Shown here: positions 1 to 64,000 of the stretch, one piece after another | Layout: every line of letters begins with the position of its first letter | How positions within the stretch are numbered: position 1 is the first letter of the stretch | Source of the DNA: an uncultured Eubacteriaceae bacterium | Lineage (GTDB): Bacteria > Bacillota > Clostridia > Eubacteriales > Eubacteriaceae | Assembly: GCA_945867155.1 (NCBI GenBank) | Contig: CAMBHL010000001.1 | Location: 124,001-188,000, forward strand | Length of the DNA: 64,000 nucleotides | Direction of reading: 5' to 3' | Position numbers and translations under genes: made by a program | Notes under the pieces: model-generated | Told to the model about the DNA's origin: nothing | What the model saw: only the letters and a program-made list of their open reading frames with translations | The model's database searches: none

Positions 1-663
1 ATTTTCAAGAAAATTCGTCCTTCATACAGCATCAACAAAAATGACGTGTTCTTGGACTTTAACCGTTACCGCATCAGCGATATCCATCATTACGATGAAG
101 CGCATTCTGACTACGTCTACGCAGACATGATGATTATTAAAAAATCTGTATTAATGGACTTGCTCGAAAAAGCCAACGCAACCGGTGAATGGGATTTAAT
201 GGACGTCATCTGCGACAATATCGACACCCTGCGCATTTTTGGCGCACCCCATACCGGCTATCTTTCACGTATCAATTCAATGCAGCGTTACCGCGAAGTC
301 AATCAGGACCTGTTGGATTTCGATGTCATGGAAGAATTGTTCCATGGTGAACACCAGATTTATACAAAAACCAAAGACAACCATCCGACCAATTACGGGC
401 CTGATGTCTCTGTTAACCATTCAATTGTCGGATCTGGCTGCAAGATTGAAGGAAAAATCAACAATTCTGTTTTATTTAGAGATTCTAAAATTGGGAAAGA
501 TTCCCATATTGACAACTGCATCATCATGCAGCATGCAGTCATCGGTGACCATGTGACCTTAAAAAATGTCATTCTGGATAAAAACTGCACCATTCGTGAC
601 AAAGCAACCTTAATCGGCACAAAAGATGCTCCCATTATTTTGACGAAAGGAAGGAGTCTGTAA
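1..663 (+). CDS. glgD: Glucose-1-phosphate adenylyltransferase-like subunit GlgD, C-terminal part
   Basis: The reading frame is already open at base 1, so the N-terminal nucleotidyltransferase core lies outside the window. The visible part ends with a series of hexapeptide-type repeats (NHSIVGSGCKIEG, then DSKIGKDSHI and AVIGDHVTL), the left-handed beta-helix at the C-terminus of ADP-glucose pyrophosphorylase family proteins. GlgD is the non-catalytic or regulatory partner of GlgC in Firmicutes glycogen synthesis, and glgC would be expected just upstream. The stop codon overlaps the glgA start by one base, indicating one operon. GlgD rather than GlgC is chosen from overall resemblance and the glgA neighbour. 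The in-frame GTG at 46 is internal and is not the start. Confidence 0.85.
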   Translation: MFKKIRPSYSINKNDVFLDFNRYRISDIHHYDEAHSDYVYADMMIIKKSVLMDLLEKANATGEWDLMDVICDNIDTLRIFGAPHTGYLSRINSMQRYREVNQDLLDFDVMEELFHGEHQIYTKTKDNHPTNYGPDVSVNHSIVGSGCKIEGKINNSVLFRDSKIGKDSHIDNCIIMQHAVIGDHVTLKNVILDKNCTIRDKATLIGTKDAPIILTKGRSL

Positions 664-2096
664 TGGATAAGCTTAAAATATTGTTTGCGGCTTCTGAAGC
701 CTTCCCTTTTGCCAAAAGCGGTGGCTTGGGAGACGTCATTGGTTCGCTGCCAAAGGCTTTCCCGCCAGAAGAAACAGATGTTCGTGTTGTGATTCCAAAA
801 TACGAATGTATTCCGGAAACATATACTCGCCAATTTAAGTTTATCACATCCTTTTATGTCCATATCGGCTCTAATGACCAGTACTGCGGGATCTTAGAAT
901 ACAAAAGCGACAATGTCACGTTTTACTTCCTGGATAACGAATATTACTTTAAACGTCCAGGACTGTACGGCTACTATGATGAAGCAGAACGCTTCATCTT
1001 TTTCTGCCGTGCCGTTTTGGAATTTATTCCGTACGTTGATTTTTATCCAGATGTGCTTCACTGTCACGATTGGCAGACGGCTTTAATCCCCTATTTATAT
1101 AAGGAACAGTACAGCTGGCACTATCAGAATATGAAAACCGTCTTTACGATTCACAATTTAAAATTCCAAGGCGTTTACGGCTTTAAAGACATCGCCAATC
1201 TCATTAACTTTGATTATTTTCCGTCCACCCTGGAATTCTACAAAGATGTCAACTTTATGAAAGGAGCCTTGTATTCTTCGGACCTGGTCACCACCGTCTC
1301 CCCCACCTACGCGGAAGAAATCAAAGATCCGTACTACGGGGAAAACTTAGACGGCGTTATCCGCGATATTGCTGATCATGAAGTAGGGATTTTAAACGGC
1401 ATTAATGTCAAAGAGTACAATCCTCAGACAGACCCGCACATTTGGGAAAACTACACCATGGATTACCGCAAAAAGGTAAAGAATAAAACTGCACTCCAAC
1501 GTCATCTCAATCTTCCTGTCGATCCGGACAAACCCATGATTGCCATGATCACGCGCCTGACCGAACAGAAAGGCTTGGATCTCGTCGCTGCGGTCATTCA
1601 TGAAATCCTGCAAATGGAACTGCAGTTCGTCGTTCTCGGGACTGGCGATGCCGGATACGAAAATATGCTCCGCGATGTCGCCGGTTACTATCCGAACAAA
1701 ATGCGGGCCTGCATTACATTTGATGAAGATTTGTCACGAAAGATCTATGCCGGATCAGATATGTTCTTAATGCCTTCAAAATTTGAACCCTGCGGGCTGT
1801 CGCAGATGATCGCCATGCGTTATGGTTCAATCCCGATTGTGCGGGAAACAGGCGGTTTAAAAGATACCGTTCACTACTACAATGCCCAGACAAAAGAAGG
1901 CAACGGCTATTCTTTTGCAACGTACAACGCCCATGACATGCTGTTTACAATTCAAAAGGCCGTGGGATTATTTTACGATTATAAAGAAGATTGGAAACAA
2001 TTGACCCGGAATGCTTTATTAAGCGATTTTAACTGGTCTCACTCCGCAGACACTTATCTTTACTACTACAAGAAAATTTGCGGCAGATTGAACTAA
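663..2096 (+). CDS. glgA: Glycogen synthase (ADP-glucose)
   Basis: GT5 family glycogen synthase of 477 residues, the normal bacterial length. The ADP-glucose binding motif KSGGLGDV is at residues 18-25, and the C-terminal GT-B domain carries PSKFEPCGLSQM followed by the ETGGL turn typical of the family. It extends alpha-1,4-glucan chains from ADP-glucose in the cytoplasm. The ATG overlaps the glgD stop (TAATG) behind AGGAGTCTG, so translation is coupled. Together with glgD before and a GH13 glycosidase after, it forms a glycogen metabolism operon. Confidence 0.95.
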   Translation: MDKLKILFAASEAFPFAKSGGLGDVIGSLPKAFPPEETDVRVVIPKYECIPETYTRQFKFITSFYVHIGSNDQYCGILEYKSDNVTFYFLDNEYYFKRPGLYGYYDEAERFIFFCRAVLEFIPYVDFYPDVLHCHDWQTALIPYLYKEQYSWHYQNMKTVFTIHNLKFQGVYGFKDIANLINFDYFPSTLEFYKDVNFMKGALYSSDLVTTVSPTYAEEIKDPYYGENLDGVIRDIADHEVGILNGINVKEYNPQTDPHIWENYTMDYRKKVKNKTALQRHLNLPVDPDKPMIAMITRLTEQKGLDLVAAVIHEILQMELQFVVLGTGDAGYENMLRDVAGYYPNKMRACITFDEDLSRKIYAGSDMFLMPSKFEPCGLSQMIAMRYGSIPIVRETGGLKDTVHYYNAQTKEGNGYSFATYNAHDMLFTIQKAVGLFYDYKEDWKQLTRNALLSDFNWSHSADTYLYYYKKICGRLN

Positions 2097-2099
2097 AGT

Positions 2100-4064
2100 G
2101 TGGTGCGTATGTACTTTAGACACGATTCATTTGATTTAAGATTAAGAGAGCCATTTGGAGCTGTTCCAACTGGCTCTTCTGTTACCATAAAAGTCGAAGC
2201 GCAGGATGTTATGAACATCCGCCTTCAGACTTTTTTTAAAAATATGGAACGCTGGTATAACTTAGAACCTGAAGGCCATGACAATCTCTTCTGCGTTACC
2301 CTTCAAATGCCAAATGAGCCCGGTCTGCTCTGGTACCATTTTCAATTTGAAGCCTACAATCACCAATATCAATACGGGACGCAATCTGATCATCTCGGCG
2401 GAGAAGGTGAAATTTACGATCGTCAAAACGACGTGCCCTCTTATCAAATCACACTTTTTGATCAGGGCAGGCCGGTCCCGGAATGGTATAAAAACGGCAT
2501 CATGTACCAAATCTTTCCCGACCGATTTGCGAAACCGCAAAATCCCACCTTCCATCCCAGCTATTTTCCAGCCTCGATGATACACGGCAATTGGAATGAT
2601 ACCCCCCACTATTTTAGAAATGCGGACGGTTCGATTGATTACTGGGATTATTTCGGCGGCACTTTGGAAGGCATTATTGAAAAACTGGACTATTTAAAGT
2701 CACTTCACATCTCGATTCTCTACCTCAATCCTATTTTCGAGGCCAACAGCAATCATAAATATAATACGGCAGATTATAAAAAGATCGCCCGGGAATTTGG
2801 AGACGAGACCATTTTTAAACGCCTGTGCGCAGAAGCACAAAAGCGGAATATACATGTCATATTAGACGGAGTTTTCAACCATACCGGTGATGACTCCATC
2901 TATTTTAATAAATATGGCCGTTTCCAGTCCCTCGGTGCTTACCAGTCCCAGGATTCTCCTTATTACAGCTGGTATCGGTTCAGCCATTATCCCGATCAAT
3001 ACGATTCCTGGTGGGGAATCGGCAATATGCCAGATGTCGAAGAAAACAACCCGGATTACCGAAACTATATCTTTAAAGGTGAAGACAGTGTCATCAATAA
3101 ATGGACACAGGCTGGAGCTTCAGGATGGCGCTTGGATGTCGCCGATGAACTTCCGGATGATTTTATCGCGGATTTAAAATCAGCCCTTATGAAAAAAAAT
3201 GAAGATGCTGTGCTGATTGGCGAAGTGTGGGAAAATGCTTCTAATAAAATCTCATACGGCGTCCAGCGGCAATATTTTATGGGACATGAACTCGACGGGG
3301 TCATGAATTATCCTTTCAGACAGACATTTGTTGATTTTCTTTTATACCATATCTCATCAAAAACGGCCATTCGGCAAATGATGTCGCTGTACGAAACTTA
3401 TCCCAAGGAACAGTTCATGGCAAACATGAATCTCATTGATTCCCACGACCGACCCCGAGCCCTAACGGTGCTTTCCGGCATCGAAGATCAACAGATGACG
3501 GACAGTGAGAAAGAGCATTTTAGGTTAAAACCTGAGCAGCGTTCTCTCGCAGTCAACCGTCTTAAATTACTAAGTCTCATTCAGATGACCTTCCCTGGCG
3601 TTCCCTGTATTTATTATGGCGATGAGGCCGGCTGTGAAGGTTTCGGTGATCCGTACAACCGTGGTACTTATCCCTGGGGCAATGAAGACCGGGATCTCTT
3701 AAAATGGTATGAAGCCATCACAACGCTCCGGGCTAAAAGCAAAACCCTAATCCACGGCAGATGGTACCCGATCAATACCACAGCTGATCTTTTAGCCTAC
3801 CTCAGAGTCTATAAACAGACCGTCATTCTGTGTCTGTTCAACCGATCTGACCACGCTTTCGTTACGCTGAAACACAATCTTTTCCGCAATGTGATCGGCA
3901 GGGAAATGCTTCACCATACCTGGGAAAAATTAGACGGCATTACGGTGAAGCCGCTTTCTGCGAAAATCTATCGGCTCCAAATCACTGCAGGGAAACTTTT
4001 TCAAAACAATCAGCATGAAATTAAAAATTTATTGACACAAGTCATCGACGACGAAAACGCATAA
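2100..4064 (+). CDS. GH13 alpha-glycosidase (neopullulanase/maltogenic amylase type)
   Basis: About 650 residues. An N-terminal beta-rich domain of roughly 125 residues (CBM34-like) precedes a complete GH13 barrel. The conserved regions are visible: DGVFNHTG (region I), GWRLDVADE with the nucleophile Asp (region II), LIGEVWENA with the acid Glu (region III) and LIDSHDRPR with the third Asp (region IV). It should hydrolyse alpha-1,4 or alpha-1,6 links in malto-oligosaccharides; the absence of a signal peptide suggests cytoplasmic use on glycogen or imported dextrins. The start is uncertain: tandem GTG codons at 2100 and 2103 and an ATG at 2109 all lack a strong ribosome site, so coupling to glgA three bases upstream is likely. 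Confidence 0.88.
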   Translation: MVRMYFRHDSFDLRLREPFGAVPTGSSVTIKVEAQDVMNIRLQTFFKNMERWYNLEPEGHDNLFCVTLQMPNEPGLLWYHFQFEAYNHQYQYGTQSDHLGGEGEIYDRQNDVPSYQITLFDQGRPVPEWYKNGIMYQIFPDRFAKPQNPTFHPSYFPASMIHGNWNDTPHYFRNADGSIDYWDYFGGTLEGIIEKLDYLKSLHISILYLNPIFEANSNHKYNTADYKKIAREFGDETIFKRLCAEAQKRNIHVILDGVFNHTGDDSIYFNKYGRFQSLGAYQSQDSPYYSWYRFSHYPDQYDSWWGIGNMPDVEENNPDYRNYIFKGEDSVINKWTQAGASGWRLDVADELPDDFIADLKSALMKKNEDAVLIGEVWENASNKISYGVQRQYFMGHELDGVMNYPFRQTFVDFLLYHISSKTAIRQMMSLYETYPKEQFMANMNLIDSHDRPRALTVLSGIEDQQMTDSEKEHFRLKPEQRSLAVNRLKLLSLIQMTFPGVPCIYYGDEAGCEGFGDPYNRGTYPWGNEDRDLLKWYEAITTLRAKSKTLIHGRWYPINTTADLLAYLRVYKQTVILCLFNRSDHAFVTLKHNLFRNVIGREMLHHTWEKLDGITVKPLSAKIYRLQITAGKLFQNNQHEIKNLLTQVIDDENA

Positions 4065-4073
4065 CGCTTCAGT

Positions 4074-4117
4074 ATCATCTTTTCTCATAAATATTTGTGG
4101 GAAAAGATGATTTTTTT
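4074..4117 (+). terminator. Rho-independent terminator of the glycogen operon
   Basis: Inverted repeat ATCATCTTTTC / GAAAAGATGAT with a loop of about 16 bases, followed by a run of seven T. It sits ten bases after the glycosidase stop codon. Confidence 0.85.
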
Positions 4118-4170
4118 GGAAAAAATAGTTTTCAACTGAAATTTAAGATTAAAAAGTCATAATATTAATT

Positions 4171-4839
4171 ATGGAAACGAATCAAAAAAATCAAACGATC
4201 AATAGTATTTACGGCGATTATCAAAAACATCTTTGTGAAATTCTCGAGACTCTGACAAATCGCTTAAGCAAAGCAAATGAAACCTTCCGCCTGAAAAACG
4301 GTGAGGCATTATATGAACATATCAACGGGCGCATCAAAAGCGAACAAAGCATGCGCGACAAATGCAGACGCCGCGGTCTGCCCTGCACGCCCTATTCGGC
4401 ACTGCATGAACTGACCGACGCCATCGGGCTGCGCATTGTCACAACGTTTAGGGAAGATATTAATCAAGTGATCGAAACGATCGAGCATTTTGAAGACTGC
4501 AGGATTATTGAAAAAAAAGACTATATTCACAATGTCAAGCCCAACGGTTACCGCAGCTACCATCTCATTCTCGATTATGAGACGCCTTTTGAAGATGTCT
4601 GTGGGCACACGCCGGGACATTATTTTGTAGAAATCCAGCTCCGTACCATCGCGATGGACACTTGGGCTAGTCTGGAACATCAGGTTTCATATAAAAAAAA
4701 TATCGATCCGAAACGTGAAAAACTGATTCGTCAGGAACTCAAACGCTGTGCGGATGAACTTGCATCCTGTGATATTTCGATGCAGACGATACGGAATTTA
4801 ATTAGAGAGGACCATGCTCATGAAAATACTGCTCGCTGA
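4171..4839 (+). CDS. Small alarmone synthetase (RelA/SpoT domain, GTP pyrophosphokinase)
   Basis: A 222-residue protein with only a RelA/SpoT synthetase domain and no HD hydrolase, TGS or ACT parts, which is the small alarmone synthetase (RelP/RelQ) layout. The diagnostic stretches are VKPNGYRSYHLIL and VEIQLRTIAMDTWASLEHQ, holding the substrate-binding Tyr and the catalytic Glu. It should make (p)ppGpp from ATP and GDP/GTP. The gene overlaps the following response regulator, an unusual partnership suggesting that alarmone synthesis and the two-component system are co-expressed. No ribosome site precedes the ATG, and a TAATAT box ends only five bases before it, so a leaderless transcript is possible. 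Confidence 0.9.
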   Translation: METNQKNQTINSIYGDYQKHLCEILETLTNRLSKANETFRLKNGEALYEHINGRIKSEQSMRDKCRRRGLPCTPYSALHELTDAIGLRIVTTFREDINQVIETIEHFEDCRIIEKKDYIHNVKPNGYRSYHLILDYETPFEDVCGHTPGHYFVEIQLRTIAMDTWASLEHQVSYKKNIDPKREKLIRQELKRCADELASCDISMQTIRNLIREDHAHENTAR

Positions 4840-5509
4840 AGATGAAACGGCCATGCAAAGGGCCATTCAAGCTTTTTTAAGCATTCAGCACTGCGAAGTG
4901 GATCTCGCTTCAGACGGCCGAAAAGCTGTGGAAATGGCAGAGAACGGCGTGTACGACTGCTACGTTTTTGACATCATGATGCCGGGTATGAACGGCATCG
5001 ACGCGCTTCAGCATCTGCGCGGCAGCGGCGATAAAACACCAGCCATCTTTTTAACCGCAAAAGTTGAAGTGGACGATCGTGTGCATGGGCTCGAAGCCGG
5101 TGCCGATGATTATCTGACCAAACCTTTCGCCATGAAAGAACTTTTGGCACGTATTCACTCTGTCACACGCAGATCAGAAGAATACACCCCTTCCAAACTG
5201 ACTTTTGGGAATGTGGATTTTGATGCCGATAATGACACCTTAACCTGCAAAAGCTCGATTCAGCTTTCTTCACCTGAAGGCCGGATGATGCGCTATTTGC
5301 TCCTTAATCCCCAAAAATCCATTTCTTCTGAAACCTTGTATCACCATGTCTGGAACGAAAAGGAAAATCCAGACGCTGACGAACAGATGGTCTGGATTTA
5401 CATCTCTTATCTCAATCAAAAACTCGATGCTATTGATGCTGATATCAAAATATCAGGAGAAGAATCTGGACCTTTTTCCCTTGTTTCAAATCAATCAAAC
5501 GGCTTATGA
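4820..5509 (+). CDS. OmpR/PhoB-type response regulator
   Basis: A 229-residue regulator. The receiver domain starts MKILLAEDE with the acidic pocket, has the phospho-acceptor Asp51 in VFDIMMPGMNG and the conserved Lys in LTKPFAMKELLARI. A winged-helix DNA-binding domain fills the C-terminal third (SSPEGRMMRYLL and the QMVWIYISYLNQKL region). ATG 4820 is preferred over ATG 4814 because AGAGAGG at 4804-4810 is well spaced from it. The gene begins inside the end of the alarmone synthetase and its stop overlaps the kinase start by four bases, so the three genes form one coupled unit. Confidence 0.92.
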   Translation: MKILLAEDETAMQRAIQAFLSIQHCEVDLASDGRKAVEMAENGVYDCYVFDIMMPGMNGIDALQHLRGSGDKTPAIFLTAKVEVDDRVHGLEAGADDYLTKPFAMKELLARIHSVTRRSEEYTPSKLTFGNVDFDADNDTLTCKSSIQLSSPEGRMMRYLLLNPQKSISSETLYHHVWNEKENPDADEQMVWIYISYLNQKLDAIDADIKISGEESGPFSLVSNQSNGL

Positions 5510-6783
5510 TCAAAACACTGCAAAAAAAATTCATTCTGGTCTCAACTTGTGTCGTCGCCTTGATCCTCCTCGCCGTTCTTGGTTTGATCAATGTGATGTA
5601 CATGCGGCAGTCCAACAATGAAATTCAGGAGGTTCTCAAATATATTTCACAGAATCACGGGGAACTGCCTTCGAACATCAACCTGAAAAACACCACGATG
5701 AATCGGCTTCAGCTTAACGACGAATCACCGTCACAGATTCGCTATTTCAGCGTTTTTATCGATAGTCATGATATGCCTGTACACTATGATCTGTCACACA
5801 TCACTTCAATTCATCGTGCATCCGCAAAAAAAATGGTGCGCAAAATTCTGGCTTTCGAAAAAAATTACCAATGGATTAAAGGCAGTCCATTTCAGCGTTT
5901 AAAACGCCTTCAGCAGAATCATTTATCTTTTGCGTACTACATTTCCAAGCCTGACAGCAGCGGACAGCGAATGATCATTTTTATGGACACCTCGTATTTT
6001 GACAATTCAAATCACGAGATTTTCAACTTCTCAGCTACTTTTGGACTGTTCTGCCTACTCGCTTTCTTTATTATCGTGAGCCTGTTTTCAAAGCGAGTTC
6101 TGCATCCGATCATCGAAAATACTGAAAAGCAGAAAAGGTTTATTACCAATGCCGGACATGAATTAAAAACGCCTCTTTCCATTATTTCTGCCAACACGGA
6201 AGTAACCGAAGCCCTCAACGGCAAAAATGAATGGACCCAGTCAACCCTCAATCAAGTCAAACGGTTAAATGATCTTGTCAACAGCTTGATGACCATTTCC
6301 CGCCTTGAAGAGCAGCAGAATCTGCAGATCTCCACCGTCGATTTATCTCAAGTCACGCTGAAAATTGCAAAAGAGTACCGCAGCACAGCCATCAAAAAAG
6401 GCCTCACTTTGAGTACAACGATTAAAGAGCACGTCAAAGTGAAGGCCGAAGAAAAAACATTAGAAGAACTGCTTAATATTTTGCTGGACAACGCCGTCAA
6501 ATACTGCGACCCCGGCGGCATTATCACTGTCAATGTCGATTCAAAAGGGTTTAGCAACAAATACCTGTCTGTTTCGAATACTTATCAAAACGGTGACAAA
6601 ATCGATACCTCAAAATTATTCGAACGGTTCTACCGCGGAGATATTTCCCACAACAACAAAATTTCCGGCTCTGGGATTGGGCTTTCCATGGCGAAGGGCA
6701 TCTCTGATTTTTACAATACCCAGATTAAAGCCAACTGGCATGACGGCATCATGACCATTATGGTGAGCAATTTTAAATCGTGA
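5506..6783 (+). CDS. Sensor histidine kinase
   Basis: A 425-residue membrane kinase, partner of the regulator whose stop codon it overlaps (ATGA). A transmembrane segment at about residues 8-30 and another at about 172-195 enclose an extracytoplasmic sensor region of about 140 residues with no recognised ligand fold. The phospho-acceptor is His218 in GHELKTPLSIIS. The ATPase domain has the N box (LLDNAVKYCDPGG) and the G box (GSGIGLSMAKGI). The signal sensed cannot be read from the sequence. Its end lies three bases from the convergent rlmH, without an obvious terminator between them. Confidence 0.93.
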   Translation: MIKTLQKKFILVSTCVVALILLAVLGLINVMYMRQSNNEIQEVLKYISQNHGELPSNINLKNTTMNRLQLNDESPSQIRYFSVFIDSHDMPVHYDLSHITSIHRASAKKMVRKILAFEKNYQWIKGSPFQRLKRLQQNHLSFAYYISKPDSSGQRMIIFMDTSYFDNSNHEIFNFSATFGLFCLLAFFIIVSLFSKRVLHPIIENTEKQKRFITNAGHELKTPLSIISANTEVTEALNGKNEWTQSTLNQVKRLNDLVNSLMTISRLEEQQNLQISTVDLSQVTLKIAKEYRSTAIKKGLTLSTTIKEHVKVKAEEKTLEELLNILLDNAVKYCDPGGIITVNVDSKGFSNKYLSVSNTYQNGDKIDTSKLFERFYRGDISHNNKISGSGIGLSMAKGISDFYNTQIKANWHDGIMTIMVSNFKS

Positions 6784-6786
6784 CCG

Positions 6787-7263
6787 TCATTTATGATATT
6801 TTCGCCCCGCGTGAATCATAAATCCTCTGTAAATCTGTTCCAGTACGAGGATGCGAGTCATCAGGTGCGTAAATGTTAATTTTGACAGCTGCCATCTTTC
6901 GTCAGCCCGCTTGACGAGTGCTTCGCCTGGCCCCAATGATCCCGCTATGACGAAAACGATATGAGAAGCCTGCATCTGCCAGTCAGCCATCACTTTGGAA
7001 AAGGCCACTGAATCCCACTGTCTGCCGTGTAAATCCAAAAGAACAACGAAATCTTTTGGATTTATTTTTTTGAGCACCCGTTCTGCTTCTACATTTACAA
7101 TGTGTTCTTTTTCTTTTGATCTTTCTGAATGGCGGTCTGGCTCATCCTTCACTTCGACGACACTGACCTTTGCAAAAGCCGAAAGTCTTTTAGTGTATTC
7201 GTCCTGAAGCGCCCGCAATGCCTTCGATTTCTGATGACCAACCGCAAGAACCGTAATCTTCAT
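6787..7263 (-). CDS. rlmH: 23S rRNA (pseudouridine-1915-N3)-methyltransferase RlmH
   Basis: A 158-residue SPOUT-class methyltransferase, matching the usual length of 155-160. The N-terminus (MKITVLAVG) and the C-terminal knot with IAGSLGPGEALVKRAD, KLTFTHLMTRILVLEQIYR and the terminal HAGRKYHK are characteristic. It methylates pseudouridine 1915 in helix 69 of 23S rRNA. It lies eight bases after the DUF1638 gene on the same strand, so the two are probably co-transcribed. Confidence 0.96.
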   Translation of the reverse strand: MKITVLAVGHQKSKALRALQDEYTKRLSAFAKVSVVEVKDEPDRHSERSKEKEHIVNVEAERVLKKINPKDFVVLLDLHGRQWDSVAFSKVMADWQMQASHIVFVIAGSLGPGEALVKRADERWQLSKLTFTHLMTRILVLEQIYRGFMIHAGRKYHK

Positions 7264-7271
7264 ATTTTTTA

Positions 7272-7964
7272 TTATTTTGATGCCTGGTAGTCCAGCCAGT
7301 TTTTTTCAAAAAAGTTATCCATGGTAATCCGTTCTCCTGGCTGCTTCACAACAAACTGATCGTCCCAGCGGCCCGTAATCAGTTTTTCAATCAGCAAATT
7401 TGATCCTGGAACCAGTTGAATCTGCGCTTTGATAAGCTGTGCAGAATCCTGGATTTCTTTCTGGTATTTTTGATTTCCAGTATCTTCGCATTCTGAAGTC
7501 ACCACATCGAGATAAGGATAATCCTTAAACCAATCGTCAAAAATCTCTTTGGTTTTTTCAGTCCCATATTGTTTAGCAAATTTATGAAATAATTTTTTCG
7601 GTGAAAACAGGCCGGACATGATATTAAACAAATAATAATGCCCCTTCTTCTTTAAATCCGGACTGTAGTTTTCTGTCGTTTGAAGGGCCATGCTGACGCA
7701 GTCATCGACACGGGGAATTACGACCTTGCGGTCAAAGACGACATCTTCCCACACGCCGCCGCAGTACCCCTGAGCGACCAGCACCGTATCAAAATCCCTC
7801 GGTATGCGCTTCGACATCGTCATGATCAGCTCTTCACGCATTTTTTTCGGAGCTGAGTGCAAATTCATATTCAGACAAATCACCGGAAAATCGACACCAC
7901 ATTTTTCTTTTGCTGCCAGAACATGAGGCAGCAGATTTCCGCACGATAAAATGATTGGTTTCAA
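7272..7964 (-). CDS. DUF1638 domain-containing protein
   Basis: A 230-residue soluble protein recognised as DUF1638 from its start (KPIILSCGNLLPHVL) and the Cys/Asp-rich core (AQGYCGGVWEDV, IPRVDDCVSMAL). The family is found mainly in methanogens and acetogenic Clostridia, often near corrinoid methyltransferase genes; no such gene is visible here, where the neighbour is rlmH. Conserved Cys residues could bind a metal or cofactor (inference). A strong GGAGGGG ribosome site precedes the start. The biochemical function is unknown. Confidence 0.75.
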   Translation of the reverse strand: MKPIILSCGNLLPHVLAAKEKCGVDFPVICLNMNLHSAPKKMREELIMTMSKRIPRDFDTVLVAQGYCGGVWEDVVFDRKVVIPRVDDCVSMALQTTENYSPDLKKKGHYYLFNIMSGLFSPKKLFHKFAKQYGTEKTKEIFDDWFKDYPYLDVVTSECEDTGNQKYQKEIQDSAQLIKAQIQLVPGSNLLIEKLITGRWDDQFVVKQPGERITMDNFFEKNWLDYQASK

Positions 7965-8073
7965 AGTATCATCCCCTCCTTCTTATGATTTTATGATAGA
8001 ATAAGAACAGAAAATTTAAAAGAGAATTATTTATGTTTTAATTAAAATATTCAAAAAGTACAGAAAGGTTATC

Positions 8074-8484
8074 ATGACGAAACAACTCTCTCTCTTCACT
8101 GAAAACAAACGGGGCGCGTTAAAACAGATTACCGGCACTCTGAAACAGGCCAACATCAACATCAATACCATGCTCTCTAACGATTCCGCTGAATACGGCA
8201 TCATCCGCATGATCGTCGATCAGCCTGATGAAGCACTGAAAGCGCTTTTAGACGCCGGCTACATGTGCCGCCTTGACGACGTGATTGCGGTGAACATGCC
8301 GGATACCCCCGGCTCACTGCACGTTATTCTCGACGCCCTTGACCGAGGACGGATCAACATCGATTACTTGTACATTTCCTATGACAGAAAAGCGGCCACA
8401 CCGATTGCGATCTTAAAAACCTCAGAACCTGAAACCCCCGCCTATCTCATCGGACAGGGCTTCACCATCGCTGAAAACTTATAA
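8074..8484 (+). CDS. Tandem ACT-domain amino-acid-binding protein
   Basis: A 136-residue protein consisting of two ACT domains: residues 1-68 (SLFTENKRGALKQITGTL) and 69-136 (VNMPDTPGSLHVILDAL), each with the Gly-containing ligand turn (NKRGAL, TPGSL). Stand-alone tandem ACT proteins of this size are regulatory and usually bind an amino acid. The convergent neighbour is an aromatic pathway DAHP synthase, which makes an aromatic ligand possible but unproven. GAAAGG stands before the ATG. Confidence 0.85.
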   Translation: MTKQLSLFTENKRGALKQITGTLKQANININTMLSNDSAEYGIIRMIVDQPDEALKALLDAGYMCRLDDVIAVNMPDTPGSLHVILDALDRGRINIDYLYISYDRKAATPIAILKTSEPETPAYLIGQGFTIAENL

Positions 8485-8485
8485 A

Positions 8486-8525
8486 AATAACGCGTGATAT
8501 CCAAAAATATCACGCGTTGTTATTT
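8486..8525. terminator. Bidirectional terminator between the ACT gene and DAHP synthase
   Basis: A 12-bp perfect stem AACGCGTGATAT / ATATCACGCGTT with a six-base loop. It is followed by a T-rich tail on the plus strand and by A-rich bases that give a T tail on the minus strand, so it can stop both convergent genes. Confidence 0.9.
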
Positions 8526-9563
8526 TTAGACAAGATCGGCTAAATCATAGATGAGCTGTTCTGTTTTTTCCCATCCAAGGCAAGGATCGGTGATCGATTT
8601 GCCGTAAGTGCCTTCCCCGATTTCCTGGCGCCCATCTTCAATATAGGATTCAATCATGAGACCCTTGACTAATTTTCGAATATCCTTCGAATGTTTGCAG
8701 CTGTGGAGCACATCTTTGGCAATGCGGATTTGTTCCAAAAAGTTCTTTCCTGAATTGCAGTGATTGGTATCAATGATCACCGCTGGATTTTTTAATTCCG
8801 GTTTTTCCCGATAGGCTTTTAACAAGGCCTGGAGATCTTCATAATGATAATTCGGATAGGACCGCCCGTAACGGTTGACATAACCTCTTAAGATGGCGTG
8901 TGCCAAAGGATTTCCCGTCGACTTAACTTCCCACCCGCGGTATAAGAACGTGTGGCTGTTCTGCGCTGCGACCATGGCATTCATCATCACGGAAAAATCT
9001 CCGGAAGTCGGATTTTTCATGCCTGCCGGAATTCCGATGCCACTGGCGACCAGACGATGCTGCTGATTTTCAACCGACCGCGCACCGACTGCGACATAAG
9101 ACAATAAATCTGACAAATAACGGTGATTTTCCGGATACAGCATTTCGTCTGCGCAGGTTAAACCCGTTTCTTTGACCACACGGGTGTGCATTTCACGAAT
9201 GGCGATCAATCCGGCGAGCATATCTTCCTTAGCGTCAGGATCGGGCTGATGCAGCATGCCTTTGTAGCCCATTCCCGTCGTCCGGGGCTTATTGGTATAA
9301 ACCCGGGGAATAATCAAAATCTTGTCTTTAACCTGTTCTGCGGTTCTCGCCAGACGGCTGGTATAATCCAGAACGGCTGTTTCATTGTCCGCGGAACACG
9401 GCCCGATAATTAACAGAAAGCGATCGTCTTTCCCCGTAAAAATATCCGCAATTTGCTGATCGCGGTCCTCTTTTATTTTTTTAATATGATCATCCAACGG
9501 AAATTCTGCCTTTAATTCCTGAGGGGTCGGCAATTTCCGGTAGAATTTCATCTGCATATCCAT
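8526..9563 (-). CDS. 3-deoxy-7-phosphoheptulonate (DAHP) synthase, type I (AroFGH class)
   Basis: A 345-residue enzyme of the class I, AroG-like type: LLIIGPCSADNETAVLDY, IPRVYTNKPRTTGMGYKG and DTNHCNSGKNFLEQ are the conserved phosphate, metal and substrate motifs. It condenses phosphoenolpyruvate and erythrose-4-phosphate at the entry of the shikimate pathway. The rest of the pathway (aroB, aroA, aroC, chorismate mutase) lies 17 kb away in its own operon, so this step is expressed separately. AAGGAGG precedes the start, and a TACAAT-like -10 lies just upstream. Confidence 0.93.
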   Translation of the reverse strand: MDMQMKFYRKLPTPQELKAEFPLDDHIKKIKEDRDQQIADIFTGKDDRFLLIIGPCSADNETAVLDYTSRLARTAEQVKDKILIIPRVYTNKPRTTGMGYKGMLHQPDPDAKEDMLAGLIAIREMHTRVVKETGLTCADEMLYPENHRYLSDLLSYVAVGARSVENQQHRLVASGIGIPAGMKNPTSGDFSVMMNAMVAAQNSHTFLYRGWEVKSTGNPLAHAILRGYVNRYGRSYPNYHYEDLQALLKAYREKPELKNPAVIIDTNHCNSGKNFLEQIRIAKDVLHSCKHSKDIRKLVKGLMIESYIEDGRQEIGEGTYGKSITDPCLGWEKTEQLIYDLADLV

Positions 9564-9640
9564 GAAAACAAAACCTCCTTAAATTTCCATAGTTTTTATT
9601 GTAACATAAATGCAAAACCATAAAATATTATTTTTTCGTA

Positions 9641-9690
9641 TAAACAAAACACAAAACCGGGTTGAAATCTTTTGATTTCGACCCGGTTTT
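9641..9690 (-). terminator. Terminator of the cation symporter gene
   Basis: Long stem AAAACCGGGT.GAAATC / GATTTC.ACCCGGTTTT with a four-base loop. On the minus strand it is followed by a T-rich tail (GTGTTTTGTTT). It ends the symporter transcript before DAHP synthase. Confidence 0.85.
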
Positions 9691-9720
9691 GTTTAAGCCA
9701 AATACTTTATCTTCTTACAA

Positions 9721-10989
9721 TTACTCTGCCAGTTCTTCGTAACTCACTGTCTTCTTTTCGTCAAAAACGTCGTGATCGAGTTCACCAAGCTTGCCGGAAA
9801 CCAGCATGCCCACCATCACGTCGATATCCACATTCATCACCGTACGGAACATGCCTGCAAACCAGTCAATCCCGATTAAAATCGCAATGGAATCCATGGA
9901 AAGTCCCATCGTCGAAGCCAGGAAGGTGTAGACGATAATCGATCCGCCCGGAACCGAGATGGTCCCCATGCACATGAGGCAGGACAAAAGAATCGCCATA
10001 AAAATCTGATAAGCACTCATGGTCACCCCTGTAGACTGTGCCATGAAGAAAATTGCAGCCACATAGCACTGCGCCGCACCGCAGCTGTTCATGGACATGG
10101 TAATCGGGCCGGTAAAATCCGCAACGCGACGGCTGACACCAAATTTTTCCACTTCATCCTGCATCTTTGTCGGCAGGCAGACGGCACTTGAGGTCGTCGT
10201 TAATGCCATAATCGACATTTTAGAATATTTCTTTGGATATTTAACGAGGTTGGTTTTGGTCAGCGCAGCGGTCAATGGGGTGAAAACCGCAAACTGGATC
10301 AAATCGCCAATTAACAGCAGGCCAAGAAACTTGATCATCGGGATGATCACTTTCATGCCTGTGCTCCCTGCAACATCAGCGAGCAGGCAGAAAATACCGA
10401 TCGGGGCAATTTTCATGACAAATTCGATAATATTGGTGATAATGACATTGACGCCCTTGAGAAATTCTTCAATATTTGTCTTGCCAGTATCTTTCTTGTA
10501 CTTCATCATCCCGGCGCCAAAGAATAACGCAAAAACGATACAGGGAATCATTTCGCCGTTGGCCATCGACTGCAGAACGTTGGTTGGCACAAAATTCGTG
10601 ATCGTATCGATCAGTGATGTATTTTGGACCTTTGCCGCTTTGACGGACCCTGTCAATTTAACGCCGACACCGGGCTGAATCAGAACAGAGAGAAGCACTC
10701 CAAGGGCTGCGGAGCAAATCGTAAAGATAATGATCCACTTGAAAGTGTGTAGGGCCATCTTTCCGACGCCTTTTGTTCCAGACCCAACCGCGCTGGCGAC
10801 AGAGGTCATGACGAGGATCACGACCGACATCTGAATCAGCCGTAGAAATATGGTCCCGATAAATTTAATATTGGAAGCCCAATCTCCTACAATCGAACCG
10901 AAGACCAGACCTCCAACCGTCGCAAGCAAAATCTGCGTCGTCAGGGAGATGTGAAATCCCCTTTTTCCACTTTTTGCCGTGTTTTCCAT
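9721..10989 (-). CDS. Dicarboxylate/amino acid:cation symporter (DAACS family)
   Basis: A 422-residue polytopic membrane protein. The family signatures are present: the Ser-rich re-entrant loop (MALTTTSSAVCLPT), the cation-binding MSMNSCGAAQCYVA helix in place of the usual NMDG motif, and the second hairpin (SVPGGSIIVY). It should import a dicarboxylate or amino acid with Na+ or H+; the substrate cannot be read. The start at 10989 is chosen because GAAGGAGTG is spaced eight bases from that ATG; an upstream in-frame ATG at 11019 has no such site. Confidence 0.9.
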   Translation of the reverse strand: MENTAKSGKRGFHISLTTQILLATVGGLVFGSIVGDWASNIKFIGTIFLRLIQMSVVILVMTSVASAVGSGTKGVGKMALHTFKWIIIFTICSAALGVLLSVLIQPGVGVKLTGSVKAAKVQNTSLIDTITNFVPTNVLQSMANGEMIPCIVFALFFGAGMMKYKKDTGKTNIEEFLKGVNVIITNIIEFVMKIAPIGIFCLLADVAGSTGMKVIIPMIKFLGLLLIGDLIQFAVFTPLTAALTKTNLVKYPKKYSKMSIMALTTTSSAVCLPTKMQDEVEKFGVSRRVADFTGPITMSMNSCGAAQCYVAAIFFMAQSTGVTMSAYQIFMAILLSCLMCMGTISVPGGSIIVYTFLASTMGLSMDSIAILIGIDWFAGMFRTVMNVDIDVMVGMLVSGKLGELDHDVFDEKKTVSYEELAE

Positions 10990-11045
10990 TTTACACTCCT
11001 TCTCTATTTTTGACGCCAACCACCTCCTGCAACAGTTAAATCAAC

Positions 11046-11077
11046 AAGGCGCCTGAAGCTATTGCTTCAGACGCCTT
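11046..11077 (-). terminator. Hairpin in the leader upstream of the symporter
   Basis: Stem AAGGCG.CTGAAGC / GCTTCAG.CGCCTT with a five-base loop. The minus strand continues TTGTTGATTT, a weak U tract. It lies between a good minus-strand promoter and the symporter, so it could be an attenuator of that gene or the terminator of the AEC permease gene upstream. Confidence 0.5.
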
Positions 11078-11115
11078 TGTCTCTGCAATGTGTGGTTTAC
11101 GCTATCCTTATAACA

Positions 11116-11144
11116 ATCTTAACATTTATGTTAAATACTGTCAA
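11116..11144 (-). promoter_or_regulatory. Sigma-A promoter for the cation symporter
   Basis: On the minus strand TTGACA (11139-11144), a 17-base spacer and TAAGAT (11116-11121). The predicted transcript includes the hairpin at 11046-11077 in a leader of about 120 bases. Confidence 0.6.
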
Positions 11145-11175
11145 TTGAAATCGTTTTTATTAAAATTATAATTTT

Positions 11176-12099
11176 TTATAATTGATAAATGTAAATCATT
11201 ATTGGCATCGTCACAATGCAGCACAAAGTCGTCACCACATTAATCATTCCAGCATAATCGGCGTCGCCGCCGTAAATCTGCGCCATCTGCGGAATGGTCG
11301 CCCCTGACGGCGCCGCCATGGCAAGCAAAGAAATTAAAAGAATCTTGCTCTGGTTCGCAATATGCACTTGAGAGAACAGCAGCTTCAAAATCAATATGGC
11401 GAGCAGCGGAAAAGCAACCATGCGAATTGCAATAATCATAAAAATACGCTTATTCTTAAACATCTGAGACCATTTGACGCCGGCGATGACCATACCAATT
11501 GAAATCATGCTGACCGGGCCGAGCATCTGTGAGACATCGTATAAGACCGAGCTCGGGATGCCGTGAATTTCAATGCGGCTGAAAAAGAAGAAAGCGCCTA
11601 AAAGGGTGGCTAAGATATTGATATTTAACAACACTTTTTTAATGCTGATCTTTTCTCCCGGCTGCATCATCATTTTACCGTGGGACCAAAGCAAAAGAGC
11701 CTGAACAAACATAAAACCACTGGCATAAATGATCCACTGCCGCCCCAAAACCGCTGTCACCAAAGGGACAATGAGATTGCCCGCATTCGTATAAATCAAA
11801 GAGCCCCTTTCCACACGGTTTAATTTTAATGGCCGGCTGATGCCGTAAGTGCCTGCGAACAAAAGCGCGTGCATGACGCAGGCTGAAAGCAGCGCTAAAA
11901 GAAAGCCTCTTAAAATCTGATCCGAAAAGTGAATCTGGAAGGCTTCGATCTGCATGCAGGGGACGATAAGGTACAGGCAGACCACAGAGAGGATTCTCGA
12001 ATCCTCAGACTTCAGAAATTTTAATTTGACGATCAGCCATCCCATTCCCATCATGATAAAAAGGACGACAATTTCTTTAAATAAGAGCCACGATATCAT
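11176..12099 (-). CDS. AEC-family transporter (auxin efflux carrier/malate permease type)
   Basis: A 307-residue membrane protein with ten hydrophobic segments in two halves (about 5-60 and 65-130; 160-305). The family trait of Asn/Gly- and Pro-containing crossing helices is seen in YTNAGNLIVPLV and AMAAPSGATIPQMA. Bacterial members move malate, malonate or other organic acids. It lies five bases after the YhaN-like gene on the same strand, but the function gives no clear link. Confidence 0.88.
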   Translation of the reverse strand: MISWLLFKEIVVLFIMMGMGWLIVKLKFLKSEDSRILSVVCLYLIVPCMQIEAFQIHFSDQILRGFLLALLSACVMHALLFAGTYGISRPLKLNRVERGSLIYTNAGNLIVPLVTAVLGRQWIIYASGFMFVQALLLWSHGKMMMQPGEKISIKKVLLNINILATLLGAFFFFSRIEIHGIPSSVLYDVSQMLGPVSMISIGMVIAGVKWSQMFKNKRIFMIIAIRMVAFPLLAILILKLLFSQVHIANQSKILLISLLAMAAPSGATIPQMAQIYGGDADYAGMINVVTTLCCIVTMPIMIYIYQL

Positions 12100-12103
12100 G
12101 TCT

Positions 12104-14491
12104 TTACCTTTCCAGACTAATCCCCATATACGAAATGCCTTCCTGATCCAAGATCATTTTTTCATTCTGGCTGCATGTCAGCAAAATCACCTGGTCGTTT
12201 TCGGCAGCCTTGCTCAAAAACACGACGCCGTCTTTTCGCCGCTGATCGTCGTATTGAACAAAAGGATCGTCCAGAATAAAAGGCATAACCTGCTGACGGT
12301 CGATAATCCCCCGCAAACCGAACCGCAGTGCAAAATAAATCTGATCAATCGTGCCGCCGGATAATTGATCGAGTTCCAGAAGATTGGATGTAATCGGGTC
12401 GACCACTTTGATATTCATCTGATCATCCACGCGCACTTCATGGTATTTATGCGTAATATTATACAATATTCTGCCGATTTTCTCATTCAGACTGCCTGCC
12501 TGATTGGCATGACTGCGCTTGCTATATTGAACAAAGAACGATTCTGCCATATCGCAGGCCCGGATTTCATCTTCATATTCCCGAATCTGCTGAGTGAGCG
12601 CATCGCGCTGTTCCCGAAGCTCTACAGGAGACTTCACCCCGTCAGAAAGACTTTTGTTTTCGCCCTCTAATCTGGCAATTTCCCGCTGAATCGTCTCGAT
12701 CTTTTTATTGACCGCACGCTTTTGTTGTTTTCCCTCTTCCAGCATATCAGACTGATCCGAAACCCGGACAAAGTTTTCGCCATTTAAATCTTCATAAAGT
12801 TTCTGATTTGCCGAAAGTTTCGCCTTGATGTCCATGACCTGGCGTTCGTAATCAAGTCCAGCCTGATAGTCTTCCAATTTCGAAAGGCCCAGAGGCTTCA
12901 ATATTTTTTCACTTTCTGCATTGTCATTTTTAATTTTATTTTGATGGGTCTGAATCTGCTGTTTAAAACTGTTCTTCTGCATTTCCAAATTGGCCAGTTT
13001 CTGATCGCTTTCGGACAACTCGCTGAACGCTTTTAGCAGTCCCAGCATTTTTTCTTTCAGCGCCTCTAAACTCCGGGTTTCGTTGTAGCGTTCCATCAAT
13101 ATCGAGAGATGCACGGCCATCTGATCTTCAGGATCAAAACTCAGCGCCGTATGTTCCCAATCTGCAATACGGTGGTGCCTTGAAAAATACATCCAAAAAC
13201 CAAAAGCGGCCAAAACCGCACCGACGATCATCAATGTCACCCGGATTCCCAAAAGAAGATGCCCAGAACCACTGATGGCCGAAAATAAAATCATCAAAAC
13301 GCCAGCCACAATACAGATTAAATCCAACAGCTTTGAATTTCTGTGATGGCCAAAGGCCTGAAATAAATTGTCATAACGTTCTGAGCGTTTTTCTGTCCGG
13401 CTGTATTGATTTTGAATCTGCTTTAAATCTTCAAGATCTTTCGTCACCTGAAGCGCATTGAAATGACGCAGCCGCGTTTTGAAGTGTTCGGATTCTCTGC
13501 TGGTCTTTTCGATTTCTGTTTGAAGCGTTCTGATCTCCTGATTGATTCGTTCAATCTGGGCTTCAGACTGCCTGCGGTCTTCTTCCAGAAGCAGCAATGT
13601 GTTGTAAGTCGAGACATTGTACTGCTGCGTCTTTTCTTCGTAAGCCGCCAGTTTTTTTTCAAGAGCTTCTCCCTCTTTTTTGATCTCTTCAAGCTTTGAT
13701 TTTTGTGCTTCAAGGGCTTTGACCTTTTGATGCTCTTCTTCGTTCTGCAGGGCTTTATATTGGGTTTTCTGCGCACTCAGTTCCTGATTCAGATCCAATA
13801 TTTTCTTTTGATTAAGGCGCAGTTTCTGATAGACCTCTTCTGACTGTTCCAAACGGTCTTCCAATTCGCTTCGATGGCGAACGGCCATGCCGTAATTCGA
13901 TTTCGTCGCCCTAAAAGTGCCGATGCTTTTCTTTTTCTGATCCAGGTAATCAATAATATGATGAACGGAAACATCGTGGTCATCATTCGCCAGATCGATC
14001 ATTCTGTCGTTAATTTCTTTGGCCAGATCTGCATTTGTCTTTAAGGCCATCTGCCTGAAATTAACAGTATTGTTGTAGATAGAGGAGTTAATCGTCTGAT
14101 ATCCCAAAGGCAGATATTGTTTCGTGACACTATCGTAGGGGAAGGTCGACGTGATGTCTTCGCCTGTAATATTGTCGAACATCTGCACCCCATCACGGGT
14201 TTTGAGAAAATCTCTTTCAATTCTGATCTCCCGTCCCATCTCGTCCACATAAACCAGCGCTCCGCGGTACTGCTCCGAGTAGAGCGGTTTGTACTGTGCA
14301 AAGGTCTCCCGATAAGTCCGGCGTTTTCGGTACGGCTTATAAAAGCCGAAAAGCATCCCTTCAATAAAAGCCTGAATGGTTGATTTTCCCGCTTCATTCG
14401 GACCGTAAATCAAATTCAGTCCGTCATCCAATTCAATGGTTTTATCTTTAAATTTTCCAAATGCAATTAAATGAAGTGTCTTTATTTTCAC
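12104..14491 (-). CDS. YhaN/SbcC-like AAA ATPase, partner of the YhaO-like nuclease
   Basis: A 795-residue SMC/Rad50-type ATPase. The Walker A is GPNEAGKSTIQAF near residue 31. Two long coiled-coil arms surround a central hydrophobic pair of helices at about 395-440 (GVLMILFSAISG and GAVLAAFGFWMYF), a feature of YhaN-type proteins not found in classical SbcC. The signature LSGGTIDQIYFALRFG and Walker B PFILDDPFVQYD are at the C-terminus. Its start overlaps the end of the YhaO-like nuclease gene by four bases. By analogy with the B. subtilis pair it should act in DNA end or recombination processing at the membrane. Confidence 0.85.
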   Translation of the reverse strand: MKIKTLHLIAFGKFKDKTIELDDGLNLIYGPNEAGKSTIQAFIEGMLFGFYKPYRKRRTYRETFAQYKPLYSEQYRGALVYVDEMGREIRIERDFLKTRDGVQMFDNITGEDITSTFPYDSVTKQYLPLGYQTINSSIYNNTVNFRQMALKTNADLAKEINDRMIDLANDDHDVSVHHIIDYLDQKKKSIGTFRATKSNYGMAVRHRSELEDRLEQSEEVYQKLRLNQKKILDLNQELSAQKTQYKALQNEEEHQKVKALEAQKSKLEEIKKEGEALEKKLAAYEEKTQQYNVSTYNTLLLLEEDRRQSEAQIERINQEIRTLQTEIEKTSRESEHFKTRLRHFNALQVTKDLEDLKQIQNQYSRTEKRSERYDNLFQAFGHHRNSKLLDLICIVAGVLMILFSAISGSGHLLLGIRVTLMIVGAVLAAFGFWMYFSRHHRIADWEHTALSFDPEDQMAVHLSILMERYNETRSLEALKEKMLGLLKAFSELSESDQKLANLEMQKNSFKQQIQTHQNKIKNDNAESEKILKPLGLSKLEDYQAGLDYERQVMDIKAKLSANQKLYEDLNGENFVRVSDQSDMLEEGKQQKRAVNKKIETIQREIARLEGENKSLSDGVKSPVELREQRDALTQQIREYEDEIRACDMAESFFVQYSKRSHANQAGSLNEKIGRILYNITHKYHEVRVDDQMNIKVVDPITSNLLELDQLSGGTIDQIYFALRFGLRGIIDRQQVMPFILDDPFVQYDDQRRKDGVVFLSKAAENDQVILLTCSQNEKMILDQEGISYMGISLER

Positions 14492-15579
14492 GTTTGATCT
14501 CCAGTATTCAACAAGCCTTCCAGTCCATAATAAAGGGCTTTCTTTGCGGTTGGATCATCTCCATACCTCCGCATTTCCTGAATAAACTGTCCAATGATAT
14601 TGTCCTGATTTTCTTCAAGCAGTTTATCGACATCGATATTGGGACGCAGCTGCGTCTCGTCAATTTCAACATAGTAAAAAATTTGCTCTAACTGCATGCG
14701 CAGCTGATCAATATCGACGTCAGATCCCGCATAGCCTTTTAAGTAAATGCGAAAATAATCTTCCGCCTTCTGGTGATCATCTGCAAAATCAAGACAAGTC
14801 CGAAGCAGTTCATTTTGTGTCATTTCGGGCGAAATGCGAATGGTCTTTTTTAAGAAGGCGCGCTTTCCGGTTTTAATTTTCTTTAAGGTTAACCGATGAT
14901 GATCGATTTGTCCAAAATAGATGCCGCTTTCTCCAATTTCTTTAAAATTTAAGGGCTCAGGGCAGCCGCAGTAGGCGGCGCGCCGTGTGAGCTGACTGCC
15001 GCGGTGAATATGGCCCAGGGCGACATAGTCAAAATAATCAAACTGCTTTAAATCGATCGGCATATAATCTGAATTTTCAGAAAAGGCATCCCCGTGAAGG
15101 AGCAGAATATTATGATCGTCTTCCGATAAATCGATGTGCGCACCGTTGTAGGGCATTTCACGGTAGGTATCCTTCGTCCACCCAATGCCATAGATGCAAG
15201 TCTTCTGCTCTGGAAAATACACAGATTCCATTTGTCCTTTTTTAAACACCGTGACATTGTCCGGCCAATTAATCAATCCAAAAAGCGACGAAGACGAAAA
15301 ATAGTCGTGGTTGCCCGGACAGATGACCACTTTCGTCGCGCTTAAATGGGCAAACTTATCCGCCACGCGGTTTAAAGCTTTAATCGATATATCCGGCGTA
15401 TCGAACAAATCTCCTGCGATCAGCAGAAAATCAACCTGATTTTTTTCCGCGGTATTGACAATCTGTTCAAAAGTCAGCCAAAGATCCAAGCGGTGGTCTT
15501 TTCCAAAATCCCGGCTGTGATTATTAAAACGAAATGTTCTCTCTAGATGAACATCGCCTGTATGTATAAAAGATATCAT
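14488..15579 (-). CDS. YhaO/SbcD-like metallophosphoesterase (DNA exonuclease)
   Basis: A 363-residue calcineurin-fold nuclease. The metal-binding motifs are in order: FIHTGDVHLERTF (D-x-H), LLIAGDLFDTPD (GDxxD), CPGNHDYF (GNHD), LLLHGDAF and VALGHIHRGS (GHxH). A C-terminal capping and ATPase-docking region follows. Mre11/SbcD relatives cut DNA ends and hairpins together with a Rad50-like ATPase, here the overlapping downstream gene. Transcription diverges from leuA. Confidence 0.9.
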   Translation of the reverse strand: MISFIHTGDVHLERTFRFNNHSRDFGKDHRLDLWLTFEQIVNTAEKNQVDFLLIAGDLFDTPDISIKALNRVADKFAHLSATKVVICPGNHDYFSSSSLFGLINWPDNVTVFKKGQMESVYFPEQKTCIYGIGWTKDTYREMPYNGAHIDLSEDDHNILLLHGDAFSENSDYMPIDLKQFDYFDYVALGHIHRGSQLTRRAAYCGCPEPLNFKEIGESGIYFGQIDHHRLTLKKIKTGKRAFLKKTIRISPEMTQNELLRTCLDFADDHQKAEDYFRIYLKGYAGSDVDIDQLRMQLEQIFYYVEIDETQLRPNIDVDKLLEENQDNIIGQFIQEMRRYGDDPTAKKALYYGLEGLLNTGDQT

Positions 15580-15651
15580 CGTATCATTTCCTTTACCGTT
15601 TCTGATGTTTGATTTTTATTATAACACAGATCATGAATTTTCTTTTTTTAC

Positions 15652-15680
15652 TTGACATCTCTTTTTCTAACCGTTACTAT
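15652..15680 (+). promoter_or_regulatory. Promoter of the leuA T-box transcript
   Basis: TTGACA at 15652-15657, a 17-base spacer and TACTAT at 15675-15680. The expected transcription start is about 15687, just at the beginning of the T-box leader. Confidence 0.85.
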
Positions 15681-15687
15681 TAGGACA

Positions 15688-15966
15688 ACGCAATGAAGAG
15701 GAATATTAGAAAATTGTAAGCGTCCAGAGAGCTATTGGTTGGTGCGAAATAGTCGCTGAATTTTTTTGAACTGGCCTTCGAGCGGTTGGCTGAACGAATT
15801 TCAAGTAGGCACACCGGTTCCTGTCCGTTATCACAGGAGGATATAATCTTTTGACAAAGACGTATCTGTAACAAGGCATTTTGTTGATTCAAAATGTGAA
15901 ATAGAGTGGTACCGCGATTGAGATTGAAATGATCGCCTCTATGCTTTTGCATAGAGGCGATTTTTA
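15688..15966 (+). promoter_or_regulatory. T-box riboswitch, leucine-type (CUG specifier)
   Basis: All T-box landmarks are present. Stem I holds the AGAGAGCT.GGTTGGTGCGAA distal region, and the specifier loop reads GAA-CTG-G, so the specifier codon at 15771-15773 is CUG (Leu). The T-box sequence TGGTACCGCG is at 15907-15916. The terminator hairpin GATCGCCTCTATGC / GCATAGAGGCGA with a T tail is at 15931-15966. Uncharged tRNA-Leu should stabilise the antiterminator and allow leuA transcription, which fits the downstream enzyme. Confidence 0.95.
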
Positions 15967-16012
15967 TTTCTAAGATTGAAAATTTAAAATGTTTGATAGG
16001 AGGACTTTTACT

Positions 16013-17698
16013 ATGATGAATCCAAAAAAATACAAACGGAATTATTTTATGCCCCCAGAACCCTGCACGGATTGGGTGAATAAAGAATACATCGACCATC
16101 CCCCCATATGGTGTTCAGTCGATCTTCGGGACGGCAACCAGGCCTTGATTATCCCGATGAGTCTTGAAGAAAAAATCGATTATTTTAAATATCTCGTTAA
16201 GGTCGGCTTTAAAGAAATCGAAGTCGGTTTCCCTGCGGCTTCTGAGACAGAATACGAATTTTTAAGAACCTTAATCGAACAAGATTTAATTCCAGACGAT
16301 GTCACGGTTCAAGTCTTAACTCAGGCTCGGGAACACATCATCAAAAAAACCTTTGAATCCCTCAAAGGCTGTCACCACGCCATCGTGCATTTGTACAATT
16401 CGACCTCGCGCCAGCAGCGGGAACAGGTTTTCAAGAAATCCAAAGCTGAAATTCTGCAGATGGCGGTTGACGGTGCCAAAATGCTCAACGATTTAGCTAA
16501 AGAAACGCCGGGCAACTTCCAATTTGAATATTCTCCAGAAAGTTTCACTGGAACAGAAGTGGATTACGCCTGTGATGTGTGCAATGCCGTTTTGGATGTC
16601 TGGCAGCCGACAGCGGAAAACAAGACCATCATCAACCTTCCGGTTACAGTTGAACTTTCTCTTCCTCACGTTTATGCCAGCCAGATCGAATACATGGACA
16701 AACATTTAAAATACCGCGATAATGTAATTCTCTCCCTTCACCCGCACAATGACCGGGGATGCGGCGTCGCAGATACCGAACTCGGGCTTTTGGCCGGCGC
16801 CGACCGTGTCGAAGGCACCTTATTCGGCAACGGCGAAAGAACCGGCAATGTCGACATTATCACTCTGGCCCTCAACATGTACACCCACGGCGTCGATCCC
16901 AAATTGGACTTCAGTCACTTGCCTGAATTAATCAAAGCCTATGAACGGGATACCCGGATGCACGTGTATGAACGTCAGCCTTATTCAGGAGCCCTCGTCT
17001 TTGCCGCCTTCTCAGGCAGCCACCAGGATGCGATCGCCAAAGGCATGAAGATGGCCAGAGAAAGTGAAGATCATCATTGGGATGTGCCGTACTTGACCAT
17101 CAACCCTGAAGATTTAGGCCGCAAATACGACAAAGACGTCATCCGCATCAATTCCCAGTCCGGGAAGGGCGGCATCGGATTTATTCTCGAACACAATTAC
17201 GGCTTCAACCTGCCGAAGAAAATGCGCGACCATTTGAGAAATCTCGTGAAAAATGTCTCAGATCATGGCCACCGCGAATTAAAACCTGAAGAAGTCTATC
17301 AGATTTTCATGGATCATTACGTCAACAAAGAAGACTACTTCAGTATTCCAAGCGCGCACTTTGAACAGCTTTCGGACGGCAAAATCCGTGCGCATTTGAC
17401 CATTAACAACGAAGGAGATTTGGGCGACTACAGTGAAATTGGAAACGGCCGCATCGACGCCGTCACCAATACGGTGATTCAGCACATTCACACGCCGATC
17501 AAGGATTTGTCTTACAGCGAACATGCCCTCGAAAAGGGATCTAATTCCCGCGCTGTCGCGTATATCGGATTGACTCTTGACGATGGCCGCGAAGTCTGGG
17601 GCGCCGGCATTGACAACGATATTATCGTCGCCTCTATCCGCGCTTTGGTTTCAGCCATCAATCACATCGGGGCCGAAAAACCTGAAAATCAAAAATAA
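16013..17698 (+). CDS. leuA: 2-isopropylmalate synthase (LeuA, long type 2 form)
   Basis: A 561-residue enzyme of the long LeuA2 type. The HMGL-like barrel has the signature CSVDLRDGNQAL near residue 35 and metal-binding histidines in SLHPHNDRGCGVA; GNGERTGNVDI is the third signature. A C-terminal LeuA regulatory domain (about 430-555) should mediate leucine feedback. It makes 2-isopropylmalate from 2-ketoisovalerate and acetyl-CoA. AGGAGG at 15999-16004 selects ATG 16013 (or 16016), not the upstream in-frame ATG at 15989. Expression is governed by the T-box leader. Confidence 0.95.
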   Translation: MMNPKKYKRNYFMPPEPCTDWVNKEYIDHPPIWCSVDLRDGNQALIIPMSLEEKIDYFKYLVKVGFKEIEVGFPAASETEYEFLRTLIEQDLIPDDVTVQVLTQAREHIIKKTFESLKGCHHAIVHLYNSTSRQQREQVFKKSKAEILQMAVDGAKMLNDLAKETPGNFQFEYSPESFTGTEVDYACDVCNAVLDVWQPTAENKTIINLPVTVELSLPHVYASQIEYMDKHLKYRDNVILSLHPHNDRGCGVADTELGLLAGADRVEGTLFGNGERTGNVDIITLALNMYTHGVDPKLDFSHLPELIKAYERDTRMHVYERQPYSGALVFAAFSGSHQDAIAKGMKMARESEDHHWDVPYLTINPEDLGRKYDKDVIRINSQSGKGGIGFILEHNYGFNLPKKMRDHLRNLVKNVSDHGHRELKPEEVYQIFMDHYVNKEDYFSIPSAHFEQLSDGKIRAHLTINNEGDLGDYSEIGNGRIDAVTNTVIQHIHTPIKDLSYSEHALEKGSNSRAVAYIGLTLDDGREVWGAGIDNDIIVASIRALVSAINHIGAEKPENQK

Positions 17699-17718
17699 AC
17701 TTTTATTGAGAAGAACTA

Positions 17719-17758
17719 AAAAACAGTGATTAGAAAAACTTTCTAATCACTGTTTTTT
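17719..17758. terminator. Bidirectional terminator between leuA and the AI-2E permease
   Basis: Stem AAACAGTGATTAGAAA / TTTCTAATCACTGTTT with a T run on the plus side and an A-rich flank on the other. It overlaps the last codons of the convergent permease gene. Confidence 0.85.
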
Positions 17759-18948
17759 TCTTGTTCCTGAAGGCTTAAAAGCAAATCCAAGGCATCGGTT
17801 TCAATCTCACTGCCGGGTTTCTTTTTTTTCGTCCGGCTTTCCCGTTCAATTTTCTTTCGCTTTAAGAAAGGCATAAACGTCTCATGATTTAAGATATCCA
17901 AAATCGCCATCACAGGAATGGCAAAGAGCATCCCCAAAACGCCAAAAACACGGCCGCCGATGATGACTGCAATTAAAATCAAAAGCCCCGGAACTCCTAA
18001 TGTGTCCCCATACAGTTTCGGCTTGATTAAATAACCGTCTACGGTCTGGAGCAGGCCTGTAAAAGCCAGGAACAAAAGAGCATGCAGCGGATTGTTGATC
18101 ATGAGCACGAAGGCCCCGACCACTGCTCCGATAATCGGTCCAAAAGTCGGCACAAGGTTTGTCAGTCCGACAACCACAGAAATCATCGGCACATAATCCA
18201 TGCTGCAGACCAGCATAAAGCCCGCATTTACGCCGCCCACAATCAAGGCGTCGATCACTTCGCAAATCAAATACTTAATGAAAATACGGTCGCATCTTTT
18301 CCAGCCTGCGGAAAACTTTTGATACGTGCTGTCCCGCATGGAAAGTTTGAACCAATTTCGTGCGCTGCGCTGCACCCTTTGCTTATCGACCAGAAAATAA
18401 ATGGCGAGAATAAAATCAACGGCAAAATTCAAAATATGGCGTCCATTGCTTTTTGTGGTGAGCAGAAATTGATTTTTGACTTGATTCTGCATTTTATCTA
18501 AGGTTTTATCGATCGTTGAAAAGACAGATTTTAAATTCACGTGGTGATGGGCCAGCTGATCTACAAACTGTTGAAGCTCCCCATGATAAGAGGTCTTGCT
18601 GGTACTGAACTGGACCATGCTGCTGACCACTTGCGGGACAACTGCAACAACCAAGAGGCTCAAAGAGATGAGAATGACCGCAATCACAATTGCAATCGCC
18701 TTGCCTCTAGGATGTTTGACACTGCGCTGACCGAGTTGCCTTTCGATCGCCCGAATCGGCGGGTCCATGATATAAGCCAGGATGATCCCGATAATCACAG
18801 GCAGAATAAAATCAAAGAGTGCTGCAATGATCCTGCCGATCAAATCGAGATGGGTCATCAGCAAATAAAATAAAATCGCGATACAGTAAGGCATCGCCTT
18901 TTTAAAGGCTTTGCTTTTAAAGAGCTTAGATTTGTTAAATTTATTCAT
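17743..18948 (-). CDS. AI-2E family transporter (YdiK/PerM type)
   Basis: A 401-residue integral membrane protein with the family pattern: paired N-terminal helices (FDFILPVIIGIILAYIMDPP), a soluble middle part, and C-terminal helices with GLTNLVPTFGPIIGAV and GGRVFGVLGMLFAIPVMA. Members have been linked to AI-2 export or Na+/H+ exchange; the substrate is not known here. The C-terminal tail is highly charged (KRKKIERESRTKKKK). It follows cdaR by five bases and may be read from the same transcript. Confidence 0.85.
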   Translation of the reverse strand: MNKFNKSKLFKSKAFKKAMPYCIAILFYLLMTHLDLIGRIIAALFDFILPVIIGIILAYIMDPPIRAIERQLGQRSVKHPRGKAIAIVIAVILISLSLLVVAVVPQVVSSMVQFSTSKTSYHGELQQFVDQLAHHHVNLKSVFSTIDKTLDKMQNQVKNQFLLTTKSNGRHILNFAVDFILAIYFLVDKQRVQRSARNWFKLSMRDSTYQKFSAGWKRCDRIFIKYLICEVIDALIVGGVNAGFMLVCSMDYVPMISVVVGLTNLVPTFGPIIGAVVGAFVLMINNPLHALLFLAFTGLLQTVDGYLIKPKLYGDTLGVPGLLILIAVIIGGRVFGVLGMLFAIPVMAILDILNHETFMPFLKRKKIERESRTKKKKPGSEIETDALDLLLSLQEQEKNSD

Positions 18949-18953
18949 ACGGA

Positions 18954-20189
18954 TTATTTATCCTTATTTTTTAATGTGACCGTTGTGCTCGACGGCGAAA
19001 CCGACTTCACCGTTCCTTTATCGGTTGAGACTTGAATGTTGTAAGTGCCTGTTCCTTCGGCCGCATTTGAAAAATCAATCCATGCCTTAATATCTTTATT
19101 GTCGATATTAGACATTTCACGGCTCGTTCCTTCAACTTTCACAGATACAGACGCATTTTCAATTTTATCGACACTGAGATCGTCCGGCACATTTCTCTGC
19201 TCAATGTCATCGACCATCAGCTGTTTTTTTGACAACGCTTCAACTTTGACGCTGACCATCACGTTTTTGTTTCCGCTTAAACTGACCACGCCGTTTGGAA
19301 GCTGCAGCTTTTTCAAAACCGTCATATCGTTTTTAATGCCATTAAGCTCTACGGTTTCCGGCCGAATCGACCGCAGACTTTCCAAGACATCGGTCTTGCC
19401 GCCGACCAATACCGTTTTCGGCGTCACTTCAATTTTCGACACTTTATAGCCGCTGCCCACGCTGCCTGTTGTCTTCGGCACTTTGACTTTGATGCGCTTG
19501 GTTGAACCCACTTTAACATGTACTTTCACCATTGAAGGCGTGCATTCGACATTCTGCACCACCTTGCCCTTTTCGTCCACTGCTTTAACCGGAAGATAAA
19601 CATCGGTATCGTCTGTGATATCCTGGACATTTGCCGTCGCAATGCATTTTTTCACCTTCGCGATCGCCTGACTGGCGCCGGAAATACGCACCTTGTCCAG
19701 CGTTGACGCCGAAATAACCGATAAATTGTTGCCTGGCTTCCCGCTGATATTCACATTGACTTTGCGGCGTTTCTGACGAATGCCGTCGATATTAATTTTA
19801 AGCTGAGAAGGCTGGGTCTCTTGCAAAATCACAGAATTCGGCAGTCCCTGAAGCACCACATCCGCGGTGTAGACCCCCGGACTTTTGACCCCCGAAAGGT
19901 CCGCCGTCGCCGTAATCTGCGAAGCATTCAAACGCCGCACATTACGCTCGCTTCCCCGAATTCGGATATTCACGTAATAATCTTTCTGATCCGACAAGAC
20001 GAGTCCTTTTGAAGAAAGCTTTTCAGTATTGATTAAAGTCACCGGAATATTGTTGATGTTCTGTGTAATCAGGTTAATGTCATTGCCGTTAATATAAGAC
20101 CATAAGAAGAGTGCCAGACAGGCCGCAATGATCAAACGGACAACTCTGGCGGTTCGCTCATTTTCTGTTTTTTTGCGTTTTTTCATCAA
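18954..20189 (-). CDS. cdaR: CdaR, YbbR-domain regulator of diadenylate cyclase
   Basis: A 411-residue protein with a single N-terminal membrane anchor (about 17-36) and an extracellular part built of repeated YbbR domains with alternating PVTLINTEKLSSKGLVLS-like and VKVHVKVGSTKRIKV-like strands. CdaR proteins bind CdaA and adjust c-di-AMP synthesis. The start overlaps the end of cdaA by four bases, as in other Firmicutes. The usual third gene glmM is not present here; the next gene is an AI-2E permease. Confidence 0.92.
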   Translation of the reverse strand: MMKKRKKTENERTARVVRLIIAACLALFLWSYINGNDINLITQNINNIPVTLINTEKLSSKGLVLSDQKDYYVNIRIRGSERNVRRLNASQITATADLSGVKSPGVYTADVVLQGLPNSVILQETQPSQLKINIDGIRQKRRKVNVNISGKPGNNLSVISASTLDKVRISGASQAIAKVKKCIATANVQDITDDTDVYLPVKAVDEKGKVVQNVECTPSMVKVHVKVGSTKRIKVKVPKTTGSVGSGYKVSKIEVTPKTVLVGGKTDVLESLRSIRPETVELNGIKNDMTVLKKLQLPNGVVSLSGNKNVMVSVKVEALSKKQLMVDDIEQRNVPDDLSVDKIENASVSVKVEGTSREMSNIDNKDIKAWIDFSNAAEGTGTYNIQVSTDKGTVKSVSPSSTTVTLKNKDK

Positions 20190-21070
20190 TCCTTGTCCTC
20201 ATCGTTGACTTCTTCAGGCGTATCAAAAATTTTGGTATCATCGACATCCTCTTCTAATACTTCATCCAATTCATCATTGTCTTTATCGATATCAATGAAA
20301 CGCTCGCTTAACAGCTCGATCAGTTCATCGCCAGAAAACCCTCGGCGTAAGACACCCTTTTCTGCGACAGAAATAATCCCCGTTTCTTCTGAAACAATCA
20401 GAACAATGGCATCTGACTTTTCAGAAATGCCGATTCCGGCGCGGTGTCTGGTTCCCAGCGATGAATTGAGTGTCTTACGGTCCGTCAGGGGCAAAAGGCA
20501 TCCCGCTGTTTTAACTTTTCCGGACCATAAATCAATAATCACCGCGCCGTCGTGCAGCGGACGGTTTGGCGTGAAAATATTTTCCAGCAGTTCCGTCGAA
20601 ATATCTGCATTGAGCTTAATGCCCGTCGACTCAATATCTTTCAGGCCCGTATTCACCGGAAAAACCATTAAAGCGCCAATGCGTTCATCTGACATTTCAA
20701 CCGTTGCTTTTACAATTTCCTGCACACTGTTAAAAATTTTGCGTTCACCTGAAGATTTAAACATGCGGTCAAATAATTTGTTGTTGCCCAGCTGTTCCAG
20801 GGCTGACCGCAGTTCTGGCTGAAAAACAACGACAATTAAGATAACAGCCCAGGTCACGACAATATTTAAGATATAATTTAACGTTGTAAATCCAAGCCAT
20901 GAACTGAAAGGGATGAGAAACAGCACCATCACCAATCCTTTCCCGACTTGTTCAGCCTGGGTGCCTCGGATCCACATTAAAATTTTATAAATTAAAAACG
21001 TAATGACGAGGATCTCAATGATATTTGAAAATGAAAATTGCGATTTCAACGTAACGAAAAAACTTTCCAT
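20186..21070 (-). CDS. cdaA: Diadenylate cyclase CdaA
   Basis: A 294-residue membrane-bound diadenylate cyclase. Three N-terminal helices (about 12-85) precede a DAC domain with the catalytic PLHDGAVIID and GTRHRAGIG (DGA and RHR) motifs. The acidic tail (DDTKIFDTPEEVNDEDKD) is long. It makes c-di-AMP from two ATP, controlling potassium and osmotic balance. The start at 21070 is chosen because AAAGGAGGCAACTC precedes that ATG directly; the in-frame ATG at 21097 would put the ribosome site inside the gene. A TATAAT box lies about 40 bases upstream. Confidence 0.95.
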   Translation of the reverse strand: MESFFVTLKSQFSFSNIIEILVITFLIYKILMWIRGTQAEQVGKGLVMVLFLIPFSSWLGFTTLNYILNIVVTWAVILIVVVFQPELRSALEQLGNNKLFDRMFKSSGERKIFNSVQEIVKATVEMSDERIGALMVFPVNTGLKDIESTGIKLNADISTELLENIFTPNRPLHDGAVIIDLWSGKVKTAGCLLPLTDRKTLNSSLGTRHRAGIGISEKSDAIVLIVSEETGIISVAEKGVLRRGFSGDELIELLSERFIDIDKDNDELDEVLEEDVDDTKIFDTPEEVNDEDKD

Positions 21071-21212
21071 TGAGTTGCCTCCTTTGATTACTTTCATAGT
21101 AATTATACACTAAAATGTATGAATCATAATAGAATTTAGCAATTACTAATTATTAAAAAAATATAATGTATTTATACAAATATATATCATTTAATATTCT
21201 TTTGAAAAACCC

Positions 21213-21241
21213 TTTACATTTCTTATTGATCCTGCTATACT
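21213..21241 (+). promoter_or_regulatory. Promoter of an orphan structured RNA
   Basis: TTTACA (21213-21218), a 17-base spacer, TATACT (21236-21241), in a very A+T-rich flank. No protein gene follows on this strand; the transcript would begin near 21248. Confidence 0.8.
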
Positions 21242-21247
21242 ATAGAC

Positions 21248-21551
21248 AAATAAAAGAACAGATGATAAATACAAGAGTAATGAGGTAAATATTAACCCGA
21301 TCGATACCAAAATCCAGCGTATTAAATAGAAGGTTTAGCAATTAATGATGAATTAGTTGGAGAGCGATTTAATAAGGCAGGTTTATCGGAAGATCATAGT
21401 GGTTGATAGGTAAGTAAATTTATCATCGTCTTTTAAATCTAACGAAAGGAGGACGGACCACCAGAAGTGCAAAGTTTAAGTGAGCTTAAAAGGCCAGCTT
21501 GCATCGACTAGAAAGAAATTTTCTAAAGAGAGCAAGACTGGTCTTTTTTTT
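21248..21551 (+). ncRNA. Candidate structured non-coding RNA of unknown class
   Basis: This 550-base gap between cdaA and pyc has no convincing gene but holds a complete transcription unit. A long-range helix closes a domain of about 185 bases: TAAAAGA (21251-21257) with TCTTTTA (21429-21435) and GATGATAAAT (21261-21270) with ATTTATCATC (21418-21427). Inside, ATTAACC (21291-21297) pairs with GGTTGAT (21401-21407), and CAATTAA / TTAGTTG (21339-21359) forms a hairpin. A ribosome-site-like AAAGGAGG (21445-21452) comes next, but only a 14-codon GTG frame at 21467 follows it, spaced too far. An intrinsic terminator ends the unit. It does not match tmRNA, SRP RNA, RNase P or a c-di-AMP riboswitch as I know them; raiA-type RNA of Clostridia is the first comparison I would make. 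Confidence 0.65.
21489..21551 (+). terminator. Terminator of the orphan RNA
   Basis: Stem GCCAGCTTGC (21493-21502) with GCAAGACTGGT (21532-21542), an inner AGAAA / TTTCT helix in the loop, then eight T from 21544. Confidence 0.8.
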
Positions 21552-21562
21552 ATGCTTTTAAA

Positions 21563-21601
21563 CAAAGAAAAAGACGGCTCTCTCAATCGATCGCCGCCTT
21601 T
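21563..21601 (-). terminator. Terminator of pyc
   Basis: On the minus strand AAGGCGGC, a loop of about 14 bases, GCCGTCTTTTTC. It lies 24 bases beyond the pyc stop codon and faces the terminator of the orphan RNA. Confidence 0.75.
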
Positions 21602-21624
21602 ATTTTTATTGTGCTGTATTGATC

Positions 21625-24600
21625 TTATTCTAGAGTCATCATCAATTCGCCGGATTCAACGGTCTGCCCTTCTGAAACGTAAATGGCCTGAATCGTGCCA
21701 TCAGAAGGAACGACAATTTCCGTTTCCATTTTCATCGCTTCGACGACCGCCAAAACCTGATTCTTTTTCACTTGATCCCCTTCATTGACATTGACTTTCA
21801 ATACCGTTCCCGGAATCGCAGAGCCAATTTCCTTCGGGTTGTTCGGATCAGCCTTCAGCATTTTATCCTTCTTCTGGGATGAAAGCGAATATTTATCCTG
21901 AATTTTGATGCGTCTGCGGAATCCGTCAATTTCAAAAGTCACGGTCCGTTCGCCATCTTCATCCGGTTCGCCGATGCGAATCAGTGTCACAATGATTTTC
22001 TTGCCTTTGCCGACTTCTACTTCCGTCGTTTCCCCTTCTCTGAGTCCGTAGAAGAAAGCATGGCTTTCCATTTGTTCCAGACTGCCGTAATCCTGCTTAA
22101 AGTCCAGATATTCCTGGTAGACTTTCGGATACATGCTCGCGGAAACAAGTTGACGGTCTGTTAAGTCCATGTTGTATTTTTCTTTATAGTCTTTTTTAAC
22201 CTGGTCAAAGTCTTCCGGCGGAAGCAAAGAGCCTGGTCTGACGGTAATGGGCTTCTGCCCCTTCAGTACAATTTTCTGGAGTCGTTTGTTAAAGCCGCCC
22301 ACAGGCTGCCCGATCATCCCTTTGAAGAAGTCTACAACTGAATTGGGGAATGCCAGATCTTTTCCTTTTTCGTAAATATTCTGTGCATTGAGTCCATTTT
22401 GAACCATGAAAATGGCCAAATCCCCATTGACTTTTGAAGACGGTGTCACTTTAATGATATCGCCCAGCAGCTGGTTCGCGACCTTGTACATTTCCTTGAC
22501 TTCTGAAAATTTATGTCCCAAACCAAAACTTTCAACTTGTTTTTTCAAGTTGGAATACTGACCGCCAGGGATTTCCATGTCGTAAATTTCGGTCGTGCTG
22601 CTTTTGAGACCACTTTCGAATTTGCTGTAAGTCGGTCTGAGCTGACCCCAGTAATCCGACAAAATCTGAAGCTCCTGATCGTTTAACTGGGTATCGTAAG
22701 GGGTGCGCTTCAGGGCAGCGACAATAGAATTCAAGTTGGGCTGAGATGTCAAACCGCTCATGCTGGCTAAAGCTGCATCGACAATATCGGCGCCGCCGTA
22801 AGCGGCCATTAATGCAGAAGCCACGCCGTTTCCAGCGGTATCGTGAGTATGGAAATGGATCGGCATCTTGACTTCGCTCTTCAAGACCGAAACCAGTTTT
22901 CTTGCCGCCTGGGGCTTGCACAAAGCGGACATATCTTTGATGGCTAGAATATGTGCCCCGGTTTTTTCAATTTCATGGGCCATCTTGACATAATAATCCA
23001 GATTGTACTTGGTTTTCGACGTATCCAGAATATCGCCGGTGTAGCACATGGCCACTTCAGCGACTTTCCCCGCTTTCAAAACTTCTTCAATGGCCACTTT
23101 CATGTTTTCCATCCAGTTCAGGGAGTCGAAAATTCTGAACACATCGATGCCGGATTTGGCAGACTGCTGGACAAACTTCCGGATGAGATTGTCCGGATAG
23201 TTTTTATAGCCGACCCCATTCGCGCCGCGAAGGAGCATCTGGAAGCAGATATTCGGAATTTTTTCCCGAAGGATGTCCAGTCGTTCCCAAGGGGATTCCC
23301 TTAGGAAATTATAGGACACATCGAAGGTGGCGCCGCCCCACATTTCAAGGGAGAACAAATTCCGGCCATACCACGCCGTATCTTCTGCAATGCGGGCCAT
23401 ATCCCGGGTGCGCACCCGGGTGGCCATGAGTGACTGATGGGCATCCCGCATCGTGGTGTCGGTGATGAGCAGACGGTCCTGAGCTTTGATCCAGTTGACT
23501 AAACCGTCAGGTCCCCTTTGATCCAGAATCTGCTTCGTTCCCGTCAGCGAAGAAATGGCCGCTTCTTTTGGCAGCTTTGGCACTTTCGGTTCTGATAAGA
23601 CCGGTTTTTTACCAAAGGTTTCATTGACGACAATATTGCCGAAGTAACGGATAATGTCCATTTCCGGACTCTGCTGATCTTCAATATCAAATAATTCCGG
23701 ATGCTGGTCGATGAAATTCGTAGTGCACTGGCCGGTTTTGAACAGCGGATGTTCCAGGACATTGATGAGGAAATCCTTATTCGTTTCAACGCCTTCGATC
23801 ATGGTTTCTTTTAAAGCCCGAACCGCTTTCCGCCGCGTTTCTTCAAAAGTTCGCCCGTAGGCTGAGCATTTCACGAGGAGACTGTCGTAATAAGGGGAAA
23901 TGACAGAGCCTGTAAACCCGTTGCCGCCGTCCAGACGGATGCCCGGGCCGCTCGCTGTCCGGTAAACGTCAATGCGTCCGGTATCCGGCATGAAATGCAT
24001 TTTCGGATTTTCTGTCGTGATCCGGCATTGAATGGCGTAGCCCCGTGTCGAAATTTCATCCTGGCTGTGAATCTGAATCGCATCAGAATCCAGGGCATAC
24101 CCTTCAGCAATCAGAATCTGCGCCTGAACGATATCAACGCCGGTGACCAATTCCGTGACCGTATGTTCAACCTGGATGCGCGGATTCATTTCGATAAAAT
24201 AGTGATCGCCTTTATTGTCGACGAGAAATTCCATCGTACCCGCCGAGCAATAGTTAACCGATTTGGCTAATTTAATGGCATCGCTGCAGATTGACCGGCG
24301 CTGTTCATCGGTCAGAAAAACAGAAGGGGAAAATTCAATGACCTTCTGGTTGCGTCTTTGAATCGAGCAGTCCCGTTCGTACAAATGGACGACATTTCCG
24401 TATTGATCTCCCAAAACCTGAACTTCAATGTGTTTCGGATTTTCCAGATATTTTTCAATAAAGATCGTCCCGTCGCCGAAGGCTTTCGTCGATTCGCTGA
24501 CAGCAGAGTGATATTCCTTTAAGAGTTCTTTTTCTTCTCTGACGATGCGCATCCCGCGTCCGCCGCCGCCGGATGCCGCTTTTAACATCACGGGATAGCC

Positions 24601-25065
24601 TGCTTTTTTGGCAAAAGCGATGGCTTCTTCATTGGACGTAATGGGCTTTTCAACCCCGGGAATCGTCGGAACAGATACCGCTTTCGCCACTTTTTTGGAC
24701 TGAATTTTATCCCCCATCTTTTCCATCATTTCATGGGTCGGTCCGATAAAGGTGATGCCGGCTTCTTCACATTTTTTTGCAAATTCAGCATTTTCCGACA
24801 AAAAGCCATATCCCGGATGAATCGCATCGGCGCCTTTTTCAAGGGCCAACGCGATGATCTTGTCCATATCCAAGTAAGCCTGAACCGGGCCGCCGGCAGA
24901 ATTGATCATGTAGGCCTCATCTGCCTTTGTGCGGAACAGGGACATCTCGTCTTCCTGGGTATAAATCGCGATCGCTGCGATCCCCAATTCATGGCAGGCG
25001 CGGATAATGCGTATGGCAATTTCTCCGCGGTTGGCAATTAATACTTTCTTGAATTTTTTGATCAC
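21625..25065 (-). CDS. pyc: Pyruvate carboxylase, single chain
   Basis: A 1146-residue multidomain enzyme, the normal length for the alpha4 form. The biotin carboxylase domain (1-450) has ANRGEIAIRI, the ATP loop KAASGGGGRGMR and EMNPRIQVEHTVTE. The carboxyltransferase barrel (about 530-830) has TTMRDAHQSLMATR and the metal-site HFHTHDTAGNG. The biotin carrier domain ends the chain with the biotinyl Lys in VVEAMKMETEIV. It converts pyruvate to oxaloacetate. With the PEP carboxykinase at 57.7 kb it sets the pyruvate-oxaloacetate-PEP node. Confidence 0.97.
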   Translation of the reverse strand: MIKKFKKVLIANRGEIAIRIIRACHELGIAAIAIYTQEDEMSLFRTKADEAYMINSAGGPVQAYLDMDKIIALALEKGADAIHPGYGFLSENAEFAKKCEEAGITFIGPTHEMMEKMGDKIQSKKVAKAVSVPTIPGVEKPITSNEEAIAFAKKAGYPVMLKAASGGGGRGMRIVREEKELLKEYHSAVSESTKAFGDGTIFIEKYLENPKHIEVQVLGDQYGNVVHLYERDCSIQRRNQKVIEFSPSVFLTDEQRRSICSDAIKLAKSVNYCSAGTMEFLVDNKGDHYFIEMNPRIQVEHTVTELVTGVDIVQAQILIAEGYALDSDAIQIHSQDEISTRGYAIQCRITTENPKMHFMPDTGRIDVYRTASGPGIRLDGGNGFTGSVISPYYDSLLVKCSAYGRTFEETRRKAVRALKETMIEGVETNKDFLINVLEHPLFKTGQCTTNFIDQHPELFDIEDQQSPEMDIIRYFGNIVVNETFGKKPVLSEPKVPKLPKEAAISSLTGTKQILDQRGPDGLVNWIKAQDRLLITDTTMRDAHQSLMATRVRTRDMARIAEDTAWYGRNLFSLEMWGGATFDVSYNFLRESPWERLDILREKIPNICFQMLLRGANGVGYKNYPDNLIRKFVQQSAKSGIDVFRIFDSLNWMENMKVAIEEVLKAGKVAEVAMCYTGDILDTSKTKYNLDYYVKMAHEIEKTGAHILAIKDMSALCKPQAARKLVSVLKSEVKMPIHFHTHDTAGNGVASALMAAYGGADIVDAALASMSGLTSQPNLNSIVAALKRTPYDTQLNDQELQILSDYWGQLRPTYSKFESGLKSSTTEIYDMEIPGGQYSNLKKQVESFGLGHKFSEVKEMYKVANQLLGDIIKVTPSSKVNGDLAIFMVQNGLNAQNIYEKGKDLAFPNSVVDFFKGMIGQPVGGFNKRLQKIVLKGQKPITVRPGSLLPPEDFDQVKKDYKEKYNMDLTDRQLVSASMYPKVYQEYLDFKQDYGSLEQMESHAFFYGLREGETTEVEVGKGKKIIVTLIRIGEPDEDGERTVTFEIDGFRRRIKIQDKYSLSSQKKDKMLKADPNNPKEIGSAIPGTVLKVNVNEGDQVKKNQVLAVVEAMKMETEIVVPSDGTIQAIYVSEGQTVESGELMMTLE

Positions 25066-25141
25066 TTTGTATACCTCTCATTTCTCAATTGTCCTTGATT
25101 GTACCGCATTGGACATAAGAAATCCTATCTTTTTTTTGCTT

Positions 25142-25432
25142 TTAATGAGATTTTTCCAATTGTTCGATCACTTCTGCTTCGACCACTTTGCATTGATCCA
25201 TTAAAGCCTGCATGAATGCGCCCACATGCTTCCGGTAGGTGTCTTCGACCTGAGCCTGTCTTTTCGCAATAACCGCCTTTTCGCGGGTTTCATCGTAAAT
25301 CGGCAGGCCGTTTTCGTGTTTATACCGCGCCACATCAGAAACGCATTCCAGCCGCTTTTTAAATAAAGCGATCATCTGCCGGTCGATGGCGTCAATTTCT
25401 TTTCGAATGTGATTTAAATCCAGCTCACTCAC
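25142..25432 (-). CDS. Chorismate mutase (AroQ type)
   Basis: A 96-residue all-helical mono-functional chorismate mutase. The start LNHIRKEIDAIDRQMIALFKK-like helix, the VARYKHENGLPIYDETRE loop and the C-terminal helix give the AroQ fold with conserved Arg, Lys and Glu residues. It converts chorismate to prephenate for Phe/Tyr synthesis. The start overlaps the chorismate synthase end by eight bases; it is the last gene of the aroB-aroA-aroC operon. Confidence 0.9.
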   Translation of the reverse strand: MSELDLNHIRKEIDAIDRQMIALFKKRLECVSDVARYKHENGLPIYDETREKAVIAKRQAQVEDTYRKHVGAFMQALMDQCKVVEAEVIEQLEKSH

Positions 25433-26522
25433 GATATCCGTCTGCCTCCATCATCAAATCCAAAAGACAAAGTGCCGCTGCGCTTTCAACCACCGGCAGG
25501 GCTCTCAAAACAATGCAGGGGTCGTGGCGTCCAACAATCGAAAATGCTGTATTTTCGTGTTTTTCGAGATCGACAGTCTGCTGCTGTTTGGCAATCGACG
25601 GTGTGGGTTTGAAGGCCACGCGGAACACAATCGGCATGCCGTTGGTGATGCCGCCGTTGATGCCGCCGTTGTGGTTGGTTGCTGTGATAATTTGGCCGGC
25701 TTCATCGACGCGAAAGGCATCGTTGGCTTCTGAGCCTCTCATCCCGCTCATTTCAAAACCGCTTCCAAAAGCAACACCCTTTACAGCCGGAATTGAAAAG
25801 AGCAGCGAGGACAACCGGCTTTCGACATTATCAAAAATCGGAGAGCCCAATCCCCCTGGCACGTTTAAAATATAACCTTCAACAATGCCCCCAACGGAGT
25901 CCTTCTGGGCTCTGGCTTCGACGATTTCCTGACGCATCTTTTCGGTCAAATTAGAATCTGCCACCGGAAAATCCGGTTCTTCGAAACGCAGTCCCGCGTA
26001 ATCCTTAGGTGATAAGACCGTTTTGTCTTCGATCTGTCCGATTCTCACAATCCGGCTGCCAACCATCACATCCGGCTTTTTCTGCTGGACAATTTGTCTC
26101 GCCACGGCGCCGGCAAACACTATTGGCGCCGTCAAACGGCCTGAAAAATGGCCGCCGCCGCGGTAATCCTGAAACCCGCCATAACGCAGAAATGCCGTGT
26201 AGTCGGCGTGGCCGGGCCGCATTTTCATTTTGGTTTTTTCATAATCCTTGGAACGGGTGTTGCCGTTTCGGATAATGCCGGTCAGCGGCGTTCCCGTCGT
26301 CCTGCCGTTAAAATAGCCAGAGACGATTTCAACCTGGTCCGCCTCTTTTCTCGGCGTCGCCAGATTTTTTCCTCTGGACGAGCGGCGGTCCATTTCACGG
26401 ACAATTTTTTCTTCATCAATTTCATAACCCGACGGCAGCCCGTCGAGGACCGCGCCAATAGCTGCGCCGTGGGATTCTCCAAAAATGGACAGATGGATAT
26501 GGTTTCCCCAGTAAGATGTCAT
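25425..26522 (-). CDS. aroC: Chorismate synthase
   Basis: A 365-residue enzyme of standard length. Signatures seen: GESHGAAIGAVLDGLPSG at the N-terminus, RPGHADYTAFLRYG, the RGGGHFSGRLTAP stretch and GRHDPCIVLRALPV near the end. It uses reduced FMN to turn EPSP into chorismate. Its start overlaps the aroA stop by four bases and its end overlaps the mutase start, so the operon is tightly coupled. Confidence 0.96.
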   Translation of the reverse strand: MTSYWGNHIHLSIFGESHGAAIGAVLDGLPSGYEIDEEKIVREMDRRSSRGKNLATPRKEADQVEIVSGYFNGRTTGTPLTGIIRNGNTRSKDYEKTKMKMRPGHADYTAFLRYGGFQDYRGGGHFSGRLTAPIVFAGAVARQIVQQKKPDVMVGSRIVRIGQIEDKTVLSPKDYAGLRFEEPDFPVADSNLTEKMRQEIVEARAQKDSVGGIVEGYILNVPGGLGSPIFDNVESRLSSLLFSIPAVKGVAFGSGFEMSGMRGSEANDAFRVDEAGQIITATNHNGGINGGITNGMPIVFRVAFKPTPSIAKQQQTVDLEKHENTAFSIVGRHDPCIVLRALPVVESAAALCLLDLMMEADGYRE

Positions 26523-27793
26523 GCGATGATGCCTCCGCTTCCTTTAAAGTCGTCCCAAAAATCGGGATATGATTTGCGCACTGCTTCCGCGCCCTGTACC
26601 GTCAGCGGATCACTGCAGCGCTCACTCGCGACAGCCGCCGCCATTGCGATGCGGTGATCGTTGACCGTATCCACAGCGCCGCCCTGAAGCTGCGCTTTGC
26701 CCCAGATGGTCATGCCTTCCGGTGCTTCTTCGACGCGAATGCCCAGCTGTCTGAGCAGTTCTGCCATCGCGGTCAGGCGGTCCGATTCCTTGAGCCGCAG
26801 CCGTCCCGCGCCGGTAATTTTGCTTTTGCCCTCCGCCGTGGCCGCCAAGACGGCCAAAACCGGCATCAAATCCGGACATTGGGCCACGTCCATTGTGATG
26901 CCATGGCGCCCCGAAGGCTTTGCCGCCCAGGCGCCGTCTTCCCAGACGACTTCTCCACCCATTTGCCGGATTAAATCGATAATGGCGCTGTCACCCTGAA
27001 AGGATTTCTGGGGCAGCCCGGTGCAGCGGATGCCCTTGCCGTTGACCCCCATGGCCAGCCAGAATGCGGCCTGAGAAAAATCCCCTTCGACTTGATATTG
27101 GGCAGGCTTATAATGCTGTTTTCCGGGAATGCTGTAATGCCGCCGGTCTTCAGATGCTTCGATCTCAATGCCGAAATGGGCCAGCACGTTGAGGGTCAAG
27201 TCCACATAAGGCCGCGATTCCAGCACTGTCGTAATGGTCAGCGTCGACGGCTGGCCCAATAGAGGCAGGGCAAATAATAAACCGCTGATAAACTGGGACG
27301 ACACATTGCCGGACATTTCATAATCACCCGGGCGAATTGCCCCTTCCAAGGTCAGCGGCAGGACTTTTTCGCTCTGGGCCTCCCATTTGATGCCGGCGGC
27401 TTTAAAAATGTCACGATACGGCAAGAGGGGCCGTTCCGGCAGGCGTCCTCTGCCGACAAAGGTCACGCGCTTCGCGCACAAGGTCGCCAGGGGCATCAAG
27501 AATCGAAGAGTTGATCCTGATTCATGACAGTCCAGCGTCAATTCATCGCAGACAGCCGGTTTGCGGCCCGTCACTTGGAACGTCTGCTCTGAACCGTTGA
27601 TGTTTTCAATCCCTGCGCCGATTTGTTTTAAAATCTCGCAGGTTGCGGTGATGTCCTCGGAGACCAGCAGGTTTTCCACGGCGCTCGTCCCGGCTGCCAG
27701 CGCAGCGCAGATGAGCGCCCGGTGACTGATGCTCTTAGAAGGGGGCACCTGTACGGTACCCCCCAGTTGTGTAGGTTGAATTGTAATGTCCAT
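26519..27793 (-). CDS. aroA: 3-phosphoshikimate 1-carboxyvinyltransferase (EPSP synthase)
   Basis: A 424-residue enzyme. PPSKSISHRALICAALA near residue 17 holds the phosphate-binding Lys, and GNVSSQFISGLLFALP, RLRLKESDRLTAMAEL and NDHRIAMAAAVA are the other family signatures. It joins PEP to shikimate-3-phosphate. ATG 27793 is chosen because the protein there starts at the typical family N-terminus (MDITIQPTQLGG); the frame stays open further upstream only as a shadow inside aroB. There is no strong ribosome site, so coupling to aroB, seven bases upstream, is likely. Confidence 0.95.
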   Translation of the reverse strand: MDITIQPTQLGGTVQVPPSKSISHRALICAALAAGTSAVENLLVSEDITATCEILKQIGAGIENINGSEQTFQVTGRKPAVCDELTLDCHESGSTLRFLMPLATLCAKRVTFVGRGRLPERPLLPYRDIFKAAGIKWEAQSEKVLPLTLEGAIRPGDYEMSGNVSSQFISGLLFALPLLGQPSTLTITTVLESRPYVDLTLNVLAHFGIEIEASEDRRHYSIPGKQHYKPAQYQVEGDFSQAAFWLAMGVNGKGIRCTGLPQKSFQGDSAIIDLIRQMGGEVVWEDGAWAAKPSGRHGITMDVAQCPDLMPVLAVLAATAEGKSKITGAGRLRLKESDRLTAMAELLRQLGIRVEEAPEGMTIWGKAQLQGGAVDTVNDHRIAMAAAVASERCSDPLTVQGAEAVRKSYPDFWDDFKGSGGIIA

Positions 27794-27800
27794 AAAATTT

Positions 27801-28919
27801 TTACTGCTGATCTGCCTGTTCTTCCGGAAGTTCTGCCTGTTCCAGCGCGTCCGGCGTAAACAAGTCGATGGCCTTGTCTTTTTGGACCCGCACCATTTCA
27901 GCGGAGCCGATCTTCGGCATGACGCAGACATTTAAGACATCCCCTGTGAATTTTTTATCCCGCATGACGATATCCTTGACCCGCGCCAGGTCCATTTCCG
28001 GCATATCGATCGGCAGGCCGTATTTCACGAGCATCTTGCCGAGATTTTCCAGATCTTCCTGGGGCGTAATGCCTTCCCGCACGCTCATGCGCGTGATGTT
28101 GTACATACCGACCGCGACGCCTTCGCCGTGGGAATAGCCCTGATAGCCAAAATAATTTTCGATGACATGGCCGATGGTATGGCCGAAGTTCAAGATTCTG
28201 CGAACGCCGGATTCCTTTTCATCTTCTTCAACGATATTGCGCTTGATCTGCAGGCATTTGGCGACAATGTCTTCCATGTCGTCCTGGAGATCTTCCTGAT
28301 AATGATAGCCGGCCAGGCGCACGAACAACTTGCTCGACGCGATGCAGCCGTATTTGATCACTTCCGCCATGCCGTCAATGTAATAACGGTCTTCCAGGGT
28401 CTTTAAGCAGTCCGGATCGACAAAGACCGCTTCTGCCGGATAGAAAGCGCCGACCAGATTTTTGCCGACATCCAGATCAACGCCGGTTTTGTCCCCCACG
28501 GAACTGTCTGTCATGGCAATGAGAGAGGTTGGAATCTGGAAATAGTCGACGCCGCGCAGATATGTCGCCGCGCAGAAGCCGGTGATGTCGCCCACGACGC
28601 CGCCGCCCAAAGCGACCAAGGCGTCCGAACGGGTGATGTTGAATTCTGACAATTTATAATAAATGCTTTCAACCTGGTGCAAGTTTTTCGAGGATTCCCC
28701 TGCGGGAATGACGATCGAATACACATTGCCGCCGAAGGATTTCAGCTGCTGAACCACCAGGCGCAGATAATGGCTCGCGACATTTTTATCGGTAATGATG
28801 ACAATCGAATTGTATTTTTCAAATTTATCTTTTAATTCATAAAGATGTTCTCTCAAGCCATTGTGAATATAAATTTCCGTTTTATGACTTGATTGAACCG
28901 CACACGTTAATTTTTTCAT
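27801..28919 (-). CDS. aroB: 3-dehydroquinate synthase
   Basis: A 372-residue NAD-dependent enzyme. The nucleotide site is ALGGGVVGDITGFCAATYLRG split over residues near 100; TDSSVGDKTGVDL, the metal ligands in LNFGHTIGHVIEN and HGEGVAVGM are family signatures. It makes 3-dehydroquinate from DAHP. First gene of the aro operon, with AAAGGAG before the ATG and a consensus promoter upstream. The C-terminal acidic tail (about 15 residues) is not part of the fold. Confidence 0.96.
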   Translation of the reverse strand: MKKLTCAVQSSHKTEIYIHNGLREHLYELKDKFEKYNSIVIITDKNVASHYLRLVVQQLKSFGGNVYSIVIPAGESSKNLHQVESIYYKLSEFNITRSDALVALGGGVVGDITGFCAATYLRGVDYFQIPTSLIAMTDSSVGDKTGVDLDVGKNLVGAFYPAEAVFVDPDCLKTLEDRYYIDGMAEVIKYGCIASSKLFVRLAGYHYQEDLQDDMEDIVAKCLQIKRNIVEEDEKESGVRRILNFGHTIGHVIENYFGYQGYSHGEGVAVGMYNITRMSVREGITPQEDLENLGKMLVKYGLPIDMPEMDLARVKDIVMRDKKFTGDVLNVCVMPKIGSAEMVRVQKDKAIDLFTPDALEQAELPEEQADQQ

Positions 28920-28967
28920 CGGAAAGTTCTCCTTTAATTTGGCATGATTACATAAAAAATCGATTTT

Positions 28968-28996
28968 ATTATAGACGATTTTGCCCTTCAGTTCAA
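28968..28996 (-). promoter_or_regulatory. Promoter of the aro operon
   Basis: On the minus strand TTGAAC (28991-28996), a 17-base spacer, and TATAAT (28968-28973), about 45 bases before the aroB start. No T-box or other leader structure fits in the short 5' region. Confidence 0.8.
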
Positions 28997-29046
28997 TTTT
29001 ATCTTGCGATCTTCAACACTTTATTCAATAAATTCTTTAAAAGTTC

Positions 29047-29075
29047 TTGACAAAGCTCTGATAATAAGCTAATAT
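29047..29075 (+). promoter_or_regulatory. Promoter of tRNA-Ala
   Basis: TTGACA (29047-29052), a 17-base spacer and TAATAT (29070-29075), 16 bases before the tRNA. Confidence 0.85.
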
Positions 29076-29091
29076 AAGTATCGTTCCTTGC

Positions 29092-29167
29092 GGGGGTGTG
29101 GCGCAGTTGGGAGCGCGTTTGAATGGCATTCAAAAGGCCAGGGGTTCGAATCCCCTCATCTCCACCA
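29092..29167 (+). tRNA. tRNA-Ala (anticodon GGC)
   Basis: A full cloverleaf with encoded CCA: acceptor GGGGGTG / CATCTCC, D arm GCGCAGTTGGGAGCGC, anticodon arm TTTGA-ATGGCAT-TCAAA with anticodon GGC, T arm AGGGGTTCGAATCCCCT. A single-gene unit with its own promoter and terminator. It marks the left edge of the phage-derived island, and tRNA genes are common integration targets. Confidence 0.96.
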
Positions 29168-29179
29168 TTTTAAACATTA

Positions 29180-29210
29180 GAAACTCACTGAGAAGTGAGT
29201 TTCTTTTTTT
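29180..29210 (+). terminator. Terminator of tRNA-Ala
   Basis: Perfect stem GAAACTCACT / AGTGAGTTTC with a four-base loop and seven T. Its T tract abuts the truncated phage scaffold gene on the other strand. Confidence 0.9.
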
Positions 29211-29280
29211 ATGCCATGATCTTGTTGATCACTTCCTGATCCAATCCCAAATCTTTTAAAAATTCCGTTTTCATCTGCAT
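29209..29280 (-). pseudogene. N-terminal stub of a phage scaffold protein (GP20-like)
   Basis: A 23-codon frame with a good ribosome site (GAGAAAGGAA before ATG) reading MQMKTEFLKDLGLDQEVINK. That is the typical opening of Firmicutes phage scaffold proteins (Phage_GP20 family), which normally run to about 180 residues and follow the minor capsid gene in head operons. Here it stops within the T tract of the tRNA-Ala terminator. It is therefore a truncation made where phage DNA was joined to or deleted against the tRNA locus. The identity rests on a short stretch. Confidence 0.5.
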
Positions 29281-29368
29281 TTCCTTTCTCTGCCCTTAGG
29301 TTATTTTAGGTGCGTAATCACTCACCGGCAGTCTGCGTTTGTAGGTTCGCCAACCAAATTTTTAAACA

Positions 29369-29392
29369 ATAAAAAAACGCCTTTCAGCGTTG
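29369..29392 (-). terminator. Module terminator, copy A
   Basis: On the minus strand AACGC-TGAAAG-GCGTT followed by a T run. It stands right after the 33-residue peptide gene and is repeated with identical bases after the other two copies. Confidence 0.75.
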
Positions 29393-29399
29393 TGAGATT

Positions 29400-29501
29400 T
29401 CAATCCTTTAATGCGGCAATTACGCCAATAGCCAGCGCAATGAGCGATTTAATGGCGTCGGCCGCTAGAATTGCGCCGACAATTGTAAAGAATAGTTTCA
29501 T
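29400..29501 (-). CDS. 33-residue hydrophobic peptide, copy A
   Basis: Starts MKLFFTIVGAILAADAIKSL and continues as one hydrophobic helix ending in LKD; net charge is small. AGGAGAATC precedes the ATG. Two near-identical copies lie at 31110-31211 and 33067-33168, and all three are followed by the same terminator at eight to ten bases. Such short single-helix peptides on compact transcripts resemble type I toxins or phage holin-like peptides, but no known family motif is visible. The function is not known. Confidence 0.65.
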   Translation of the reverse strand: MKLFFTIVGAILAADAIKSLIALAIGVIAALKD

Positions 29502-29607
29502 GATTCTCCTGTATAACTCTTTCAATGTCAAACCCGTACTTACTTGCCCATTTTAAAGCGTCTTCAAGCTCTTTTACTGGATCCCATTGTTTTCTTCTCT
29601 CTTTCAT
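29449..29607 (-). CDS. 52-residue small protein, unknown
   Basis: Starts MKERRKQWDPVKELEDALKW and has a helical, charged composition (WASKYGFDIERVIQ). It is preceded by the recurring GAAAGGAAG ribosome site. The last third overlaps the start of hydrophobic peptide copy A in another frame, suggesting that a longer gene was cut by arrival of the peptide gene. It occupies the place held by the crAss001_48-like gene in the M3 module. No function can be assigned. Confidence 0.45.
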   Translation of the reverse strand: MKERRKQWDPVKELEDALKWASKYGFDIERVIQENHETILYNCRRNSSGRRH

Positions 29608-29613
29608 AATTCA

Positions 29614-29637
29614 CTTCCTTTCAGGCACTAAAAAAGC
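29614..29637 (-). repeat. Module linker repeat (terminator tail plus ribosome site), copy 1
   Basis: Plus strand CTTCCTTTCAGGCACTAAAAAAGC. On the minus strand it reads as the end of a GC hairpin (GCACGGGCAACCGTGC) with TTTTTT, then AGTGCCTGAAAGGAAG as ribosome site for the next gene. The same unit recurs at 31221, 31587, 33445 and 37746. Confidence 0.7.
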
Positions 29638-29652
29638 ACGGTTGCCCGTGCA

Positions 29653-29919
29653 TCATGAATCCATTTCAACTAAATCAGTATCTAAAAATATATCATACAA
29701 CATTTCAAGTTGTATTCCCTGTTTGTTAATATTTCCTTGCTCATCCATCCCAATTTCGGCTGAAAGCCATGCTAAATAAGCTTGAAATTTCTCAAGGTCA
29801 GCAATAAGAATAGAATTATCTGAATCAATAAATTTAACAATATTACCAGCAGGGCTCCAATCAATATTTTTTAATTCATTGTAATATTTTTTTTCAAACT
29901 TTGCTTTATAGCTTTTCAT
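29653..29919 (-). CDS. Candidate immunity protein of module M5
   Basis: An 88-residue acidic protein (start MKSYKAKFEKKYYNELKN, acidic end LDTDLVEMDS) with no known motif. Its ATG overlaps the stop codon of the broken toxin tip (AAATGA), the arrangement usual for toxin-immunity pairs, and it is a small acidic protein as many immunity proteins are. The frame is intact although the toxin before it is broken. The role is inferred from position only. Confidence 0.55.
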   Translation of the reverse strand: MKSYKAKFEKKYYNELKNIDWSPAGNIVKFIDSDNSILIADLEKFQAYLAWLSAEIGMDEQGNINKQGIQLEMLYDIFLDTDLVEMDS

Positions 29920-30900
29920 TTCTTTCTCCAGATCAAATTACATTGAACCAGTATTCCATTTTGTAAGTTGACAGTTACTTGAGCTCGTTTGCCAAAGAAA
30001 GTCACTGACTTTCCTTTTATTTCATTTTTCGTAAATTTATAGACTTTACCGTTTTTTACTGCATCTATAATATCCTCCATTTCAACACCGTTCCGATGTA
30101 CGATTCGATGCTCTTCTGCGTATATTTTAGGGTCTCAGGAGGTTCCGATCATTCTTGCCATAAAGTGCGGCGATGTATCTGTTATTTCGATATCATTTAC
30201 TGTTTTCAAGCCCACAACTTTATCTTGCAGATCATAGATCATAATATAGCTTTACATATTGATCTTCTGAAAACAAAGCTGTGATCCATCCTTCTTTGAC
30301 GTCTTTTCTATATTGCTTTCTAAGCTTGTCTTCTAAAGGAGAGTTATTATATGACGTTTTAGAATCGTTGTCAATATCTGTTTTAGAAACAAAAATCTTT
30401 TCAATAGGGTTATCAGATTTCACCTTCAGCCCATCATTATAAATTCGATCCCGCTGCATCGGCAGTTCCATCCGATCAAAGAAGGCTTTGTACTGGCTGT
30501 ACTTGGTCTGGTATTTGATTTGCTTGGCTTCTATCGTCTCAGCATCAGCTTCGCCCTTTTTAAGCAGATCAATGTCCTGCCGATACTTGCGCATCTGGCG
30601 CTCCATTTTGCGTTGCTCTTGCAGAGCTTGATATTTGTTGTATTGCTTCCCGTTCCATTCGTGTTCTTCGGCGTCTTCCTGGCGGAGGCGTTCTAAGTCC
30701 TCGTCGCTGTACCGTCTGACCGATACGCCGGGAATAAAGGGATCGTAGCTGTGATAACAATTGATGCCGCAAAGGCCGAGCGGATCGCCATGGCCGCAGA
30801 TGGTTTCCAGTTCATCTTTGGTATAGATGTCGCCCTGCCATTCGGTTGCTCCAACCGCTGGCGTAATCGATCGTCCGAAGGCCGCTGCTGGTCGTTCTCT
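29916..30900 (-). pseudogene. Phage minor capsid fragment fused to a nuclease-like toxin tip, broken (module M5)
   Basis: The frame opens after a stop at 30901. The first part (EWQGDIYTKDELETICG, LGLCGINCYHSYDPFIPG, KYRQDIDLLKKGEADAETIE) is the C-terminal region of a phage minor capsid protein 2. The tip follows with ITDTSPHFMARMIGTS, DPKIYAEEH and RNGVEMEDIIDAVKNGKVY, a domain known from the ends of phage head proteins and probably an RNase-like toxin. A 7-bp tandem duplication (AGATCAT twice, 30229-30242) shifts the frame exactly by its length, and an in-frame TGA at 30135-30137 cuts the tip again. No start codon with a ribosome site is present. Confidence 0.75.
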
Positions 30901-31162
30901 TTAAACGGAACTTGCTTGAACCCTTCGATCTGGTAGGCCCGCTTTTACCTAAATGATCTCTGCCAGCTTCATGTTCTTTTGCTCTTTTTTAATCGTGGTT
31001 CACTCCGCTTTTTTCAGAGTGCCGTTTAAACGACCGGCACTGAGTCGGGCTGAGCCTTTTAATCGCCATGCTCAGGCAATAAAAAAACGCCTTTCAGCGT
31101 TGTGAAGTTTCAATCTTTTAATGCGGCAATTACGCCAATAATCAGTGCAATGAGCGATTTAA
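30836..31162. repeat. 327-bp near-perfect direct repeat, left copy
   Basis: Identical to 32793-33119 except one base (C at 31133, T at 33090). It covers the start of the minor capsid fragment, an upstream region holding remnants of another phage frame (KRAYQIEGFKQVPFKEND) and the terminator plus end of the 33-residue peptide gene. The near identity points to a recent duplication. Confidence 0.9.
31079..31101 (-). terminator. Module terminator, copy B
   Basis: Same AACGC-TGAAAG-GCGTT-T(n) structure as at 29369, after hydrophobic peptide copy B. Confidence 0.75.
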
Positions 31163-31211
31163 TGGAGTCAGTCACTAGAATCGCCGCAACGATGGTCCAA
31201 AAAAGTTTCAT
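31110..31211 (-). CDS. 33-residue hydrophobic peptide, copy B
   Basis: Starts MKLFWTIVAAILVTDSIKSL, ending IAALKD. It differs from copies A and C at a handful of residues, mostly conservative, while length and helix character are kept, which suggests that the coding frame is under selection. AGAGAATGAATGG precedes the ATG. It follows the small YLYP-type gene at 31271. Confidence 0.65.
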   Translation of the reverse strand: MKLFWTIVAAILVTDSIKSLIALIIGVIAALKD

Positions 31212-31220
31212 CCATTCATT

Positions 31221-31243
31221 CTCTTTTCAGGCACTAAAAAAGC
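31221..31243 (-). repeat. Module linker repeat, copy 2
   Basis: CTCTTTTCAGGCACTAAAAAAGC followed by GGCCCGAAGGTCGC: on the minus strand hairpin GCGACC-TTCG-GGCCGC with TTTTTT, then AGTGCCTGAAAAGAG before the next gene. Confidence 0.7.
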
Positions 31244-31270
31244 GGCCCGAAGGTCGCCAAATGTTTAAAA

Positions 31271-31435
31271 TCATTCCTCTACAATTTCAAATTCCTTAAT
31301 CGGATATAAGTAATCTTCATTTGTTTCATCAATTACACGAAAACGTTCGTGCTCCTTTCCAAGGCATTCATAAACTTTTCCTTTAATCAATGCAAGCGGA
31401 CTCTCATTTTCTCCGCCTAGATATTTAACTTTCAT
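31271..31435 (-). CDS. 54-residue small beta-rich protein (YLYP family), copy in M4
   Basis: Starts MKVKYLGGENESPLALIKGK and has the core RVIDETNEDYLYPIKEFEIV. A homologue of 53 residues lies at 33536-33697, directly after the orphan toxin tip of M3. The short strands with conserved Y-L-Y-P look like a small SH3-like barrel (inference). Here it sits two bases after the 21-codon chimera at 31438, so its original partner toxin appears deleted. It may be an orphan immunity protein. Confidence 0.6.
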   Translation of the reverse strand: MKVKYLGGENESPLALIKGKVYECLGKEHERFRVIDETNEDYLYPIKEFEIVEE

Positions 31436-31437
31436 CA

Positions 31438-31500
31438 AAATACCTCTTTACTTTCATCTGTGCTGGTCATGTCCGCAATTGTTTCTTTTAATTCTTTCAT
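31438..31500 (-). pseudogene. Chimeric stub: start of a crAss001_48-like gene joined to a gene tail
   Basis: The first 15 codons (MKELKETIADMTSTD) are identical in sequence to the start of the complete gene at 33192-33440. They then jump to ESKEVF and a stop, which is the expected tail of a toxin preceding the YLYP gene. A deletion fused the two. The GGATCC just upstream of the start is shared with the intact copy. Confidence 0.6.
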
Positions 31501-31519
31501 GGATCCTTCCTTTCAACCT

Positions 31520-31585
31520 CTTACTAACCCCTTGCCAAGCCCTTACTAAGCCCCTTGGTAACACCTTACTAAGCCCTTGGTAAGC
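31520..31585. repeat. Three tandem near-palindromic units of about 22 bp
   Basis: Units CTTACTAACCCCTTGCCAAG, CTTACTAAGCCCCTTGGTAA and CTTACTAAGCCCTTGGTAAG at 31520, 31542 and 31565. Each is almost its own reverse complement (CTTACxAAG / CTTxGTAAG). They lie between the linker repeat at 31587 and the stub at 31500. Confidence 0.75.
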
Positions 31586-31586
31586 C

Positions 31587-31606
31587 CTTTCAGGCACTAA
31601 AAAAGC
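31587..31606 (-). repeat. Module linker repeat, copy 3
   Basis: CCCTTTCAGGCACTAAAAAAGC-type element followed by GGCCCGAAGGTCGC, giving the same minus-strand terminator and A(G)TGCCTGAAAGG tail as copies 1, 2, 4 and 5. Here the ribosome-site end is interrupted by the tandem units. Confidence 0.65.
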
Positions 31607-31655
31607 GGCCCGAAGGTCGCTATATTGCAGCATTCTAAAATATCTATTCTGTTGA

Positions 31656-31964
31656 TCAAAAATCTAATCCAACAAAAGTTTGTTTTTCTTGAGCTTTGTG
31701 TATTGCCTCAGCAAAAATAGGAGCGCTCTTCTCATCAATATTCTTACTTACCTTATTCAGTGCCTTTAATGGAATAACTTCACTTTCATAATCATCAATC
31801 ATTAATCCAAAATCTTCATTCAGCATATTAAAAACACTTGAATTTTTCAAGTATGTAAATTCTTGCTCAGGCAATTCTATGACAATTAAGTTTGGAGAAT
31901 TTTCACCGCCGTGATCGTATTCTTTCTCTCCAATATCATTTAATGGAACTGATATAAATTTCAT
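31656..31964 (-). CDS. Candidate immunity protein of module M4
   Basis: A 102-residue acidic protein (starts MKFISVPLNDIGEKEYDHGG; contains LIVIELPEQEFTYL). Its ATG overlaps the stop of the toxin tip by four bases (ATGA). The mixed alpha/beta pattern and the acidic character fit SUKH-like or other immunity proteins, but no named family is recognised. The only toxin of the island with an undamaged frame is directly upstream, which makes this the best candidate for a functional immunity gene. Confidence 0.6.
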   Translation of the reverse strand: MKFISVPLNDIGEKEYDHGGENSPNLIVIELPEQEFTYLKNSSVFNMLNEDFGLMIDDYESEVIPLKALNKVSKNIDEKSAPIFAEAIHKAQEKQTFVGLDF

Positions 31965-32737
31965 GCTTTATCTCCATTTTTAAAGTGAGTTACTTTTTCA
32001 TATTCTTCTTTTGTTCTTCCTCTGTATTTACCATTATCTAATACATTTGATACATCTTTTCCGTTAATATCAACGTATCTTCTTGTTCCTTTTTTATTCA
32101 TGTTTTCAATACGGAAATAGTCACCGTCAGTATCATATATTACCGAGTAATTCGAACCATCACTTGAATAAATAACCTTCCCGCTTTTAGATTTTGTAAT
32201 ATTAGGATTAGCTCCTACAAATCTCTTTATCACTTCTGATAAGCTCTCGGTACTCCAATTGTCAGCGTATTTATCTGCTCGTTCTTTTCCAGATGCAAAC
32301 AATTGAAGATTCATTTCAAATGGCTTACTTTTATTTATTTTTATTATACTACTTTTATATGAACTTGTAAAACTTTTCACCTTCAGCCCATCATTATAAA
32401 TCCGATCCCGCTGCATCGGTAGTTCCATCCGATCGGAGAAGGCTTTGTACTGGCTGAACTTGGTCTGGTATTTGATTTGCTTGGCTTCTATCGTCTCAGA
32501 GTCAGCTTCGCCCTTTTTGAACAGATCAATGTCCTGCCGATACTTGCGCATCTGGCGCTCCATTTTGCGTTGTTCTTGTAAGGCTTGATACTTGTTGTAT
32601 TTCTTCCCGTTGAATTCAATCTCTTTGGCGTCTTCAGCCTTGAGGGCTTCGAGCTGTTCGTCGGTGTAGCGCCTTTTTGAAATGCCTGGGAAAAATGGAT
32701 CGTAGGAGTGATAACAGTTAATCCCGCAGAGGCCCAA
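31961..32737 (-). CDS. Minor capsid fragment fused to a toxin-like tip, undamaged frame (module M4)
   Basis: A frame of at least 258 residues, open further up to a stop at 32858. Part one (LGLCGINCYHSYDPFFPGIS, QMRKYRQDIDLFKKGE, MELPMQRDRIYNDGLKVK) is the minor capsid C-terminus. A linker contains PFEMNLQLFASGKE, resembling the NLQFFA-type leader found at the start of phage-borne toxins. The tip (SLSEVIKRFVGANP, NYSVIYDTDGDYFRIEN, KEEYEKVTHFKNGDK) is a toxin-like domain of unknown activity. The start is doubtful: TTG 32737 has no ribosome site, so the gene may be silent. The immunity gene overlaps its end. Confidence 0.6.
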   Translation of the reverse strand: MGLCGINCYHSYDPFFPGISKRRYTDEQLEALKAEDAKEIEFNGKKYNKYQALQEQRKMERQMRKYRQDIDLFKKGEADSETIEAKQIKYQTKFSQYKAFSDRMELPMQRDRIYNDGLKVKSFTSSYKSSIIKINKSKPFEMNLQLFASGKERADKYADNWSTESLSEVIKRFVGANPNITKSKSGKVIYSSDGSNYSVIYDTDGDYFRIENMNKKGTRRYVDINGKDVSNVLDNGKYRGRTKEEYEKVTHFKNGDKA

Positions 32738-32792
32738 TGCGTCGTCCAGGCCGCAGATGGAATAAAGCTCGTCTTTGGTGTAGACGCCGCCT

Positions 32793-33119
32793 TGCCATTC
32801 GGTTGCTCCAACCGCTGGCGTAATCGATCGTCCGAAGGCCGCTGCTGGTCGTTCTCTTTAAACGGAACTTGCTTGAACCCTTCGATCTGGTAGGCCCGCT
32901 TTTACCTAAATGATCTCTGCCAGCTTCATGTTCTTTTGCTCTTTTTTAATCGTGGTTCACTCCGCTTTTTTCAGAGTGCCGTTTAAACGACCGGCACTGA
33001 GTCGGGCTGAGCCTTTTAATCGCCATGCTCAGGCAATAAAAAAACGCCTTTCAGCGTTGTGAAGTTTCAATCTTTTAATGCGGCAATTATGCCAATAATC
33101 AGTGCAATGAGCGATTTAA
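32793..33119. repeat. 327-bp near-perfect direct repeat, right copy
   Basis: Partner of 30836-31162 with one mismatch. Recombination between the two would delete exactly one module (1957 bp), including the intact toxin and its immunity gene. Confidence 0.9.
33036..33058 (-). terminator. Module terminator, copy C
   Basis: AACGC-TGAAAG-GCGTT and T run on the minus strand, eight bases after hydrophobic peptide copy C. Confidence 0.75.
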
Positions 33120-33168
33120 TCGCGTCGGTCGCTAGAATTGCGGCGACAATTGTAAAGAATAGTTTCAT
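33067..33168 (-). CDS. 33-residue hydrophobic peptide, copy C
   Basis: Starts MKLFFTIVAAILATDAIKSL and ends GIIAALKD. It has the best ribosome site of the three (CAGGAGAGAC before ATG) and follows the crAss001_48-like gene by 23 bases. See copy A for the comparison. Confidence 0.65.
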   Translation of the reverse strand: MKLFFTIVAAILATDAIKSLIALIIGIIAALKD

Positions 33169-33191
33169 GTCTCTCCTGTTACTCGGCCGTG

Positions 33192-33440
33192 TTACAGCGT
33201 AATCCCTTCTATCACTGCGCGAAGTTCCAGTGCATTCAAATATTTCAACATGGCGCGGTACGGACAGTCTAACAGACTGCGTGTACATCTTGGTGTAAAT
33301 GACAGTGTCCCAGCGTCCCAATCATCAAGTATATTCTCAAGTTTCTCCACTCGGACTTCCAATTGATGATATTCCGCTGCCATGCGTCTTCTGTAATCTG
33401 TGCTGGTCATATCCGCAATTGTTTCTTTTAATTCTTTCAT
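33192..33440 (-). CDS. crAss001_48-related phage accessory protein
   Basis: An 82-residue protein with the features of the family named after a crAssphage gene: helical start, AEYHQLEVRVEKLENILD heptads, a middle DAGTLSFTP stretch and an end with LNALELRAVIEGI. It is common in Firmicutes phages and prophages; the role is unknown. The recurring linker with GAAAGGAAGGATCC stands directly before its ATG. A truncated copy is at 31438. Confidence 0.7.
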   Translation of the reverse strand: MKELKETIADMTSTDYRRRMAAEYHQLEVRVEKLENILDDWDAGTLSFTPRCTRSLLDCPYRAMLKYLNALELRAVIEGITL

Positions 33441-33444
33441 GGAT

Positions 33445-33469
33445 CCTTCCTTTCAGGCATTAAAAAAGC
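33445..33469 (-). repeat. Module linker repeat, copy 4
   Basis: CCTTCCTTTCAGGCATTAAAAAAGC; on the minus strand GCTTTTTTAATGCCTGAAAGGAAGG, supplying the ribosome site of the crAss001_48-like gene. Its terminator stem appears cut by the palindrome at 33476. Confidence 0.7.
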
Positions 33470-33475
33470 ACGCCT

Positions 33476-33523
33476 TGATATGTACCCTCCTTACTGGTTG
33501 TCCAGTAAAGAGGGTACATATCA
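33476..33523. repeat. 48-bp palindrome, IS end pair
   Basis: Arms TGATATGTACCCTC.TTACTGG and their reverse complement around a four-base centre. The same sequence, in the same orientation, borders the transposase gene at 34905-34946. The geometry of two IS ends separated by a few bases recalls the circle junction of IS3-type elements. Confidence 0.75.
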
Positions 33524-33535
33524 CCTAAGCGATGC

Positions 33536-33697
33536 TTATTCTTTTATGATTTGTATAACTTCAGGTGGATATAAGTAATCTTCCTCAGTTTCATCAACAA
33601 TTCGATACCAACCACCTTCGATGCCAAGACATTCATATTCTTTGTTATTTAATAATCTTAAAGGGCTTGGCTCTTTGCCAATATATTTAATTTTCAT
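33536..33697 (-). CDS. 53-residue YLYP-family protein, candidate immunity of module M3
   Basis: Starts MKIKYIGKEPSPLRLLNNKE, with core YRIVDETEEDYLYPPEVIQI. It overlaps the end of the orphan toxin tip by 11 bases. Paralogue of the gene at 31271. It is small and beta-rich with an acidic middle; the pairing with a toxin tip suggests immunity, but a general phage accessory role is equally possible. Confidence 0.6.
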   Translation of the reverse strand: MKIKYIGKEPSPLRLLNNKEYECLGIEGGWYRIVDETEEDYLYPPEVIQIIKE

Positions 33698-33983
33698 CGT
33701 CAAACCACCTCTTGACCTTCATTTCATAGCGATCTCCCTGTGCCTCATACCAATGAAGCTCAGCTTTTTTATTCTGTCCCTCATCGCGGACAATACCTTC
33801 ACCTCTGACTTTTTCCCATTCTTTTGCAGGGTAACCGTATCTTTCTTCAAGTATATTTGCTATTCGAATATCAGTATCCGCTCCTTTGCCTGCAAAAGTT
33901 TTTATTTTTGTAATCTTACTACCACCGGCTAATTTAGCATCTCTACCGTCCGGCAATCGAACAGAATAAAGTTTATTCGTAGC
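33687..33983 (-). pseudogene. Orphan toxin tip without its carrier (module M3)
   Basis: The open frame begins right after a stop within the T tract of a terminator hairpin and has no ATG, only a TTG at 33956. The peptide YSVRLPDGRDAKLAGGSK, KIKTFAGKG, ILEERYGYPAKEWEKVRGEG and KKAELHWYEAQG matches a compact tip known at the ends of phage head-morphogenesis proteins, probably a nuclease of the BECR-like group (family memory, not verified). The minor capsid part is missing, so this is a displaced, probably silent cassette still paired with its small downstream gene. Confidence 0.65.
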
Positions 33984-34005
33984 CTAAAAAGCACCCGAAG
34001 GTGCT
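33984..34005 (-). terminator. Terminator between M3 genes
   Basis: On the minus strand AGCACC-TTC-GGGTGCT followed by TTTTTAGG. It ends the 84-residue gene at 34030 and marks the break point at which the orphan toxin tip begins. Confidence 0.7.
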
Positions 34006-34029
34006 AAATTAACTTATTCCTCACAAAAA

Positions 34030-34284
34030 TTATCTCTTGTCTTTTGTATTAAAATTCATATTATCAATATCAAAGTCTAGGCCGTACTTTTTAATATCCT
34101 CCTCATATACAGTCAGTTCGTTCTTAATGACATCAAGTATTTCAGTGTATGCCAATCGCTTGCCTTGGTAGAACAAATTTTGTGGATCTTTTTCCGTCTC
34201 ATTTTTAGCATCTACTGCATAGTCTAGGATTCGTGAAATAATGTAGGCAATACCATCTTTTGTCAATAAATTATTATCCTTCAT
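34030..34284 (-). CDS. 84-residue acidic protein, candidate immunity
   Basis: Starts MKDNNLLTKDGIAYIISRIL and contains FYQGKRLAYTEILDVIKNEL and YGLDFDIDN. It is small and acidic with helices at both ends, like several immunity proteins. It overlaps the end of the IS3-type orfA by 11 bases, in the place where orfB should be. No toxin precedes it, so its partner may have been removed by the IS insertion. Confidence 0.5.
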   Translation of the reverse strand: MKDNNLLTKDGIAYIISRILDYAVDAKNETEKDPQNLFYQGKRLAYTEILDVIKNELTVYEEDIKKYGLDFDIDNMNFNTKDKR

Positions 34285-34900
34285 TCTTTTCCCTTCTTTT
34301 TAGTTCTGCTTTGCGATTAGATATTCCTATGGAATCCTTTTTCCCGGAGTTCTTTGATGATCGATGCTTTTTCGCCCTGAGTCGCGCAGCTTCCTTTTCT
34401 TCTCTCAAGGCGATCTCTTTTTTTATGACTGCATTCTCCGCTTTAATATAGGCGTTTTCGGCTCTCAGCCTTATGAGTTCCTCATACTCAGACTCTTTTA
34501 TTGGTCGTCTGGGATTATTGATGTTAATTTTTTTCTTCATGGACGGTTTTCTCGGTTTTCTTCCTTTGGGTTTGTTTACCAGTCCATTATACCCCTCTTC
34601 TTTATATTTGCGCACCCATTGGCAAAGCATGCCGCTATTAATCCCAGCAAAGCAAGCAACTGAGCAAAGTGAATTCCCGGCAAGCACCTGTGACACCAAA
34701 ACCAGTTTGTCTTCAGAGGACCACTTTCTTTGGTGTTTTGAATGCTTTAATGCTTCAGGTCCATTCCTTTTTTCAATTTCTGACCATGTGCGAATCGTGT
34801 TATGAAAGTTATGAGTAGAAATACCATCTGGCGTTTTAGGCCATCTTCCAGATCTGTAAAGTTCTACACATTTCAACTTAAACTCAAAACTATAACGCAT
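34274..34900 (-). mobile_element. IS3-type transposase OrfA (orfB missing)
   Basis: A 208-residue DNA-binding transposase part. Two helix-turn-helix regions (YSFEFKLKCVELYRSG and SSEDKLVLVSQVLAGNS...MLCQWVRKYKEEG) are followed by a leucine-zipper-like end (EYEELIRLRAENAYIKAENA), as in IS3/IS150 OrfA. The catalytic DDE half OrfB is absent; another small gene starts where it should. AAGGAGGG in the IS end serves as ribosome site for ATG 34900. An in-frame ATG at 34942, inside the flanking palindrome, has an outside ribosome site (AAAAGGAGAC) and would add 14 residues. Confidence 0.8.
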
Positions 34901-34904
34901 AAAA

Positions 34905-34946
34905 ATACCCTCCTTACTGGTTGTCCAGTAAAGAGGGTACATATCA
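34905..34946. repeat. IS end palindrome at the start of orfA
   Basis: Same sequence and orientation as 33476-33523 (arms around ACAA on the minus strand), missing only the last seven bases of the second arm, where orfA begins. Confidence 0.75.
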
Positions 34947-34967
34947 ATAAGTCTCCTTTTTTGTCAA

Positions 34968-35110
34968 TCAATACCATATATAAACCATATGGTCGGAATA
35001 CCTGTTGTATTTCACCATTTGCCGCAAGAGCTGAATGATTCTCCCAAAACCATATGCGGCATTATATTTTTCGTCCTGAGCGTTATATTTCACGGAATCA
35101 TAACTGTCAT
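34968..35110 (-). pseudogene. Gene fragment without start
   Basis: A 47-codon frame (DSYDSVKYNAQDEKYNAAYG, IIQLLRQMVKYNRYSDHM) that is open after a stop at 35111 and has no start codon. Composition is that of a real protein. It could be the tail of the 63-residue gene before it after a frameshift, or a displaced immunity gene. Confidence 0.35.
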
Positions 35111-35118
35111 TTTCTCAT

Positions 35119-35310
35119 TTACCGAAATTTATCAATTGGGCAATTAAAATCACCTTGACCTGCTGTTATTTTTTCATAATGGTCTACGATCTTTTTTGGA
35201 AATTTAGTACGGTCTTTTAAAAATTCTCCATATCCATATCGAAAAAGTACTCTCACAAATTGCAGCATACTTTTTGTTTTCAACAATTCATCAATGGCTT
35301 CTTGCTTCAC
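35119..35310 (-). CDS. 63-residue protein, unknown
   Basis: Starts with GTG behind a strong TTGGAGG; peptide MKQEAIDELLKTKSMLQFVR, then VLFRYGYGEFLKDRTKFPKK. It begins three bases after the stop of the 46-residue gene. Nothing recognisable; its place after a toxin/immunity pair and its size suggest a further immunity or accessory gene. Confidence 0.5.
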   Translation of the reverse strand: MKQEAIDELLKTKSMLQFVRVLFRYGYGEFLKDRTKFPKKIVDHYEKITAGQGDFNCPIDKFR

Positions 35311-35447
35311 ATTAATAAACCTCCAATAAAATAATAAAGTGCTTTATCTTTAGTTTTTAACAACTTGGGATTGATACAGTAATAGCGGTGTCCTTCCGAA
35401 AAATACTCCACTAAAACGTTCGTATTAAGATAGCCATCATCCGTCAT
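35307..35447 (-). CDS. 46-residue protein, unknown
   Basis: ATG with GGGGAGAAGATGG before it; peptide MTDDGYLNTNVLVEYFSEGH ... YYCINPKLLKTKDKALYYFI. Its stop overlaps the GTG of the next small gene, so the two are translated together. No family recognised. It may be a remnant of a longer gene. Confidence 0.4.
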   Translation of the reverse strand: MTDDGYLNTNVLVEYFSEGHRYYCINPKLLKTKDKALYYFIGGLLM

Positions 35448-35546
35448 CCATCTTCTCCCCTGTGAGTCAGCATCACCTATAAAACCTTATCACGCAATCA
35501 GGAGTGAACGGCTCCATCTTTCCTGTAAATTCATTATTTTTTTTAT

Positions 35547-35744
35547 TCAAATAAATTCAACCGTTTGGCCTATTAGATTAGTTTTTGTTTTTACTGCTAT
35601 GATATTTTTATCCATATCATATACGCTAATAGGCTCAAATGTTTTTTCACCTATCCGATATTTGTAATATGTCTCCTTCGGAATGTTTCTGCTTAAAGTC
35701 AAACACGCAATATCGCCAGGTAAATTCCATTGCTTCATTATCAT
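35547..35744 (-). CDS. 65-residue candidate immunity protein of module M2
   Basis: Starts MIMKQWNLPGDIACLTLSRN and contains YKYRIGEKTFEPISVYD, ending QTVEFI; beta-rich pattern. It lies 20 bases after the broken M2 toxin tip and has an intact frame with AATACCGGAGAAAAC upstream. Immunity is inferred from position and size. Confidence 0.5.
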   Translation of the reverse strand: MIMKQWNLPGDIACLTLSRNIPKETYYKYRIGEKTFEPISVYDMDKNIIAVKTKTNLIGQTVEFI

Positions 35745-35764
35745 TGTTTTCTCCGGTATTGCAT

Positions 35765-36240
35765 TTACCTCCGCTTTTCATAAAACTTTCTTAATTCTTC
35801 TTGATATTGTTCAAGTTGCTTTTGTGTTGATTCAATTTCATTCCTTGGAATCTCAAATTTAGATGCATTTTTGATTAAATATTTTTTTGCATCAATCTCA
35901 TTCAATAAATATTTTTCATAAACGCCTTTATCGCTATTTAATCCCTGCAAATTTTGTTCATAATGATAGGTTTCTTCAAGAGCCGCACTTTTTTTCCAAA
36001 GATGAGAACGTCCCCGATCGTAGAGGCCTCCGCGCCATTTTTGAGCAAATGTTCTTCTGCCTCTTTAGTTCCCCTAATGATAATAGCACCTTTTTTCTTC
36101 GCAGCAATTGTCAAATTGTTAAATTCTGTATCAGATATTGACTTAAAAGAATTAACCCTTGTTTTCTTCCGATACTGTGTATTAATTATATCACGTTTCG
36201 TCGCTTTTCCCACATTTTTGCTACCCGCGTCCTTCCCCAC
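35765..36240 (-). pseudogene. Toxin-like tip broken by a frameshift (module M2)
   Basis: The first frame (from GTG 36240) reads VNSFKSISDTEFNNLTIAAK, GAIIIRGTKEAEEHLLKNGA and IGDVLIFGKK. The second frame continues LEETYHYEQNLQGLNSDKG, then KYLIKNASKFEIPRNEIEST. Joined at about 35980-35992 they give one domain of about 155 residues, with an EExxHxxQ pattern at the break, known from ends of phage head proteins. One base is gained or lost at the join. Upstream the frame runs on only to about 36285, so the carrier is gone. Confidence 0.65.
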
Positions 36241-36457
36241 TTCGCCTACTGGCCTGTGGCCTTGGAGAAGACTTTGTATTTCCGCTCATTAGCTCTGGCA
36301 GAAGTGCGTCGCGAAATTCCGCTAAAATTCGGTTTTCCTCATCATTCAACATACGTTCAAAAAGTGACCAATCACGTAAAAAATCTTGAATGATCATTGG
36401 AATGCCCTCCTTGGTCTTAACTTCGATTCGGATAACTGCGCTTTTTGTGAAATGCAT
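36221..36457 (-). pseudogene. C-terminal remnant of a type I specificity subunit (HsdS-like)
   Basis: The peptide ENRILAEFRDALLPELMSGN resembles the end of HsdS subunits (LRDxLLPxLMSGE). The rest of the roughly 400-residue protein is missing and the frame runs into the following toxin sequence (SSPRPQASRRSGEGRG). It follows the broken methylase gene, consistent with a former hsdM-hsdS pair. Confidence 0.5.
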
Positions 36458-36529
36458 ATAATTCTCTGTCTGAGCCTCGCATCCCGCTATGCGAAAAGAT
36501 TCGGCAACCTTCGACTCTGTTTCTGCTTT

Positions 36530-37741
36530 TTACTTATACATTTCAACTGGAACGCTTAAGTGTTTTGCCGCTGTCTCATTAATTGTCAATTTGATTTGAT
36601 TCTTTTTTGCCACGATTCGGTCGTAGTCTTTTGCAATGTCCTCAAAGCTTCTATGTGTCGGTGCTTTCTGTTCTTGTTTAATATAACGGCTTGGCGTAAT
36701 TACATAGTCTTGACGTTTTATGTCGCCATATTGAACAGAGGCCGAGAATCCGGATTCATTCGTTCGCTTATTAACGGCTTGAACCGCCTTGTTGATTTGC
36801 TCGTCGCTGAAAACTTTAACGTTTTTGTGACATATTCGCTCCTCGTGTGACGAGCCGCCATACTGGCTACGCTGGTCTCGTGTCTCTATCTCATACGTCT
36901 CGCGCATATCAATCATTTCGATCGTTCGTGTTTTTCGGTTTTTGCAAAACACAAGAATACAGGTTGGAATTCTCGTGCTTTCAAACATGCCATCAGGCAG
37001 CGTAATGACAGCGTCGAGCAAATTTTCATCAATGAGTTCTTTTTTTATTGCTTGCTCTGATTTGTCGCTTGTCGCTAGAACGCCGCATGGCAATAAAAAA
37101 ACAGCCGTGTCTGTGATCATGGACAAAGCTGTTAATATAAAAGCAAAGTTTGCATTACCTTCCGGCGGATTATCCCATCCGGCATATTGAGGTAACATAT
37201 TCATTAATGCCGGATGTTTCCATTTCATATTATAAGGCGGGTTAGATATTAGAGACCGTCGCATACTTTTCACCTTTGTTTATTTCCCACTTGTTTTTAA
37301 CATCACCTTGAAGTACATCAGAAAGAAAACAGTTGCTGAAATGTTCCTAACAGAAAGGTTAAACAAAAGATAAGGGATGACGTTTGTATCCGCTTCGTAT
37401 AAAACAAATTCTTGATTTGGATTTTCTATCCATTTTTGGATCGCCAAGGCACCAGACCCCGCGCATAAATCAATGCAGCTTTCAGTGGCACCAACTAACA
37501 TCTCCATAAGTTTGGCGATACTTTTTGGTGTGTAATCCTGCTTTTTTTCTTTGCGATCTGCCAGATAATATTGATATACCATTTGCAACCAATCCTTTGA
37601 CAAGTCGCCGCCAACCATTTCACAGAAAGCGTCTTTTCTTTCTTCATCATTTAGCGATTTCATTAAACAATCGCTTAAATGTTCTGCGTTATCTGCTCCG
37701 AACAAACCAAGCGTTTTGTGATACAATTCATTCAGTTCCAA
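36530..37741 (-). pseudogene. N6-adenine DNA methyltransferase (HsdM-like), broken
   Basis: The first half has IDLCAGSGALAIQKW (SAM-binding motif I) and the second half ISNPPYNMKW (catalytic motif IV), ANFAFILTALSM and LPDGMFESTRIPTCILVF. The halves are in the same frame but separated by a TAA at 37280-37282. Between about 37331 and 37250 the true sequence runs in another frame (LSDVLQGDVKNKWEINKGEK), so a loss and a gain of one base flank that segment. The gene is therefore inactivated. An HsdS remnant follows. AACTTGGAA at the linker serves as its ribosome site. Confidence 0.8.
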
Positions 37742-37745
37742 GTTT

Positions 37746-37770
37746 CCTTCCTTTCAGGCATTAAAAAAGC
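37746..37770 (-). repeat. Module linker repeat, copy 5
   Basis: CCTTCCTTTCAGGCATTAAAAAAGC; on the minus strand it closes the terminator below and provides AATGCCTGAAAGGAAGG before the methylase gene. Confidence 0.7.
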
Positions 37771-37787
37771 ACCGCCTAAGCGATGCT
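37763..37787 (-). terminator. Terminator after the YjcQ gene
   Basis: On the minus strand AGCATCGC-TTAG-GCGGTGCT and six T, 20 bases after the YjcQ-like stop codon. Confidence 0.75.
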
Positions 37788-37806
37788 AGAAAAGATAAAA
37801 TTATTT

Positions 37807-38175
37807 TTACATTCCAGGTGTAACGTCTTTAATACCCTTAGCCAATTTATAGGCTTTTTTCATCATGCTGTTTTCCTGTAAATATTCTAAGCCTTTAAGT
37901 GTGATTTTCGCATTTGTTACGTCGGGCGTCCCAACTTTTTCATGAATATAAGTCGTGATTGAAACGTCTTCGATATAATTATTATCTACCAGCATCTTGA
38001 TAATCTGACGCCAGCGTTCTTCTGACGTTCCAATTGTTTCTGCACTAATTGAATTTGGATCAAATTCTGGATAATCCATCGATTTTTCAAGTGTCGATAA
38101 AATTTTGTAAATGATTTTAAAGCTTTCACTCATTGTTTTACCTGCGTTTTGTACCATACCATAGTAGCGAATCAC
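37807..38175 (-). CDS. YjcQ-family protein
   Basis: A 122-residue protein of the YjcQ family: SFKIIYKILSTLEKSMDYPE at the N-terminus, a winged-helix-like middle (EERWRQIIKMLVDNNYIEDV) and the conserved end ITLKGLEYLQENSMMKKAYK. Members are common in Firmicutes phages and integrated elements; function is unknown, DNA binding is plausible. The family usually begins near MSESFKIIY, so the first 14 residues here may be extra and the start at about 38133 is an alternative. It overlaps the preceding small gene by four bases. Confidence 0.8.
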   Translation of the reverse strand: MIRYYGMVQNAGKTMSESFKIIYKILSTLEKSMDYPEFDPNSISAETIGTSEERWRQIIKMLVDNNYIEDVSITTYIHEKVGTPDVTNAKITLKGLEYLQENSMMKKAYKLAKGIKDVTPGM

Positions 38176-38399
38176 TTTTGCTTATTTTTTATTCCATGTT
38201 CATCTTCATACTTAGAAATTTCTTTTTTCAATCGGGCAATGTATGTTTCATCAGTATCTCCCGGAAAATTTTCATAATCAATTAAACCAGGTAAATGCCA
38301 GGATGTATCAAGTCCATAGGCCTTTGCCTTCTCAAATAAAGGTGCCACTCTAGGACTTCTTTGCAATTCTATTAACCATGCTAATCCATTATTTGCCAT
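38172..38399 (-). CDS. 75-residue candidate immunity protein of module M1
   Basis: Starts MANNGLAWLIELQRSPRVAP and contains GLDTSWHLPGLIDYENFPGD and TYIARLKKEISKYEDE. It overlaps the metallopeptidase-like toxin tip by 11 bases. Intact frame. No family recognised; immunity is inferred from position. Confidence 0.55.
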   Translation of the reverse strand: MANNGLAWLIELQRSPRVAPLFEKAKAYGLDTSWHLPGLIDYENFPGDTDETYIARLKKEISKYEDEHGIKNKQK

Positions 38400-39393
38400 A
38401 TATCATCACCTTAAATATTTTAACCAGATTATTTAAAAATCCTTCGTCTATAAAATCCTCGCCTTGAATTTTTCCTGTAGACAATTCAGCAAAAATTTCA
38501 GCTGATCGAGCCGAATCATTTCGCCAATAATCAGTTTCATGACTAACTCTTGTTTTTATTTTTCCTTTAGTTAAAGCGTCAATTAGATCATGAAATGCAA
38601 TATTATCTGAATATTTTCCATCATCCGAAAGTTCTTTCTCAATTTGTGCTCTCAAAGTTTTGTTATTCAATAAATTATCCGCTGTTTGCTGAATTGCAAC
38701 TTGAAATTCTTTGTTACTCCAACTTTGAATCTCTTTCTGATCAATACGATGACTTAATTCATGAATAAGTGCATATTTCGAATCATAACATTCATATTGT
38801 GGATGCTTTGGATTGTACATAATCATATCAAGTTTCCGATTATAAGCAAACGCTGTTGGCAATTCAATATCCTGAGTGATATATGTATTTTCATGATAAT
38901 TGTACATCTTTTTCATCCATTTGTCATTTGAAGATTTAAGAGAGTCTGAAATTGAATCAGCAGCCTTCTAAAGCGGTCTATATTCAATATATGGCGTTTC
39001 AAAATAATTTAAGCTCCCCTTAATACTCAGCCCATCATTATAAATCCGGTCCCGCTGCATCGGCAGCTCCATCCGATCGGAGAAGGCTTTGTACTGGCTG
39101 TACTTGGTCTGGTATTTGATTTGCTTGGCTTCTATCGTCTCAGCGTCAGCTTCGCCCTTCTTGAGCAAGTCAATGTCCTGCCGGCACTTGCGCATCTGGC
39201 GCTCCATTTTGCGCTACGCGTTGTTGATCCCGCAAAGGCCCAATGCGTCGTCCAGTCCGCAAATGGAATAAAGCTCGTCTTTTGTGTAGACGCCGTCCTG
39301 CCATTCAGCGTGCTCGGGTCTGGCTCCGCCGTGCGCGGAGACTTCAAAGTATTCGGTGCCGAATGCATCCAGCAGTATAAAAAAAACACCGCC
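38389..39393 (-). pseudogene. Minor capsid fragment fused to a zincin-like toxin tip, broken (module M1)
   Basis: Part one (LLDAFGTEYFEVSAHGGARP, EWQDGVYTKDELYSICGLDD) is minor capsid C-terminus. An internal deletion joins GLCGIN to RKMERQ with an in-frame TAG. Part two is a metallopeptidase-like tip with the zinc motif HELSH in YALIHELSHRID and a downstream SAEIFAEL that could give the third ligand. A second in-frame TAG at 38968-38970, between EYRPL and KAADSISDSL, separates tip from carrier. The remaining 175 codons from 38916 are open but have no convincing ribosome site. Confidence 0.75.
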
Positions 39394-39458
39394 TTAACAA
39401 TGATTGAATTGATATTTTCTTCCATTTGCAATATTAACAATTTTTAAATAAGCATTCG

Positions 39459-39563
39459 TTATTTTTTCTTTCTTTTGTTTTTGATCCACAGGTACAACGA
39501 CCACAATCCCCTAGCTGCTGCTAAAACAACCATGACATAGACAAACGTTAAAACCATTTTCAT
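39459..39563 (-). CDS. 34-residue single-helix membrane peptide
   Basis: Starts MKMVLTFVYVMVVLAAARGL and ends with a basic tail (WIKNKRKKK). AGTGAGG precedes the ATG. It lies at the right border of the island just before the bile salt hydrolase terminator, and is unrelated to the 33-residue peptides. Function unknown. Confidence 0.45.
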   Translation of the reverse strand: MKMVLTFVYVMVVLAAARGLWSLYLWIKNKRKKK

Positions 39564-39674
39564 AAACAAACCTCACTACTATTTGTCGACTATTTTATAT
39601 TATCCAACATTTACTGTCTATGAATAACGATTATATTGTAAAAGATGGCAATCTGTATCTATACGGTATATAAC

Positions 39675-39717
39675 AAAAAAGTCTTTCAGGCTGATTGTGA
39701 GCCTGAAAGACTTTTTT
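39675..39717. terminator. Terminator at the end of bsh and right edge of the island
   Basis: Stem AAAAGTCTTTCAGGCT / AGCCTGAAAGACTTTT with A and T flanks, working in both directions; a U-rich tail follows on the minus strand for bsh. Confidence 0.9.
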
Positions 39718-40693
39718 AATTTTGTGCTTGAATATCTTCACCCATTAACAATGGATAACTTTGCCACTTTTCACCGTCCAAATCTTCGTGATGCATATCC
39801 ACTTTTGTAATCCGGCTGTTGTCGTAAGTCTTGTAATAATAAACGCCGGTATCCGTATTGCAGCACGACGAGTAAATCGTGTATTCGTACTGATCGTTTC
39901 CGAGATCACAGCAGCCCCGCTGCTGTTCGACAGACCCCAGAATATGGAAGAACTGGCTGACGCTTTCTTCTTCACCCGATCCACACTTTGAATTTAATTT
40001 CGTAAACACCACTTTCGCAAAACGCGACGCCGAAGACAAATCGCCCGGCAGTCCAATTGCGCCCATACCGCGGCTGTACAAATCTAAATCCAAGCCCTTT
40101 GCAAAACGATTTTCTGGCACACCAGCCATAAGCTGACGATAATTGTTCAAACCGAATAACTGAATTGGAAACGGCGGATTATTCGTCAATGCCCCGACCG
40201 GATTGTCGTAAATGTGCAAACCGTCAGCGACGGATTCAACAACGAACGAACTTGACGCATCGGCCACAAGCCAATGCAGTGTAGAAGTCGGAAGTTTTTC
40301 GTTAAACCGTGTATCCAGTACAGTTAAATTTTGAATGCATGCTTTCGCTTCATCTACGTTCTTGCATTGTCCCAAAACCCATGGAATCATTTCGAAAGAA
40401 GCAATACCTTCTTTGCCAGGATCAGCCTGACTGAAGTAGTGCGCGTTTCCAGCAAAGTTCAATCCCGCCATGCTGAGGCCCTTTTCATTCGTGCCATCGT
40501 AATAAAGCGGCATATTATCCTCAACTGTAGCCATGCCGATGATGGCGTAGCTGTCATCACGGTCTGCTGCCTCTCTGAAATGCCAATGATAGTGTCGAGG
40601 TGTCACCACCACAGATTCTCCAAAAGATATTTCCAGATCAAGGTTTCTTCCGAAATAATGATCCCTCGTCTGATAACTAATCGCGGTACACAT
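39716..40693 (-). CDS. bsh: Choloylglycine (bile salt) hydrolase
   Basis: A 325-residue Ntn hydrolase. The N-terminus is MCTAISYQ, giving Cys2 as nucleophile after Met removal; RNLDLE contains the conserved Arg and Asp, AGLNFAGNAHYF and ALTNNPPFPIQLFGLNNYR the conserved Asn residues. It removes glycine or taurine from conjugated bile salts in the cytoplasm and marks the organism as intestinal. A penicillin V acylase activity cannot be excluded by motif alone, but the gut setting favours bile salts. GAAAGGGG stands before the start. Confidence 0.93.
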   Translation of the reverse strand: MCTAISYQTRDHYFGRNLDLEISFGESVVVTPRHYHWHFREAADRDDSYAIIGMATVEDNMPLYYDGTNEKGLSMAGLNFAGNAHYFSQADPGKEGIASFEMIPWVLGQCKNVDEAKACIQNLTVLDTRFNEKLPTSTLHWLVADASSSFVVESVADGLHIYDNPVGALTNNPPFPIQLFGLNNYRQLMAGVPENRFAKGLDLDLYSRGMGAIGLPGDLSSASRFAKVVFTKLNSKCGSGEEESVSQFFHILGSVEQQRGCCDLGNDQYEYTIYSSCCNTDTGVYYYKTYDNSRITKVDMHHEDLDGEKWQSYPLLMGEDIQAQN

Positions 40694-40779
40694 GTTGTTA
40701 ATCCCCTTTCTTACGGTCTATTTTAGCACGTTCCGCCTCGAATAACCTGCATTTCAAAATTTTATCATCATTCATCGAA

Positions 40780-41430
40780 TTATTTTATCTCTTCAATTAT
40801 TACTGCGCGGCTGCCCTGCTCCTTGTGCCGCTTTTCGCAAAGCGTTTGCGGCACCGCAAGCTTTCCCCGATGATTCCACGGGTCGTTTAAATAATACAAA
40901 AGCTGCTCGTCGTTGTACCCAGTCAAAACCAAGCAATGCTCACGACTTTGCCAAGTCAGTGTACGCTGGGTGCCCGCAATTTGCCATTTAGGTCCATAAA
41001 CTGCTGGTTCAAAATAAAGGGTCGCCCAATAAATGACGGGCAGCCCTTCATCAATTGACCGGCAATAAACCTCATGATGCTCTCCCGTTCCGTCCACTGC
41101 TCGGTAAGGGGTGCTGAAGCTTTTAAAAACAGCGTTTAAAGCCTTTACGATGACACCGGGATAACAGCCAAAGGCCGCCTCGCTGTACGGGTCTCCCGCA
41201 AAATATTCGTTCGGATCTGGCCCGGTTCCGATACAGATATCTCCAACCAATTCTGCACTTTGTGTCAAATGCATAGCACGTTTAGGCAGAAAAGATTGAA
41301 TAAAACGATCGACAGAGACGTCAATGCCCAGATAGCGGAGCACCATGACCGCCGACACCGATTCACAGCCCGTTGGCCATTTTTCGGTTTGATCGATCAT
41401 CGGAATATTTAATTGCTTCCGTGAACTCAA
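40780..41430 (-). CDS. C39-like cysteine peptidase family protein
   Basis: A 216-residue protein with a papain-like C39_2 domain: catalytic Cys in WPTGCESVSAVMVLRYLG near residue 22, His in SREHCLVLTGYN and Asp/Asn in LNDPWNHRG. No signal peptide or membrane helix is seen. Relatives (YvpB type) are of unknown substrate. The ATG overlaps the stop of the NhaC antiporter gene by four bases, so both are one transcript. Confidence 0.8.
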   Translation of the reverse strand: MSSRKQLNIPMIDQTEKWPTGCESVSAVMVLRYLGIDVSVDRFIQSFLPKRAMHLTQSAELVGDICIGTGPDPNEYFAGDPYSEAAFGCYPGVIVKALNAVFKSFSTPYRAVDGTGEHHEVYCRSIDEGLPVIYWATLYFEPAVYGPKWQIAGTQRTLTWQSREHCLVLTGYNDEQLLYYLNDPWNHRGKLAVPQTLCEKRHKEQGSRAVIIEEIK

Positions 41431-42977
41431 AGATTTCCCTCTTCGATTTTACGTTCAAAAGGCGTGATTTTTTCACCGTTGTTGCCGGAATAGCGCTTGA
41501 TGAACGCCAGAACCGCAATGAGCAGGCAGAGGCTGATGAGAAGCGTCAGCCACCAGTTGCGGCTGAAGCCGGCAATCACGTAGCCGATGCCGCAGGACAG
41601 GACAACCGGTATCGCGTACTGCAGCTGGGTCGCCACATGATTCATATGGTGGCATTGGGCGCCGGCTGAAGACATGATCGTGGTATCCGAAATTGGCGAA
41701 ACGTGATCGCCGCAGACCGCTCCGGCTAAAATCGCCGAAACCGTAATGATCATCATCTCGATATTCGTATTGTTGAAAATCGAAATGGCAATGGGCACCA
41801 AAATCGAGAAGGTTCCCCAGGACGTCCCGGTGGAAAACGAAATAAAAATCGCGATAAAGAAGATGATCACCGGAATAAAGGCTGCCCCTGTCGACGTCAA
41901 ATTCAGGGAATTGCTGAAAAACGCGCCGATTCCCAAACGGTCTGTCACGCCCTTCAAGGTCCAGGCGAAGGTTAAGATCAAAATCGCTGGAATCATCATT
42001 TTGGCGCCTTCCGGCAGAGCCTGCATCATTTCGCTGAAAGAAACGAGTTTTCTCGGAAGATACAAGAAGGCGATGAAGACAATCGTGATGAGCATCGAGA
42101 AAACCAGGGCCGTTTCGACGTCGCAGTTCGCAAACGCTGCTGCAACCGTCTTGCTGCCGCTTAAAAATCCCGTGTAAATCATGGCGCCGATGGCACTGCC
42201 GATCATGACGATCATCGGGAGAATCAGATCCCTGACTTTCCCCTTGCGGTTGACATTTTTCTTTTCTTCTTCCATTTCGTCTTTGAATTCATCGGCATAA
42301 GACGTAAACAAATCGCCGTTTTCAGCGTTGCGTTCGTGTTTCGCCATGAGTCCGAAATCAAAGCCCCGGGCAGAGGTGTAAAAAACCATAAACAGCGTCA
42401 AAATCGCGTACAAATTAAAAGGGATCGTGCTGACAAACAGCTGGAAGCCGTTAATCGCACCGCCCTTTGGCACATAGGAATTGACCGCAGCCGCCCATGA
42501 CGAAATCGGCGCCAAAATGCAGACCGGCGCAGCGGTCGCGTCGATGATATAGGCAAGCTTCGCCCGGGACACTTTGAATTTATCTGTGACCGGCCGCATG
42601 ACAGAACCGACGGTCAGACAGTTGAAATAATCATCGACAAAGATCAAGACGCCCAGAAGGCTGGTGGTCACTTCAGCCTGACGCTTGTTTTTGATTTTTT
42701 TCGTGGCCCACCGGCCATAGGCAGAAGTCCCGCCGCTTTTTCCCATTAAGACGACGATCATTCCCAAAAGCACATCAAAAATAATAATCTTAAGATCAAT
42801 ACTTTTCACCATCGTGTTGAGCAAAACGGTAAAAGCTTTCCATATATGAAAATTTCCGACAAACAGTGCCCCCAAAAACACTCCGCAGAACAGCGAAATA
42901 TACACTTCTTTTGTGACCAAAGCCAAAATAATGGCAACAAGCGGCGGCACCAGCGACCACCAGGTTCCATAAAACAT
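41427..42977 (-). CDS. NhaC-family Na+/H+ antiporter
   Basis: A 516-residue membrane protein with about twelve helices. Family features: VLLGMIVVLMGKSGG, DDYFNCLTVGSVMRPV (with charged residues in a membrane helix), FSTGTSWGTFSILVPIAI and GAVCGDHVSPISDTTIM. It should exchange Na+ for H+ or an organic cation/anion; MleN-type malate-lactate exchange is another option in this family. GGAGG precedes the start. Confidence 0.9.
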   Translation of the reverse strand: MFYGTWWSLVPPLVAIILALVTKEVYISLFCGVFLGALFVGNFHIWKAFTVLLNTMVKSIDLKIIIFDVLLGMIVVLMGKSGGTSAYGRWATKKIKNKRQAEVTTSLLGVLIFVDDYFNCLTVGSVMRPVTDKFKVSRAKLAYIIDATAAPVCILAPISSWAAAVNSYVPKGGAINGFQLFVSTIPFNLYAILTLFMVFYTSARGFDFGLMAKHERNAENGDLFTSYADEFKDEMEEEKKNVNRKGKVRDLILPMIVMIGSAIGAMIYTGFLSGSKTVAAAFANCDVETALVFSMLITIVFIAFLYLPRKLVSFSEMMQALPEGAKMMIPAILILTFAWTLKGVTDRLGIGAFFSNSLNLTSTGAAFIPVIIFFIAIFISFSTGTSWGTFSILVPIAISIFNNTNIEMMIITVSAILAGAVCGDHVSPISDTTIMSSAGAQCHHMNHVATQLQYAIPVVLSCGIGYVIAGFSRNWWLTLLISLCLLIAVLAFIKRYSGNNGEKITPFERKIEEGNL

Positions 42978-43082
42978 AGGCAGAGCCTCCTTCTAATTTA
43001 AATCTTTCTTTAAGAATTACTTTTATTTTACCTAATTTTTTTTCATAAAAAAAGAGGGAATTAAAAGATACAAGAAAAAAGA

Positions 43083-43118
43083 CAAAAAAATACAAGGGCT
43101 GTGATCCAGCCCTTGTAC
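43083..43118 (-). terminator. Terminator of the glutaredoxin-like gene
   Basis: Stem TACAAGGGCTG / CAGCCCTTGTA with a T run on the minus strand, 25 bases after the stop codon. Confidence 0.85.
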
Positions 43119-43142
43119 GCCATTCATATGATTCCGAACAAA

Positions 43143-43469
43143 TCAGCAGCCTGTTCCGTCCAGAGAACAAGCCTGCCCTTCAGGAACATCCTCCGCTACG
43201 TCAGCCTGAACGGCGCTGCCGTTTTCGTCCAGATAAGCCTGCCAATCTCTCCGAACCGTGCCGTCTTCTAAAAGCAAAGCCGGAATCCCCACTTGTCCGG
43301 TTCCCCGGATGCCGTCAAAAGCCGGATCGGTATCCCGGAGTTTGAGAAAAGCCTTCAAATTTTCCAATCTGGAGATATCGATAAATTGATATTCAATGCC
43401 CTTTGCATCGAATTCACCCTTGCAGCGTCTGCAGTGAGGACACTGTTCCATTCCATAAATGATTAACAT
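43143..43469 (-). CDS. Glutaredoxin-like thiol-disulfide protein
   Basis: A 108-residue thioredoxin-fold protein with the redox motif CPHC in YGMEQCPHCRRCKGEF, a third Cys close by, and a cis-Pro in QVGIPALLLEDG. The C-terminal 25 residues (PEGQACSLDGTGC) add two more cysteines. The start at 43469 is chosen because GAGAGGAGTG precedes it; an in-frame ATG at 43490 lies before that site. Its electron donor and target are unknown. Confidence 0.8.
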   Translation of the reverse strand: MLIIYGMEQCPHCRRCKGEFDAKGIEYQFIDISRLENLKAFLKLRDTDPAFDGIRGTGQVGIPALLLEDGTVRRDWQAYLDENGSAVQADVAEDVPEGQACSLDGTGC

Positions 43470-43549
43470 CTCATGACACTCCTCTCTCATCTATCACACT
43501 TAATTTTAAATATTTTCCTAGAACGTCCATTTATTGCAATACTGCAATA

Positions 43550-43578
43550 TTGACAGAACGCTTTGATCTTTTTATAAT
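43550..43578 (+). promoter_or_regulatory. Promoter of the 73-residue gene
   Basis: TTGACA (43550-43555), 17-base spacer, TATAAT (43573-43578): a consensus sigma-A promoter with a leader of about 30 bases. Confidence 0.9.
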
Positions 43579-43614
43579 CGAATTATAAGGAAGTAAAAAT
43601 TGGAGGATAACAAC

Positions 43615-43836
43615 ATGGCTGAAATTTCCATTCTCGATGCAGACCGCATCAAACAAGTCGTCTTCTCGCATTTAAAGATCAAACTCCATATTCACGACAC
43701 CTGCGGCAGCGGTTTGTTTTTTACTTCAGATCAAGCAGATCCAAGGCTTACCGCTTTCTTTAAAACCTACGCAAAAATGGAAAACTTCAAGCTTTTTATC
43801 AACGATGATGAAACGCTTTTTTCTCTGGAAAGTTAG
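43615..43836 (+). CDS. 73-residue HxxDTCG protein (RDAC-like)
   Basis: Starts MAEISILDADRIKQVVFSHL. The motif LHIHDTCGSGLFF resembles the LHxRDACG stretch of small RDAC-type proteins, which carry a single conserved Cys. It has a perfect promoter and GGAGG, so it is well expressed. The family call is tentative; a redox or metal role is possible because the divergent neighbour is a glutaredoxin-like protein. Confidence 0.6.
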   Translation: MAEISILDADRIKQVVFSHLKIKLHIHDTCGSGLFFTSDQADPRLTAFFKTYAKMENFKLFINDDETLFSLES

Positions 43837-43866
43837 GAAAGTTAAGATTTTGCTTATGATGCTTTT

Positions 43867-44289
43867 TTAATGCGCGCTCGCTAAATGCGCTCTTTCCCAT
43901 CGGCTCGCCATCCAGCGCGCCTTTCCCAGCTGTTCGAGCAGCCACTGGGCCGACTCGTTATTAAAACGAATTCGTTCCATCTGCCGATATAAAAACCCTT
44001 CTTCAATGGGCACATGATCCCGGGATGCCAGCGCGATCTGCCACTGCAGCTGGGACGCCTCTTCATCCCCTTTTTCAAAAATGCGCTGGATTTTTCGTTC
44101 TTCTTCCTGAATCCATTGGAACAAGTCTTCTTTAGCCGCTTCCCGCGCTTCTTCAGTTTTCGTGAGATCCTGCATTTGATCCAAATACATTTGAAGCTTT
44201 TGATGGAAATGCTGCTGAGCCTCTTCCGAAAGCATGCCTTCCTGTGCCTGTCCTTTGAGTAGTTTTAATTCTGGTTGCGCTTTTTTCAT
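43867..44289 (-). CDS. 140-residue coiled-coil protein, unknown
   Basis: An almost wholly helical, charged and Gln-rich protein (SEEAQQHFHQKLQMYLDQMQ; EEERKIQRIFEKGDEEAS). No motif recognised. Third gene of a minus-strand set with the 67-residue gene (15 bases upstream) and the alpha/beta hydrolase. It may bind a partner or a surface via the coil; nothing more can be said. Confidence 0.6.
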   Translation of the reverse strand: MKKAQPELKLLKGQAQEGMLSEEAQQHFHQKLQMYLDQMQDLTKTEEAREAAKEDLFQWIQEEERKIQRIFEKGDEEASQLQWQIALASRDHVPIEEGFLYRQMERIRFNNESAQWLLEQLGKARWMASRWERAHLASAH

Positions 44290-44304
44290 GGCTTTGTATC
44301 CCGA

Positions 44305-44508
44305 TTAAACTAACACTTTAATTTGTTTAATATTGTTTTCAATTAAATCATCATTCATCAAAATCATTTGACGAACGGCGCTATCTAAAGGAATGAGCGG
44401 ATCGCCCGGCAATAATTGATAAGCAATCGTCGAACGAAATCCCGTCACTTCCAGGTGATCATTCATTCGAATCAGTGCTTCCCCTCTTTTTTCTTTCAAC
44501 GTGTTCAT
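44305..44508 (-). CDS. 67-residue protein, unknown
   Basis: Starts MNTLKEKRGEALIRMNDHLE, followed by LLPGDPLIPLDSAVRQMILM. AAAGGAA stands seven bases before the ATG. It overlaps the end of the alpha/beta hydrolase gene by 50 bases in another frame, an unusually long overlap, and precedes the coiled-coil gene. Confidence 0.6.
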   Translation of the reverse strand: MNTLKEKRGEALIRMNDHLEVTGFRSTIAYQLLPGDPLIPLDSAVRQMILMNDDLIENNIKQIKVLV

Positions 44509-45646
44509 GATTGATTTCCTTTTGGTTTGTAATTTTGGACTCTGCTGCCCATTTGCGAAGCACTTCTGCTTCGAGTTTGGCCTCTTTTTCGGTCAAGGCT
44601 CTGTCCTGTTTGAGCCGCCTGCGCCGGCGGTTCAAAAATGCCCGGCGTCTCGCAATGTTTCTCGCCTTCCGCGTTTTGCCGACAGGCTGGTTTTCGAAAT
44701 AATTTTGCTGTGCGCTGCGAAAACACTCCAGCACAAACTGCTTCGCCGCTTTATGACTGCGGTCCGGAAAATCCAACCAGTTATAAACTTTAAAATAGCC
44801 TTCAAAAGTTCTGAAATAAACGGTGACGTCAGCGGCCTTAAGGCGCTTGGCGAATTTCATCGTTTCATAATAAAAAGGACCCTCAGTTCCTGCAATAGTG
44901 CACAAAGGCGGCAAATGATCTAAAATTTTCGCCCGCGCCGGAATGGCATAGATGGGAATGATATTGGTATTCTTAAAACAGCGGAGATACTGTTCCCATC
45001 CTTTGAGCCTTGCCTTTTCATGATCTTTAAGATGATAGGATTTGGCCTTTTCTTTCAAATACTGATCGTCGATCATGGGAAAGAGCGGGATTTGAAAGGC
45101 AATGGACACTTCTCTCCGGTCTCTGGCGTACAGAGATAAGGCCACAGCCAGCCCGCCGCCGGCGGATTCTCCGCCCACAAAGAGCTGATTGGGATTAATC
45201 CCGAATTCCTTTGCATGTTCTTTCATCCAGACAAGGGCCAGGTAAGCATCTTCCAGCGCCGCCGGATAGGGCGCTTCTCCGGACAGACGGTATTCCGGCA
45301 GGACCGCCACACAGGTGCCGTCCCCGCAGAAACTGTCCATCATATTATAATCCTGTTCCGGAATGCCGCAGGCATAGGCTCCGCCATGCAACCAGAGCAG
45401 CCCCGTTGCATCTTGTTCTGATCCATTAATGGACCAGACGATTAAAACCCGAAGCAGACTCCCATCCCGGCGGTAGATGTACTTTTGACTCATCTGTGTC
45501 CTTTTGCCGTGCCACCTGCCGTGAAGAAAAATATGCAGAAGATTGTTCTGTCTTTTAAAGGACATGCTCAGAGAAAGCGATGGAAAGGCAAAATGTTTCT
45601 TTTCTTTAGATTCCTGCTTTTTCCCAGGGGTCAACATCGGTTTCAT
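44459..45646 (-). CDS. Alpha/beta hydrolase (HSL-like) with altered triad and basic tail
   Basis: A 395-residue protein. The oxyanion motif LLWLHGGAYACG and nucleophile elbow VGGESAGGGLAVAL belong to the hormone-sensitive lipase/esterase group. In the usual place of the catalytic Asp and His, however, I read TIAGTEGPFYYET and EGYFKVYNW, where homologues have GDxxPF and GxxHGF, so Asp and His look replaced. The last 90 residues form an Arg/Lys-rich tail (RRRAFLNRRRRRLKQ). It may be catalytically weak or binding-only. The first 45 residues are poorly conserved and the start is uncertain. Confidence 0.75.
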   Translation of the reverse strand: MKPMLTPGKKQESKEKKHFAFPSLSLSMSFKRQNNLLHIFLHGRWHGKRTQMSQKYIYRRDGSLLRVLIVWSINGSEQDATGLLWLHGGAYACGIPEQDYNMMDSFCGDGTCVAVLPEYRLSGEAPYPAALEDAYLALVWMKEHAKEFGINPNQLFVGGESAGGGLAVALSLYARDRREVSIAFQIPLFPMIDDQYLKEKAKSYHLKDHEKARLKGWEQYLRCFKNTNIIPIYAIPARAKILDHLPPLCTIAGTEGPFYYETMKFAKRLKAADVTVYFRTFEGYFKVYNWLDFPDRSHKAAKQFVLECFRSAQQNYFENQPVGKTRKARNIARRRAFLNRRRRRLKQDRALTEKEAKLEAEVLRKWAAESKITNQKEINHEHVERKKRGSTDSNE

Positions 45647-45725
45647 CGCATCTCTATCCTCACTTTATTTTCGATCCCCTTTATCTTATCAACTTTTCAC
45701 GCCGCATTCAATCTTTTCTGGTTTT

Positions 45726-47075
45726 TTATTTTAAAAGCGGCAGAAAGATCTGCGCCAATCCCAAAAAGATAAAGAAACCGCAGGTATCCGTCGCAGTGGT
45801 CAGAAAAATCGAAGAGGAGAGCGCCGGGTCCTGGCCGGTTTTTTCAATAATGAGCGGAATCAAATATCCGGCAATCCCTGCGATAATCAAATTGCCGATC
45901 ATCGCCAATAAGGTCACAACGCCCAGATAAGCGTTGCCGTAACGAATCGATACGATCACGCCGGTAATAAGGCCAATCGCCGCGCCGTCTAAAAGACCCA
46001 GTAAAACTTCTTTAAAAACCAGTTTCCAGTCGTCTTTTAAATTGATTTCACCAAGGGTGAGCCCGCGTATCGCGACCGATAAGGTCTGAGATCCCGCGTT
46101 GCCCCCCATTCCGGAAACAATGGTCATAATTGAAGACAGCGCGACAACCTGAGAAATTACCGATGAAAACATCGAAATAGCGGAAGCCGCAATAAACGCT
46201 GTGGCCAGGTTGATGATCAGCCATGGCAGACGGCGCTTCAGCGAAACGATAATGGGCCCGCCGATTTCTTCCTGCCCGGAAACGCCCCCCATATGAAGGA
46301 TATCTTCAGTCTGTTCATCGACCATGACGTCCATGATATCGTCTGCTGTGATGATGCCGAGCAGCGAATGGCGCCGGTTGACGACTGGCAGCGCCGTCAA
46401 GTCGTATTTGCGCACCACCTGGGCGACTTCTTCCTGGTCCATCAAAGGATCAACTGTGATGACGTGGGGGTCCATGATGTCTTCGATGGTCTGATCCGGA
46501 TCGGTCGACAAAATATCCCGGAGGTCCGCCCATCCGACCAGCTGCCGTTTGCGGTTCAGCACAAAAATGGTGCCGATAATTTCTGTTTTCGGCGCAATTT
46601 CCCGTATTTTAGCCAGGGCCTGGGAAATCGTCAGGTCTTGATACATCGCGATATACTCCGTGGTCATCAGACCCCCTGCCGTATCATCCCGGTAGCCTAA
46701 AAGCACCCGCAGTTCCCGGCTATCGCTGAGCTTCATCATGTTTAACAGTTCTTTTCTCTGACCGATTGGCAAATCCCCTAAGATATCGGCGATTTCATCT
46801 TTCGGCATATAGGAAAAGATTTTAATGATATCCGCGTATTTGAGCTGATGGACCACACGGGACTGCAGTTCATCATCGGCATCTTCGAGGACATCCGCCA
46901 GAAACTCTTTGTTGTTGGCGCTGAAAAACCACTTTAAGTCTTCATCTGTGATGTCATCTTCATCCAAGACAGAGACGATATCCGCCGGGTGCATCACCTC
47001 ATCGAGCATTTCTGTGTCTAGTGGCTGACGGGATTTTATTTTTTCGAGTAACTCTTGATATTGTTGTGATTCCAT
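45726..47075 (-). CDS. mgtE: Magnesium transporter MgtE
   Basis: A 449-residue MgtE. The N domain (1-125) has superhelical repeats with YMPKDEIADILGDLP; two CBS domains follow (about 130-250, VGWADLRDILSTDPDQTIE and LLGIITADDIMDVM); five membrane helices make the channel (SGMGGNAGSQTLSVAIRGL is the pore signature). Magnesium sensing is through the N and CBS domains. The short 5' region leaves no room for an M-box riboswitch. Confidence 0.95.
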   Translation of the reverse strand: MESQQYQELLEKIKSRQPLDTEMLDEVMHPADIVSVLDEDDITDEDLKWFFSANNKEFLADVLEDADDELQSRVVHQLKYADIIKIFSYMPKDEIADILGDLPIGQRKELLNMMKLSDSRELRVLLGYRDDTAGGLMTTEYIAMYQDLTISQALAKIREIAPKTEIIGTIFVLNRKRQLVGWADLRDILSTDPDQTIEDIMDPHVITVDPLMDQEEVAQVVRKYDLTALPVVNRRHSLLGIITADDIMDVMVDEQTEDILHMGGVSGQEEIGGPIIVSLKRRLPWLIINLATAFIAASAISMFSSVISQVVALSSIMTIVSGMGGNAGSQTLSVAIRGLTLGEINLKDDWKLVFKEVLLGLLDGAAIGLITGVIVSIRYGNAYLGVVTLLAMIGNLIIAGIAGYLIPLIIEKTGQDPALSSSIFLTTATDTCGFFIFLGLAQIFLPLLK

Positions 47076-47175
47076 TTTCGCCTCCGCTGTAAAAAGATAG
47101 ATCTTTTAGCTATTATAACAAAAAAGGCGGGGCCAAAACCTATTTTTACCGCAAATCTAACCTATCCTTTACTTT

Positions 47176-47883
47176 TTATTCAAATTCCCTCGGCTCACGG
47201 ACCAGCAGCACAAAAACAATGATCAGAATGCAGACGGCAAAAGGCATCGCATGCGTTCCCCAGCGCGCTGTCAGCTGGTAGGAAATAATGACCCCCACGA
47301 CAAAAGAAGCAATAATCCCAAGATAGCGCAGGCTGTTGATAATTTCTTCTCGGTTGATCCCCTTTGAAATGCCGCTGTACAGCCGGTCCATTGCAGAGCG
47401 CAGATTGCCCGTACACATGGTGGTCGCAAAGCCCAGCCCTCTGAGTTTCCTGAAGCTCTGAACCTGCATGGACGAGACAAAGGCAATCAGCACATTGGCA
47501 AACAAATTGGCCCTTGGCGTCTGAGGAATAAAGTACACGCACATCAAGACGCAGGCTTCGCAGAAAATGACAATCTGCCGCCAGTGCACGACGATCAGAT
47601 GGTACTGATTGGCGCTTTCCTGAATGGTCTTCACCACGATAATGCCAACTGCGTACACGCAAATCGGCAGTAAATAATGCAGCACCATGGGAAAATTCCC
47701 CCGGGACAAATTCAGCCCCATGAGCACAATATTCCCGGTTTCTGCTGTCGCAAAAACTTCTCCGCGGGTCATATAGCTGTAGGCGTCAAGAAATCCGCCG
47801 ACCAGGGCCAAAAGCGCACCTAGACGGAAACTTTCGGAAATCATCCGCCGGTGCTTGGTTTTTAAAAGCTGATGATTGGACAA
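47176..47883 (-). CDS. DUF1275 (YoaK-type) membrane protein
   Basis: A 235-residue protein with six hydrophobic segments and the family pattern GGFLDAYSYMTRGEVFATAETGN at the start (seen as GGFLDAY and FATAETGNIVLMG) and TTMCTGNLRSAMDRL in the middle. The family is widespread; transport is suspected but not shown. Single gene between mgtE and the thi operon. Confidence 0.85.
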   Translation of the reverse strand: MSNHQLLKTKHRRMISESFRLGALLALVGGFLDAYSYMTRGEVFATAETGNIVLMGLNLSRGNFPMVLHYLLPICVYAVGIIVVKTIQESANQYHLIVVHWRQIVIFCEACVLMCVYFIPQTPRANLFANVLIAFVSSMQVQSFRKLRGLGFATTMCTGNLRSAMDRLYSGISKGINREEIINSLRYLGIIASFVVGVIISYQLTARWGTHAMPFAVCILIIVFVLLVREPREFE

Positions 47884-47903
47884 TCAAATGCCTCCTTTAC
47901 GTT

Positions 47904-47934
47904 AAAAAAAGAGCCTGATGATCAGACTCTTTTA
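47904..47934 (-). terminator. Terminator of the thi operon
   Basis: Stem AAAGAG.CTGAT / ATCAG.CTCTTT with a run of T on the minus strand, about 50 bases after the thiE stop. Confidence 0.75.
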
Positions 47935-47983
47935 TCGTTTGTTTCATCTTATCAGACCCCTTGAATCAATACAAGGGAACCGC

Positions 47984-48601
47984 TTATTTTTCTGAAAAAT
48001 AACGCAGGGTTTCCATATACTTCAAAGGATCAGGACAGGTCATGGCGCCACTCATCATGCAGGCGCCGGCAGCCCCCGCCCTTTTGACTTCTTCGATTTT
48101 CGAGGCATCGATTCCGCCGAGAGCATAAACCGGAAGGGAAACACCCCCACAGACCGATTTTAAAAAGGCAATGCCTCGTCCCGGCAGTCCCTTTTTACAG
48201 TCTGTGTCGTAAATATGACTCGCTGTGATATAGGTGCAGCCAGCGCTTTGGGCCTGTAGTCCCTGCTGAAGGCTGTGGGCTGAAGCGCCCAAAATGCGAA
48301 AGTTTTTTTTATCTTCCTCTGTCATTTTTTCAAGCACCGGCATCGGTGCATGAAAAGCCTTCGCCTTGAGGTCGCGCGCCACATCAACAAAGCCGTGCAG
48401 CGCACAGATGACATGATGTTTTTCGCAAGTCTCAAGGACGTCTTTAGCAAGTGCCGCGTAAGCCCCGGGCTTCAGATCTTTTTCCCGGAGGATGAACAGA
48501 TCGGGACGGGCAGCGGCCAAACGCTCCAAATGCGCCATAAAGGCTTCCGTCGTCGAAAACAAATGCCGATTTGAAATGACAACGAGCTTAAAATCATCCA
48601 T
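47984..48601 (-). CDS. thiE: Thiamine phosphate synthase (ThiE/TenI family)
   Basis: A 205-residue TIM-barrel enzyme: [26 protein letters not shown], the [10 protein letters not shown] phosphate loop and [15 protein letters not shown]. It joins the thiazole and pyrimidine phosphates to form thiamine phosphate. TenI, a thiazole tautomerase, is the alternative for members in thiS-thiG operons; the retained REKDL and GRG favour ThiE but do not decide it. It overlaps thiG by eight bases. Confidence 0.8.
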
Positions 48602-49358
48602 GCAGGGTGCCTGTAGTCGGATCAGATGCTTCGCCTTTGATGAGCACCCGGCCTAAACCCGAATGATAAGCTTTGCGCCCGGCTTCAATCGCAGATTTAA
48701 AAGCAGAGGCCATAAGAGGGATATCGCCGGCTGTGGCCAGCGCCGTATTGGCCATGATCGCGTCGGCGCCCATTTCCATCGCTTCACAGGCCTGGGACGG
48801 TCTGCCGATGCCCGCATCCACGATGATCGGCAGGGACATTTCATTAATTAAAATCTGAATGAACGCCTTGCTCGCCAGACCCTGATTGGAACCGATAGGT
48901 GCCCCCAAAGGCATAATGGCCGCCGCACCGGCATCTTCCAGGGCTTTCGCTGCATTCAAATCTGGAAACATGTACGGCATGACAATGAAGCCTTCCTTGG
49001 CCAGTATCCGGGTCGCCTTGATGGTTTCCCCATTGTCTGGCAGCAAATACTTTTGATCTGGAATCACTTCCAGCTTGACAAAATCGCCGCAGCCCAATTC
49101 TCTGGCCATATGCGCGATGCGGATAGCGTCTTCCGCTGTTCTGGAGCCGGACGTATTAGGCAGAAGGGTTACGTCTTTCGGAATATAATCCATGATGTTT
49201 TCTTCGCCCGGTTTTGTCCGGCGAATGGCACAGGTTACAATCTGAGCACCGGCATTTTTAACCGCTGCATCGATGAGTTCAAAAGAATATTTGCCTGAGC
49301 CTAAAATAAACCGTGAATCAAATGCATGTCCCCCAATAACCAATTGATCATCTTTCAT
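48594..49358 (-). CDS. thiG: Thiazole synthase ThiG
   Basis: A 254-residue barrel enzyme. The N-terminal [10 protein letters not shown], the catalytic Lys region [36 protein letters not shown] and [20 protein letters not shown] are typical. It builds the thiazole ring with sulfur from ThiS thiocarboxylate. ATG 49358 is chosen behind AAGGAGAAAGAAA. A dehydroglycine source (ThiO or ThiH) is not encoded nearby. Confidence 0.95.
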
Positions 49359-49387
49359 TTTCTTTCTCCTTTTTCTCAACCTTAATC

Positions 49388-49585
49388 CTAACAGCCGCCG
49401 CCGACAAAACTGACGATTTCAACCACATCGCCGTCGTTTAGAACCGTCTGGTCATAGGCTTGCTTATCAAGGATTGCGCCATTGTATTCAACGGCAACAC
49501 GCTGTGGATGAATCTCCTGCTGCTTCAAATAATCCCCGATCGTTTGACCCGATACCGCAATATTTTCACCATTAATCTGAACCAA
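49388..49585 (-). CDS. thiS: Sulfur carrier protein ThiS
   Basis: A 65-residue ubiquitin-like protein ending in the required Gly-Gly-Cys variant: [13 protein letters not shown] Cys after the GG is seen in some ThiS proteins and would have to be removed or tolerated for thiocarboxylate formation. The start is TTG behind AAGGAGATGAGGAT. First gene after the TPP riboswitch. Confidence 0.85.
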
Positions 49586-49603
49586 ATCCTCATCTCCTTT
49601 TCA

Positions 49604-49636
49604 ATAAAAAAACAGGCATCCTTTGGACTGCCTGTT
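49604..49636 (-). terminator. Expression platform terminator of the TPP riboswitch
   Basis: Stem AACAGGCA / TGCCTGTT with eight T on the minus strand between the aptamer and thiS, consistent with TPP-induced termination. Confidence 0.85.
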
Positions 49637-49649
49637 GATTGCACACTTT

Positions 49650-49729
49650 CTTCCCTACGTTGGCATTATCCAAATCAGGTTCACAGGTCGAAACACGCGT
49701 TTCCTCTCAGCCTTTTACAGCTCCCTGAA
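49650..49729 (-). promoter_or_regulatory. TPP riboswitch (THI element)
   Basis: On the minus strand GGGAGCTGT, GGCTGAGAGGAAAC, GACCTGTGAACCTGATTTGG, ATAATGCCAACGTAGGGAA: all conserved parts of the thiamine pyrophosphate aptamer (the CTGAGA and GGATAATGCCA.CGTAGGGA motifs). It controls thiS-thiG-thiE. Confidence 0.97.
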
Positions 49730-49780
49730 ATTATTAATTGATTGTATTATATCAAATCTCTGCGATTTGGTCAAAACAGA

Positions 49781-50482
49781 TTAAATGGTCAACAGCGAGA
49801 GGCCCATCGCGATCATCCAGACATAGGCCAGGGTTTTGGGGAGCATCAGGGCGCCGACCATCGGTTTTTGCTTGGCCCAGATCACCACCGGAAAATAGCA
49901 CAGAAAACTGACCGCAATCGCAACTGCCATCTTCCACAAGCCGTAATCGCCGGTATTTCCGGAGATCACAAATAATAAGGCCACCAGAGCGCCCAAAAAC
50001 AAAAACGGAATATTCCGCGCAAAAGACCATTTAAGATTTCCTCCTGAAAACCATTTGTTTTGCGGGAAAACGCACAAAGCCAGGCGCATAAAAGCAAACA
50101 TCACGATAAATAAAATAATAGACGGTGAAATCTGTGTCGGATCGAACAATAAAAACCAGATGCGCACCAGGATGAGATAAAAGACCGTCATCGAAAGGGA
50201 CGAGACTAAAATGCCGAGCTGCATCATCCACCGGACGCGGCCCCGGTTTCCAAAAAGGTGATGAATCACCCGGGGAACCAAATGAAACGCATCCCCAGCA
50301 CCCAAAATCAGCGTGAGCCATCCATACCAGAAAAAGACAGGATCTTTTCCATGACTGAAGAAAATGACCGACGCTGCAAAATCAAAAATGAGATAGCAGA
50401 TGTCAAAAATACTTTCGCCGATCAAAACCCCTTTGGGCATGGATTGTTTTTCTTTTTTCTGATCTTTTACTTCTTCCTGCAT
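49781..50482 (-). CDS. Six-helix membrane protein, unknown
   Basis: A 233-residue protein with a short charged N-terminus (about 18 residues) and six to seven hydrophobic segments (for example IFDICYLIFDFAASVIFF and FLFLGALVALLFVISG). A conserved-looking GWLTLILGAGDAFHLVPRV motif with GDxxH lies in the second helix pair. No family recognised. It lies 50 bases beyond the TPP aptamer region on the same strand, ahead of the thi operon, so a thiamine-related role is conceivable but unsupported. Confidence 0.65.
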   Translation of the reverse strand: MQEEVKDQKKEKQSMPKGVLIGESIFDICYLIFDFAASVIFFSHGKDPVFFWYGWLTLILGAGDAFHLVPRVIHHLFGNRGRVRWMMQLGILVSSLSMTVFYLILVRIWFLLFDPTQISPSIILFIVMFAFMRLALCVFPQNKWFSGGNLKWSFARNIPFLFLGALVALLFVISGNTGDYGLWKMAVAIAVSFLCYFPVVIWAKQKPMVGALMLPKTLAYVWMIAMGLSLLTI

Positions 50483-50581
50483 AAGCCTTTCCTCTATCCA
50501 TGTATTTTTTATTTATGTCTTATTATAGTGTTTGTTCTTGATTATACAACCGCCCTTCAGCAAATTTCAAAGAAAAACCAT

Positions 50582-50610
50582 TTGCACATTATTCCCTTTT
50601 TCGCTAAAAT
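50582..50610 (+). promoter_or_regulatory. Promoter of the MATE pump gene
   Basis: TTGCAC (50582-50587), a 17-base spacer, TAAAAT (50605-50610); predicted start about 50617. Confidence 0.65.
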
Positions 50611-50616
50611 AATACT

Positions 50617-50692
50617 GTTATTAAAAAATCATATTCGCTGGTAGGCGCAGCTCCGTTGGCAGACAACTCCATGTTGTCTGTTTTTTTATTTT
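50617..50692 (+). promoter_or_regulatory. Terminator-bearing leader of the MATE gene, class unknown
   Basis: The leader holds GGTAGGCGCAGCTCCGTTGG, then the perfect hairpin CAGACAAC-TCCAT-GTTGTCTG (50662-50682) with seven T. This is a terminator between promoter and gene, so an antiterminating event must be possible. The first part looks like a tRNA D arm but the remaining tRNA parts are absent. No known riboswitch consensus fits. Confidence 0.55.
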
Positions 50693-50712
50693 TCAAAAGA
50701 AGGAGAACTGTC

Positions 50713-52113
50713 ATGAACGAAAAAGAAAACAAAATGGGGACGGATCGGATTGATGCCTTATTGCTTAAAACGGGACTCCCGATTATCGTTTCAATGGTCT
50801 TGCAGGCGATGTACAACATCGTCGACAGCATGTTTGTCGCCAGAATGCCGGACAGCGGCGGCATTTTGCATGTCGGCGAATTGGCGGTAAACGCCCTGAC
50901 CTTGGCCTTTCCGATTCAGATGCTCATGGTCGCTTTCAGCATCGGCACCGGTGTCGGCGTCGGTGCCATGCTGTCCCGGAAACTGGGACAGAAAGATGCA
51001 GAGGGGGTCGCACGCACAGCGGGAAACGGCATTTTCCTCGGTCTTGTGATCACCGCTGCTTTCATGATTTTCGGCATCTTCGGTTCAAAATTTTATCTTA
51101 AAACCCAAACGTCAAATCCTGTGATTCTGAACATGGGGACAAAGTACTTAAAAATCTGTACAGTATTCTGTTTTGGCAACGTCTTGTACGGCATTTTTGA
51201 AAAACTGCTTCAATCGACTGGAAAAAGTGTTTTGTCCACGACAGCTCAAATCTCCGGGGCCCTGACCAATATTGTGCTGGACCCGATTATGATTTACGGG
51301 CTTCTGGGCTGCCCGGCTTTCGGCATTGCCGGCGCCGCCTACGCCACTGTCATCGGGCAGATCCTGTCTTTTGTTTTGGCTTTTATCTTCCAAATCAAAC
51401 GCAACAAAGAAATAATAATGCACGCGGTCTTTTTAAAACCCCGGCTTCAAACCGTAAAAGGCATTTATCAAATTGGCTTTTCCGCCATCGTCATGCAGGC
51501 CTTGATGAGTTTTATGACCTATGGGCTCAATATCATTTTCGGTGCCATTTCCCAGCAAATGGTGACCGCCTACGGTATCTTTTACAAAATTCAGCAATTT
51601 GTCTTTTTCGCCGGATTTGGTCTGCGGGACGCCATTACGCCTTTAACCGCTTATAATTACGGCGCCCGGAAGAAAAAACGCGTCATGCAGTGCATCCGCT
51701 TCGGGCTCATTGACACCACCGCCGTCATGGTCATCGGCCTGGTGATCCTTCAGCTTTTTGCCCATCCCCTGGCCCAGGTTTTCGGTTTGACTAAACTGAC
51801 GGAAAGCCTTTGTGTCAGTGCGGCGCGCATCATCAGTTTCAGTTTTGTTTTTGCCGGCATCAACATCGCACTGCTGGGCATCTTTCAAGGGATCGAATGC
51901 GGCAATGCTTCCCTCATCGTTTCGCTGCTGCGCCTGCTCGTCATTCCCCTGCCCCTCACGTGGTGGCTCAGCCGGCTTCCCCTTCCTGACATTTCGGTTT
52001 TCTGGGCATTTTTCGCGGCGGAAGGCATCGCCGCTGTGGTCGCCCTGCTGCTTTTAAAATGGGCAGTTTCCCACCGCATTAAACCGATTGATCATAAATT
52101 ACAAAGGAGTTGA
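50713..52113 (+). CDS. MATE family efflux transporter
   Basis: A 466-residue transporter with twelve helices in two repeats; the family stretches TGLPIIVSMVLQAMYNIVDS, GTGVGVGAMLSRKLGQKD and the second-half FGLRDAITPLTAYNYGARKK are evident. It exports drugs or metabolites using Na+ or H+. ATG 50713 is chosen for AGAAGGAGAACTGTC; an open frame upstream runs through the leader hairpin and is not coding. It is followed at four bases by the DUF2798 gene. Confidence 0.92.
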   Translation: MNEKENKMGTDRIDALLLKTGLPIIVSMVLQAMYNIVDSMFVARMPDSGGILHVGELAVNALTLAFPIQMLMVAFSIGTGVGVGAMLSRKLGQKDAEGVARTAGNGIFLGLVITAAFMIFGIFGSKFYLKTQTSNPVILNMGTKYLKICTVFCFGNVLYGIFEKLLQSTGKSVLSTTAQISGALTNIVLDPIMIYGLLGCPAFGIAGAAYATVIGQILSFVLAFIFQIKRNKEIIMHAVFLKPRLQTVKGIYQIGFSAIVMQALMSFMTYGLNIIFGAISQQMVTAYGIFYKIQQFVFFAGFGLRDAITPLTAYNYGARKKKRVMQCIRFGLIDTTAVMVIGLVILQLFAHPLAQVFGLTKLTESLCVSAARIISFSFVFAGINIALLGIFQGIECGNASLIVSLLRLLVIPLPLTWWLSRLPLPDISVFWAFFAAEGIAAVVALLLLKWAVSHRIKPIDHKLQRS

Positions 52114-52117
52114 TTAA

Positions 52118-52636
52118 ATGCCAAGAACAAAAAAACAAGGCATCGTTTTCGGACTGCTCATGTCCTATTTCATGGCTTACGGCATGGAAGTTTACAACGT
52201 CGCAATTAAGAGAGGATTCAATTTAAATGTCGGCGGCTTCAGCACCATGACCAACGGGGTTTTTCTCGGTGCCGCAATCGAAGCGTCCTATATGGGGGCC
52301 TTTGTCTTCATCACATCGAGTCTTTGGGGCAACCGCATTGGCGCCGCTTTTGCAAAGCGCCACACCGATCCTCAAAAAGACAATCCCTATTTTTGCAGAG
52401 TGATGCGCCAGGCCGGCACGGTCGCCATCATGTGCCCGACCATGAGCCTTATCGCTTCGATTTTATTTAATATTATATTGGCCCATCAAAATGTGATCAA
52501 TCTGCCTGCGATCTGGATCGGCACTTTAATCAAAAACCTGCCGATGGCTTTCTTCTGGAACATGTTCGGCGCAGCGCCTTTGACCCACCTTGTTTTCGAA
52601 CATCTCTTTCCCCAAAGCGCCAAGCCAGCTCATTAA
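52118..52636 (+). CDS. DUF2798 membrane protein
   Basis: A 172-residue protein with four membrane helices in two DUF2798-like halves (FGLLMSYFMAYGMEVYNVAI; LIASILFNIILAHQNVINL). AAAGGAG precedes the ATG, and it is co-transcribed with the MATE pump. Function unknown. Its stop overlaps the convergent acetyltransferase gene by four bases. Confidence 0.8.
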   Translation: MPRTKKQGIVFGLLMSYFMAYGMEVYNVAIKRGFNLNVGGFSTMTNGVFLGAAIEASYMGAFVFITSSLWGNRIGAAFAKRHTDPQKDNPYFCRVMRQAGTVAIMCPTMSLIASILFNIILAHQNVINLPAIWIGTLIKNLPMAFFWNMFGAAPLTHLVFEHLFPQSAKPAH

Positions 52637-53247
52637 TGCGCCTGGCGGTAAAGCTCATACTGCTTCTTCCAATACGCGCGGTCTGTTTCGCCAATTTCCC
52701 GGATCACCTGGCAGGGATTGCCCGCCGCGATGACGTTTTCGGGAATGTCATGGGTCACAACTGATCCTGAACCGATAATGGTATGATCTCCGATTTCTAC
52801 GCCAGGATTAATCACTACATTTCCGCAAATCCAGACGCCATTCCCGATCGTGACAGGCTTTGAAATTTCTAGACCTGTTTTTCGGATCTCAGAGTCAATG
52901 GGATGGGAGACCGAATAAATGCTCACATGGGGGCCGACCATCACATCGTCCCCAAAGCACACATCATTTTCGTCTAAAATTGTCAAATCCGTATTCGCAT
53001 AAAAACGCCGTCCGAAAAAGATCTGAACGCCCCGATCAAAATAAACGGGCGGCGTTAATTTCATCTCTTCCGGGGCTTTTCCAAAACATTTTTTCAGGGC
53101 TTCGAATGCCTGGGTATCCTGCCAGAATTCTGATTCGTTAAAGGCTTTCTGAGCCGCATGAACCCGGTTCCAATCTTCGGTTCCAACACCAAATGGCGAA
53201 AACAATTTGCCAGACAGCATCCGCTTCGTTTCCTTCTCTTGATTCAT
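52633..53247 (-). CDS. Sugar O-acetyltransferase (LacA/Maa family)
   Basis: A 204-residue left-handed beta-helix acetyltransferase. The N-terminal maltose acetyltransferase motif (KRMLSGKLFSPFG...RVHAAQKAFN) and hexapeptide repeats (VTIGNGVWICGNVVINPGVE, IGDHTIIGSGSVV) are clear; the catalytic His is in SVSHPID. It transfers acetyl from acetyl-CoA to a sugar; the exact sugar is unknown. Confidence 0.9.
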   Translation of the reverse strand: MNQEKETKRMLSGKLFSPFGVGTEDWNRVHAAQKAFNESEFWQDTQAFEALKKCFGKAPEEMKLTPPVYFDRGVQIFFGRRFYANTDLTILDENDVCFGDDVMVGPHVSIYSVSHPIDSEIRKTGLEISKPVTIGNGVWICGNVVINPGVEIGDHTIIGSGSVVTHDIPENVIAAGNPCQVIREIGETDRAYWKKQYELYRQAH

Positions 53248-53321
53248 TTTTCGTTTTTCCTTTCAATATTTTCTTTATGTTATAATAATACACAAAATAA
53301 AGACAGAAACGAGGAAAAATC

Positions 53322-53738
53322 ATGAAATCCTACCGCAAAGAACTGCATTTTCACTTTAAAACCCGCCGCGGCCTTATGAACATCACGCCGGATGTTGAAA
53401 AAGCCCTCGCGGAAAGCGGCATCCAGGAAGGGCTGGTGCTCGTCAATGCGATGAACATCACCTCCAGCGTCTTTATCAATGACGACGAACCGGGACTGCA
53501 CCTGGATTTCGAAAACTGGCTCGAACGCTTGGCGCCTGAAAAACCTTACAGTCAATATCATCACAATGGCTTTGAAGACAATGGTGATGCCCATTTAAAA
53601 CGCACCATCATGGGCCGGGAAGTCGTTGTCGCCGTGACGAACGGCAAACTGGACTTTGGAACCTGGGAACAGATTTTCTATTTTGAATTCGACGGCAAGC
53701 GGGACAAACACGCCCTCATCAAAATTATCGGAGAATAA
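53322..53738 (+). CDS. YjbQ family (UPF0047) protein
   Basis: A 138-residue protein of standard length. The family signature is present: [40 protein letters not shown] with metal-binding His, and the [14 protein letters not shown]-like end ([16 protein letters not shown]). YjbQ proteins show weak thiamine phosphate synthase activity in some hosts; the true role is open. CGAGGA precedes the ATG. Confidence 0.92.
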
Positions 53739-53741
53739 TGC

Positions 53742-54440
53742 ATGTCAGATGCTTTAAAAACACGGTTTCTTTTGTGCAACCGGGCACAGATGAGTGAAAA
53801 AGAAAAAGCCCAATTAAGGGACGACATTTTTGCAGCGGCCGATTCCGGCGACCCCCAGGCGGCTTTTTTTGCTGGCAGGCTGTACTACGAAGGCTTCACC
53901 CTCGGCCAGGACTACACCCAGGCACGGAAGTGGTTTGAACGTGCGGCAGAGCTTGGCAGTGACTGGGGAAAAGTTTATCTCGGCTACTGTTATTATTACG
54001 GGCGGGATATCTCTGTTGATTATCAAAAAGCTTATACTTATTTTTCGTCCGCTGCTGCTTCCCATAACCACTGTGCCCTCTATAAGCTCGGGGATATGTG
54101 CCAAAAAGGGCTTTTTGTCAAAAAAGACGAGGCGAAAGCTCTGGAGTGCTATCAAAAAGCGCTGGATCTCATTACGCCGGACTGTCCCGAATACCCCAAC
54201 ATTCTTTCCCGAATCGGCCATTGCCGGCTGCACGGCTTGGGATGCAAGCCTGATTTATTCGAAGCGCTGGCAGATCTCAACCGCGCCAAAGAGAAGTGCT
54301 ATTTGCTCTTATCTCAGGGAGACCCTTACGCGCACCTGCCGCTTCCCACCATTGCGCAGGACTTAAGTGAAGTGACCCGGCGGCTCAATCAGCAGTACTG
54401 CAGGACACAGCAGAACGTGCAGTACCCGGACCGCCAATAA
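53742..54440 (+). CDS. Sel1-repeat protein
   Basis: A 232-residue helical repeat protein with at least three SLR units (PQAAFFAGRLYYEGFTLGQD, WGKVYLGYCYYYGRDISVDY, CALYKLGDMCQKGLFVKKDE). No signal peptide. Such repeats serve in protein-protein binding. It begins three bases after the yjbQ stop and should be co-expressed with it. Confidence 0.85.
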   Translation: MSDALKTRFLLCNRAQMSEKEKAQLRDDIFAAADSGDPQAAFFAGRLYYEGFTLGQDYTQARKWFERAAELGSDWGKVYLGYCYYYGRDISVDYQKAYTYFSSAAASHNHCALYKLGDMCQKGLFVKKDEAKALECYQKALDLITPDCPEYPNILSRIGHCRLHGLGCKPDLFEALADLNRAKEKCYLLLSQGDPYAHLPLPTIAQDLSEVTRRLNQQYCRTQQNVQYPDRQ

Positions 54441-54443
54441 CAT

Positions 54444-54483
54444 AAAAAAAGCCCCAGAGCAGATGTTCTGGGACTTTGTTTTT
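54444..54483. terminator. Terminator after the Sel1 gene and tRNA-Arg
   Basis: Stem GCCCCAGA / TCTGGGAC with T-rich tails on both sides (TTTGTTTTT on plus, TTTTTTT on minus), serving both converging genes. Confidence 0.75.
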
Positions 54484-54487
54484 ACAA

Positions 54488-54564
54488 TGGTGCGCTCGAG
54501 CCGATTCGAACGGCCGACACATGGCTTCGGAGACCATTGCTCTATCCACCTGAGCTACGAGCGC
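54488..54564 (-). tRNA. tRNA-Arg (anticodon CCG)
   Basis: Cloverleaf on the minus strand with encoded CCA: acceptor GCGCTCG / CGAGCGC, D arm GCTCAGGTGGATAGAGC, anticodon arm ATGGT-CTCCGAA-GCCAT with CCG, T arm GGCCGTTCGAATCGGCT. It reads CGG codons. Confidence 0.96.
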
Positions 54565-54615
54565 AAAACTACCATAATATTTTAGCAAAAGCCCTCATAG
54601 ATTGCAAGTCTTATT

Positions 54616-54649
54616 TCAAAAAACAGGGCCTGATTTTTCAGGCCCTGTT
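54616..54649 (-). terminator. Terminator of lon
   Basis: Stem AACAGGGCCTGA / TCAGGCCCTGTT with T tail on the minus strand, ten bases after the lon stop. Confidence 0.85.
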
Positions 54650-54656
54650 GACTGCC

Positions 54657-57053
54657 TCACAGAATGACCGATAAATCCGTTTCTTCTTTCTTTTGTGGAT
54701 CTAATTGGATATTCGTGTGAATTTGATACTTCGGCATTTCCACGCCTAAGGCTTCTTTCAGCACATCATCAATGGTTTCTGCATAAACGAAAGTCAATTC
54801 GTCTGTCACTTCTTTCGGCACATCCTCCAGATCTTCTTTGTTTTCTTTCGGGAGGATGATTTTCTTCACGCCAGCCCGCTGAGCTGCGATGACCTTTTCT
54901 TTAATGCCGCCGACCGGAAGCACATTGCCTGACAAGGTGATTTCACCGGTCATGGACAAGTGGCTGTCAACCGATTTGCCCAAAATCAGAGAGGCCAGAG
55001 CGGTGGTGATGGTCACCCCGGCGCTGGGGCCGTCTTTCGGAGTCGCGCCTTCCGGCACATGGATATGGGTATCGAATTTCGAATAGTCAAAACCCGTCGC
55101 TTCTTCGCTGAACCGCGAACGAATCAAGCTCATGGCGATGGTTGCCGATTCTTTCATGACATCGCCGAGCTGGCCCGTCATGATGAGTCTGCCTGAGCCT
55201 GGCATGAAGGTCGCTTCAGTAAACAGGATTTCTCCGCCAACTGCGGTCCAGGCCATGCCGGTAACAACGCCCGGCGCATTGTGGGCTCTCACTTTTTCGT
55301 GATAGCGTTTCTTGTGCCCCAGCCATTTTTCTACGTCTGCTTCTTCAATGCGCACACTTTCCGCTTCGCCTGTGACGATTTTTTCAGCTGTCATTCTGGC
55401 GATTTTAGCCAGCTGTTTGGTCAGCCCTCTAACGCCGGCTTCTGCCGTGTAGTCTTCAATAATGCGGCTGATCGCATCCTTTGAAATCGAGAGCTGTTCC
55501 GGTTTCAAGCCGTTTTCTTCGATGACTTTCTGAACCAGATGTTCTTCTGCAATATGATGTTTTTCGGTATTGGTGTACGACGAAAGCTCGATGATTTCAG
55601 CCCGGTCAAGCAAAGGTCCTGGAATCCGGGACGCATCATTAGCTGTGCAGATGAAAAAGACATTTGACAAATCGTAGGGCACTTCCAGATAATGATCTGA
55701 GAAGGTGTTGTTCTGTTCCGGATCGAGGACTTCGAGCAATGCAGCTGAAGGATCGCCCTGGGCAGAAATCCCTAATTTATCAATTTCATCGAGAACAAAA
55801 ACTGGATTCATCGCCTTGGCGTCGCGAATCCCTTTGATGATCCGTCCAGGCAGCGCGCCGATATAGGTTCTGCGGTGGCCGCGGATTTCTGATTCGTCTC
55901 GCACACCGCCGAGGCTGGCTCTCACGTACTGACGGTTCAAAGCCCGCGCGATCGAGCGCCCCAAACTGGTTTTGCCGGTTCCCGGAGGGCCAACAAGCAG
56001 GAGAATGGTGCCTTGGTTATCGTTTTTCATCTTCATCACAGCCAGATGTTCGATAATCCGTTCTTTGACTTTTTCCAGGCCGTAATGATCTTCGTCTAAA
56101 ACTTTTTTCGCCTCGTTAATGTCGATGGTCTGGGGTTTGCACGTCCACGGCAAATCGAGAAGCAGGTCGAGATAGTTCATGATGATGGACATTTCAGAAG
56201 AGCCCTGGGGAACCGCTTCAAGTTTTTTCACTTCCCGAAGGGCCACTTTTTTGACGTTTTCCGGCATATCTGATGCTTCAACCCGTTCTCTGTAGCTCTG
56301 GGATTCGTCGCCGTCGTCTTCGCCCAATTCGGCTTCAATATTGTGCAGCTGTTCCCGAAGCATCGCGTTGCGGTAATTTTTATCTTTTTCCCGCGCGTAC
56401 TTCTTGCTGATTTCCAGCTGCAGGTGGACGGAATCCTTTTCCTTAATCAAGTAATCAATAAACTTGAGCGCCCGCCGCTTCTGGGAATTGATTTCCAAAA
56501 GCGCCTGCTTTTCCGGAATCGACATGCTCATCATCGGGACCAGATAGCCCATGATCTGCTGAACATGCTGCTGGCGGTCCAGAACTTTCATGAAATATTC
56601 AGCACCTTTAAAGTTTTCTGAAAATTCACTACATAAATTCTTGATATAAGCCGTCATTTCTTCATCATCCGCTTCGGTCATGTCTTCCCATTCCGGATAT
56701 TCGCCGTATGTCGCAATCAGCTGGTGATCGGCACCTTCGGCCACTTCCAGAACTTCGACTCTGCGCAGCGTGTAAATTTCAATCACATAGCCGCCGTTAT
56801 TCGCTTCTTCAATGCGGTTGAATTGAAATAAAACACCGATGCGGTAGAACGAGGTATCGTCTAATTCTTCGTAAGGAATATTGCCCTTCGTCGTCAGTCC
56901 GATCGCTAAGGTGTTTTCCTCACCCATATAATGTTTTATATTATTGCCGATGGTTTCATTGACGTAAATCCGGTTTTTGATGCCCGGAAAGATCACGGTT
57001 TCTGTGATCGGAATCACCGGTGCCTTCTTTGGATTTTGTACTTCAATGGCCAT
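54657..57053 (-). CDS. lon: ATP-dependent protease LonA
   Basis: A 798-residue LonA. N-terminal substrate domain (1-200), AAA module with Walker A GPPGTGKTSLGRSIA and Walker B VFVLDEIDKLG, and a C-terminal Ser-Lys protease with PKDGPSAGVTITTALAS holding the catalytic Ser and the Lys in GGIKEKVIAAQRAG. The N-terminus is PVIPITETVIFPG, as in other Firmicutes. It degrades misfolded and regulatory proteins. It lies 22 bases after marR on the same strand, so its expression appears to be under that repressor. Confidence 0.96.
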   Translation of the reverse strand: MAIEVQNPKKAPVIPITETVIFPGIKNRIYVNETIGNNIKHYMGEENTLAIGLTTKGNIPYEELDDTSFYRIGVLFQFNRIEEANNGGYVIEIYTLRRVEVLEVAEGADHQLIATYGEYPEWEDMTEADDEEMTAYIKNLCSEFSENFKGAEYFMKVLDRQQHVQQIMGYLVPMMSMSIPEKQALLEINSQKRRALKFIDYLIKEKDSVHLQLEISKKYAREKDKNYRNAMLREQLHNIEAELGEDDGDESQSYRERVEASDMPENVKKVALREVKKLEAVPQGSSEMSIIMNYLDLLLDLPWTCKPQTIDINEAKKVLDEDHYGLEKVKERIIEHLAVMKMKNDNQGTILLLVGPPGTGKTSLGRSIARALNRQYVRASLGGVRDESEIRGHRRTYIGALPGRIIKGIRDAKAMNPVFVLDEIDKLGISAQGDPSAALLEVLDPEQNNTFSDHYLEVPYDLSNVFFICTANDASRIPGPLLDRAEIIELSSYTNTEKHHIAEEHLVQKVIEENGLKPEQLSISKDAISRIIEDYTAEAGVRGLTKQLAKIARMTAEKIVTGEAESVRIEEADVEKWLGHKKRYHEKVRAHNAPGVVTGMAWTAVGGEILFTEATFMPGSGRLIMTGQLGDVMKESATIAMSLIRSRFSEEATGFDYSKFDTHIHVPEGATPKDGPSAGVTITTALASLILGKSVDSHLSMTGEITLSGNVLPVGGIKEKVIAAQRAGVKKIILPKENKEDLEDVPKEVTDELTFVYAETIDDVLKEALGVEMPKYQIHTNIQLDPQKKEETDLSVIL

Positions 57054-57075
57054 AATGATCGCCTCCTTGTATCGA

Positions 57076-57492
57076 TTAATGAACCTTTTGCAAAAGTTCG
57101 ATTAACTGCTTGATTTCTGAATCGGTTAAGCTCGCTTCAATATGGTAAATCAGCTGCATTTTTCCGCGCTGTTCGCACCGCGCAGCAGATTCGCCTTTTT
57201 TCGTCAAACGAATGTAGGACACACGCCTGTCTTCCTTGCTCTTTTCTCTGACCACACAGCCTTGTTCCGACAGCTTGTCGATCATTTCAGAAATGGTCGG
57301 TTTAGATAGGCTGAACGTTTGGGCAAGCTCTGAAAATGTGACATTTTGACGTTTGTCAATGATGTGTAAAAATTCAGTCTGCCTTTGTGTCAATAATGTA
57401 TGGCATTCATCTTTCGCAACGTCATTGCACTGCGTGCCCAGTGACGCCAAGTGACTTAACGCCTGAATAAGATCCTGTCTTCTACATGTCAT
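57076..57492 (-). CDS. MarR-family transcriptional regulator
   Basis: A 138-residue winged-helix regulator: recognition region VTFSELAQTFSLSKPTISEM, wing VREKSKEDRRVSYIRLTKKG and flanking dimer helices. There are Cys residues at 3, 22, 30, 79 and 105, a redox-sensing possibility. ATG 57492 is chosen for AGGAGTGTTT; the in-frame ATG at 57525 precedes it. It should bind the palindrome at 57530-57544 upstream of its own start and control marR-lon. Confidence 0.88.
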   Translation of the reverse strand: MTCRRQDLIQALSHLASLGTQCNDVAKDECHTLLTQRQTEFLHIIDKRQNVTFSELAQTFSLSKPTISEMIDKLSEQGCVVREKSKEDRRVSYIRLTKKGESAARCEQRGKMQLIYHIEASLTDSEIKQLIELLQKVH

Positions 57493-57529
57493 AAACACTC
57501 CTATTAAATCCCGCAGGTTTAACAATTAG

Positions 57530-57544
57530 TTAGGATTTACCTAA
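57530..57544. promoter_or_regulatory. Palindromic operator of marR-lon
   Basis: TTAGG-ATTTA-CCTAA, a perfect 5-5-5 inverted repeat between the -10 box and the marR start, the position of a MarR-type repressor site. Confidence 0.65.
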
Positions 57545-57555
57545 ATTTATTCAGT

Positions 57556-57584
57556 AGTATAATCATTCTCTTTTGCTTTGTCAA
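57556..57584 (-). promoter_or_regulatory. Promoter of marR-lon
   Basis: On the minus strand TTGACA (57579-57584), 17-base spacer, TATACT (57556-57561). No heat-shock CIRCE or CtsR-like site is seen in the gap. Confidence 0.85.
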
Positions 57585-57607
57585 GTTAGCTGTATCTTTT
57601 CTTAATC

Positions 57608-57646
57608 AAAAAAACCGGACTTCCCTTAAATAAGGGAAATCCGGCT
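57608..57646 (-). terminator. Terminator of pckA
   Basis: Stem GCCGGATTTCCCTT / AAGGGAAGTCCGGT followed by seven T on the minus strand. Confidence 0.9.
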
Positions 57647-57661
57647 TTGGATCAACCTGCA

Positions 57662-59239
57662 TTATTTGACGTTTGGCCCTGCATTGACAATGTTTTCCGG
57701 CATCGTATCGTACTTCTTGAAGTTTTCGACAAAATGTTCTGCCAAATCCCTTGCCGTTTTGTCGTAAGCATCCTTATCTTTCCAGGTGTTCTTCGGCATC
57801 AAAAGTTCTGACGGCACGCCTGGGCAGCTCGTCGGGATGTCGACGTTGAATAAATCGTCGTGCACCATCGGCACATCTTCGAGCTTACCTGCTGTTGCGG
57901 CGGAAACGATGGCTCGGGTGTATTTCAATTTGAAACGGGAACCGACACCGTAAGGGCCGCCGGACCATCCGGTATTGACCAGATAAACGTTGCAGTGATA
58001 CTTGTCAATCTTTTCGCCTAACAATTCAGCGTAGCGTGAAGCCGGCAGCGGCATAAAGGGTTCGCCAAAGCAAGTGGAGAATGTGGTTTGAGGTTCGGTG
58101 ACGCCCCGTTCAGTACCGGCCAGCTTGCTGGTATAGCCGGACACGAAATGGAACATGGCCTGATATTTGTCAAGTTTTGCCACTGGCGGCAGAACGCCGA
58201 AAGCATCTGCGGTCAGGAAAATAATGGTGTTCGGGTGCCCGCCCTTGCTCGGGATCACGGCGTTTGGAATGTAGCGCAGCTGATAGCCGGCGCGGGTGTT
58301 CTGAGTATAGCGGTCATCGCTATAATCCGGTTTGCCGTTTTCGTCTAAGACGACATTTTCAACAACCGTTCCGAAACGGATAGCGTGGAAAATTTCTGGT
58401 TCGCTTTCTTCTTTCAGATCGATGCATTTTGCAAAGCAGCCGCCTTCAAAATTGAAGATCCCGTTGTCGCTCCAGCCGTGTTCATCATCACCGATGAGTC
58501 CCCGGTCCGGCGTCGCGGACAAGGTGGTTTTCCCAGTACCGGACAGGCCGAAGAACAGTGCAGTCCGGCCATTGTCATCCATATTGGCAGAGCAGTGCAT
58601 AGTTAAAACATCTCTCTGGGGCAGCAGGAAATTCATGACGGAGAAAATGGACTTTTTAATTTCACCGCAGTAGCGGGAGCCTGCAATTAAAATGACGCGC
58701 TTCTTGAAGCTGATAATGATTGCCGCTTCGCTGTGGGTGCCGTCCACTGCTGGATCACAGTGAAATCCTGGGACTGCGATGACGGTGAACTGCGGGTCAA
58801 TGCTTTTTGATTCTGCGTCGTCCTTTGGTTCAATAAAGAGGTTTTGAACGAAGAGGTTCTGGCTCGCGTATTGGTTGACGACGCGGATGGGAAGCTGATA
58901 GTCTTCGTCAGCACCAGCGTAGCCGTTGAATACATAAACTTCATCCAAGGTGCCGACATAAGCCGTCATCTTTTTGTATAAGGCTTCAAATTTATCTTCA
59001 TCGAAGGGCACATTGATCGGCCCCCAGGCCACTTTGTCATGGCTCACCTCGTCGTCAACGATAAAACGGTCCTTTGGAGAACGCCCGGTATATTTTCCTG
59101 TATTCACCACAATGGCGCCCGTGTCTGATAAATGACCTTCTCCGCGGAGAAGGGCTTTTTCTGTCAAGACAGATGCTTTTGCGTTGGCAAGTGCCTTTTT
59201 CCCGTCTAATCCCAAAAATGATAAATCACATTCGTACAT
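57662..59239 (-). CDS. pckA: Phosphoenolpyruvate carboxykinase (ATP)
   Basis: A 525-residue ATP-type [25 protein letters not shown] holds the P loop, [19 protein letters not shown] the metal and substrate site, and [17 protein letters not shown] the C-terminal signature. It interconverts oxaloacetate and PEP with ATP, in a fermenter possibly in the direction that fixes CO2. Expressed alone, with a long A+T-rich 5' region that includes a perfect palindrome. Confidence 0.97.
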
Positions 59240-59278
59240 AAAGCTTTCCTCTCAAACTTATAATTATTTATTACAATA

Positions 59279-59303
59279 CATGAAAATACACATCATTTTC
59301 ATG
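59279..59303. promoter_or_regulatory. Palindrome upstream of pckA
   Basis: CATGAAAAT-ACACATC-ATTTTCATG, a 9-bp perfect inverted repeat about 40 bases before the pckA start. It lies downstream of a TATAAT (59316-59322 area) on the minus strand, so it could be an operator or an RNA hairpin. Confidence 0.5.
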
Positions 59304-59443
59304 TTTTTTCAAGCAGATTATAATCTTTCTTAACTATCATGCACTTTTATCGATACAATCTCACTTTTAATGTAATATTTTCATCGTGTATACAACACAT
59401 TATATGATAGGATGATTAAAAATGCAAATTATTTTCGGCTTTT

Positions 59444-60130
59444 TTAAAGTTCCCAATTTTCACTTAATAATTTTTCTGACAATTGATTCAGTTTCGCACG
59501 CTGTTCTTGATAATCTGGACAATACTGTGCGACCAGCTGCCAGAACGATTTGGAATGATTCATATAGCGGAGATGGCACAATTCATGTACCACCACAGAA
59601 TCGATGGCTTTTCCGTCAGCCATGGCAAGTTTCCATGAAAAATTGATGCTCTTCTTGGAAGAACACGACCCCCATCGTCGGGAAGCATTGCTGATGCGAA
59701 CTTTCGACGGGTACAGCTGCATCCTTTGTTCGTACCAGGCCACACGCTGAAAAATAATCTCTTCTGCCAGATCTTTATAAATCTTGATGATCTCCCGTTT
59801 AATGGTATTCTGGTCTGCCTCCTCCGGTATGGTCATTAAAGAATGATCTAATTTAACAGCCCGCTTAAACTCAAATTGGCCGTCCGGAACAGCCAGAACT
59901 GGAATCTCAACCCCGAATACCGTGATCCAGGACCCGTCTTTGATTTCAAAATTTCGGGCCAATTCCGCCTGCTGCTTTCGCTTTGAAATCCATTCTGATT
60001 TTTCTTCAACAAAACGGTCAATATCACTTTGCGCCATCGTATTCGGGGCCTTCACTTCGACCGTTCCGTCTTTTTTGACCTGCACCGCGATGGTTTTGCG
60101 CCGGCTTCGAATGAGTTGATATGCTTGCAT
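59444..60130 (-). CDS. YgjP/SprT-type zinc metallopeptidase (DUF45)
   Basis: A 228-residue protein with the zinc motif HELCH in VVHELCHLRYMNHSKSFWQL, where the later His completes the site; an upstream SNASRRWGSCSSKKSINFSW is the family signature (RWGSC). YgjP relatives have been reported to act on UTP or as proteases; the substrate is unknown. The start at 60130 matches the family N-terminus (MQAYQLIRSRR); an in-frame ATG at 60205 would add 25 residues that look unconserved. Confidence 0.85.
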   Translation of the reverse strand: MQAYQLIRSRRKTIAVQVKKDGTVEVKAPNTMAQSDIDRFVEEKSEWISKRKQQAELARNFEIKDGSWITVFGVEIPVLAVPDGQFEFKRAVKLDHSLMTIPEEADQNTIKREIIKIYKDLAEEIIFQRVAWYEQRMQLYPSKVRISNASRRWGSCSSKKSINFSWKLAMADGKAIDSVVVHELCHLRYMNHSKSFWQLVAQYCPDYQEQRAKLNQLSEKLLSENWEL

Positions 60131-60237
60131 TTTCCCGTCCTGTACCCCCTTTAATTGAAATAGCCGCAACTTGTCCAAATCTCTTGTTTTTGCTATAATA
60201 CTCAAAAATATGAAGTCTATTTTGGAGAGGACAAATC

Positions 60238-61455
60238 ATGAATTTAGAACATCATACCGTAATTCTGGGTATTTCTGCAAGCATCGCAGCTTATAAAATG
60301 GCAGACGTCGCCTCTGCGCTCGCGAAACAGCACTGCAGCGTTCATGTTATTATGACCCCGAACGCCACTGAAATTATACGCCCCATGACGTTCTCTACGC
60401 TAACCGGAAATAACTGCATCACAGATACTTTCGACAAAACGGTCCAGTACAACGTGGCGCATGTCGCCCTGGCTAAAAAGGCTGAACTGCTCTTTATTGC
60501 ACCTGCCACCGCCAATATTATTGCCAAACTGGCCCACGGGATCGCCGACGACATGCTCACCACAACCGCTTTGGCCTGCACTTGTCCCAAATACATCGCA
60601 CCGGCGATGAACACCGCGATGTACAACAATCCCATTGTCCAGCATAATTTACAAATCCTGAAACAGTACGGATGGCATGTGATTTCACCAGATTCCGGCA
60701 TTCTGGCGTGCAAGGACGTGGGCGCCGGCAAACTGCCTCAGCCAGAAGCACTGTTGGACTACATTTACCGCGAAATTGCCTATTCCAAGGATCTCCAAAA
60801 TAAAAAAGTGCTGGTGACCGCCGGCCCGACCTGCGAAGCCATTGACCCGGTGCGGTATATCACCAATCACTCCAGCGGCAAAATGGGCTATGCCCTGGCC
60901 TACGACGCGATGCTTCGCGGCGCTGATGTCACCCTGGTTTCAGGCCCGACACATTTAAAGCCGGTTCCCTTTGTTCACTTTGTGCCGATTAAATCCGCTG
61001 AAGACATGGCTCAGGCTGTGCTTGCCGCAGCACCCGACCAGGACATTATCATCAAAGCGGCTGCTGTCGCCGACTACACGCCGAAAACGACAGCGCCTGA
61101 AAAAATAAAGAAACAAAAAGGCGTGCCTCATATCGAATTAAAGCGCACTTTGGACATTTTAAAAGCCCTTGGCGAATCCAAAACAGAAGGCCAATTCATC
61201 TGCGGCTTTTCAATGGAAACTGAAAATTTAATTGAAAACAGTCGAAAAAAATTGCTCAAAAAGAAAATCGACATGATTGTCGCCAATAACCTGAGAGTAC
61301 AGGGCGCTGGCTTTCAAGGCGACACCAACGTCGTCACCCTTATTACGAAAGCCAACGAGCAGACCCTGCCTCTGCTCTCCAAAGCTGAAACAGCTCACCG
61401 CATTTTTGACACCATTATCAAAGCACAGACTGACAGTGCTTCAGGGATGCAGTAA
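60238..61455 (+). CDS. coaBC: Phosphopantothenoylcysteine decarboxylase / synthase (CoaBC)
   Basis: A 405-residue bifunctional enzyme. The CoaC part (1-185) is a flavoprotein with ILGISASIAAYKMADV, the active-site His in YNVAHVALAKKA and the PAMNTAMYNNPIVQ clamp. The CoaB part (about 190-400) has VLVTAGPTCEAIDPVRYITN, HSSGKMGYALA and the KxKK-like motif. It performs two steps of coenzyme A synthesis. GGAGAGG precedes the ATG. Its last 15 bases overlap the end of the convergent dprA. Confidence 0.96.
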   Translation: MNLEHHTVILGISASIAAYKMADVASALAKQHCSVHVIMTPNATEIIRPMTFSTLTGNNCITDTFDKTVQYNVAHVALAKKAELLFIAPATANIIAKLAHGIADDMLTTTALACTCPKYIAPAMNTAMYNNPIVQHNLQILKQYGWHVISPDSGILACKDVGAGKLPQPEALLDYIYREIAYSKDLQNKKVLVTAGPTCEAIDPVRYITNHSSGKMGYALAYDAMLRGADVTLVSGPTHLKPVPFVHFVPIKSAEDMAQAVLAAAPDQDIIIKAAAVADYTPKTTAPEKIKKQKGVPHIELKRTLDILKALGESKTEGQFICGFSMETENLIENSRKKLLKKKIDMIVANNLRVQGAGFQGDTNVVTLITKANEQTLPLLSKAETAHRIFDTIIKAQTDSASGMQ

Positions 61456-62574
61456 AGTAATTTTGCCATAGCTGACTTTTAATATCTTTTTGATTTCCAG
61501 CATCATCAAAACGGCATTAAGCTTAGAAACGGGCTGGTCCAGGCGCTGAACCAGTCCGTCGACCGTATTAATGCCCCCTGTGACAGCCGTCATGACGATC
61601 TGCTCGTCCTCTGATAATGCAAGCTTTTCTTCCGGCGCTTCAAATTTTTCGGCAGCTGGTGCGGCCGCATTTTTTATCATTTCTTTTCTTTTCTGATTGA
61701 TCTCTACAAAATCTTCGAGAATATCTTCGACCTGGGTGACAACCTTTGCGCCTTCTTTCAGCAATTGGTTTGAACCTTCTGCAGATTTGACGCGGATACT
61801 TTGGGGAATGGCGTATACGTTTTTTCCCTGGTCCAGCGCGTGATCTGCCGTAATCAGCGCGCCGCTTTTCATCCGCGCTTCAACCACGACAATCCCGTCG
61901 GAAAGGCCGGCGATAATCCGGTTGCGCATTGGAAAATGCCCGGCTTTTGGCGGCTGCCCAATAAAGAATTCGCTGAGCAGCAGCCCCTTTTCTCTGATTT
62001 GATCGTATAGTTTCTGCTGAGTCGCCGGATAACAGACATCAATGCCCGAGCCTAAAACCGCAATGGTTGAGCCGATGCCGGTCAAAGCCCCCTCTGCTGA
62101 GACGCTGTCAATGCCGTTGGCCATTCCAGACACGACTGTAACGCCCATTTCAGAAAGGGTTTGGCTGAATTTCTTGGCAATCGCAACCGCGTCTGCGCTC
62201 GACTTTCTCGATCCCACCATGCCAATGGCCAGGTCTCGTTTTAAGAGGCCGGTATTGCCCATCGCATATAAAAGAACGGGCGGATTATATATTTTTTCAA
62301 GCCGGCTCGGATAAGAAGGGCTCCCCTTGGGAATGCACACAATCTGATTTTTTTGAATAAACACGAAGGCCCGTTCTGCCAGATTCGTATCCTTCTGATC
62401 CTGAATTTTCTGAATGTCTTTTTCCCTAAAAAAACCGGTCTTTCGAATGGCTTCCGGTGAGGCTTTATAAATCGCTTCCGCCGTTTTAAAAACCGCCAGC
62501 AGCGTATTTTTTTTCATATTGGAAACATTCGTCACCGACGACAGCCAAAGGTCATAAATTAAATCATCCTGCAT
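61441..62574 (-). CDS. dprA: DNA-processing protein DprA
   Basis: A 377-residue protein. The Rossmann core has MVGSRKSSADAVAIAKKF, VVSGMANGIDSVSAEGAL, AVLGSGIDVCYPA and FPMRNRIIAGLSDGIVVVEA, and a C-terminal winged-helix (about 320-377) follows. DprA loads RecA on incoming single-stranded DNA in natural transformation. It lies next to comM/yifB, also linked to transformation, and in the usual dprA neighbourhood. Confidence 0.95.
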   Translation of the reverse strand: MQDDLIYDLWLSSVTNVSNMKKNTLLAVFKTAEAIYKASPEAIRKTGFFREKDIQKIQDQKDTNLAERAFVFIQKNQIVCIPKGSPSYPSRLEKIYNPPVLLYAMGNTGLLKRDLAIGMVGSRKSSADAVAIAKKFSQTLSEMGVTVVSGMANGIDSVSAEGALTGIGSTIAVLGSGIDVCYPATQQKLYDQIREKGLLLSEFFIGQPPKAGHFPMRNRIIAGLSDGIVVVEARMKSGALITADHALDQGKNVYAIPQSIRVKSAEGSNQLLKEGAKVVTQVEDILEDFVEINQKRKEMIKNAAAPAAEKFEAPEEKLALSEDEQIVMTAVTGGINTVDGLVQRLDQPVSKLNAVLMMLEIKKILKVSYGKITLLHP

Positions 62575-62595
62575 GTTTCCTCACCTTTTGTTGAA

Positions 62596-64000
62596 TCATT
62601 GTCCTGAACGATAAGAGGTGGCCTCCGAAAGATGAATCAATCCGATTTGATCCGCGCCGTCCAAATCGGCAATGGTTCGTGCCAGTTTTAATATCCGGTG
62701 GTATCCCCGTCCGGACAGTTTTAATTTCGCATAGACCATTTCAAGGAAATCCTGTCCCTCTTTGTCGAGTACACAATATTGATCTATCAAATGGGGTTCA
62801 AGCTGCGCGTTAAAATAAATGCCCTTTTCATTTTGAAAACGCTCATTTTGAATCTGCCGCGCCTGGTTGACCCGCTTTCGAATGGTCATTGAAGATTCTC
62901 CCGGAGTCCGGTTTTCGAGCTCTTTGATATCGACGGCGGGCACTTCCACGCGAATGTCTATGCGGTCTAATAACGGCCCTGAGATCCGGCTGTTGTACCG
63001 CCGTATTTCGTTTTTTGTGCATGTGCATTTGTGGGCAGGGTCGCCCAGATAGCCACAGGGGCAGGGATTCATGCTGGCGATGAGCATAAAAGACGCTGGA
63101 TAAGTCAATGTGGCATTGACACGGGAAATGGTCACCTCATGGTCTTCTATGGGCTGCCGGAGTACTTCCAGCGCTGATTTTTGAAATTCCGGCAGTTCAT
63201 CTAAAAACAAGACGCCGAGATGGGCTAAAGAAACTTCTCCAGGCTTTGGAATGGTTCCGCCCCCGATAATGGAAACATTGGACAGCGTGTGGTGAGGCGC
63301 TCTGAAAGGACGGTGCGTCATAATGTTGTCTTTGAGCAGCCCTGCAATCGAATATATTTTCGTGATTTCCAGGGCTTCGTTTAATGTCAGTGCCGGCAGA
63401 ATCGAGGGAAATGCCTTGGCAAGCATACTCTTTCCGCTTCCGGGAGGGCCGCTCATCAGCACGTTGTGGCCGCCTGCTGCTGCGATCTCAAGGGCCCGCT
63501 TCGCATTGTCCTGCCCTTTGATTTCAGAAAAATCCACGCGGTAGGCAGTCTGCCCTTGATTCAAAAGCTGCTGGGAATCGATGCGGTAAGGTTCAATCTC
63601 CGTCTTACCCTTTAAATAATCAATCACTTGTTTTAAATTGCGCGCCGGCAGAACGTCAATGCCGTCCACAATGGCGCCTTCGGTTTTATTTTCCTGAGGC
63701 AGAATGACTTTTTTAAAGCCTTTCGCCTTCGCTGCCAAAACCATCGGCAAGACGCCGCGAACCGGTCTTAAATCACCGTTCAGGGACAATTCCCCAAAAC
63801 AAAGCATATCCGAAAAATTCCCTTCGAGCTGATTGGACGCGACCAACAAGCCGATGGCAATCGGCAAATCGTAAGCGGAGCCTTCTTTTTTTAAATCCGC
63901 CGGCGCCAAATTAACAGTGACTTTTTTATCCGGATAAGCGTAGCCGTTATTTTTAATGGCAGAGAAAACACGGTCCCGAGACTCCTTCACGCCGGTATCC
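62596..64000 (-). CDS. YifB/ComM family Mg chelatase-like AAA ATPase, N-terminus outside the window
   Basis: The frame is open at base 64000, with about 40 N-terminal residues missing from a usual 500. Lon-like N-terminal domain (KKVTVNLAPADLKKEGSAYD), Walker A MSGPPGSGKSMLAKAFP, Walker B LFLDELPEFQKSALEVLRQP, zinc-like cysteines in NPCPCGYLGDPAHKCTC, and GRGYHRILKLARTIADLDG at the end. ComM is a helicase aiding integration of transforming DNA. It precedes dprA by 21 bases, so the two are probably one operon. Confidence 0.93.
   Translation of the reverse strand, partial: DTGVKESRDRVFSAIKNNGYAYPDKKVTVNLAPADLKKEGSAYDLPIAIGLLVASNQLEGNFSDMLCFGELSLNGDLRPVRGVLPMVLAAKAKGFKKVILPQENKTEGAIVDGIDVLPARNLKQVIDYLKGKTEIEPYRIDSQQLLNQGQTAYRVDFSEIKGQDNAKRALEIAAAGGHNVLMSGPPGSGKSMLAKAFPSILPALTLNEALEITKIYSIAGLLKDNIMTHRPFRAPHHTLSNVSIIGGGTIPKPGEVSLAHLGVLFLDELPEFQKSALEVLRQPIEDHEVTISRVNATLTYPASFMLIASMNPCPCGYLGDPAHKCTCTKNEIRRYNSRISGPLLDRIDIRVEVPAVDIKELENRTPGESSMTIRKRVNQARQIQNERFQNEKGIYFNAQLEPHLIDQYCVLDKEGQDFLEMVYAKLKLSGRGYHRILKLARTIADLDGADQIGLIHLSEATSYRSGQ

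Follow-up and report, generated by a model that had tools for sequence, protein, structure and literature searches.

Stand-alone RNAs of Pseudoramibacter and Lachnospiraceae carry Shine-Dalgarno units and micro-ORFs that end at the terminator: a candidate ribosome-docking RNA family

Introduction

What kind of RNA is encoded between cdaA and pyc in the 64,000-nucleotide stretch of DNA analysed here (the window)? The first-pass annotation of this DNA described a transcription unit with a promoter and a terminator and no protein gene, and took it for an orphan structured RNA, with the raiA RNA of Clostridia as its first hypothesis. We examined the locus, its relatives in other genomes and the readings that could account for them.

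Results

The plus-strand transcription unit sits between cdaA, on the minus strand, and pyc, which is convergent, as the annotation had observed. It opens with a consensus promoter, TTTACA-17-TATACT with a TG extension (21213-21241, plus strand), which is kept in all five Pseudoramibacter homologues, including the diverged one of P. alactolyticus, and transcription is predicted to start at about 21246-21248. A structured 5' domain (21251-21435, plus strand) follows. Its closing helix pairs 21251-21257 with 21429-21435 (7 bp) and 21261-21270 with 21418-21427 (10 bp) and is present in the minimum free energy (MFE) fold, and an inner 7-bp helix, read by eye, pairs 21291-21297 with 21401-21407, one of the pairs being G-U; both helices had been proposed in the annotation at these positions. 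Behind the domain lies a Shine-Dalgarno (SD) unit, GAAAGGAGGACGGACCACCAGAA (21444-21466, plus strand), with its SD core AAAGGAGG at 21445-21452 and an 18-nt block that is identical in Lachnospiraceae RNAs. A micro-ORF (21467-21511, plus strand; frame sequence MQSLSELKRPACID) begins directly after it with a GTG at 21467-21469 and closes with a TAG at 21509-21511. The intrinsic terminator already claimed for the locus is also there (21491-21551, plus strand), with a stem region at 21491-21545 and then a T run; a simple terminator scan missed it because its loop is long. Other RNAs in the window are of known kinds, namely a T-box leader (15684-15943, plus strand) and a TPP riboswitch (49635-49737, minus strand), together with two tRNAs (29092-29164, plus strand; 54491-54564, minus strand).

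Folding of the 311-nt RNA, terminator included, gave an MFE z-score of -4.1, and none of 100 shuffled sequences reached an equally low energy. For the closing duplex alone, every one of the five Pseudoramibacter homologues was compared with 1000 shuffles, of which between 0 and 21 did as well. Covariation, judged by eye in four close relatives, is thin: there is one double change (U-A to C-G), along with some G-U changes and also mismatches. In P. alactolyticus the 5' domain is closed by a helix of different sequence.

An Rfam search, which the first-pass annotation had proposed as its check, returned no family above threshold, whether for the window RNA, for its four relatives or for the RNAs found at 15 Lachnospiraceae loci. 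The raiA hypothesis has to be given up, as the locus had no match to raiA (RF03072; model threshold 101.3 bits) even at E ≤ 10, and the same genome has a separate raiA RNA of its own (G000:C1:231619-231820, 175.2 bits). Likewise, 6S RNA (RF00013; model threshold 46.4 bits) had no match at the locus, and the 6S RNA of the genome lies at G000:C1:71528-71706 (70.5 bits). A divergent member of raiA, 6S or some other known class would suit the size, the orphan setting and the clostridial host; with raiA and 6S located elsewhere in the genome and the classes of Rfam 15 rejected for want of any match, we consider it extremely improbable. A phage or virus origin was also rejected, no match having been obtained.

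Homologues of the RNA are present in all five Pseudoramibacter genomes searched, and four of the copies are 85-100% identical. The diverged fifth, that of P. alactolyticus, has another gene neighbourhood, and its promoter, the block AAAGGAGGACGGACCACC, start codon, stop and terminator are all kept. When 84,980 species, each represented by one genome, were scanned for the exact 18-nt block AAAGGAGGAYGGACCACC, 65 loci were obtained. Three are in Pseudoramibacter and five are strays within what looks like coding sequence; the remaining 57 or so come mostly from Lachnospiraceae genera and have the block directly behind a near-consensus promoter without a gene. Of 200 Lachnospiraceae genera, 40 had a match to R1, a sequence model of the SD unit, at E ≤ 0.001, and with the limit at E ≤ 0.1 the number rose to 79, the weakest of which will include chance matches. 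At 25 of the 29 best R1 loci the unit lay within an RNA of the same kind, three others being incomplete and one (L138) unclear. Other Eubacteriaceae gave no match and the class, order and phylum samples nothing convincing; the matches beyond Lachnospiraceae and Pseudoramibacter were weak, and those that were read lay mostly in coding sequence. Some genomes carry a second version of the RNA that bears a structured domain like that of the window copy (L168 and L178). Across loci, the gene downstream of the RNA is convergent in 25 cases and codirectional in 20, and this inconsistency both rejects regulation of a neighbour in cis and bears out the earlier view that the structured RNA stands alone and is no leader. 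In several genera (L090, L092, L095, L140 and L156) the RNA stands upstream of putative membrane-protein genes that seem related by eye, with a basic N-terminus and a gap of about 100 nt. The annotation had also suspected a defined class with conserved blocks, and the Pseudoramibacter homologues and the larger set in Lachnospiraceae agree with this; we consider it highly probable from these comparisons that the two groups share a real, previously undescribed RNA family.

The unit of this family starts with an SD (AAAGGAGG or AAGAGGU); next come a spacer with (G/A)(A/U)CCA at its end, one triplet, a short run of codons and UAA. Many upstream units have CCR or AAR as their triplet, and other units have AUG, UUG or GUG there. 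A start codon is almost always present in the last unit, the start-less units show conservation of their nucleotide sequence, and the spacer is conserved beyond what an SD requires. RNAs carry from one unit, as in the window, to eight in that of Coprococcus comes (L039). In many Lachnospiraceae RNAs the first unit has no start codon and its SD is close to the 5' end, and in the window RNA some 200 nt precede the SD of the only unit, which is followed by GTG. The SD of the window copy, GAAAGGAGG, is predicted to pair at -15.8 kcal/mol with the 3' tail of 16S rRNA, which we take to have its generally known sequence, while among 43 long ORFs called mechanically across the window the best SD duplex is weaker, at -13.1 kcal/mol. 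The value of -15.8 kcal/mol holds for Pseudoramibacter, and first units in Lachnospiraceae reach about -12 kcal/mol. The annotation had listed AAAGGAGGACGGACCACC as a conserved single-stranded block and had guessed that a purine-rich stretch might meet the ribosome. The block is real, but it is more than a single-stranded element, being also a near-perfect SD followed by the GTG and a micro-ORF kept in relatives, and the guess about the ribosome is probably right.

Further features of the RNAs were seen in passing. In the C. comes RNA the units form a near-perfect array, about 56 nt apart, that resembles recent tandem growth. A hairpin with a GAGAAA loop (GAC-GAGAAA-GUC or similar) recurs in L025, L032, L078, L142, L155, L168 and L178, either inside the RNA or as the terminator hairpin. 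In many compact RNAs, a conserved segment, ACACUAUUyrrrrAAUAGUUUyAgAUAGAU, stands between the second and the last unit, for instance in L008, L014, L043 and most Mediterraneibacter/Dorea loci.

Terminators and last ORFs were called mechanically in 46 RNAs. The in-frame stop codon lay -6 to +3 nt from the terminator stem in 39 of them, whereas the two remaining frames gave 10 of 92; with each peptide counted once, 30 of 39 in-frame stops came within 2 nt of the stem, compared to 3 of 78 for the other frames. The Fisher p-value of 1e-16 for this lock between stop and terminator is optimistic because the loci are related, and counting each peptide once lowers the relatedness and leaves some of it. 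The search did not itself select for the last ORF, since the match was an upstream unit in most Lachnospiraceae loci. The micro-ORFs are mostly 5-7 codons long (range 5 to 13; lengths of 5, 6, 7, 9 and 13) and between them use three start codons and each of the three stop codons, and because their lengths differ, the lock is to the terminator and not to a fixed length. At five of the misses (L142, L146, L148, L156 and L168) the script had drawn the stem too long or chosen the wrong hairpin, leaving the window copy and L154 as the real exceptions among the 46 RNAs. Of four loci read later, L180 (MDSIV), L181 (MDTEN) and L183 (MIEVFK) fit and L182 runs into the stem. In L154, L182 and the window copy, the last micro-ORF crosses the first arm of the terminator and stops in the loop, not at the base.

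The four Pseudoramibacter relatives encode MQSLCEF*, MQSLSEI* (twice) and MQNLDER*, with the stop directly at the stem. The window frame opens with GTG CAA AGT TTA AGT GAG from 21467 and reads AAA at 21488-21490, where the four relatives carry TAA, so that it enters the terminator loop and ends there with the TAG at 21509-21511; having lost the conserved stop in this way, the window species departs slightly from the rest of the family. The claim that the unit holds no protein gene is right insofar as the plus strand of the locus has no long ORF, but it overlooks the 7-codon micro-ORF that the relatives conserve. Most micropeptides of Lachnospiraceae start with MD and are acidic, and the peptides vary widely (MDGIS, MIEESM, MNTEDSESC, MQSLSEI). 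The family, its unit, the conserved frame and the lock are all legible in the DNA itself.

Discussion

Overall, the reality of the family is much firmer than the function proposed for it. The reading that we favour, held tentatively and with somewhat less than even confidence, is that of a trans-acting, stand-alone RNA whose SD units dock ribosomes. The 30S subunits would dock on the SD units, which are near-perfect complements of the 16S 3' tail; the start-less units would hold 30S without translation, in the manner of STAB-SD; and at the last unit a ribosome would translate a handful of codons before halting up against the terminator hairpin. Covered with ribosomes in this way, the RNA would take free initiating ribosomes out of use or gauge their supply, and the effects of docking could be titration of free subunits, sensing of initiation or RNA stability alone. 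It is possible, though doubtful, that the full form of this proposal applies, in which a trans-acting family of gut Clostridia docks ribosomal subunits on serial SD/micro-ORF modules and thereby titrates or reports free initiating ribosomes. Expression of the RNA, its docking and stability, and a titrating or sensing role are what we infer from sequence comparison. The strong SDs, the spread of the family, the lock between stop and terminator, the lack of a consistent downstream gene and the STAB-SD precedent suggest docking. Against it stand the ordinary accessibility predicted for the SDs by folding, the loss of the stop at the terminator base in the window copy, L154 and L182, and the conservation of the spacer beyond the needs of an SD, which a specific protein partner would also explain.

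Such a partner is the basis of an unlikely alternative, in which the units bind an RNA-binding protein that recognises GGAGGNAYGGACCACC and free its mRNA targets, as CsrB and RsmZ do for CsrA. The one to eight repeats of a conserved sequence, spacer included, and the GGA motifs in the units are in keeping with a sponge of this type. Titration of CsrA itself was excluded because CsrA is absent from most hosts, no PF02599 match being obtained in any of the four Pseudoramibacter or in 8 of the 13 RNA-bearing Lachnospiraceae genomes tested, and the RNA is possibly a sponge for a protein other than CsrA. A search for the unit with one mismatch in 17 genomes returned the RNAs and strays only and no mRNA leader that could be a motif-bearing target, the strays that were read being coding sequence, and a protein sponge leaves the lock between stop and terminator unexplained. 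C-rich small RNAs of Firmicutes bind SD sequences, and SD repeats would attract such RNAs, but a sponge for them accounts for neither the spacer nor the micro-ORF, and we give it little credence. Similarly improbable is that the RNA is a tiny mRNA with the micropeptide itself as its product: frame, start and stop are kept and most Lachnospiraceae peptides begin with MD and are acidic, yet the peptides of 5 to 13 residues are diverse and the start-less units are conserved as nucleotides. The lock would find a use if a ribosome on the last micro-ORF melted the adjacent terminator and so controlled read-through or the 3' end, since in E. coli translation almost fully represses a terminator placed a few bases behind a gene (PMC4824070), and in most genera no more than 2 nt separate the stop from the stem. 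The same study finds, however, that terminators are efficient when they lie in the initial 100 bp of a coding sequence (PMC4824070), and with 25 convergent and 20 codirectional neighbours the switch has no consistent gene to control; we regard it as distinctly unlikely.

If ribosomes do dock on it as we favour, this would be a ribosome-directed RNA. The family occurs in at least a fifth of the sampled genera of Lachnospiraceae, which are among the commonest human gut bacteria. It is absent from Rfam, and the open papers searched hold no description of it. We know of no RNA that fits its repeated SD modules and terminator-locked micro-ORFs. The family also exposes a blind spot of annotation methods: such RNAs cannot clearly be classed as coding or as non-coding, and so escape gene finders as well as RNA finders that rely on structure.

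Several known systems share single features with the new RNA. The raiA RNA, or ModT (RF03072; PMC11706538), is also an orphan structured RNA of Clostridia, but it shares no sequence or model match with the window RNA, and the genome encodes both. CsrB and RsmZ are, like the new RNA, stand-alone and rich in repeated GGA-containing motifs, whereas most hosts of the new RNA are without CsrA and its units combine an SD with start and stop codons. Leader-peptide attenuators likewise place a short ORF immediately before an intrinsic terminator, but they have a regulated gene downstream, and here no conserved same-strand gene follows, pyc being convergent and the loci as a whole divided (25 convergent, 20 codirectional); the new RNA also adds upstream SD units. 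The closest parallel to docking is STAB-SD of the cry3A mRNA of Bacillus thuringiensis, where 30S is thought to be held on an untranslated SD and to block RNase J1 (PMC4113751). Many Lachnospiraceae RNAs similarly have a start-less SD close to the 5' end as their first unit, and GAAAGGAGG has the complementarity to the 16S 3' tail that STAB-SD displays, although in the window copy this SD lies well inside the RNA and precedes a start codon. STAB-SD is part of an mRNA leader (PMC4113751), whereas the new RNA stands alone and combines repeatable SD units with a conserved spacer and micro-ORFs.
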